The notes under the pieces were generated by a model. That model was not told the origin of the DNA, searched no databases, and saw only the letters and a program-made list of their open reading frames with translations. Positions 1-27,676 of a stretch of 27,676 nucleotides of DNA are shown here, one piece after another. Source of the stretch: a virus; the IMG/VR virus record IMGVR_UViG_3300032294_000652, positions 1-27,676 of that record. One strand, given 5' to 3'. Every line of letters starts with the position of its first letter. The stretch's first letter is position 1. A program made the translations under genes and the position numbers.

Positions 1-46
1 GTGTCGGGTCGGAGGCCCCTCTAGGGCATGACCACCCCCCCTGGGC

Positions 47-64
47 GTCCCCCCTTTGGGGGAC
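47..64. other. Perfect hairpin, 7-bp stem
   Basis: GTCCCCC at 47-53 is complementary to GGGGGAC at 58-64, with the loop CTTT. There is no following T run on either strand, so it is not a standard terminator. It abuts the first copy of the 14-mer repeat. Confidence 0.45.
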
Positions 65-109
65 ACTAGATGTAGTGGTTGGGCGGCCTCCGGACCACTA
101 GATGTAGTG
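64..109. repeat. Direct pair of CACTAGATGTAGTG 14-mers
   Basis: The 14-mer CACTAGATGTAGTG occurs exactly at 64-77 and again at 96-109, start to start 32 bp. Each copy is itself an inverted repeat, CACTA-N4-TAGTG. The spacing is three helical turns, as expected for tandem protein-binding sites on one face of the DNA. Candidate operators or packaging-protein sites; the function is unknown. Confidence 0.6.
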
Positions 110-413
110 TTTGGGGGCCTCGGGGCGGGGTGTGGCGGGCGTCGATCATGCACGCATTCAAGGGCTAGGCGCCCCGTGTAGGCGTTCAAGTGGCCTAGGG
201 GTACAGTTCACCCCGTCTAGTGTGTTCGGGCGTTAGGGAGGCGTATAGGGCCTAGCCAGTGACGGGGCGTCATTCAGTGCGTCAAGGCACTATTTCGACG
301 GCGGGGCGTGTCAACGGGGGCATTTCGGCACACCATAGGGGCCCAGAGTTGGCGGTGTGACATCCTAAGCGATCCACGGGCGCTGTATGGGCACGCACTC
401 CCACGGGCATGAG

Positions 414-445
414 AAAACCCCTACAGCGGGGACCGTAGGGGTTTT
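414..445 (-). terminator. Strong terminator of the left small-gene operon
   Basis: AAAACCCCTAC at 414-424 pairs perfectly with GTAGGGGTTTT at 435-445 around a 10-nt loop. The stem is GC-rich with an A tract on one side and a T tract on the other, so it could work in both directions. It lies 20 nt past the stop codon of the last leftward gene. Confidence 0.8.
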
Positions 446-465
446 GGGTGTCTCTTAGTGTTTAG

Positions 466-633
466 TTATGTCTTGCCTAGTCCTCTTGACATCCATCCAA
501 AGAGGACGCCCACGGTTAGGCCTAGGCCTATGGCCGTCAGTGCCACACTAGGGACCGCTACAAGTAGGGCGGTTAGGATCAGTGCAACCTTTAGGGGGTG
601 ACGCTTAGGGGCGGGCTTAGTACGTGACGTCAT
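466..633 (-). CDS. Small membrane protein, 55 aa
   Basis: ATG at 633 to TAA at 466 encodes 55 residues that start MTSRTKPAPKRHPLK. The first 15 residues are basic. Residues 16-46 are almost entirely hydrophobic (Leu, Val, Ala, Ile, Gly), fitting one long or two short membrane spans, and the tail again carries Arg and Lys. Its start lies 17 nt inside the preceding gene, so translation is probably coupled. Six of its ten leucines use CTA. It is the last gene before the terminator. No family is recognised. A role in the membrane, such as exclusion of other phages, is possible but not shown by the sequence. Confidence 0.65.
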   Translation of the reverse strand: MTSRTKPAPKRHPLKVALILTALLVAVPSVALTAIGLGLTVGVLFGWMSRGLGKT

Positions 634-817
634 TATTTACCCACGCACACCTATCGCATTCGTAACGTTCACCGTTAGCTATAGGCATGACGAACACCGT
701 AAAACAGTTGTCACATCCGTACTGTAGGGGATAGCAAGCCGTGCACGTGTCGGCCCCGCAACCATAACGGGACCTATTTCGTTCAAGTTCTAGCTGTATC
801 GGTAGCGTTACGGGCAT
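617..817 (-). CDS. Small zinc-ribbon protein
   Basis: Sixty-six residues starting MPVTLPIQLELERNR. The start is the ATG at 817, because GGGGGAGAG lies at Shine-Dalgarno distance and the ATG overlaps the preceding stop as TAATG. A longer frame reaches 850 but lacks a ribosome site. Two CxxC pairs (CDNC and CDRC, 15 residues apart), with further cysteines just before, indicate a treble-clef or ribbon zinc site. Its 3' end overlaps the next small membrane gene. The function is unknown; small zinc proteins of this kind in phages are often host-takeover or DNA-binding factors, which here is only inference. Confidence 0.7.
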   Translation of the reverse strand: MPVTLPIQLELERNRSRYGCGADTCTACYPLQYGCDNCFTVFVMPIANGERYECDRCAWVNNDVTY

Positions 818-1227
818 TAGTTCTCTCCCCCTGGCGCTGCTAGGTAACATTCAAGACATGCATAATCCCAGTTGGTAAGTCCTAGGGCATCTGCCTTTTC
901 CGGCAGAGCGTCCGTGCCGTGAACCATAAACTCGCTGTCGTAGTTATCCCATGTATCGCACTTGATACATTGCACGTCATCACTCGTGCGCATAGGGATC
1001 CCCAGTTTTTCGGCTAGCTCTTCTCCGTCAATCGTCTCACCGCCTAATTCACTCGCAACCGTGCAAAGAATTTCAAATTGCGTATAAAGCGGGTAGGCGC
1101 TTTCAGAAACTTTTTCCAAGTCTTTGGTTTCGGTGTCCCATTTCCATACAGCTAGGCGATAGCCCATTGACGCCGTTGACATGAAATCAAAACTGTAATC
1201 GTTTCCGTTATAGGTAATTGTTTGCAT
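817..1227 (-). CDS. Hypothetical protein with two C-terminal CxxC pairs
   Basis: 136 residues beginning MQTITYNGNDYSFDF. No family is recognised. The N-terminal half looks like a small beta-rich domain. The C-terminal half has CIKCDTWDNY and, about 35 residues on, CLECYLAAPG, which together could bind one zinc ion. The upstream region is a pure purine stretch (AGAGAGAGAAA before the ATG) rather than a classical GGAGG. It couples to the next gene through TAATG. The purine leader and CTA leucines are shared with its neighbours in this small-gene operon. Confidence 0.75.
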   Translation of the reverse strand: MQTITYNGNDYSFDFMSTASMGYRLAVWKWDTETKDLEKVSESAYPLYTQFEILCTVASELGGETIDGEELAEKLGIPMRTSDDVQCIKCDTWDNYDSEFMVHGTDALPEKADALGLTNWDYACLECYLAAPGGEN

Positions 1228-1245
1228 TTTCTCTCTCTCTTTCTC

Positions 1246-1581
1246 TTAGTGTGCTCTTAGTGCATCACGGCGCACTAGGTCGATGATCAAGCCAAGACTT
1301 AGTGCGCTGTAGTCGTTTCTCTGTAGTTCGGTGAATAGGGCAATTAGGCTTTTAGTGTCAAAACACTCTTGGCCCATTTCCTTAGTGATGACGTTTTCAC
1401 CGTGCCAGTTCATAGGGGCGGGCTCTTGGGCTAGTTGGTTATCTGCCAAGTTCTCCACCGTGCCTAATAGTTGGTTAGCTAAGTCGTCTCCCCACGGCTT
1501 CAGTAGTTCAAGGGCTTGACGCCACTCTTGGTGTTCAAGGTGATTCTGTATTTCTTCAAGGTGTCTTTTCATGTATGACAT
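1246..1581 (-). CDS. Hypothetical helical protein, 111 aa
   Basis: 111 residues starting MSYMKRHLEEIQNHLEH. The composition suggests an all-helical, mostly acidic protein: amphipathic helices at residues 5-30, 33-50 and 75-108. The ribosome site AAGGGGAAAA precedes the ATG at 1581 and lies across the stop codon of the preceding gene, 9 nt away, so the two are translated in series. A second in-frame ATG at codon 4 is an alternative start. No family is recognised. Confidence 0.7.
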   Translation of the reverse strand: MSYMKRHLEEIQNHLEHQEWRQALELLKPWGDDLANQLLGTVENLADNQLAQEPAPMNWHGENVITKEMGQECFDTKSLIALFTELQRNDYSALSLGLIIDLVRRDALRAH

Positions 1582-1590
1582 TTTTCCCCT

Positions 1591-1950
1591 TTATAGGTTG
1601 ATAAGGCGGGCGGTGTATTGAAAAAGCGGGTGCTCTTCCGTGTCTAAGATTCCACTCTCGCCCAGGGCGTTAGTGAAACGTATTAGGGCGTGTAGACGGC
1701 GATCAAAGCCGATACCGTTTCCCCGGATTTCGTGCTTATCGTTTAGTTTCTCGCCCGTAATCTTGGCGAATAGCCAAGTTATAGGCGTGCATGCTGCTTG
1801 CCCTTTATCGTTCACGCCGACAAAGTGCACGCTGTAGCGGTAAGACATGCCACTTTGTGACACGTGGGTTATCTGTACGGCAATAGCGCCCCGCCCGTCG
1901 ACAAGTTGGGCGGTGATTTCTTCTAGTTGCTCTCTGATGTAGCTTTCCAT
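1591..1950 (-). CDS. Conserved phage hypothetical (HVSxSGMS family)
   Basis: 119 residues. The segments ITHVSQSGMSYRYSVHFV, then a Trp-Leu-Phe-Ala-Lys helix, then IRGNGIGFDRRLHALIRF match a pattern I recall from many actinophage and other phage hypothetical proteins (a 'VSRSGMSR' strand followed by a 'GxGMDMGF' helix). No biochemical role is established for that family. The ATG at 1950 follows AAGAGAGAGAAGAGAA, a purine-rich ribosome site. It is fourth from the end of the leftward small-gene operon by start order. The family assignment is from memory, not from a search. Confidence 0.7.
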   Translation of the reverse strand: MESYIREQLEEITAQLVDGRGAIAVQITHVSQSGMSYRYSVHFVGVNDKGQAACTPITWLFAKITGEKLNDKHEIRGNGIGFDRRLHALIRFTNALGESGILDTEEHPLFQYTARLINL

Positions 1951-1964
1951 TTCTCTTCTCTCTC

Positions 1965-2207
1965 TTAGTCGTCTAGCCAGTGCGGTGACGGTTTGTTCAT
2001 GTTGCGGATTAGGTTGCTATCTCTGTAAACGTCCCCTAGGCGTAGAAACTCCACGGAGACACTATCGGACATAAACTCCCACGGCCAACCGCCATCACGT
2101 TCAGTATGGCGATCCCATGCTTCACGCATTAGTTCTATGGCTTCACTCTCGCTATTCCCTACGGCCCTAAATTCAAAGTGCCCCGTGTACATAGTGGCTA
2201 GATACAT
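1965..2207 (-). CDS. Hypothetical protein, 80 aa
   Basis: Eighty residues starting MYLATMYTGHFEFRAVG. I chose the ATG at 2207 because it overlaps the stop of the upstream small membrane gene as TAATG; an in-frame TTG at 2222 would lengthen it by five residues but lies inside that gene. The core, an aromatic strand, a Ser-Glu-rich helix with AIELMREAWDRHTERDGG, then strand EFMSDSVSVEFLRL, looks like a small alpha/beta protein. No family is recognised. Confidence 0.65.
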   Translation of the reverse strand: MYLATMYTGHFEFRAVGNSESEAIELMREAWDRHTERDGGWPWEFMSDSVSVEFLRLGDVYRDSNLIRNMNKPSPHWLDD

Positions 2208-2350
2208 TAGGACACCGCCCAAAAGTTCACGGCGCTATTTATGGCGGTCCAAATTAGGCCCGCTACAAACTGGGGGGCGATTAGGTATGCCAGAAACGCA
2301 ACCGCAAACAAACTAAACACGGTTAGGGCTCTTCTCTCTTCTTGTCTCAT
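2207..2350 (-). CDS. Small membrane protein, 47 aa
   Basis: ATG at 2350 to TAA at 2207 encodes 47 residues starting MRQEERRALTVFSLF. A charged N-terminus (RQEERR) is followed by a hydrophobic span (about residues 10-35, Phe, Leu, Ala, Val and Ile rich), then a short amphipathic tail. GGGAGA lies at good spacing before the ATG, and both ends are TAATG junctions (stop of the previous gene at 2350, start of the next at 2207). This tight fit on both sides is the main support for such a short gene. The function is unknown. Confidence 0.7.
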   Translation of the reverse strand: MRQEERRALTVFSLFAVAFLAYLIAPQFVAGLIWTAINSAVNFWAVS

Positions 2351-2676
2351 TAGTTATCTCCCTTTAGGTAAGTCTCTAGGGCGTCAAGCGCCTTAGTTGT
2401 TTGTAGCCAGAGTGGTTCTGCAAAGTTGTCCGTTTCTTCGTCAAAATCAAAACGGTATTCGGCCACCCACTCGCCCGATTCTGCAAAGTCTGCGGACTCT
2501 ATAAAAAGGCCTAGGTCCCAAGTGGCTAAAGCTTGACGGCCATTTTTTAGCGGGATAGTGACACCTAAAGCGCCACCGCCTAAAAGTTCTAGGTGTGCGT
2601 TTTGGTAGCCCTTAGCGGTAACCACTCCTAGCATTTCGTAGGCGTAGTTCTCATTTTGGTTTTCGTGAATGTTCAC
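2350..2676 (-). CDS. Hypothetical protein, first gene of the left operon
   Basis: 108 residues, starting at GTG (2676) and reading MNIHENQNENYAYEM. The upstream AAAAGAGAGAAGAGAGAAAC is purine-rich, as in the other genes of this operon. The protein is acidic, with a beta-rich middle (GYQNAHLELLGGGALGVTI) and an amphipathic C-terminal helix. It is the promoter-proximal gene of an eight-gene leftward operon, so any promoter should lie between it and about 3050. No family is recognised. The start codon lies in an imperfect palindrome (CGTGAA-TG-TTCACG, 2664-2677). Confidence 0.7.
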   Translation of the reverse strand: MNIHENQNENYAYEMLGVVTAKGYQNAHLELLGGGALGVTIPLKNGRQALATWDLGLFIESADFAESGEWVAEYRFDFDEETDNFAEPLWLQTTKALDALETYLKGDN

Positions 2677-3054
2677 GTTTCTCTCTTCTCTCTTTTGGTG
2701 TCATCCCCTTGATGACGTGTCCAGTTTTGCACGGTGTCTAGCTACAGCGCAACACATTTTTTTTCGTGTCGTCTATAGGTAAGAAAAGCGGGGCGTGATC
2801 CACGGGCGGGCGGGGGTGTCTGGCGGGGGCGGTGTCGGTGTCGGGCACGGTGTCCCCCAACTAGGGGGCATGCGAACAAGTGTTCGCCTGGCGGCCTATG
2901 TCTAGGGGGGCTTGACGAACAGGTGTTTCGAACAAGTGTTCGACTGTTTTTTTGCCTCAGAACGTGCCTGCCAGGATCCCCCTTAAGGCGTCCAACCGAA
3001 TTTTTTGCTTTTGAATGTCGGTCAGAATCTCCCTTAAGGCGTCGAACCGAATTT
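2677..3054. other. Control region between HNH gene and left operon
   Basis: This stretch without a convincing gene contains, from right to left, a 51-bp-period direct repeat, three LexA-box-like palindromes, G-rich hairpins (for example CCCCC-AACTA-GGGGG at 2854-2868) and an inverted repeat GTCATC/GATGAC at 2700-2716. All transcription is leftward, so it should hold the promoter of the left operon. No clear -35/-10 pair stands out on the minus strand. Confidence 0.6.
2873..2943. promoter_or_regulatory. Cluster of LexA (SOS) box motifs
   Basis: CGAACAAGTGTTCG occurs exactly at 2873-2886 and at 2929-2942, and a degenerate copy with one extra T (CGAACAGGTGTTTCG) at 2916-2930. The perfect copies fit the Gram-positive LexA/DinR consensus CGAACRNRYGTTCG at every position. 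The second, extended to 2928-2943, also fits the mycobacterial form TCGAAC-N4-GTTCGA. They lie about 200-270 bp upstream of the first gene of the left operon. Host LexA binding is inferred from the motif; a phage repressor with the same specificity is the alternative. Confidence 0.7.
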
Positions 3055-3056
3055 TT
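2977..3056. repeat. Two 29-bp direct repeats, 51-bp period
   Basis: The unit at 2977-3005 recurs at 3028-3056 with two mismatches in 29 positions. Its core CTTAAGGCGT is followed by AACCGAATTTTT. Each contains the palindrome CCTTAAGG. The period of 51 bp is 17 codons, and on the minus strand one frame reads a repeated KIR(F/L)DALR(E/G)IL segment (within a 64-codon open frame, 2957-3151). Because that frame overlaps the HNH gene and has no ribosome site, I regard the repeat as more likely regulatory DNA. Confidence 0.6.
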
Positions 3057-3384
3057 AGATTGGGGTGTTTCCTCGTTTTGCGTTGCAACTTCGGTGAGCA
3101 GCTGCCAAAGGTGAGGCAGGGTTGCCTGGTATCAGGTGGTCTGCTTGCCATGGGTCTTTGGGTAGGAAGCCAAGCTTGCAGATGTGGCAGATGACGGCTG
3201 AGTCTCGGATTAGTCTTGCTCGCTTCTTGTAGTCTCCAGAGTATTGTCCGGTGGCTCGCTTGCGGGCGGCTTTTCTTACGTCTTCTCGTTGATCCTTAGC
3301 CTTCTGGTGAACGTCGCAACGATTACCTGCTCGGCTCAGCGCACCGCACTCTAGGCATGGCTGTCGGAAACTGTAGCCCTTCAT
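3055..3384 (-). CDS. HNH endonuclease
   Basis: 109 residues. The N-terminal CLECGALSRAGNRCDVH carries a zinc site typical of small actinophage HNH proteins. A basic linker follows, then CHICKLGFLPKDPWQADHLIP and HRSCNAKRG, giving the CxxC, the DH catalytic pair, the conserved His and the CN of the HNH fold. The second CxxC is reduced to one Cys before Asn. Such proteins nick or cut DNA near phage termini and can assist terminase; its place close to the left end fits this, but the terminase is not in the window. The ATG at 3384 follows AAGGGCGCAAGA. Confidence 0.85.
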   Translation of the reverse strand: MKGYSFRQPCLECGALSRAGNRCDVHQKAKDQREDVRKAARKRATGQYSGDYKKRARLIRDSAVICHICKLGFLPKDPWQADHLIPGNPASPLAAAHRSCNAKRGNTPI

Positions 3385-3399
3385 TCTTGCGCCCTTGCT

Positions 3400-3576
3400 T
3401 TACTTGTCAGTTGTGTAGAAGCCAGTGCCATGGAAAGTCACAGCGCTGAAGCTGTAGACCCGCACCAATGGCGTCTTGCAACCGAGGCACTTGCCTGGGT
3501 CAGAACCCTGAGCGAGTGTGCGCTCTTCGGTGCAGTGGACGTAACATTTTGGGCACTTGAACTCATAGGTAGGCAT
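3400..3576 (-). CDS. FmdB-like zinc-ribbon protein
   Basis: 58 residues starting MPTYEFKCPKCYVH. The start MPTYEF-C-xx-C, a second CxxC (CLGC, residues 30-33) and the C-terminal GTGFYTTD are the hallmarks of the FmdB-type small zinc-ribbon family, whose typical members read MPTYEY..C and end with (S)GFYxTD. The exact function is not known; the family name reflects a putative regulator. The ATG at 3576 is preceded by a run of seven G. It ends 15 nt before the HNH gene and follows the metallophosphoesterase gene. Confidence 0.8.
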   Translation of the reverse strand: MPTYEFKCPKCYVHCTEERTLAQGSDPGKCLGCKTPLVRVYSFSAVTFHGTGFYTTDK

Positions 3577-3628
3577 AGTGCCCCCCCTTCAAATGTTCTA
3601 ACATTTTGTGTCCTTTCGTGAGAGGCAT
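3563..3628 (-). CDS. Possible 21-residue peptide upstream of the FmdB gene
   Basis: ATG at 3628 with GGGGGGG at ribosome-site distance opens a frame of 21 codons (starts MPLTKGHKMLEHLKG) that ends inside the start of the FmdB-like gene. It could be a leader peptide coupling translation, or simply chance. It contains the palindrome AAATGTT-CT-AACATTT (3591-3606), which could instead be a small operator. The evidence is only the ribosome site and overlap. Confidence 0.3.
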   Translation of the reverse strand: MPLTKGHKMLEHLKGGHYAYL

Positions 3629-3643
3629 ACCCCCCCTAAAACG

Positions 3644-4804
3644 TTACAACCGAATTACGGCTCCGAGGTACGGCTCGCTAGGTGTTAGTTCAATAGCACC
3701 GATGCCAGTGGCGCTGTCTGATCCGCTGATACGGCGATACCAGTCTGAGCCTGCATCACTAGTTGGCATCTGCACCCAGTACTTAGAGCCAATGATTTCG
3801 CCATCAACACGGAACTGACCCAGCTCTTCAACCCTCAGATGATGGAAGTGACCGGAGAGCATCAACGAAACTGACTCGGCCCATTGTGAACCGAACTGCT
3901 GCTTGGACCACCAAGTTGCCATGGCTTCAGGTCTCTTGATTTGATGCCCGTGTACAACGCCGATTGTGTGAATGCCGTACCTAAAGGCAAAGCCCTCATC
4001 CTCTGGCTGGGGGATAAGGAACTGCACGTCGAGGTCTGTCTCGGTGGCTAGGCGGCGTAGTTGCTTTAGTACCATGATGCCCCAGTCGTCGTTACCAGGA
4101 CGACCGATGGCCTGCCTGTTAGCTCTGACTTGGCAGTGGTTGGAAGCAATCGAACCGTAGGTTACTGGTGCGTACTTACTTGCTCTCTTGACTATCTCCC
4201 ACATCAGGTCGATGCCGAGGCTTACTTGGTCTGGTACAGATAAATCATTTGTTGCGATTTGCTGTTGATCAGCCGTGTTGCTTATCGACTCAATCAAATC
4301 ACCCATGTCCAAGACAAAGATGCGCTCGTACTTGTTGCGCTTCATTAGCTCTTCGGCACGGTCGTAGCTAGTGAGTACACGCTCAATCAGCTCCTGAGTA
4401 CCGCCTCTGCTTCCGGTCTTACCAATTTGGAAGTCAGCTGGGGCAAGGATGAGTATGCGCTCGTTAGGTGTAGGGCGTTTGTGAGATTTGTGGGCTCTCT
4501 TTGCGTCTGCAAATAGCTTAGGCAGGTCAACCGAATTTCCCTTTTTGCGAAAGCTGAAGCGATAGCTAGTAAGCCAGTCTCCGTCATAGCGCTGCCAGCG
4601 TGAAGTGCGAGGTGTGCCGACAATCTCGATCTCTTCTGGGTCAAACCCTGCATCAAGCAGAAACGCATCGAAGTCTGGCTTGTCTGAGTAGCCAGGGGTC
4701 GTGGCCTCACCCTCGAATCCATCGAACTCAATGCCTGGTCGAAAGTTATTTGTTGCTGGAACCTTCTCGGCTGGCTGTAGTCCTTCAAGCACGGAAACAC
4801 GCAC
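3644..4804 (-). CDS. Metallophosphoesterase
   Basis: 386 residues. The calcineurin-like metal sites are in order: ADFQ (D124, Q126, replacing the usual DxH), LDMGDL (D169), SNHC (N222, H223), VHGH (H285, H287) and SGHFHH (H319, H321). The first ~110 residues form an extra N-terminal region of unknown fold. Actinophage proteins of this kind are presumed phosphodiesterases acting on nucleic acid or nucleotides. Neither substrate nor role is known here. The start is GTG at 4804, overlapping the upstream HTH gene by 20 nt, without a clear ribosome site; no other canonical start exists upstream in this frame after a TAG. Confidence 0.85.
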   Translation of the reverse strand: MRVSVLEGLQPAEKVPATNNFRPGIEFDGFEGEATTPGYSDKPDFDAFLLDAGFDPEEIEIVGTPRTSRWQRYDGDWLTSYRFSFRKKGNSVDLPKLFADAKRAHKSHKRPTPNERILILAPADFQIGKTGSRGGTQELIERVLTSYDRAEELMKRNKYERIFVLDMGDLIESISNTADQQQIATNDLSVPDQVSLGIDLMWEIVKRASKYAPVTYGSIASNHCQVRANRQAIGRPGNDDWGIMVLKQLRRLATETDLDVQFLIPQPEDEGFAFRYGIHTIGVVHGHQIKRPEAMATWWSKQQFGSQWAESVSLMLSGHFHHLRVEELGQFRVDGEIIGSKYWVQMPTSDAGSDWYRRISGSDSATGIGAIELTPSEPYLGAVIRL

Positions 4805-5015
4805 AATTTTTGAATCGGTGCGCTGTGATTGGAGTATCGCTGATTTGAATACCCTTCTCGCCTAACGCTCTTGCCAAAGTCTTGATAGGCCAGTTAGCCG
4901 TATCAAAAATTGCGGTAGTCAGAATCTGCCGATCTGTCTCATTGAGTGTCAGCATGATTTGCCCTACTTTGCAAGTGCCCTTGAATGGCCCTGGTGGTCT
5001 CAAGTCTTCTAGCAT
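4785..5015 (-). CDS. Small helix-turn-helix protein
   Basis: 76 residues. The C-terminal half, an IKTLARALGEKGIQISD stretch followed by ITAHRFKNCAC, resembles the actinophage HTH proteins ending in 'ISDSAIQRHRRGxCxC' that usually lie just before a metallophosphoesterase. It probably binds DNA or assists its partner. ATG at 5015 follows AAGGAAAG at good spacing; an internal ATG at residue 21 (MLTLNETD) is the alternative. It overlaps the next gene by 20 nt, suggesting coupled expression. Confidence 0.7.
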   Translation of the reverse strand: MLEDLRPPGPFKGTCKVGQIMLTLNETDRQILTTAIFDTANWPIKTLARALGEKGIQISDTPITAHRFKNCACFRA

Positions 5016-5023
5016 GTCTTTCC

Positions 5024-5221
5024 TTAGACCGTGAGGTCGTTCTCTTCTGATAGAAGGTGTTGCACCAAGCTTATTAGAGAAGGATGGTTTGCGCTTGCAA
5101 GCCCAGCCTTAGCTCTTAGGTAAGTTGCAAGGTCGAGACGGATGGCCTCGAAGTCGTCTGACCAAATTAGGTCTGCTTCAAGTAGTCCGGCTGCCTGAAG
5201 GAAGTCGTTTGTGATTCTCAC
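5024..5221 (-). CDS. Hypothetical helical protein, 65 aa
   Basis: 65 residues starting at GTG (5221) and reading MRITNDFLQAAGLLEA. It is acidic and predicted helical, with several Leu-rich amphipathic helices. The start overlaps the preceding stop as GTGA, the usual coupling in this operon, and AAAGGGCAA lies just upstream. No family is recognised. Confidence 0.65.
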   Translation of the reverse strand: MRITNDFLQAAGLLEADLIWSDDFEAIRLDLATYLRAKAGLASANHPSLISLVQHLLSEENDLTV

Positions 5222-5463
5222 GACTTGCCCTTTAGGTCAGCTTCTGAGCGGGTAACCTGCCTATCGGAGTGATAGAGAGTTGCACGAATGCGTAGCTCTT
5301 CCTCAAGATCTGCAATCGCTGCTACCTGTACATCGTGAAAGTCAAATTGTACGAACTTGACGGCGTTTAGGATTTGAGTCCTGCCTGCCTCTATTCCTGC
5401 GTTGTATCCTGCGTTGAAAGCTCGCTTGGTGCTCTCAGCAATTATGTCTTGTAGGTCACTCAT
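5218..5463 (-). CDS. Small protein with YNAGIEAG-type motif
   Basis: 81 residues starting MSDLQDIIAEST. Residues 13-30 contain AFNAGYNAGIEAG, a Gly-spaced helical motif that also appears, in variant form, in two nearby genes (5758-5970 and 5963-6163). The rest is helical with an acidic centre (DLEEELRIRA). It overlaps the glutaredoxin-like gene by 8 nt. The function is unknown; the repeated motif suggests the three arose from one ancestor or bind a common partner. Confidence 0.65.
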   Translation of the reverse strand: MSDLQDIIAESTKRAFNAGYNAGIEAGRTQILNAVKFVQFDFHDVQVAAIADLEEELRIRATLYHSDRQVTRSEADLKGKS

Positions 5464-5761
5464 CTTCTACCTCATCTGCGATTTGCTTCATTGGCTCTAG
5501 TGGAACATTTACCCCACGCATGCGCTCGGTCTTTAGGTGGAACTCTAGGCTCTGGATTTTGTCTAACCGGAAGCCTGACCAACGCTTAGCATCGGTCTCG
5601 ACAATCGGTGCGGAAGTAAACCCTAGAGCCAAGAACTTGTCTGTGGCCTTAGCGTTTAGCTTGCGAGCGGTGTAGATGATGCCACGCTTGTCAAACTCAC
5701 GCTTGGTCATCATGCATTGAGAGCAGTTAGGTAGCTCCCAGACGGTTATCTTCATAGTCAT
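5456..5761 (-). CDS. NrdH-like glutaredoxin
   Basis: 101 residues. The thioredoxin fold is visible: a first strand (KITVWEL), the redox motif CSQC (residues 13-16), a helix, a second strand, then TSAPIV with the cis-Pro, and WSGFRLDKI close to the C-terminal GF(R/Q)xxxI of NrdH. Members carry electrons to ribonucleotide reductase. No reductase is in this window, so it may serve the host enzyme or one outside. The ATG at 5761 overlaps the preceding stop as ATGA; the ATG two codons later is an alternative. The last 15 residues are acidic. Confidence 0.85.
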   Translation of the reverse strand: MTMKITVWELPNCSQCMMTKREFDKRGIIYTARKLNAKATDKFLALGFTSAPIVETDAKRWSGFRLDKIQSLEFHLKTERMRGVNVPLEPMKQIADEVEDE

Positions 5762-5970
5762 TTGACGTTGCCCTTTACAACCTCAGTGGCGTGGTCATAG
5801 CCGAGCTGGAATGGCTTATTGCTTAGCTCTGGGTTCTTTTCCTTGAGTCTGGCAAGTGTCTGAGCCTGGGTAACCTGCATGGCGGCTCTAAAGCCATCGT
5901 TGTAACCTGAGTCGTAACCGATTGAATGGTCTCTAAGCCAGTTGTAAATCTTGTCTAGTGTCTTAAGCAT
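5758..5970 (-). CDS. Small protein with GYNDGFRAA motif
   Basis: 70 residues starting MLKTLDKIYNWLRDH. Residues 18-31 (IGYDSGYNDGFRAA) carry the same spaced-Gly pattern as the neighbours at 5218 and 5963. An amphipathic helix precedes it, and a second GYDHA element lies near the C-terminus. It is joined to the glutaredoxin-like gene through ATGA and overlaps its upstream neighbour by 8 nt. The function is unknown. Confidence 0.6.
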   Translation of the reverse strand: MLKTLDKIYNWLRDHSIGYDSGYNDGFRAAMQVTQAQTLARLKEKNPELSNKPFQLGYDHATEVVKGNVK

Positions 5971-6163
5971 TTTCTCCCCTTAGTTCCTTTGCTGCCCAGC
6001 GCAGGCTCTCTGCGCCTTTTTTGTCTCCGTTGTTGTGTAGCAGATTTGATAGTTCATCAAGTGCGTTTAGTCCGGCTTCAAAGCCTTCGTTGAATGATGC
6101 CATCTCTAGCACGTCTAGCGTGTGGTCGATGGCCGACCGAACACCCTTTGTTGTTTCGCTCAT
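5963..6163 (-). CDS. Small acidic protein with FNEGFEAG motif
   Basis: 66 residues starting MSETTKGVRSAIDH. I chose the ATG at 6163 because AAAGGAGAG lies at ideal spacing; a longer frame to 6217 lacks such a site. ASFNEGFEAGLNALDEL carries the motif shared with two neighbours. It is the first gene of a run of tightly overlapping small genes leading to the HTH and metallophosphoesterase genes. The function is unknown. Confidence 0.65.
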   Translation of the reverse strand: MSETTKGVRSAIDHTLDVLEMASFNEGFEAGLNALDELSNLLHNNGDKKGAESLRWAAKELRGENA

Positions 6164-6234
6164 GTCTCTCCTTTGGTTGATACCTAAGAAGATAGCCGAC
6201 CGAATTTCACAGGTCAAGCATGTTTTTGCAATCG

Positions 6235-6630
6235 TTATAGTTCTGTTATTTTTATTTCTGCGCCAGGAGCACGGTCATCCGCATAAAACTTGCGGGCAAG
6301 AATCTCTACTATCTGGCTGTCGTCGCCCCAGATTACTTCTGATTGGCCGATGCCATCGCCTACGCCTCGGACTAGCTTGTCCAGATCTGGTGGGACTATT
6401 GGCAGCGGGCGCTTGACCATTGTGACGGTCTTTGGGCGTGTGACGTAAAAGTTGACCTCAAGGCGTACAGGGCCGAGGATGATGTTCTGTGATTCGTAGG
6501 CTACACATGCGTCTGCGATAGCCTTGCGCCATTTCTTTAGGCGCTCTCCTTGAGCTTCGACAATCCTGCCCCGAAAGACTCGCTTAGAGCCCTGCGGAGC
6601 AGGTTCGCCGTAAACGTCAAGCTCTAGAAT
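6235..6630 (-). CDS. rusA: RusA-like Holliday junction resolvase, apparent ATT start
   Basis: 131 residues if read from ATT at 6630. N-terminal LDVYGEPAPQGSKRVFRGR and WRKAIADAC, then VNFYVTRPK, PDLDKLVRG (D82, D84, K85), DG and WGDDSQIVE (D103, D104) match RusA along its full length, including the acidic residues that bind the metal. RusA cuts four-way junctions in recombination and before packaging. No ATG, GTG or TTG is available between the upstream in-frame TGA and the conserved N-terminus; the first canonical start is ATG at 6420, which would remove the first half of the domain. ATT overlaps the SSB stop by 7 nt (ATTCTAG). A sequencing error is the alternative. Confidence 0.85.
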   Translation of the reverse strand: MLELDVYGEPAPQGSKRVFRGRIVEAQGERLKKWRKAIADACVAYESQNIILGPVRLEVNFYVTRPKTVTMVKRPLPIVPPDLDKLVRGVGDGIGQSEVIWGDDSQIVEILARKFYADDRAPGAEIKITEL

Positions 6631-6965
6631 GGTGCGTCGTTTGCATCAAATTGTGCATTGGTCTCAAAGGTCTCAATCTCCTTTGGCCAAAGCTTGAATC
6701 GAATCCCTGCGGATCCGTCCTTCTTCTCGTAGGTTGAAATCTTGACATTGCCAGACACTGCAAGCCTCAGACCCTTCTTGGCTTCTGCAAGCCAACCAAA
6801 TTCTGATGCTGGGTCGATGCTGATGTCAATGTAGTCACGGCTAGTGGTTTCCCACTGACCCTGGTCGTTCTTCTGGCGGTGTGCGTGTGAAACGGTCACG
6901 ACCTTGCCCCAAGAAAACTCTTTTACTTCTTCAACAAATCCGGTGAAACTCAGTAGTAGTGCCAT
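6624..6965 (-). CDS. Single-stranded DNA-binding protein (SSB-like)
   Basis: 113 residues with an OB-fold-like strand pattern and a C-terminus FDANDAPF that resembles the acidic, Phe-ended tip of SSB proteins, used to recruit other replication proteins. It lies between the replication genes and RusA, with which its stop codon overlaps. It presumably coats single-stranded DNA in replication and recombination. The body of the protein does not match bacterial SSB closely by eye, so the call rests on the tail, size and context. Confidence 0.65.
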   Translation of the reverse strand: MALLLSFTGFVEEVKEFSWGKVVTVSHAHRQKNDQGQWETTSRDYIDISIDPASEFGWLAEAKKGLRLAVSGNVKISTYEKKDGSAGIRFKLWPKEIETFETNAQFDANDAPF

Positions 6966-6977
6966 GTAGGTTGCCTC

Positions 6978-7238
6978 TCAGACGATGTGGTTTGGATTTA
7001 TGCAGTCGAATCTAGCACAAACTCTTTCGCCTGGCAAGAATGGTTCGCCGTTCTCGTCGATGGGGGTAACCATGTCAAAAGAAAACCTGCCGTGCCAAGG
7101 GTTGCACTTGTACTCGCCATTGGTAACAGTGACCGATCTGCGTGTGCGGCAGTCAGTGCATAGCACTCGGTCTTTGCTGCGCTTCTTTGTGACATCCCAG
7201 GAGAAGCCACAGCGGTAGCACATTTCACGTTCCCACAT
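6978..7238 (-). CDS. Double zinc-ribbon protein
   Basis: 86 residues. CYRC and CTDC (19 residues apart) form one zinc ribbon; a second group, YKCNPWHGR and later CARFDCINPNH, supplies three Cys and His residues for another. The spacing GERVCARFDCINPNHIV is typical of phage zinc proteins that bind nucleic acid or serve as small cofactors. ATG at 7238 is used; the ATG five codons later (MCYRC) is an alternative, since neither has a strong ribosome site. No exact function. Confidence 0.7.
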   Translation of the reverse strand: MWEREMCYRCGFSWDVTKKRSKDRVLCTDCRTRRSVTVTNGEYKCNPWHGRFSFDMVTPIDENGEPFLPGERVCARFDCINPNHIV

Positions 7239-7242
7239 GCGC

Positions 7243-7665
7243 TTAGCTTAGCTTTAGCAGCTGTCCTTTGGCTATAGACACCTCGACAAAGCGCTCGTTC
7301 TTTGTGTAGATAGTGTCTTTGGTAATGATAGGGCTTGAGGCGAATGTAGGGCCGTCGATGACCACAGCGTAGGTCCAGTCATCGTTGAGCATGATGAAGT
7401 TTACGTTGGCTGGGTTCTTGGCGAACTTTAGCTTGCGGGCAGCGAAGTGAATGGTTGGGTACGGGAACTTAGGTCCCTTCCAGTTGTGCTTCACCTCAAC
7501 CTCTAACTCAAATGTACCTCGCTCGTTCTCAACGATTAGGTCTATGCCGTACTGATCTGGGTTGACGTAAACAATCCACCCGTAGCGCACGGTGAAGAAC
7601 GTGATGACGAACTCTTTGGCAGCGTCGTCACGCTCGTATAGCTCCCTAGAGAATGGCTTATTCAC
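7243..7665 (-). CDS. PD-(D/E)XK-type nuclease candidate
   Basis: 140 residues. YGIDLIVE (D42) followed by FELEVEVKHNW (E57, K59) gives the D...ExK triad of the restriction-endonuclease fold, and a FPYPTIHFAARK segment and FIMLNDDW strand follow as in phage proteins of this kind. It may be a Holliday-junction or branched-DNA nuclease or an accessory DNA-cleaving enzyme. The ATG at 7665 overlaps the stop of the replication initiator gene by 8 nt. The assignment is by motif only. Confidence 0.6.
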   Translation of the reverse strand: MNKPFSRELYERDDAAKEFVITFFTVRYGWIVYVNPDQYGIDLIVENERGTFELEVEVKHNWKGPKFPYPTIHFAARKLKFAKNPANVNFIMLNDDWTYAVVIDGPTFASSPIITKDTIYTKNERFVEVSIAKGQLLKLS

Positions 7666-8431
7666 TCAGCCTCTTTGCACACGGTACACACCTAGCAATA
7701 GTCAGGCCGTGCTCACAGAGCGAGGGACCAGATGACTGCTCTTCTGCCTTGCGTTGTTCTTCTAGGAATCGTCTGGACTCTTCACGCTCTCGCTCCTTGC
7801 GAATGCGAGCTCTCTCGGCTGCTTCGGAATCGGCAGATGGTGCTACCTCGTTTTCCCATGAGTCATTGTTCAACCATGTCGCCGGATACTTTGTGAAGTC
7901 GGGGTTGCGCTGAGGATCGTTGCGGTAGGCAATCACCCCAGCCAAGATGTCTTCGAACTTCCCACGTTTCATTGCAGACTTGAAAGCTCTGAATGCTTTG
8001 GCCTTGTCTAGCTTCTTTGGGTAGGCATTCCAGAACTCGTCAAAATGCGCATCAAGTTCTTTAGATTGGTCTTCTTTAGTAATAGTATTCTTATGTGGCG
8101 GATTATCCGATGGCGGAAAACCCGACGACGGTAAATCCGCAGGGTCATGCGTAGTCCACACTGCTTCCCCGAAACGCCCGTGATCATTGGCCTGTGAGCG
8201 TGACAGGTATCCAAGCTGCTCCAGTTCTGCGATCGCAGATCGAATCGCATCCTTGCCTTCTGCGTTTTGTACTGCAAGACCAGAAATGCTAAGTCTCCAA
8301 CCCTGGGAATGACTCATCAACAACGCAAGCAAACCCCTCGCTTTGAACGATAACCGGGAGTCCCTTAGCCAAGCATTTGGGATCTGAGCGAACTGCTCGT
8401 CAAAACTGTGATGTCCTCTAATCAGTGGCAT
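7658..8431 (-). CDS. Replication initiator or helicase-loader-like HTH protein
   Basis: 257 residues. The first ~90 form a winged-helix domain: FAQIPNAWLRDSRLSFKARG, then LLALLMSHSQGWRLSI and GKDAIRSAIAELEQLGYL. This arrangement is typical of phage replication initiators or DnaD-like replisome organisers. The middle (DEFWNAYPKKLDKAKAFRAF to KYPATWLNN) is a conserved element in such proteins. A charged helix (EREREESRRFLEEQRKAEE) and a C-terminal C-H-C-C zinc cluster follow. It starts at ATG 8431, TAATG-coupled to the methyltransferase gene. Confidence 0.75.
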   Translation of the reverse strand: MPLIRGHHSFDEQFAQIPNAWLRDSRLSFKARGLLALLMSHSQGWRLSISGLAVQNAEGKDAIRSAIAELEQLGYLSRSQANDHGRFGEAVWTTHDPADLPSSGFPPSDNPPHKNTITKEDQSKELDAHFDEFWNAYPKKLDKAKAFRAFKSAMKRGKFEDILAGVIAYRNDPQRNPDFTKYPATWLNNDSWENEVAPSADSEAAERARIRKEREREESRRFLEEQRKAEEQSSGPSLCEHGLTIARCVPCAKRLSE

Positions 8432-9075
8432 TAGAAATCAACCTTCTCTAGCAAGATACGCAAGGCAAGCTCAGCCTGTTGTGGCACTACACCGTTCCCA
8501 CATGCCTTCAGTTCGTCTGTACGGCTCAATCCGACGTCTGTGACCCATCCATCAGGCAAACCCATCATCCACTCTGTAAAGGCGCTAGAGAGCCTGTGAG
8601 CCCCGTCCTTGCCATCTGGCTTTGTAGGCAGCGGTGCAGGACGCCCTAGGGTTTCCTCCCAGCGTCGGATAGCTGGCTCGAACTTGCCCCACTCAATCTC
8701 ATCAGTAAGCTCCCCAAGGCTGTCGTTATCAACCACTCGGCTGACCTTGTGCCCGTTTAGGCGAGCAATGTCCATGGCGTTGTCACGGATGCCTACGGTG
8801 TTACCACGCTTGCGGGCTTCTTCCTCTCCTAGTGCGCCACCTTCACCTTGACTGGCTGTTGGGGAACGCAATAATGAAGATTCGGAAACGCTGGTGTGGT
8901 GCTCCGGCGTCGGAAGCTCGTAAACCAGTCCATTTCGCATCGTACCCGAGATCTGCCAAGTCCCCAAGAACGGCTCCCAGTGCTCGAAGAGGAGCCCGTC
9001 CGTCGAGAGCTGCCAAATCTTCTTCTGAGTATTCCATTCCATTTGAGGCTGTTGCGCTGAGTAGTCCTCTGACAT
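8431..9075 (-). CDS. C5-cytosine methyltransferase, C-terminal subunit (motifs IX-X)
   Basis: 214 residues from ATG 9075 (TTG 9081 is an alternative with GGTGG upstream). The N-terminal ~75 residues include LLFEHWEPFLGTW, SGTMRNGLVYELP and SESSLL, a text I recall from the segment that follows the catalytic part in actinobacterial C5 methyltransferases. The C-terminus, IRRWEETLGRPAP, FTEWMMGLPDGWVTD and ELKACGNGVVPQQA, holds the late motifs that complete the AdoMet pocket. It lacks motifs I-VIII, which lie in the neighbouring gene, and shares 233 nt with it in the +1 frame. It is probably the second subunit of a split enzyme, as known for M.AquI. Confidence 0.7.
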   Translation of the reverse strand: MSEDYSAQQPQMEWNTQKKIWQLSTDGLLFEHWEPFLGTWQISGTMRNGLVYELPTPEHHTSVSESSLLRSPTASQGEGGALGEEEARKRGNTVGIRDNAMDIARLNGHKVSRVVDNDSLGELTDEIEWGKFEPAIRRWEETLGRPAPLPTKPDGKDGAHRLSSAFTEWMMGLPDGWVTDVGLSRTDELKACGNGVVPQQAELALRILLEKVDF

Positions 9076-9409
9076 TTTCAATTACCACCAATCTAGGTTT
9101 TAGTTCTTCGATAGCTCTAGCGAACTCTGACCAGAGTCCTGAGCGTGTTCCGTCCTGTAGTCCCGCACGTTTTCCGGCGAGTGATAGGTCTTGGCAGGGA
9201 AACCCACCAGTAAGGATGTCGACTGGCTCTACCTGAGTAAAGTCCACCTTTGATACGTCCTTGTAGTTGGGTACACCTGGGAAGTGCTTGTCCAGAATTG
9301 TGGACGGAGCGTCTTCCCACTCACAGTGCCATGCTACTTCTGCACCAGTTACATTCATTACGGCTAGGTCGAGACCGCCGTAGCCAGAGAAGAGGCTACC
9401 GACTTTCAC
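8843..9409 (-). CDS. C5-cytosine methyltransferase, catalytic N-terminal part
   Basis: 188 residues from GTG 9409 (the frame is open to 9469). LFSGYGGLD (motif I, AdoMet), GGFPCQDLS with Cys72 (motif IV), ENVRG (motif VI) and GAPHQRFRIFI (motif VIII) are intact. It stops after AFPNSQSR, before the target-recognition region and motifs IX-X, which lie in the next gene. The enzyme would methylate C in a short DNA sequence, most likely to protect phage DNA from restriction. GTG 9409 matches the usual start just before GSLFSG; it overlaps the upstream gene by 14 nt. Confidence 0.8.
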   Translation of the reverse strand: MKVGSLFSGYGGLDLAVMNVTGAEVAWHCEWEDAPSTILDKHFPGVPNYKDVSKVDFTQVEPVDILTGGFPCQDLSLAGKRAGLQDGTRSGLWSEFARAIEELKPRLVVIENVRGLLSATASNGMEYSEEDLAALDGRAPLRALGAVLGDLADLGYDAKWTGLRASDAGAPHQRFRIFIIAFPNSQSR

Positions 9410-9647
9410 GGGCTTCGTACTCTCGCATGCGGATAAAAGATTCACGGGCCGACTGATCCCTAGCTCCACCCACCCAGCGTCCTGCGTTGAAGTAAAGCTT
9501 CTTCATGTCTTCTAGTCTTTGGCGTTTCTTCTGACGCTCTTGATTGACTACGGCAAAGCTTCTCAAGGAAGTTTCGTCCAGTGACTCGTCCCCTTCAATC
9601 AGCAATGCCCTGTCTCGCATTTCTTTTGCGAGTAGGTTGATTTCCAT
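9396..9647 (-). CDS. Hypothetical helical protein, 83 aa
   Basis: 83 residues starting MEINLLAKEMRDRALLI. It is charged and mostly helical, with a basic centre (RQKKRQRLEDMKK). The ATG at 9647 follows TAGGAGAGA, a strong ribosome site. Its last codons overlap the methyltransferase start by 14 nt. No family is recognised. It may be a structural or DNA-associated small protein. Confidence 0.65.
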   Translation of the reverse strand: MEINLLAKEMRDRALLIEGDESLDETSLRSFAVVNQERQKKRQRLEDMKKLYFNAGRWVGGARDQSARESFIRMREYEARESR

Positions 9648-9655
9648 TCTCTCTC

Positions 9656-10000
9656 CTAAATTAGATAGCTCGGCGGCTCGGTCACCCCTTTACCGCCTTT
9701 GTTGTCTAATTCATACCAGAGTGAATCAACGATGTCAAACACCGGACTGGAAAAATCATCCCAAGAGCCAAGTTTGTGTCCATAGTCACGTGCCTGGCGA
9801 GCCGTAGCAGCGTCTGACTCCATCATGCCGTTGTACTCAGCGCAGACGAGCATCAGGTTGTCGAAGCGGTCAAGTAGCTTTGAGCCACCCATCGCACGGT
9901 TACGGCGGTGATGTGGAACCAGCGTGTCGCTTGACCCGCAGTGAGCGCAGTGAAAGTCACGCAGTCGTAGCGTGTTGATCATCTTGTTAGTGACGGCCAT
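9656..10000 (-). CDS. HNH endonuclease-like protein
   Basis: 114 residues. FHCAHCGSSDTLVPHHRRNR (CxxC, then HH), AMGGSKLLDRFDNLMLVC and N follow the HNH layout seen in phage endonucleases. The second zinc pair is altered: CAEYN where CxxCN is expected, so zinc binding may be weaker or a different residue takes part. The C-terminal half has aromatic and acidic helices. TAATG couples it to the upstream coiled-coil gene. It may be a homing-type nuclease or a recombination accessory. Confidence 0.75.
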   Translation of the reverse strand: MAVTNKMINTLRLRDFHCAHCGSSDTLVPHHRRNRAMGGSKLLDRFDNLMLVCAEYNGMMESDAATARQARDYGHKLGSWDDFSSPVFDIVDSLWYELDNKGGKGVTEPPSYLI

Positions 10001-10326
10001 TAGAGGCGCATCTCAGCTTGAATCAGCTTGGCTTGGGTCGCAGAAGCCATCAGCGCCGATTCTAGGGACTTTATCTTGACCTTGATGCGATTTACCTTTG
10101 CCTTGCACACATCACGCTTTAGGCGAGCGTCAGAGCTCTCAAGGCGAGCAAGTGCTTGTCGGTCAGCGACCGAACCCTGATTGCGTATAAAGGCTTTTGC
10201 CTCAATCAAGTCAAGCTCATGCTCAGCCTCAGCAAGTTCCATCTCGGCAGCGTACAGAGCCTCAGAGCCTTTGTTGCTCTCTTTAGTTAGCTCCGCTATC
10301 TGTTGTGCTATTTCCAATGGATTCAC
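10000..10326 (-). CDS. Coiled-coil protein, 108 aa
   Basis: 108 residues starting MNPLEIAQQIAELTKES. It is almost entirely helical, with Glu/Ala/Leu-rich coiled-coil segments (residues 8-45 and 65-100). It lies between the annealing protein gene and the HNH gene, with a TAATG junction at 10000. It overlaps the gene upstream by 44 nt. The function is unknown; a scaffold or partner for the recombination proteins is conceivable from its place. Confidence 0.65.
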   Translation of the reverse strand: MNPLEIAQQIAELTKESNKGSEALYAAEMELAEAEHELDLIEAKAFIRNQGSVADRQALARLESSDARLKRDVCKAKVNRIKVKIKSLESALMASATQAKLIQAEMRL

Positions 10327-10495
10327 TGAGAGTCTTCACCCTTTCAAGGTATTGAATTTTCCAGAACTGCGCCTCTTCTTCAAGGTGCGCCTCAAGGTGC
10401 AGAAGGTTTAGTTCCCTTGCCTTGAGCAGCTTTAGTGTCGCTTCCTGGTACGCCTGTTGCAGCTCCAGTATTGACGCTTGTAGCACCGATCCCAT
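10283..10495 (-). CDS. Small helical protein overlapping its neighbours
   Basis: 70 residues starting MGSVLQASILELQQAYQ, with a Leu/Glu-rich amphipathic helix to residue 55. ATG 10495 has AAAGGA upstream, inside the annealing gene, and the frame overlaps that gene by 104 nt and the next gene by 44 nt. The large overlap lies where the annealing protein tail is low complexity. The gene fills an otherwise open 66-nt gap, which supports it. No family is recognised. Confidence 0.5.
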   Translation of the reverse strand: MGSVLQASILELQQAYQEATLKLLKARELNLLHLEAHLEEEAQFWKIQYLERVKTLSESIGNSTTDSGAN

Positions 10496-10985
10496 TAGCT
10501 AGTCCTTTGATTTCCTCTAGCACCTCTTCAGATGCTTTAGCAGCCTTAGCTTCTGCCCATAGTAAGCGCAAGCTCTCCTTGGAGTCTAATACGGAAGCTT
10601 CCATTAGGAAGTCTCGGCTACCTCGAACGACCTTCTGCATTTCCTCACGGGATGCCAAGGTGTTAGAGTTCGACTCTTTCGACATCGAGTATCCGGCAAC
10701 CATCAAGGCTCGGCCAATCGACGAGCTCTCTCCATTTTCCAATGCTGAGGTGGCGTTTGCACCGCCAGTGCCGTCGACTTCAAAAGCGTAGCCAGTTGCC
10801 TTAGCTAAGTAGTTAGCTTGATCACCAGCGGTTAGGTAGATGGTCGACTTGATGACCCAGCGGGTTTTGCCAATCTCTCCATCTATGTTTGTCAGCTCGG
10901 TTACGATGCGGCCGTCTGGGTGGTCTAGGTGAAACTGCGCTAGGCGCTCAGCAACAGTGCTGTACTTCGATAAATCGAATCTCAT
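10392..10985 (-). CDS. ERF/Rad52-like single-strand annealing protein
   Basis: 197 residues. The segment around residues 75-98, ATSALENGESSSIGRALM followed by VAGYSMS, matches the signature ('xSALENxETSAIGRALA') of phage ERF-type annealing proteins. The first half (strands around VTELTNIDGEIGKTRWVIK and a GYAFEVDGTGG turn) is compatible with the Rad52-like fold; the last 45 residues are low complexity and end in KPSAP. It likely anneals single strands made by the neighbouring YqaJ exonuclease. Assignment to a precise subfamily is not certain. Confidence 0.65.
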   Translation of the reverse strand: MRFDLSKYSTVAERLAQFHLDHPDGRIVTELTNIDGEIGKTRWVIKSTIYLTAGDQANYLAKATGYAFEVDGTGGANATSALENGESSSIGRALMVAGYSMSKESNSNTLASREEMQKVVRGSRDFLMEASVLDSKESLRLLWAEAKAAKASEEVLEEIKGLANGIGATSVNTGAATGVPGSDTKAAQGKGTKPSAP

Positions 10986-11185
10986 TCTTCTTCCTCTTCC
11001 TCAAAGGACTCCTCGTCCTCGTCTACTATCTTCCATCCCGACGTGAGATAGAAGCTTGTGTCAAGCGCATCTAGAAAGATGCGTTCAATCTGTCCGTGTG
11101 CGTCTAGAACAATCCCACGGGTCTTGCCCGTAATGTACGTGCCGTCCTTGACAAGCGTGATGCGGTCACCCAAAAACAGTTGCAT
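10982..11185 (-). CDS. SH3-like small protein with acidic tail
   Basis: 67 residues starting MQLFLGDRITLVKDG. I chose ATG 11185 because AAGGGAATGTA precedes it and it overlaps the exonuclease stop as TAATG. The body is a set of short strands (GDRITLV, GKTRGIVLD, WKIVD) typical of SH3-like barrels in phage proteins next to exonucleases. The C-terminus EESFEEEEEE is strongly acidic and may mimic DNA or attract partners. The function is unknown. Confidence 0.65.
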   Translation of the reverse strand: MQLFLGDRITLVKDGTYITGKTRGIVLDAHGQIERIFLDALDTSFYLTSGWKIVDEDEESFEEEEEE

Positions 11186-12075
11186 TACATTCCCTTCTTG
11201 TTGACGATAAGAGAGGGGGTTCCGCCTCGTATCTGACGTGATGCTACTCGCAAAGTCTTGCACTGGTCAAGTTCGATGTATCCAGTCTTGGCGTAGCCCA
11301 TCATGTCAAGCACCTGTGACTTGTATTCAGTCAGCTTGTAGTAGGCAGCGTCGGCAATCTTTTGCGCTGCAATCATGTCAATACCTAGCTGACCGAGGTC
11401 AACCTCACGATCCTCAATCAACGGGTGCATCGAGCGAACTGCCTGATAGGTCGACTCACTGCCGTCCCAAGCTGGCCTCTCGTCTGTGGTCAGCGAGTTC
11501 CAGAACTGCAACGCCTTGTCACGCTGTACGGCCTGCATAAACTCATCCGCCTCGATGTAGTCTTCGTAGGGCTCCATGCCGACTAGACCGACTAGGTAAG
11601 CCTTCTGAATACCCATGACATCCATGTAGTGCTGCACCTGAGCTACGTAGTGCACTGGGGTTGAGTCCCAGGTGTAGCGAGCAGTCTTAGCCTCGATGAC
11701 GAACCACTCACCAGTCTCACGGTGCTTAGCTAGTGCATCGGGGTTAGCGTGTAGGAAAGTCATTTCCTTTGATGCGTATGTGCCAGCCCTAAACAGTTCA
11801 AGCTCAGGGTGATTCATAGCGAACATCTTTAGGATTGGCTCTTCAAGAAGGTTGCCGATCATCGTGGCCGTGTTGCCCTTGAAAGTGTTTTCTATCTTTC
11901 CGGTGCGCTTGGCCCAAAGAGCGTATGCAGACTCCCAAGGATTGAGCCCTAGGATTGTGCCTATCTCGCTACCACCGACCCCGTGTGACCGAACCTCGTG
12001 CCATTCAGGGCTATCTGAGTCAAACTCTCCGATAAATTCTGCACAAGGGAATTCTGACGATTTTGCTAGTTCCAT
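11185..12075 (-). CDS. YqaJ-type exonuclease
   Basis: 296 residues from ATG 12075, preceded by GAGGAGACAAC. The YqaJ/lambda-exonuclease fold is clear: GVGGSEIGTILGLNP (residues 32-45), GNLLEEP, ANPDAL (D113), FVIEAKTA (E128, K130) and VHYVAQVQHYMD (Gln residues). It should degrade one strand of duplex DNA ends to feed the annealing protein. It is the first gene of the leftward replication block and lies 50 bp from the divergent whiB gene. A longer frame to 12150 has no ribosome site and would overlap that gene. Confidence 0.9.
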   Translation of the reverse strand: MELAKSSEFPCAEFIGEFDSDSPEWHEVRSHGVGGSEIGTILGLNPWESAYALWAKRTGKIENTFKGNTATMIGNLLEEPILKMFAMNHPELELFRAGTYASKEMTFLHANPDALAKHRETGEWFVIEAKTARYTWDSTPVHYVAQVQHYMDVMGIQKAYLVGLVGMEPYEDYIEADEFMQAVQRDKALQFWNSLTTDERPAWDGSESTYQAVRSMHPLIEDREVDLGQLGIDMIAAQKIADAAYYKLTEYKSQVLDMMGYAKTGYIELDQCKTLRVASRQIRGGTPSLIVNKKGM

Positions 12076-12076
12076 G

Positions 12077-12105
12077 TTGTCTCCTCTACTAATTGCGAAT
12101 AGGCT
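12077..12105 (+). promoter_or_regulatory. Candidate promoter of the first whiB gene
   Basis: TTGTCT at 12077-12082 and TAGGCT at 12100-12105 are separated by 17 bp, and the TAnnnT -10 form is common in actinobacteria. The predicted start point lies at about 12112, near the GGAGG ribosome site, so the 5' leader would be very short. Inferred from the motif only. Confidence 0.45.
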
Positions 12106-12124
12106 ACAACGGAGGTAGGACATT

Positions 12125-12379
12125 TTGCGAATTAGCGAGAAAAAATACATCGCTCTTCAGTCAGCGATTATCAAAGTGGGCGGCGTCGTCTGCGAGAAAT
12201 ACCCTGAAGCGTTCTATCCGGAAGACTATGGCGTTGCTATTGAGGCAATCAGAGAATTAGAGTCAATCGCCGTGCGTATTTGCATCGCCTGCCCAGTCCA
12301 GAAGCTTTGCCTGGATTACGCAATCACTGCCGAGGAGCCCTACGGGATCTGGGGCGGAACACTGCCGTCTGACAGGTAA
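12125..12379 (+). CDS. whiB: WhiB-family iron-sulfur regulator (first)
   Basis: 84 residues from TTG 12125, with GGAGG nine bases upstream. The four cluster ligands are C23, C53, C56 and C62 (CIACPVQKLC), followed by the GIWGG turn at 74-78. It lacks the long basic C-terminus of typical WhiB proteins. WhiB proteins bind a [4Fe-4S] cluster and the host sigma factor; phage copies such as WhiB of TM4 block host WhiB2 and can interfere with division and superinfection. It is one of only two rightward genes here. Confidence 0.9.
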   Translation: MRISEKKYIALQSAIIKVGGVVCEKYPEAFYPEDYGVAIEAIRELESIAVRICIACPVQKLCLDYAITAEEPYGIWGGTLPSDR

Positions 12380-12383
12380 GAGA

Positions 12384-12419
12384 AGAGGCCCGCCGAAAAG
12401 GGGGTAACGGCGGGCCTCT
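12384..12419 (+). terminator. Hairpin between the two whiB genes
   Basis: AGAGGCCCGCCG at 12384-12395 pairs perfectly with CGGCGGGCCTCT at 12408-12419 around a 12-nt loop. It follows the whiB stop by 5 nt. There is no T tract behind it (GAGAGAG follows), so it resembles the tractless hairpins of actinobacteria rather than a classic terminator. Confidence 0.6.
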
Positions 12420-12495
12420 GAGAGAGAGAAGCAACAAGAGCTGCCTGCAACTAGGTTGCGTATTTATTATGGCACAAGTTAGCCAGTTGTCAAAT

Positions 12496-12524
12496 TTGCA
12501 TTTTCAATAAGTAGTCGATAACTT
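12496..12524 (+). promoter_or_regulatory. Candidate leaderless promoter of the second whiB gene
   Basis: TTGCAT at 12496-12501 and TAACTT at 12519-12524 have the ideal 17-bp spacing, and the A of the start codon at 12531 lies seven bases past the -10 element, where transcription would begin. No ribosome site precedes the ATG. Both facts fit a leaderless mRNA, common in actinobacteria. The site is AT-rich against its surroundings. Confidence 0.6.
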
Positions 12525-12530
12525 TCACTT

Positions 12531-12815
12531 ATGAGAAAAGCAGAGCACGTTTATACCGAGTTAGCCATCGCAATAGCAGAGGCTGACACCATCCCACCAT
12601 GCCAGACAACCGACCCTGAGATTTGGTTTAGCGATCAGGAAGTCGTGGGTGGGCTGTATAGACAAGCTAAGAGGTTCTGCGAAGAGTGCCCAGTCAAGGC
12701 TTTATGCGGTGAGTACGCAATCTTGGCAGCTGAGCCGTTTGGCATCTGGGGTGGAATGACTTACCGAGAGCGCCAGAAGATTCGTGCTGGCAGTCGTGGG
12801 CGACCTAAGTCTTAG
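12531..12815 (+). CDS. whiB: WhiB-family iron-sulfur regulator (second)
   Basis: 94 residues. Ligands are C24, C50, C53 and C59 (CEECPVKALC), with GIWGG at 71-75 and a basic C-terminus (RERQKIRAGSRGRPKS) that matches the DNA-binding tail of classic WhiB proteins and is missing from the first copy. It appears to be translated from a leaderless transcript. Its TAG stop at 12813 overlaps the TAA of the convergent holin-like gene. The two WhiB proteins are clearly divergent, so an old duplication or two separate gains are both possible. Confidence 0.9.
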   Translation: MRKAEHVYTELAIAIAEADTIPPCQTTDPEIWFSDQEVVGGLYRQAKRFCEECPVKALCGEYAILAAEPFGIWGGMTYRERQKIRAGSRGRPKS

Positions 12816-13168
12816 GCTACGTTGTCCTTGGCCTTGGGGTCATACTCGTCTTTGTCCTCGTCATCAAACTCGAAGTCATCCCAGTCAAAGTCCCCATCCT
12901 TGGTGACCTTTAGGGCATCCTCGACGGCTTCTGAGTCAGACTTGGCTACAGCGGCACGGTAAGCGTTCTGGATGTCAGACAGCTCCAGAGTTCCCTTCCA
13001 GGCCACGGCAACACCGATTGTGGTTAGCACAACTGCGAAAGCGGAGCCGACGCCGATAAGCGTTCCCATGATCCAGTCACCAGCGACAGCGCCGATAGCC
13101 GTGCCACCGAATGCGGTAGCCATGGTAAGCCCGAGGGACCGAACTAGGATTTGCTTTAGAGCGTTCAC
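12812..13168 (-). CDS. Membrane protein, holin candidate
   Basis: 118 residues from GTG 13168, which overlaps the lysin stop as GTGA with AAAGG upstream. Two hydrophobic spans lie in the first ~60 residues (LGLTMATAFGGTAIGAVAGD and the WIMGTLIGVGSAFAVVL stretch). A helical and then strongly acidic C-terminus follows (DFDWDDFEFDDEDKDEYD). Its position directly behind the endolysin and the two spans suggest a holin, or an antiholin for the other membrane gene. The frame is open to 13198, but the start there lacks a ribosome site. Confidence 0.65.
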   Translation of the reverse strand: MNALKQILVRSLGLTMATAFGGTAIGAVAGDWIMGTLIGVGSAFAVVLTTIGVAVAWKGTLELSDIQNAYRAAVAKSDSEAVEDALKVTKDGDFDWDDFEFDDEDKDEYDPKAKDNVA

Positions 13169-13596
13169 TTGTTTGCCTTTACGAATTCGATGGGACATTC
13201 CTTGATGTCTGTAGGCCCGTAGACGCCCTTGATTTGGTCGCTAACGGTCATGTGCAGGTGTGGCCCGCTTGAAGCTGACCCGCTGTTCCCTACCAGTCCT
13301 ACAGTCTCGCCAGCCTTGAGCTTCGTGCCGACGGCAGCGCCTGGCTTCTGAAGGTGGCAGTAGCCGATGTATTTCAGCTTCTTCTGCTTGTCCATGATGC
13401 GCAGGACTACGACGTGGCCTAGCACCTTGGACTCAGCGTTGATGACGATAGTGCCGTTAGCGAGCGCCGGAATAGGTGTGCCGATTGGCATTGCGAAGTC
13501 AAGTCCCGAGTGTGGCTGCATGCCACGGGCTTTACGGAACTCAGATAGGGTTCCGAACCGTCCGGTGATCTTGCTGTGGTGGAATGGAAGCTTCAT
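13165..13596 (-). CDS. M23-family peptidase, endolysin
   Basis: 143 residues, a single LytM-type domain. HSGLDFAMPIGTPI (H29, D33), YCHL (H81) and GPHLHM (H113, H115) supply the zinc ligands and catalytic His. It should cut peptide cross-links in the host cell wall at lysis. No separate wall-binding domain or signal peptide is visible, so a holin is probably needed to release it. It sits between two small membrane genes, which supports a lysis group. Confidence 0.88.
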   Translation of the reverse strand: MKLPFHHSKITGRFGTLSEFRKARGMQPHSGLDFAMPIGTPIPALANGTIVINAESKVLGHVVVLRIMDKQKKLKYIGYCHLQKPGAAVGTKLKAGETVGLVGNSGSASSGPHLHMTVSDQIKGVYGPTDIKECPIEFVKANK

Positions 13597-13605
13597 AGGT
13601 CAATT

Positions 13606-13809
13606 CTACTTCAGCATGCTAGTTATGAATGAGCCGACGAATCCGGCTGCGCCAGCGGCAATCCAGACCATCTTCTCGAGAAACCTAATCCTACGCTCAT
13701 GGTCTTTCATGTTGCGCTCCACCCAGTCAATGTGCGTTGGGATTTTCTCGTTGAGACGCTCGACCTGCTTGATTAGCTCGATGGCCCAGGTTGGAATGTT
13801 GTCGTCCAT
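13606..13809 (-). CDS. Small C-terminally anchored membrane protein, holin-like
   Basis: 67 residues starting MDDNIPTWAIELIKQVE. An amphipathic N-terminal helix (residues 1-45, ending in HERRIRFLEKM) is followed by one membrane span (VWIAAGAAGFVGSFITSML). This layout recalls XhlA-type proteins that help holins. It precedes the M23 lysin by 10 nt in transcription order. Either this or the two-span protein beyond the lysin could be the holin. Confidence 0.65.
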   Translation of the reverse strand: MDDNIPTWAIELIKQVERLNEKIPTHIDWVERNMKDHERRIRFLEKMVWIAAGAAGFVGSFITSMLK

Positions 13810-13857
13810 ACACTCATGCCTTTCGGGGTGAATGTAGGTTGTTGCTCGATTATTTTA

Positions 13858-14748
13858 CTATGAGTTTGCTATGAGGTCTTTTTTGTCACTTAGGTCGATA
13901 CCTGTGACCTTTTGATACTGTTCAAAGAGGTAAGTCGACCCGATGCCGTAGATGCCCAAGCTAGTGTCGCCAGTCATAATCTGCGCTAGGCGCTCGTAGG
14001 ACTTCTTGTTTAGCTCGCCCCACTCGTTGTGATCTTCCCAGTGCAGTCGACGCTTTGAGTTAGGTCGGTTGAAGTTAGTAAACATAAACTTGACCGTAGG
14101 GCTGATTAGCCGCATGCCACGGGTATAAGCCCGCAGACCGAGTGATGGCTCTTCTCCGGTGAAGTAAAGCTCACGGTCGTATGGAATCTCAGCCATTAGC
14201 TTCGTCTCGGCAAACATGCAATTAGCTGACATGAAGAACTGCTCGTCCCCATGCTCAGTGTCCTTGACGTTCTCCCAGGCTCCCATGACCATACGTGACT
14301 CACCATGCCAGTGCGCTCGTAGCTTGTAGAGCGTGTCGTTGGCGTGTAGGACGGCCTCACCTGACTCACCTAACTCGAATGCGTCCGGATAGTTAGTAAA
14401 CCAAATACGGTTGCCCCAGAACTCCTGAGCTTTTTTGTAGGCCGTTATGAGCATCTCGTCCCAGCCAGGCACGAACCGAGAATGCGAGTCAATTTGCAGG
14501 AAGTAGTCACCGACTAAGTCACGGGTGGCAATCTCTCTGGCCCAGCATGCTCCCAGCGATTCTGTCCAGTGCGCCTTCTGATAGCGCAGCTGATCTACGA
14601 AGCTCAGGTCAGGATGCTCATGCTCTTCGGCTTGTGAGAATACCGAAAAGAAAATGTCGGCAGGGTTGGTTGCATTCTCGTATGCACTGCGAACCGTGTT
14701 GACTAAGTCAGGGTCACGGTAAGAGGCAATGCTTAGGAAGATCACCAT
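13858..14748 (-). CDS. Glycosyltransferase of the GlcNAc-type family
   Basis: 296 residues from ATG 14748, overlapping the previous stop (ATGGTGA). FLSIASYRDPDL near the N-terminus, SLGACWAREIA and GDYFLQIDSHSRFVPGWDEM (the DxD-like metal site within QIDSHS) match PF11397-type glycosyltransferases, which move a sugar from a nucleotide donor. HGDEQFFMSANCMFAE and a later FTGEEPSLGLRAYTRG segment belong to the same family. It may decorate phage tail proteins or alter host glycans. The frame is open further upstream, but there the protein lacks family similarity. Confidence 0.8.
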   Translation of the reverse strand: MVIFLSIASYRDPDLVNTVRSAYENATNPADIFFSVFSQAEEHEHPDLSFVDQLRYQKAHWTESLGACWAREIATRDLVGDYFLQIDSHSRFVPGWDEMLITAYKKAQEFWGNRIWFTNYPDAFELGESGEAVLHANDTLYKLRAHWHGESRMVMGAWENVKDTEHGDEQFFMSANCMFAETKLMAEIPYDRELYFTGEEPSLGLRAYTRGMRLISPTVKFMFTNFNRPNSKRRLHWEDHNEWGELNKKSYERLAQIMTGDTSLGIYGIGSTYLFEQYQKVTGIDLSDKKDLIANS

Positions 14749-14969
14749 TTGTGCAACGGGCAGCTGGCGGCTTTGAGCTTGGTCTTGAGATTCATAAAGC
14801 AACCGCACTCACGGCATTGCTGCACGTTCTTAGTGAACCTGTCACAACCCTTGCAGATGTCTAGGCGAGCAGTGGCTTCTTCTTCAGTCGCATACTCAGT
14901 GTTTGGGTTTAGCACATCCCAAGGTCTTGTGGCTCCGAGTTTCTTCTTATACTCGCTCCACGCTGACAT
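14742..14969 (-). CDS. Small zinc protein, DUF6171-like
   Basis: 75 residues. RLDICKGCDRFT, then QCRECGCFMNLKTKLKAASC and PLHKW match the small Cys-rich family that often accompanies phage glycosyltransferases; Cys residues pair as CxxC, CxxCxC and a final C, enough for one or two metals. Its stop overlaps the start of the glycosyltransferase gene, so the two are translated together, which suggests they act in one process. Family name from memory. Confidence 0.75.
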   Translation of the reverse strand: MSAWSEYKKKLGATRPWDVLNPNTEYATEEEATARLDICKGCDRFTKNVQQCRECGCFMNLKTKLKAASCPLHKW

Positions 14970-15172
14970 TAGTTCACCGGAGGATGGAAGTCCTGACCGT
15001 CATAGGTCCAGCCACGCTCTACCTGTAGGTCAAGGTCAGTTACGTCGATAACGGTTGGGTTGCTCTGTAGCCCAGCGATGTAGCCAGCGTTCTCGGGTGC
15101 GGCATCGGCGTTTAGGTAGATGCGCATAAACACGTCGCCGTCAGCGATGAATGCAAAGGTTCGATTACTCAT
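14969..15172 (-). CDS. Small tail-region hypothetical protein
   Basis: 67 residues starting MSNRTFAFIADGDVFMR. The ending GWTYDGQDFHPPVN is a pattern typical of small phage tail-fibre-associated proteins with a 'GWxYDGxxFxPP' end. It is TAATG-coupled to the zinc protein gene. It may be part of the tail-surface group. Function unknown. Confidence 0.65.
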   Translation of the reverse strand: MSNRTFAFIADGDVFMRIYLNADAAPENAGYIAGLQSNPTVIDVTDLDLQVERGWTYDGQDFHPPVN

Positions 15173-15181
15173 GGCTAAATA

Positions 15182-15700
15182 CTAACCGAAGCAAACGCCT
15201 GTGAACGTGCAACTACTGGTGCAAGTTGCAGTGAACCCTGGAGGACATAGGTTGTCGAACTGAGAACAGTTACATGGAGTAGGCGTAGGAGTCGGCGGAG
15301 GCGTCGTCGGCGGCGGAGTAGTAGGCGGAGGTGTGGTTGGAGGTGGAGCGCAGTCGGCAGGTGCAACCGAAGATCCGCTTGAATCTCCAGGTGCGCAGTT
15401 CCAGTTGCTTCCAATCTCACCCATCGAATTGAGTTGGTTGAATCGAGTCGTGCAGTTACCGCCAGCTTCAAATACTGGACCGACAGTTGTGCCTGGTGGG
15501 TAGCCAGCTCCCACGTTTCCACAATAGGTATACCAAATGCCCGCTACTGGGGTAGGAGGTGGAGTGGTTGGCGGAGGCGTGGTTGGCGGAGGTGGCGTAG
15601 GTGTAGGCGTAGGAGTAGGGGTAGGCGTTGGTGTAGGTGTTGGGGTTGGAGTAGGCGGCGGAGTGTCGTCAACCCATTCCAAATACGCTAGAGGAATCAT
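15182..15700 (-). CDS. Cys-rich protein with two Pro-Thr linkers
   Basis: 172 residues. Residues 13-51 are a PT and PPPTT repeat tract, 52-118 a compact part with four Cys (60, 83, 102, 117), 119-142 a second PPPTT tract and 143-172 a Cys-knot-like part with six Cys (143, 145, 152, 160, 164, 170). Ten cysteines and no signal peptide suggest a disulfide-stabilised virion surface protein. Such PT linkers are typical of secreted actinobacterial carbohydrate-binding enzymes. Its ATG overlaps the preceding stop as ATGA. It probably binds the cell envelope, by inference. Confidence 0.7.
   Translation of the reverse strand: MIPLAYLEWVDDTPPPTPTPTPTPTPTPTPTPTPTPPPPTTPPPTTPPPTPVAGIWYTYCGNVGAGYPPGTTVGPVFEAGGNCTTRFNQLNSMGEIGSNWNCAPGDSSGSSVAPADCAPPPTTPPPTTPPPTTPPPTPTPTPCNCSQFDNLCPPGFTATCTSSCTFTGVCFG
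15275..15664 (-). repeat. Two low-complexity Pro-Thr coding tracts
   Basis: Positions 15548-15664 and 15275-15346 encode Pro-Thr repeats, visible in DNA as runs of 6-base units such as GGCGTA and GGTGTA on the plus strand. The first is nearly a perfect (PT)n and then PPPTT units; the second is PPPTT units and then PT. Such tracts can change length by slippage. Confidence 0.75.
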
Positions 15701-16221
15701 GCAACGACTCGGCCGATTACCCTGTATGAGTTAGCTGCGGTCTTTAGCACGGCAGCGTAGCCATACTGTCTTTCAATCCTGAATACAACGGCAGTGCCAG
15801 CGGTTCCAGCACCTGCCCAGCTAGTGATACCAGTTCCAGCTGCGATAGCTACAGTGCCAGCTGCCTCACGGCTAATGTCGATGCGCTCACCGATCTGTAG
15901 CACGTCTGGGATGGTTACAGTGCCAGCACCGTTGACAAGTAGCAAAGTGTTGGCCTGAGCCGCTGTAGCGGTTCCTGAGCCTGCTAGGGAGGCAATAGGA
16001 GTGTTCTGGATGTCCTGCCACTCTGTTCCCGAGTAGCGGTAAATCTTGTTGTTGTCGTTTAGGGTCGAGACCATGCCCTCAGACACGAAGCTGACAGTGG
16101 CAGCTAGACGGTCGGCCTCGTTGTCAAAGACCTGAACGACCTGGTCCATGAGGTATGGCTGAACGTTAGATGCACGGATAATCTCTCCGGCAATCCACCT
16201 TCTGTAACCTGCACCAGCCAT
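15697..16221 (-). CDS. Minor tail protein, short paralogue
   Basis: 174 residues. Its N-terminal part (MDQVVQVFDNEADR, MVSTLNDNNKIYRYSGTEW) and C-terminal part (VGERIDIS-type strand, AAGTGITSWAGAGTAGTAV, YRVIGRVVA) match the two ends of the 296-residue tail protein at 18886-19776. The long middle of that protein is missing. It looks like a tail-surface protein derived from it by duplication and internal loss. It is joined to the PT-linked gene by ATGA. Confidence 0.7.
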   Translation of the reverse strand: MAGAGYRRWIAGEIIRASNVQPYLMDQVVQVFDNEADRLAATVSFVSEGMVSTLNDNNKIYRYSGTEWQDIQNTPIASLAGSGTATAAQANTLLLVNGAGTVTIPDVLQIGERIDISREAAGTVAIAAGTGITSWAGAGTAGTAVVFRIERQYGYAAVLKTAANSYRVIGRVVA

Positions 16222-16248
16222 AGTAAACCTCCGTATGTTGTTACAAGT

Positions 16249-16599
16249 TTAGCTGAAGTCGACTGGCTGCCAGTCCCCAGCCTCTTCGTCCCATGAGTAG
16301 ATCAGGTTGTCAGTAGGGTAAGGCACTGGTGCAACCCACTGGGCTGTTTCCTCGTCAAGCACCCAGGATGCAAAGGGCTGTGGTGGAATAAATGCGTCTA
16401 GGTCCTCGTCATACTTGTAGCCGACACCTGCATAGTTTTTGCGGATGTTGCCATTGTATGAGGTGCGAACGCAGCGCTGCTTACGGAACTCGCTGTACCA
16501 GTCCTCAGGGTGCTTATCCTCGATTAGCTCGGTTTCGTCAACGCCAGTAATAACCTCAGTGACGATGTTGTTGTCATCTAGGAATGCGTAGTGTGCGAT
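16249..16599 (-). CDS. Conserved virion-region protein, apparent ATC start
   Basis: 116 residues if read from ATC at 16599 (AHYAFLDDNNIVTEVI follows). TSYNGNIRKNYAGVGYKYD, AFIPPQPFASWVLD and WVAPVPYPTD match a family common in cyanophages and other aquatic phages, usually beginning 'MAHFAxLDENNIV'. In this frame a TGA lies just upstream and no ATG, GTG or TTG lies before the conserved first residue. The ATC is one base past the TAA of the upstream HNH gene. The HNH insertion may have removed the original start. The frame is uninterrupted to TAA at 16249. Confidence 0.75.
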   Translation of the reverse strand: MAHYAFLDDNNIVTEVITGVDETELIEDKHPEDWYSEFRKQRCVRTSYNGNIRKNYAGVGYKYDEDLDAFIPPQPFASWVLDEETAQWVAPVPYPTDNLIYSWDEEAGDWQPVDFS

Positions 16600-16600
16600 T

Positions 16601-17122
16601 TTATTTACCTGCGACTTTCATAGTGTCTCTTTTCCATTCTGCCAGAAACTTTTTGCCTTTAGAGGTGTTACAAGGTGTGCATAAAGTCATTAGGTTTCCG
16701 ATGCTATGGTTCCCACCTTTAGCCAGTGGAATGATGTGGTCAATGCTTAGTCGCTCGTATGTGCCACAACGAAAGCATGAGTTTCTATAAAGCCTAGCAA
16801 TCTCTTGCGCTGTTACCTGAAACTTCTTGCCGTGTATAAGCCTGTTTCTAATCTGTTGCCTAGCATTCTTTAGAGGTCGCTGGGCCTCTTTGCGTCTAGC
16901 TCTAGATGCTCTTTCTATCTCTATGCGCTTGTCATAATCTTTGACCCTCAACGCTGCCATCTGCGCCCTCAGCTTCTCACCTTGAGCTTGGTATCGCTTA
17001 CGAGACGCTTCGTTCTGACAAAGTTTACATTTATTGTTTACGCCAGTAGAAGTCCTGCAGTTTTTATGGAACTCTGAAAATGGTTTGACCACCTTACAAA
17101 CTATGCAAATTCTTTCGCTCAT
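16601..17122 (-). CDS. HNH homing-type endonuclease
   Basis: 173 residues from ATG 17122 (AAGGA seven bases upstream; an ATG two codons earlier is too close to it). The N-terminal CIVCKVVKPFSEFH and CKLCQNEASRKRY form a zinc ribbon used for DNA binding. A basic helical linker follows, then CFRCGTYERLSIDHIIPLAK and GNLMTLCTPCNTSKG, a complete HNH site. Free-standing endonucleases of this type insert between phage genes and spread by gene conversion. It sits between two virion genes and abuts the gene lacking a normal start. Confidence 0.85.
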   Translation of the reverse strand: MSERICIVCKVVKPFSEFHKNCRTSTGVNNKCKLCQNEASRKRYQAQGEKLRAQMAALRVKDYDKRIEIERASRARRKEAQRPLKNARQQIRNRLIHGKKFQVTAQEIARLYRNSCFRCGTYERLSIDHIIPLAKGGNHSIGNLMTLCTPCNTSKGKKFLAEWKRDTMKVAGK

Positions 17123-17134
17123 GAACATTCCTTA

Positions 17135-18886
17135 CTAGCTAAAGCTAATGTTTCCTGTTCCTGCAGTAAACGTAGTAACCCTGTTAGCCCCCACGATAGC
17201 TGTAGAGAATGTAAGTCCTGCGCCGCCTGTTAGCTGGAAAGTGCTTGGGTAGCTGATAATTACGACTCCAGAACCACCATTTCCGCCAATCTTAAATCCT
17301 GAGCTAAACCCAGCTCCGCCACCGCCACCGCCAGTATTTGCAGTTCCAGCGGACCCGTCTTGTCTTGAACCATTACCACCGCCGCCAGCGCCACCGCTTG
17401 CTGCGGCCGTTGAGCCTCGGTCATCTGCACCACCGCCACCGCCACCAGCCCGAGTTACGGAAGTGCCTGTAATAGAGCTTGCTACACCAGCGCCACCGCC
17501 GCCGGAATTACTTGTATTTCCATTTCCGCCAACTGCTGAAGCACCGCCACCACCGCCAGCGCCACGATTTATGCTAACTATAAGTTGCCCGTTGCCACCA
17601 GCGAAGCCTTGATTAGCAGTCCCAGCGCCACCGCTTGCGGATCCAGCAGAGTCCGCAATTTTTCCACCGCCGCCAGAACCGCCGGATTGAGCGTTTCCGG
17701 GGTCTACGTTACCGCCACCGCCACCGCCACCGGTTGAAGTAATAGTTGAAAAAACGCTATTGCTTCCGTTGTCTCCCTTATTTCCGCCAGTGCCACCACC
17801 ACCACCACCGCCAACGGTCACGGTGTAGTTAGTAGCAGTTAAAAGGCTTAAGGAAGATTCTGCGCTTGCTCCCCCACCCGAAGTTCCTGCTGAAGTTCGA
17901 TACCCACCAGCACCACCACCGCCAGCGTATGATCCACCACCAGCACCACCTGCAATAACTAGGAAGTCGGTAGGGACAGCGGTAGGGACTGCAAACTGAA
18001 TCGAACCTGTTCCAGCTGTAAACGTTGTCACGTTGTTGCTGCCTACAACTGTGGTAGTAAAGGTTAGGCCCGAACCGTTTGTGATGACGTATTGGGATGG
18101 GTAGGAAAGGATTACTACGCCCGAACCACCTGCGGCAGATGAAGCGTTCTGACCTGCGGCTGAGCCACCGCCACCACCACCGCCACCGCCAGTGTTAGCA
18201 GTTCCAGCAGTTGCATTTACTGGTGAACCACCGTTTGCCCAGATTCGACCACCAGCACCGCCACCATCTGAGGCAGTTCCACCTGTTCCAGCGTTGCCTT
18301 CGTTGTAAAGACCACCACCACCACCGCCAGCTCGACCTACTGAAGTTCCAGTCACGCTCAGCGATAGACCTGCGCCACCGTTTCCAGGTTGGTTGCTTGT
18401 GTTACCAGCACCGCCGACTGCACCTGCGCCACCACCCGCACCAGCGGCTACATAACCAGCCCTAGTGAACATGTTGCCACCAGCAAAACCTTGCCCAGTT
18501 GTTCCAGATGCGCCAGTAGCATTTCCAAGTCCAGCACCACCACCAGAACCGCCCGATGCCGCTACGTCGTTGTCACCACCACGACCACCACCAGTAGAGG
18601 TAATGGAGTTGAAAACCGAGTTAGAACCATTGTTGTCAATAGCTCCACCAGCACCGACAGTTACGGTGTAGTTGGTTGCTACTGCAAGGAGAAATTGTGA
18701 TTCAGCTGCGCCACCTCCACCACAAGGGCCAAGGCTAGTTCGGTATCCACCAGCACCGCCACCACCTAGTCCAACGGTATTGCTTGAACCACCACCACCT
18801 CCACCAGCAATCGCCAAGTAGTCCACAGTAAGAGGGAGAAGTCCACCCCTACTGAAGCTAACCAGGAATCCAAGTGGAATCGGCAT
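17135..18886 (-). CDS. Duplicated glycine-rich tail adhesin
   Basis: 583 residues. Two tandem repeats of about 280 residues (from 21 to about 300, and about 307 to 583) each run: a YLAIAGG or FLVIAGG strand, glycine-rich loops with GGYRTS, an ATNYTVTVG strand, a NGSNSVF motif, more poly-Gly loops, then a GGSGVV-type strand with SYPS and a final VTTFTAGTG strand. This resembles poly-Gly adhesins that bind bacterial surface receptors. Gly loops are the likely receptor contacts. It starts at ATG 18886, TAATG-coupled to the next tail gene. Confidence 0.75.
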   Translation of the reverse strand: MPIPLGFLVSFSRGGLLPLTVDYLAIAGGGGGGSSNTVGLGGGGAGGYRTSLGPCGGGGAAESQFLLAVATNYTVTVGAGGAIDNNGSNSVFNSITSTGGGRGGDNDVAASGGSGGGAGLGNATGASGTTGQGFAGGNMFTRAGYVAAGAGGGAGAVGGAGNTSNQPGNGGAGLSLSVTGTSVGRAGGGGGGLYNEGNAGTGGTASDGGGAGGRIWANGGSPVNATAGTANTGGGGGGGGGSAAGQNASSAAGGSGVVILSYPSQYVITNGSGLTFTTTVVGSNNVTTFTAGTGSIQFAVPTAVPTDFLVIAGGAGGGSYAGGGGAGGYRTSAGTSGGGASAESSLSLLTATNYTVTVGGGGGGGTGGNKGDNGSNSVFSTITSTGGGGGGGNVDPGNAQSGGSGGGGKIADSAGSASGGAGTANQGFAGGNGQLIVSINRGAGGGGGASAVGGNGNTSNSGGGGAGVASSITGTSVTRAGGGGGGADDRGSTAAASGGAGGGGNGSRQDGSAGTANTGGGGGGAGFSSGFKIGGNGGSGVVIISYPSTFQLTGGAGLTFSTAIVGANRVTTFTAGTGNISFS

Positions 18887-19776
18887 TAGACAGTAATTCT
18901 TCCAATAACTCTGTAAGTGTTGTTTGCAACCTTTAGAACAGTTGCGGCGTTGTATTGCTGGTCAATCTTGAAGGTGACTGCGGTTCCTGCGGTTCCTGCC
19001 CCAGCCCATGAGCTGATGCCTGTTCCCGCTGCAATTACTACCGTTCCGGCTCCGTCACGCACGATGTCAATACGATCTCCGACAAGAATCAAGTCTGGGA
19101 CAGTAACCGTGCAAGTTGCGGTTGCTAGACAGTAGATGACATCGTTTTCATCGGCTGCGGTTGTGGTGTAAGCCGTTGTGGTCCCCGCTAGAGTGCGAAC
19201 AGTTGTGGTGATGTATTCGGCTGCAACGTTACCGAAGGTAGGAGCTGCGGTCCCGTTTGAGATGAACGCCTGGCCTGCGGTTCCACCTGAGATGCCAAGC
19301 TGTCGTGCGTTGATCTGAGTCTGTAGGTTTGCGGTTCCACCAGTCAGGTAACCAATCTCTGTAGATGTGATGCTATTTAGGTTGCCAGATACAACTAGGT
19401 TGCCTGTAACCGAACCAGCGGCTATGGTTGCCGTTCCAGTGACGTTAGGTGACGCTAGGACGGCCGAACCGACGGCAGGTAGGTTTACGTTTAGGGTAAC
19501 GTCTCCCGAGGCTCCACCGCCCGTTAGAGCGGTTCCTGCGGTTACGCCTGTGATGTCACCGATTTGAGATACGTTGGCCCATGCAGTGCCGTTGTAGAAC
19601 TGTAGGACCGAAGTATCAGTGAGGTAGCTGACCATTCCAGATGAGACGGCAGTGCCTAGAGCTGAGCCACGTGCGGCAGTGCCTGCGTAAACCTGCACAA
19701 CCTGATCTTGCAGGTAGGACTGGAACTCGGTGTGGGTTACGAGTTCAAGGGAGTCCCATTGTTTCCAGCCAGTCAT
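18886..19776 (-). CDS. Minor tail protein
   Basis: 296 residues from ATG 19776 (TAGGAGCAAA upstream). The N-terminal WKQWDSLELVTHTEF and QDQVVQVYAG, then LQFYNGTAWANVSQI, are typical of siphovirus minor tail and fibre proteins. A long Thr/Ala/Gly beta-rich shaft follows. The C-terminal ~75 residues (VGDRIDIVRDGAGTVVIAAG, YRVIGRITV) form a module repeated in the gene at 15697-16221. It lies between the baseplate-type gene and the Gly-rich adhesin. It is likely part of the tail tip or a fibre. Confidence 0.75.
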   Translation of the reverse strand: MTGWKQWDSLELVTHTEFQSYLQDQVVQVYAGTAARGSALGTAVSSGMVSYLTDTSVLQFYNGTAWANVSQIGDITGVTAGTALTGGGASGDVTLNVNLPAVGSAVLASPNVTGTATIAAGSVTGNLVVSGNLNSITSTEIGYLTGGTANLQTQINARQLGISGGTAGQAFISNGTAAPTFGNVAAEYITTTVRTLAGTTTAYTTTAADENDVIYCLATATCTVTVPDLILVGDRIDIVRDGAGTVVIAAGTGISSWAGAGTAGTAVTFKIDQQYNAATVLKVANNTYRVIGRITV

Positions 19777-19783
19777 TTTGCTC

Positions 19784-21007
19784 CTAAGCCAAAGCGTTGC
19801 CTGCCGACAGTCTACCAAAAGCTGCGTCGCTTAGCCTGAAGTAGTTGTTAGTCGTGGCAGCAAACCCTAGTGTCATTACATGGTTGTTTGGGGTGATGAA
19901 GTGGTCAATACGGATAACCTCGACGAACCGGACGATGGGGTCACCGATGTCGTTAGGAGTAAAGGCAATCTCGACTACCGAAGATAGATCTAGAGAGAGA
20001 AGCTTGTCTTGTTCTTGCTCTGTCAGCTTAGATACGTTTACGTCAAGCGATTCAAAGCGATACTCAGGCTGTGAGTATTGAGTGGCGTATACCAAACCAA
20101 TGCTGGCTAGTTGGTCATCACTTGCCACTAGCAGGTTGTCGATGTTTAGGTCACGGGTGCCGTAAAGCTGTTGCGACTCCAAGTCGGTGATAGTTACCGT
20201 CGCACCATCCTGTCGGCTGATGTTGACGCTGTTATAAAGAAGCTCAGCACCGAATACGACCGAAAGGTTAGAGAATGAAATTCCATTGGTCCCGAATCGG
20301 ACTGGGTCGGTTCCGGCAGGTGTCTTGTAGCGATCCTTGTAGGTCAGGATGCCATCACGGGCCATAAACAGATCGCCAACCTCGGCGTCTGAAATAGCCT
20401 GCATGTAGTTCAAAGAGTTTGTGTTGGCGTCAATTAGGTATGGGCCGACAAGCTCCTGCCCCGGCGCAATGCTTCTGTCACCTAGCGGCCAGTTCACAGC
20501 TGGGCTGTCAAGAACCTTAGTAATGCGAGCGCCGGATAGCTCTTGCACCGTCACTGTCTCAGGCAGTGTCTGGGAAGCAAGAACCGAAAGGGAGTCAACT
20601 GCTTTAGCCGTAGTGATCGAATCACCGTTAGGCATGTAGTTTAGGTCCCAGTCCTCAATCCATCCCTTGAACTGCGTGACGCCTTCTGAGGTGATGATAA
20701 TTTCACGACGAGGCACGATGTTGCCGTAGTAAGGGGACTCGGTGTAAAGCGGATCGAATGCTCGGTCGTGGTTGTTGAACTCTACGGTTGCAGCACCAGA
20801 TGTGTAGTTAGCAAAGTCACGAGGACGGCCACGGCCGATGCTAATCTTGCGAACGCTTGCAGTGACGTTGATGAAGATAGTTCCAGCAAGGACGTAGTCT
20901 GGTCCGTCGAGGATTCCTCTTACTGGGTCATCAAGGACGGCGAACGGGCCTACGCCTGTTTCGGTTAGGTCGAATCCTACGAATACCTGTGGGTTAGGCA
21001 GTGACAT
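19784..21007 (-). CDS. Baseplate-type minor tail protein
   Basis: 407 residues directly downstream of the tape measure, TAATG-coupled. FDLTETGVGPFAVLDDP near the N-terminus, KISIGRGRPRDFANYTSG, ATVEFNNHDRAFDP and GWIEDWDL match actinophage minor tail proteins whose first domain resembles distal tail or hub parts. The C-terminus has VIRIDHFITPNNHVMTLGF, typical of this family. It probably forms the tail tip around the tail tube. Confidence 0.8.
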   Translation of the reverse strand: MSLPNPQVFVGFDLTETGVGPFAVLDDPVRGILDGPDYVLAGTIFINVTASVRKISIGRGRPRDFANYTSGAATVEFNNHDRAFDPLYTESPYYGNIVPRREIIITSEGVTQFKGWIEDWDLNYMPNGDSITTAKAVDSLSVLASQTLPETVTVQELSGARITKVLDSPAVNWPLGDRSIAPGQELVGPYLIDANTNSLNYMQAISDAEVGDLFMARDGILTYKDRYKTPAGTDPVRFGTNGISFSNLSVVFGAELLYNSVNISRQDGATVTITDLESQQLYGTRDLNIDNLLVASDDQLASIGLVYATQYSQPEYRFESLDVNVSKLTEQEQDKLLSLDLSSVVEIAFTPNDIGDPIVRFVEVIRIDHFITPNNHVMTLGFAATTNNYFRLSDAAFGRLSAGNALA

Positions 21008-24000
21008 TATGCAAGCCCTGAGATGAGGAAGGTGCCGACCGAACCGTTGTTACGTTCAAAGCTCTTCAGCTCCTCTACAAATGCCTGTCCTGCCTGGACT
21101 CCGCCAGAGATAGTGTTAGCGTTCACGGTTACATCGTAGTTGTTGACGACCTGAGTTCCACCAGCAGCCCTTGCTGCAACCTGTAGCTCGTCTACCGACA
21201 TGCCTGACCGAATTCCACCAAGGTCAATCTGACGACCCGCCAAAATGTCTTTTTCAAGCCCTCGGTAAATGTCAAGGATGTCTTCCGTGCGGATCTGCTC
21301 AAAGACGCTGATGTTCTTGTTATCAAGCCAAGCCTGTGCTTTGCCAATCAAGCTGTTGATTTTTGCAAGATTGTCGATGTTGTTTTTAGCATTTACAGAA
21401 GCTGTCTCCGCTGCCTGCACTGGAGCCTGTACAGCAACCTTGATACTGGCGGCAAAAGCGGTGTTGAAGGCAGCCGCCATCGTGCGGGCCAGTGTCTCTA
21501 GCTCTGTCTGCTTGGACTGAATTCCAGCAAGCAAACCGTTGGCTAGGTCGATGCCAGTTCCGTAGAGAGTTGTAGCAACCTCTTCGCCTAGCTCCTTGCC
21601 AAGAGAGTCAATCTCGTTGAACAGCCCGTTGATTTCACTGATTGTTCCAGCGCCACCGTCTACAAGAGCCTGAGCGGTCTCTCCACCAGCCTCTACACCC
21701 GCTTCTACGAGCTGAGCAAACAGCTTAGGGTCTAGTCCTAGTTGACGTAGTGAACGCAGGTTGTCAGCGAACGTACGGGCTTTGGTTGCCATGTCACGGA
21801 AGCCAGTAAGAACTGCATCGCTCTTGCTAACCACGCTGTTTACGGTTTCTTCGTACTCACGTGTGACGGTTACGCCAAACTCACGCAAGGTCTTGCCTAG
21901 CTTGGTAACGCTCTTAGTGGTCTCGGTGACAATGCGCTTTTCAGCTGATCCTTCAACACGGTCCATCATTCCGACAAGGCTTAGCCCAGCGGTAAATGCC
22001 GAACGGTATTCTGAGATTAGAGACTCAGCAAGAACGTAACGGTTTGCCAGCTCGTCACGCTGAGCACTAATCTTGCGCAGGGCAGCTTCTTCGGTCTTGA
22101 CCCACTTGTCAAGAACTGCAAAGTCCTTTGCTAGGATAGTTCCTGCGGTTAGACCTCTATCTAGCTCATCGTAGATGTTGGCAAAGGTGCTGACAATCTG
22201 GTCTTCAAACTGACCGAGTTCTGCTTCAAAGGTAGGCAGGATGTCAAGCTTGGCAATAGCGCCTATCGACTTTTTGAACTCTTCAGCAGCCTCAGTTGCT
22301 TCGTTGAACTTCTTTACAAGACCATCGACGATTTCTTGGGCAACGGCCATTGCAGCAGCAGCTTCGTCAGCAGCTTGCTTGCGCTTCTTCTCCAGTTCGG
22401 CAATGCCAGCCTTGGTTCTATTGAAGTCAGCCTGTAGCTTCTTTAGTCCGGCTGAGCCAGAAGAAATAACACGGTTGAATACTTTTTGCCAACCTTGGCC
22501 ACCTAGGATGTCCTCGATAAGACCTTCTGAAAGGCCTAGGCCCTCTAGCTTTATGCGAGCTTTATTCTGAGCAACCTCGTCAGCAATCTTGTCAAAGAAC
22601 TCTTTTACGTAGTTCTTGATGGCCTTGTCGCCGCTACCGTCGTCATCGTCACTTTCGTCGATGACCACTTTAGGAACTAGCCCCTGAGCCTTAGCCCACT
22701 CACCACGAGCCATCCAGGAGTTAGCCCATGCTCTGTTGCCCTTCTTGAGGGCATTTTCCTGCATTCTAAGCTCTTCGTTGACCTTCTTAGCTGCCAGCTC
22801 TTGAGCCACGAATGCATCACGGACAGCAATCTGCCCAGTAATCATGCCACCCCAGTCAGTGCCAAAGAATGTAGCCCAGTCCCCAGTAACAAATGCGTGG
22901 ACCATTTCACCCATGGTTTTGAATCCAATGATGGTGATGTCAATAAATCGAATAATGTCGGCAATCATGTCCGAGGCAAAGCCAACAGCCGCAGCTAATA
23001 CGTTGAATACATCCTCAACACCAATGGCTCTACCGAAGATTGTGTAAAGCAAAGACTCAAAGTTAGCGCCAATAGCGGCAAAAGATTCACCCAGCTCCGT
23101 TGTCGGGTTGAGCAAGTCATCAAGCAAGTCCATGCTTCGTGTAAGCACATCAACAAAAGCAAGCAATCCGTTTGCCATCATCGGGATTAGGTCTTCTGCA
23201 AGTCGCTCTACGACTGGAGCAGCAGCATCAAATGCTTCCTTGATTTGTGGCTGTAGATCCGCCATGACGTCCTGCAAGTCCATCATCACTTCAGCAATCA
23301 CAGGTAGCATCGAAGTAGCTACGGTGTCACGCACGTTTTCAAAGGCGGCTGCAAGCTTGAGTTGCTCTACCGCCAGGGTTCCTGAGCCACGCTCCATTGC
23401 ACCTTGTGCGTCGGCAGCTCGCTCAAATAGAAGTTGTACACGCACTTGCTGTTCTGCTAGACGGCGCTGAGCACCTTCAAGGTTGCCCATTCCCTTGGCA
23501 GCCAGCTCCGAGTTGATTTCGGATTGCTTCATAGCAACACCGAACTTCTCAATCGGGTCGTACTCACCACGGAATAGAGCAGTCATACCCATCAGGGCTT
23601 CTTGCACGTCGTAGCCGTAGGTGATAGATAGGTCGGTTGCTAGTCCAACCAGTCTCTCAGTTAGATCTGCGGTCTCACCAATAGCAAATCCTGATTGCTT
23701 TAGAACCGAACCAATGAAGGTGACCGACTTAGCTGCATCGGTCATACCAAGACCCATGTCACCAGCGTTGCGTGAGAATTCAGTCATGCGAGGAGCAAGC
23801 TCTTCAAAGACTGTCTTTACACCAAGCAAGTTACGCTCTAGGTCACGAGCACCAGAGATTGCCTGCATAGCAAAGTCAGCGGTCTTGATGCCAGCTGCAA
23901 AGGCTGCAAAACCTATACCAGCTAGGCCAGCGGTCTTACCTACGCCCTGGATGCCTTTTGTAAGCATGCCAAGCTGCTTCTGAGTGTTGGCTAGTCCCTG

Positions 24001-24039
24001 TAGCGCAACCGTTACCGGAACATTGACTTTACCTGCCAT
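21007..24039 (-). CDS. Tape measure protein
   Basis: 1010 residues, the longest gene. It has a helical, Ala-rich N-terminus (LGMLTKGIQGVGKTAGLAGI), predicted hydrophobic stretches (around residues 340-395), long coiled coils (KKRKQAADEAAAAMAVAQE) and a C-terminus that ends NNGSVGTFLISGLA. The length and place after the tail chaperones define it. At about 1.5 angstrom per residue the tail would be near 150 nm, an estimate only. It may also form a pore for DNA entry. It carries no visible peptidase motif. Confidence 0.93.
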   Translation of the reverse strand: MAGKVNVPVTVALQGLANTQKQLGMLTKGIQGVGKTAGLAGIGFAAFAAGIKTADFAMQAISGARDLERNLLGVKTVFEELAPRMTEFSRNAGDMGLGMTDAAKSVTFIGSVLKQSGFAIGETADLTERLVGLATDLSITYGYDVQEALMGMTALFRGEYDPIEKFGVAMKQSEINSELAAKGMGNLEGAQRRLAEQQVRVQLLFERAADAQGAMERGSGTLAVEQLKLAAAFENVRDTVATSMLPVIAEVMMDLQDVMADLQPQIKEAFDAAAPVVERLAEDLIPMMANGLLAFVDVLTRSMDLLDDLLNPTTELGESFAAIGANFESLLYTIFGRAIGVEDVFNVLAAAVGFASDMIADIIRFIDITIIGFKTMGEMVHAFVTGDWATFFGTDWGGMITGQIAVRDAFVAQELAAKKVNEELRMQENALKKGNRAWANSWMARGEWAKAQGLVPKVVIDESDDDDGSGDKAIKNYVKEFFDKIADEVAQNKARIKLEGLGLSEGLIEDILGGQGWQKVFNRVISSGSAGLKKLQADFNRTKAGIAELEKKRKQAADEAAAAMAVAQEIVDGLVKKFNEATEAAEEFKKSIGAIAKLDILPTFEAELGQFEDQIVSTFANIYDELDRGLTAGTILAKDFAVLDKWVKTEEAALRKISAQRDELANRYVLAESLISEYRSAFTAGLSLVGMMDRVEGSAEKRIVTETTKSVTKLGKTLREFGVTVTREYEETVNSVVSKSDAVLTGFRDMATKARTFADNLRSLRQLGLDPKLFAQLVEAGVEAGGETAQALVDGGAGTISEINGLFNEIDSLGKELGEEVATTLYGTGIDLANGLLAGIQSKQTELETLARTMAAAFNTAFAASIKVAVQAPVQAAETASVNAKNNIDNLAKINSLIGKAQAWLDNKNISVFEQIRTEDILDIYRGLEKDILAGRQIDLGGIRSGMSVDELQVAARAAGGTQVVNNYDVTVNANTISGGVQAGQAFVEELKSFERNNGSVGTFLISGLA

Positions 24040-24734
24040 TATTTACTCCTAAGCAAAGCATTTACTTTTAGGTTCACTTCTGAAATCTTCTTGTCTACTT
24101 TGGCTCTTGCTTCTGGCAATGCCTTTTCAGCGGCTGGCCAAATAATTCTTGAAGCTCGCATCTGAAGGCTGCCAGTGGCACTAGCAAGTCCTTTAGCAAA
24201 GGCCAGTGGAGTTACCTTGTGCTTACGCTTACCAGGAACCTTCACGCCGTTGATGGTGTACATGTAATCGTACAGCGGGGTGTTTCCCTTGCGCCCAGCA
24301 ATGTAGTTCTTCCTGCCAGCCATGTCAAACAATACTGTCGCTGGTGATCCGACCTGAAGACGTGCAATGGAATACGTTTGAAAACTACGGGCCTTCTTGC
24401 TACGAGTGCTGGGGGCCTGTACTAGGACAGACTTGGCAGGCTTTGACCCTTTGCCAAATCGTGAACCCCAGGCTAGTCGACCAAAGTGCACTTGACGCAT
24501 CTGAGATAGAGGTGGCTTGGCCTTGCTGGGAATGGCCTTGCGAATGGAAGTCTGCACTGGCTTAGCAATGTTCTTGAAGTCCTTGCGGAGCTCTTTTACA
24601 TAGTCCTTGTCCAACTTGTTCAAGACTTTCATAATCTCGTTCCAGTTGCTGATTTCAAGACGGACTCCAGCAGATCCACCAACGTTCTGTGGAGTCACAC
24701 GAGTCATAGTGACTATTGCTTGTGGAATGCTCAC
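24039..24734 (-). CDS. HK97-gp10-like basic protein
   Basis: 231 residues from GTG 24734 (AGGCGG upstream). The segment VLNKLDKDYVKELRKDFKN, then AKPVQTSIRKAIPS, resembles the helix and strand start of gp10-like neck proteins; the rest is basic and includes VPGKRKHKVTPLAFAKG. It lies between the tail chaperone and the tape measure, an unusual place for such a protein, which normally precedes the major tail gene. The role may be neck or tail completion. TAATG couples it to the tape measure. Confidence 0.55.
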   Translation of the reverse strand: MSIPQAIVTMTRVTPQNVGGSAGVRLEISNWNEIMKVLNKLDKDYVKELRKDFKNIAKPVQTSIRKAIPSKAKPPLSQMRQVHFGRLAWGSRFGKGSKPAKSVLVQAPSTRSKKARSFQTYSIARLQVGSPATVLFDMAGRKNYIAGRKGNTPLYDYMYTINGVKVPGKRKHKVTPLAFAKGLASATGSLQMRASRIIWPAAEKALPEARAKVDKKISEVNLKVNALLRSK

Positions 24735-24770
24735 ACCGACCGCCTATCTATCCATACAAGTTTACCCGCA

Positions 24771-24798
24771 AATAGAAAGACCGCCCCGAAGGGCGGCC
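24771..24798 (-). terminator. Terminator with UUCG loop in the tail operon
   Basis: On the minus strand GGCCGCCC-TTCG-GGGCGGTC (24798-24779) forms an 8-bp stem, one G-T pair included, with the stable UUCG tetraloop, followed by TTTCTATTT. It lies just past the frameshifted chaperone and 37 nt before the next gene. It should reduce transcription into the tape measure and tail tip genes. Confidence 0.8.
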
Positions 24799-24800
24799 TC

Positions 24801-25201
24801 CTACTGCCTTGGCAAGTTTCTAGCAATAAGCCATCTTTGCATGGTCCAGAGCATACGCTCCGATTCCTGCATCAAGACGCTAGGTGCTATACCCGTCTCT
24901 ATCGCTAGTCCAGCAATGAACCAGTGAGCAGACGAATCACCTAGCCCTTGGATTTTGGGTCGTCACCAGAATCTCCAACAGAGACTACTGACTCCAACCA
25001 CTTATCAAATGACTCGGTTGTTGCTTTGGTGCGAAGCTCTGAGTTGTAAGTCAAGAACAGCAAGTAGCTGAGCTTGGTCTCCGACCCTAGAACGCCGATT
25101 GACACGTTGTACTTATCCTCGAAAGCTACGAAGTCAGCTGCGTTGCAGGTGACATCCTTAGTTGTTCCGTTTTCGTAAGTTACTTGTAGGTTTAGTTTCA
25201 C
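24801..25201 (-). CDS. Tail assembly chaperone fusion by -1 frameshift
   Basis: 133 residues made when ribosomes slip back at CCCAAAA: the first 83 residues of the upstream chaperone (to DDPK) are joined to 50 from the -1 frame (starts IQGLGDSSAHWFIAGLAI). That extension has the helical pattern of gpT-type parts. The frame is open to TAG 24801. The ratio of short to fused product helps the tape measure and tail tube assemble in siphoviruses. A separate start inside the extension is not evident. Confidence 0.85.
24941..25201 (-). CDS. Tail assembly chaperone, short form
   Basis: 86 residues starting MKLNLQVTYENGTTKDV. The pattern of strands, an AADFVAFEDKYNVSI helix and a LSYLLFLTYNSELR segment are typical of gpG-type chaperones of long-tailed phages. 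It lies directly after the major tail protein gene, its usual place. It is the zero-frame product and is made in excess over the fusion. Confidence 0.85.
   Translation of the reverse strand: MKLNLQVTYENGTTKDVTCNAADFVAFEDKYNVSIGVLGSETKLSYLLFLTYNSELRTKATTESFDKWLESVVSVGDSGDDPKSKG
24953..24959 (-). promoter_or_regulatory. Ribosomal -1 slippery heptamer CCCAAAA
   Basis: In the chaperone frame the sequence reads C CCA AAA, matching X XXY YYZ. The zero-frame stop TAG follows four codons later, and the -1 frame remains open for 50 codons. Frame and heptamer were checked against the codons DDPK. Confidence 0.88.
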
Positions 25202-25210
25202 TTAGTTTCC

Positions 25211-25630
25211 TTAGACTGCTGCGGTTGCGTACGCTACTGGACCAGAGGTAGGGAACGACACTGTGAAAGTGCTGAGGTCGCCTACTGCGCCAGCGACCGG
25301 AGTAAAGGAATTTACAAGAACGGTTGCGGTATAGCGAGGTGTGGTAGCGGAAGGTGCGGTTCCGTTAGCTGCAATTAGCGTTACGGTTCCGATTGTTCCC
25401 ACTAGGTTCTGGAACAGAGTCGAGACTGCACCAGCGCCGAAGTCAGAGTGGAAGTCGAGGGAAACGGTACCGGACTTTAGTCCACCAATTACCTCTGTCC
25501 AGCCAGCTGACCCAAAGTCAGTGGTTTCTACCTCAGCGGCGTTTGTCACCAACTCTGCACGGGCGCAGGAGCTGGAGATGTCTTGACCGTTCAAAGTCAC
25601 CTGAGTTCCGGTGACGACGAATTTTGCCAT
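25211..25630 (-). CDS. Major tail protein
   Basis: 139 residues. AKFVVTGTQVTLNGQDISS, VETTDFGSAGWTEVIGGLKS and GTVSLDFHSDFGAGAV match the tail tube subunit of actinophages; hexameric rings of it form the tube. AAGGAGAAAACATA precedes the ATG at 25630. It lies just before the chaperones, its usual place. The C-terminus is Ala/Thr rich, with no Ig-like extension. Confidence 0.85.
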   Translation of the reverse strand: MAKFVVTGTQVTLNGQDISSSCARAELVTNAAEVETTDFGSAGWTEVIGGLKSGTVSLDFHSDFGAGAVSTLFQNLVGTIGTVTLIAANGTAPSATTPRYTATVLVNSFTPVAGAVGDLSTFTVSFPTSGPVAYATAAV

Positions 25631-25642
25631 TATGTTTTCTCC

Positions 25643-26047
25643 TTATGCATAGACGGTGACTGTAAATTCAGCCGCCAGATAGGTTTGATCGTTTAGGGTT
25701 ATAGAGCCAATCGAACTGCTTGTTTCTACCCGAAGGTCATAAACAACGCCCGACAGACTCCTGTTTGATTCTACACCAGCCTTGACTGAGTATGTCCCAG
25801 TCGGTTGGCAGTAGAGATCAAGTTTTCTTTGTTGCTCTCGCTCAGCCGCACGGCCTACGATAACGGTGATTGTGAAGTTGTAAATAGTCAAGCCATTCTG
25901 CATGGCGTTGTCATAGTCGATGCTCTCTAGGTTCACTAGGGCAATCGGTGGAGTTGGGTTGTCGATTAGTTCACCAGAGGCACGAAGCCCTGGAACAGTC
26001 ATCAGGTTTGTGGCAAGTCCCGCACGGATGTCGGCAATGTCTGCCAC
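25643..26047 (-). CDS. Tail terminator candidate
   Basis: 134 residues from GTG 26047, which overlaps the adaptor stop (TAGTG). It has a helix (IADIRAGLATNL), then strands ending TVIVGRAAEREQQ, DLYC and a C-terminal AAEFTVTVYA strand. The order adaptor, this gene, major tail protein is that of tail terminators (gpU-like) in siphoviruses. The call rests mainly on synteny and fold-like pattern. Confidence 0.65.
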   Translation of the reverse strand: MADIADIRAGLATNLMTVPGLRASGELIDNPTPPIALVNLESIDYDNAMQNGLTIYNFTITVIVGRAAEREQQRKLDLYCQPTGTYSVKAGVESNRSLSGVVYDLRVETSSSIGSITLNDQTYLAAEFTVTVYA

Positions 26048-26649
26048 TATGCCATCCTCAGCTTCTTGAACGGAGCAATTAGCCCGTCGATGTCTGGGTC
26101 GATGCGACTGACACGGATGACGCCGATGTCACCGATGCCAGCAACTCCAAGTGGGCTGTCCATGCGCTTGAATAGCCTTGAGGCCAAAAGCACGGTTGCA
26201 AACTTGATGGCAGTTGGAATAGCTGACCAACCGAATGTACCTACTACCTCGACAGTAGCCTCTCCGCCGTAAACAGGGAAGAGGTAGTCGTCGACAGCAC
26301 GAATGAGAGTAGTAGGGCTAGGGATGCCACCAGCCAAGCTGTTCAAAGGCTCAAGCTGGTAGTAAACCGAGGACCAAGTGCGGTCAAATACGCCGTCGCC
26401 GTCAGTAGAAGTCTTGATAGTTGTAAAGCTGACTAAATCGTCAATTTCACATGTGTAAGAGTCCCTAGGGGCAAACTTGCGAGTCTGGTTGGCGGTTGAA
26501 TAAAACACTCGCTCGCAGTGGTCGTCAATCTGGCGTGAAGCCGTCTCAACCGAAAGTTCCAACAGAGCATCGTCAATCGTGTCTGCCGAAGGAATGCGTA
26601 GGGCAGCCTTTACATCGGCTAGGGTGCAGTATCCGTTGGTGATTGCCAT
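26047..26649 (-). CDS. Head-tail adaptor protein
   Basis: 200 residues. YCTLADVKAALRIPSADTID followed by ETASRQIDDHCERVFY are the first helices of gp6-type (HK97) adaptor proteins that join portal and tail. A central beta-rich insert (SFTTIKTSTDGDGVFD, YLFPVYGGEATVEVVG) and later ATVLLASRLFKRMDSP helix fit that family. The gene lies between the nucleotidyltransferase and the tail terminator candidate. Confidence 0.8.
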   Translation of the reverse strand: MAITNGYCTLADVKAALRIPSADTIDDALLELSVETASRQIDDHCERVFYSTANQTRKFAPRDSYTCEIDDLVSFTTIKTSTDGDGVFDRTWSSVYYQLEPLNSLAGGIPSPTTLIRAVDDYLFPVYGGEATVEVVGTFGWSAIPTAIKFATVLLASRLFKRMDSPLGVAGIGDIGVIRVSRIDPDIDGLIAPFKKLRMA

Positions 26650-26653
26650 GTAA

Positions 26654-27076
26654 TTAGTTTACCGCCATGCGTCGCTTGAGTTCTGTAGTGCTTATGCCCT
26701 TTGTGTAAGGAATGTACATCAGGGAGATGTCGTACTCGTCCAGCCAATCCTGACCGAATCCCATTTGCTTGTAGTAGTCCTTACGGGCCCAATCAGAACC
26801 GATGGCAATAATGTCAGGGGCAACATCTAAAATAGTCTGCCTGCTATCAGCACCATTCATGTTTGGAACAATGTTGGTTACGCTCCAGAACTCTGATAGA
26901 ACCGCAAGGCGCTCGTCGTAAGACATGACCGGAGGCTTGCCCTTGTAGCTGGCTATAAACTCATCGGTATTCAGCGCAACGGTCACAGTCCCGATCTCTG
27001 CACAACGCCGAAGAAAATTCACATGGCCTGAATGAATCAGGTCGAACGTCCCTCCCGTATAAACCTTTAGTCCCAT
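26654..27076 (-). CDS. TagD-like cytidylyltransferase
   Basis: 140 residues from ATG 27076 (AAGGGACAACAG upstream; the frame is open to 27106). YTGGTFDLIHSGHVNFLRRC has the HxGH nucleotide site, ISTTELKRR near the end is the second conserved part, as in glycerol-3-phosphate cytidylyltransferases. It would activate a polyol or sugar phosphate as a CDP form, perhaps for glycan on phage or host. It overlaps the glycosyltransferase gene by 10 nt, so they probably act together. Confidence 0.8.
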   Translation of the reverse strand: MGLKVYTGGTFDLIHSGHVNFLRRCAEIGTVTVALNTDEFIASYKGKPPVMSYDERLAVLSEFWSVTNIVPNMNGADSRQTILDVAPDIIAIGSDWARKDYYKQMGFGQDWLDEYDISLMYIPYTKGISTTELKRRMAVN

Positions 27077-27676
27077 CTGTTGTCCCTTCTGACCTTGAGT
27101 GACCATCCTGTTGTGGAGAGGTCGTGGGCGGATACTTTGTTTGCAAAAAGACTTTGATTGCGTGAAAAGGTAACATTGTTTCTCTCGTTGAAGCCTGAGT
27201 TGAGTGTTGAAGAGTTGTCGTGGTGCACTATTGCGTCAATCGTATTGAACTTTACCCCAAGCTCTTTCATACGCCACTCGTACTCGTCATCGTCGAAGTA
27301 AATCGGGTGGAAAGCTTCGTCCCAGAGCCCTGCCTTCATTATGGCCCCCTCTCCAGGAACGACGCAGCTCCACTTGGGGTTTATGGCTAGGAAGTTGAAA
27401 GCCTCGGTGTCAACCTGCTCAGCGATTGTCTGTAGAGCTCCTGGCTCAAAGTAAGCATCGTCATTTGGGATTACCCAATAAGGTGCGTGTGGTGTCGACT
27501 TGATTATCAGGTTCCAAGCGCCATTTGCTCCAAGCCCGTGCGGAACCCGAATCAACCACAAGTTTTCCACGTGCTTACTTAAGGTTGGCTCAAAAGCTTT
27601 AGTACCTGAGTTGTCCACAATGACTAGGTGTTGCACCGGATAGTCGATTGAGTCAATCAACCGTTGCGCCATGTCA
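27067..27676 (-). CDS. GT2-type glycosyltransferase, N-terminus outside window
   Basis: At least 201 residues. LVIVDNSGTKAFEP, then GLGANGAWNLIIKS and WVIPNDDAYFEPGAL (the DD metal site) are typical of GT2-type sugar transferases; FDDDEYEWRMKELG and HHDNSSTL are its catalytic C-terminal part. The frame runs through the window edge, and the usual first strand (about 15-20 residues) is missing, so the gene is cut by the window. Neighbour of a cytidylyltransferase gene; the two may form a small glycan-modifying set. Confidence 0.8.
   Translation of the reverse strand, partial: DMAQRLIDSIDYPVQHLVIVDNSGTKAFEPTLSKHVENLWLIRVPHGLGANGAWNLIIKSTPHAPYWVIPNDDAYFEPGALQTIAEQVDTEAFNFLAINPKWSCVVPGEGAIMKAGLWDEAFHPIYFDDDEYEWRMKELGVKFNTIDAIVHHDNSSTLNSGFNERNNVTFSRNQSLFANKVSAHDLSTTGWSLKVRRDNRWD

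Follow-up and report, generated by a model that had tools for sequence, protein, structure and literature searches.

A locus on the minus strand of the window, by which we mean the whole 27,676-nucleotide stretch of viral DNA analysed here (IMG/VR virus record IMGVR_UViG_3300032294_000652), very probably encodes one C5-cytosine methyltransferase that is made as two separately translated polypeptides from overlapping genes. We have no expression, complex or methylation data for it. The two genes, here called alpha and beta, and the signals associated with them are as follows:

8843..9409, minus strand: alpha, the C5 cytosine methyltransferase catalytic subunit with motifs I-VIII, 188 aa, likely GTG start
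8431..9075, minus strand: beta, the subunit with a target-recognition-like region and motifs IX/X, 214 aa, ATG at 9075-9073
8843..9075, minus strand: two-frame overlap of 233 nt, from the beta ATG to the alpha stop; beta codon position 1 is alpha codon position 2
9085..9089, minus strand: Shine-Dalgarno-like GGTGG, 9 nt 5' of the beta ATG, within alpha codons L127-V129
9073..9075, minus strand: beta ATG start, formed by alpha N132 (AAT) and V133 (GTC)
8431..8433, minus strand: beta stop TAA, which forms TAATG with the overlapping ATG of the following gene (7658-8431)

The longest open reading frame for alpha begins with a GTG at 9469 and ends at 8843, and we placed its likely start at the GTG at 9409 because relatives open with [MV]K[IV]GSLFSGYGG. 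The motifs required for membership of the C5 family (PF00145), namely I, IV (PCQ), VI (ENV) and VIII (QRxR), are all present in order, as FSGYGG, GFPCQD, VIENVRG and APHQRFRIFI, and the stop (8845-8843) lies no more than 10 residues past motif VIII. When profiles were searched, alpha matched PF00145 (Pfam; 1.8e-38) over positions 2-165 of 324 only, that is, over the N-terminal half, together with dcm TIGR00675 (NCBIfam) and PHROG 363 and 116 (E 6e-67 and 1e-58, respectively). Its likeness to M.HhaI was seen both as a sequence match and in the predicted fold (Foldseek E 7e-14); the model has a disordered segment (residues 137-160) in the part of the overlap between motifs VI and VIII, which is also the least conserved part of alpha.

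Motifs IX and X, which the C5 fold also needs, were found, but in beta, as FTEWMMGLPDGW and GNGVVPQQA. The beta text includes FLGTWQISGTMRNGLVYELPTPE, the IX-like EWMMGLPDGW and the X-like CGNGVVPQQA before its stop at 8433-8431, and its invariant residues are G44, G49, FxEWxMG, GW and GNGV. The profile phrog_1008 aligned with beta nearly end to end (residues 9-212, 2.6e-55), while phrog_116 was matched in series, by alpha at 204-376 and by beta at 409-491. Resemblance of beta to a canonical C5 enzyme was limited to a weak profile alignment at motifs IX-X (E 0.013). Pfam, NCBIfam and PDB sequence searches with beta returned no match, and Foldseek against the PDB gave nothing significant, the best hit being to the motif IX-X end of DRM/DNMT3 (E at least 0.4). 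The recognition region was modelled with low confidence; in relatives it is an array of LPTPxAxD units. At three loci (L171 2001-3371, L161 777-2801 and L193 1995-3356) we observed LLPTPxAxDxxGG... units of about 25-40 aa in varying number. Either frame can encode such units, and the beta text of single-chain phages gives way at its end to the alpha frame, which continues with DLLPTP.

A reading made from the DNA alone, without database searches (the sequence-only reading), had reported a 233-nt overlap at 8843-9075 with beta in the +1 frame, which proved exact to the base. It had also assigned catalytic motifs I, IV, VI and VIII to one frame and a recognition-like region with motifs IX-X to the +1 frame, and both readings are indeed present. 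When alpha was shuffled synonymously, keeping the same protein and the same codons within the gene, the beta frame stayed open in 657 of 20,000 shuffles (3.3%), so an open beta frame in the window, taken by itself, is no more than mildly unusual. Matched to a profile derived from other phages, however, the window beta text reached 77.5 bits, whereas none of 3,000 shuffles exceeded 53.1.

Relatives were collected by protein scans with alpha and beta, which gave about 160 viral-contig loci and, once cultured phages had been added and duplicates removed, 145 usable loci. The genes are split as in the window in 112 of these, in 29 one alpha frame continues through motif X, and 4 are unclear; motifs IX and X both lie in beta in the window and in 104 of the 145. 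Overlapping pairs annotated as 'DNA methylase' occur in Mycobacterium, Arthrobacter and Paenibacillus phages, and annotated methyltransferase pairs include Catdawg gp6/gp5 (209-nt overlap) as well as Phanphagia gp65/66 and Leona gp41/42 (251-nt overlap each). Outside phages, a genome_contigs scan found at least two chromosomal loci, both overlapping, and a plasmid search gave four weak matches. The sequence-only reading had called an overlap of this length unusual, a description that does not survive comparison with the family, in which overlap is the rule and is much longer in many non-actinobacterial phages. Two departures from the common layout were observed: an additional break of the alpha reading frame, between motifs IV and VI, at L061/L198 and L165 (Poenanya gp73/74), and two alpha copies, each with beta-overlap text in the +1 frame, at L178 and L180 (Tweety-like locus), 661-1209 and 2001-2549.

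Across these relatives, alpha codons 139-201 are free of beta-frame stops in all 112 split and all 29 single-chain loci, whereas codon shuffling would give about two in each split sequence. Over codons 151-202 of 107 split alphas there were 0 beta-frame stops, compared with 2.15 per sequence in synonymous shuffles; in the third frame, stops were near the level of the same shuffles. Beta-frame identity between loci at codons 171-190 was 0.545, as against 0.316 after shuffling. In alpha, the share of comparisons in which four-fold silent sites differed was 0.65 upstream but 0.38-0.41 over codons 151-190, and third-position differences dropped, from roughly 0.5, to 0.23-0.41 across the overlap. 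Those silent changes that the overlap does contain favour conservative substitutions in beta only slightly over expectation (mean BLOSUM62 -1.36 versus -1.50), so the constraint is one of rarity of change and stop avoidance, not of conservative substitution. A true overlapping pair is expected to show silent-site constraint in the first frame, and stop avoidance with a conserved start in the second, all of which were met here; the proposal that the shared region is genuinely protein-coding in both frames is borne out to this extent by silent-site constraint and beta-frame stop avoidance. The case for a real overlap, resting on comparison across relatives, is overwhelming.

Two beta start sites occur in the family, both within the alpha codons for ENVRGLLSA. 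One is the ATG of the window, and the alternative is a GTG formed from S138 (AGT) and A139, behind AGG-GGN at R134-G135 (AGGGG); the window lacks this GTG (S138 is AGC) and is of the ATG type with GGTGG. A beta-frame stop is found at codons 133-137 in 62 split loci, and all 62 have the start at codon 138. The 38 loci with the upstream (132) start only are all open from codon 132, and 3 further open loci have neither start. Codon usage at these positions departs from background: AAT is found at N132 in 93 of 112 split loci (background 0.37), AGR at R134 in 99 of 111 (background 0.42) and AGT at S138 in 67 of 105 (background 0.127), and in GC-rich single-chain phages the codons that make the Shine-Dalgarno sequence and the start were used in 19 of 23 (versus 0.095) and 19 of 24 (versus 0.078). 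GGTGG is present in 27 of 38 ATG-only loci and in 0 of 59 loci that need the downstream GTG, and AGG at R134 in 51 of 59 GTG-type loci versus 1 of 38 of the ATG type. These counts treat related loci as independent, so that independence is overstated and the p-values are nominal. As judged from such codon counts, the beta start and its predicted ribosome-binding site are under selection, with the choice of start complementary to upstream stops. At the other end of the gene, the TAATG junction suggests that beta is translationally coupled to the next gene. Taken together, these comparisons establish, at the level of sequence evolution, that both frames exist, that both are constrained, and that the beta start and ribosome-binding site have been selected.

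The same two-frame coding was found in forms that differ from the window. Since the beta-overlap of 16 diverse phages held no stretch conserved enough for a profile scan, single sequences served as queries, and matches to beta-overlap text, mainly from a scan with a Microcystis-phage segment, led to 92 loci, the majority of them retrieved through beta text only. An alpha lies in the overlapping frame under all 92. The sequence-only reading would have been refuted by relatives carrying the two segments in series at non-overlapping positions, or by a frame free of constraint; no examined relative has the former arrangement, and both frames are constrained. Within the 92-locus set, 63 unique alphas are full length and enclose a nested beta frame. 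There, beta-frame stops number 75 at codons 1-45 (76 expected), 0 at codons 61-225 (about 205 expected) and 80 beyond codon 226 (70 expected), and silent-site differences fall from roughly 0.65, reaching 0.18-0.29 over codons 106-135 and 0.13 over codons 211-225. This nested set (L213-L294) has a motif-IX-like MGFPxGW in beta and motif X in alpha, and a full-length alpha contains nearly all of beta in many contigs of non-actinobacterial phages. In the case of the single-chain mycobacteriophages, IX and X are both in alpha, and the +1 frame still holds long recognition-like text with a selected start. Motif placement across lineages thus takes three forms: both in beta; IX in beta and X in alpha; and both in alpha.

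Some of these second readings have been annotated and others have not. The nested gene of Paenibacillus phage Gryphonian is annotated as a second cytosine methyltransferase. The gene phiBT1 gp9.1 (L300 1186-2290) carries the annotation 'DNA methylase may be inactive', and its +1 frame holds a complete beta in a window-like split, with recognition units, EWLMGLDPGW and GNGVVPHQA. The T4-like C5 gene of Citrobacter phage Maroon has a closed +1 frame, and therefore the dual frame is not a property of all C5 genes. Long open +1 frames of 135 and 165 codons were also observed in the C5 genes of a Streptococcus phage (L295 889-2382) and a Lactococcus phage (L298 901-2124), respectively; frames as long arose in 0.2% and none of 500 shuffles, and their text is different (WGTMQNG...LSDIL). 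Whether the C5 genes of a large proportion of tailed phages hold a conserved out-of-frame gene for a specificity subunit, with IX and X having moved between frames, is a proposal for which we judge the chances evenly balanced; it would give the methylases listed as single genes in mycobacteriophages such as Tweety and Geralt, and also phiBT1 gp9.1, an unannotated second protein, which may add specificities through frame-swappable LPTP units.

Conserved +1 text could in principle be a shadow, in which the alpha protein and codon bias mimic a second reading while beta really starts downstream, near the alpha stop. Such a shadow would be compatible with the finding that beta-overlap text is never seen without alpha underneath (92/92), with its appearance in GC-rich single-chain relatives and with the unremarkable openness of the window on its own. 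Synonymous shuffles, however, destroy the beta text, in identity as well as in freedom from stops, the start and Shine-Dalgarno codons are selected and complementary to upstream stops, and the Maroon gene has its +1 frame closed; on the shuffles and the start-site data we rejected this explanation, to which we give very little weight. The idea that an indel from assembly or sequencing has broken what is normally one gene is supported by nothing beyond the split itself. It was rejected as scarcely conceivable, because the split is conserved in many contigs and isolates: an identical architecture recurs in about 100 contigs and in sequenced isolates, and the conserved texts of both frames share one stretch of DNA, an arrangement that no single indel could produce. 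The sequence-only reading had likewise argued against a frameshift artefact.

If a programmed frameshift near the alpha stop joined alpha and beta into one protein, the C-terminal motifs of beta would complete alpha in series, and single-chain relatives do exist. Yet a fusion of this kind needs no beta reading upstream of the shift, and this upstream portion is under strong constraint and comes with a conserved start and Shine-Dalgarno sequence of its own; in addition, many relatives have in-frame stops upstream of the beta start and none after it. We disfavour a fusion on account of this constrained upstream reading and think it quite unlikely, although no systematic search for slippery sites near the alpha stop was made. 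It might also be that the translated beta protein does not serve as the specificity half and is instead an independent or regulatory protein overprinted on alpha. Many phage alphas have motif X, and those of single-chain mycobacteriophages both IX and X, so that beta is not obviously needed for catalysis there. Set against this, alpha alone is incomplete in the window and in the 104 loci where IX and X sit in beta, and the two proteins match adjacent parts of one profile, which leaves an independent beta improbable, if not to be dismissed out of hand.

Under the preferred reading, that of one enzyme from two overlapping genes, alpha would provide AdoMet binding and catalysis through motifs I-VIII, and beta, starting within the alpha motif VI codons in the +1 frame, would contribute motifs IX-X, which complete the enzyme, as well as target recognition. 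Together they would form an active heterodimeric enzyme, as in M.AquI, and translation of beta from within the alpha mRNA would tie the amounts of both subunits to each other. Its role would probably be protection from host restriction. That both proteins are made and bind each other, that beta sets the target and that methylation protects phage DNA from host restriction are all inferences. Elsewhere on the minus strand of the window, a 140-aa open reading frame at 7243-7665 (ELEVEVKHNW) looks PD-(D/E)XK-nuclease-like by eye, has no Pfam match and could be a nuclease partner of the methylase; a reading frame at 9656-10000 looks HNH-like by eye, also without a Pfam match, and a YqaJ recombinase (11185-12150) and a GlcNAc glycosyltransferase domain (13858-14808) were observed as well.

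It is likely that the annotation of many phage methyltransferases covers only half of the protein, and that their specificity and activity are misjudged as a result; phiBT1 gp9.1, marked as possibly inactive with its whole second half in the +1 frame, is an example. The family also offers a large natural set for the study of dual-frame coding, in which the recognition half is written over the catalytic half and the frame of the motifs differs by lineage. It is, moreover, a source of naturally split C5 methyltransferases, enzymes of a type used in targeted methylation tools.

Two-polypeptide C5 methyltransferases are already known, and in one of them, M.EcoHK31I, the beta gene lies in another frame within alpha, a feature shared by the window and its relatives in that beta overlaps alpha in another frame. 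Catdawg gp6/gp5 and similar pairs have the same two-frame arrangement as the window and are annotated as two genes, so that some annotators already list both; in the Tweety and ShiLan papers, the related gene figures as a single methylase. PHROG 363/116 (alpha) and 1008 (beta) collect such proteins as 'DNA methyltransferase' and are silent both on overlap and on two-frame coding. We found no account in the open-licence literature of the dual-frame conservation, its breadth or the hidden beta in 'single' mycobacteriophage methylases; the kind of enzyme is known, and it is its breadth, conservation and hidden presence that seem unreported there. In M.AquI, alpha carries motifs I-VIII and beta the distal variable region with IX-X (PMC3404938). 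The comparison with M.AquI drawn by the sequence-only reading holds for this partition, which the window shares, and for nothing else; in the window the overlap runs to 233 nt, both frames are under constraint and beta extends as far back as motif VI. M.EcoHK31I (YGGCCR) needs two polypeptides, with motifs I-VIII and X and a predicted TRD in alpha and motif IX in beta (PMC3404938). The window, with motif X in beta, is not of this type, and the TRD-like text of the phages is likewise in beta, not in alpha; the nested phage set, with X in alpha and an IX-like motif in beta, does share the partition of M.EcoHK31I, which of the two-polypeptide enzymes known from experiment is the nearer precedent for nesting.
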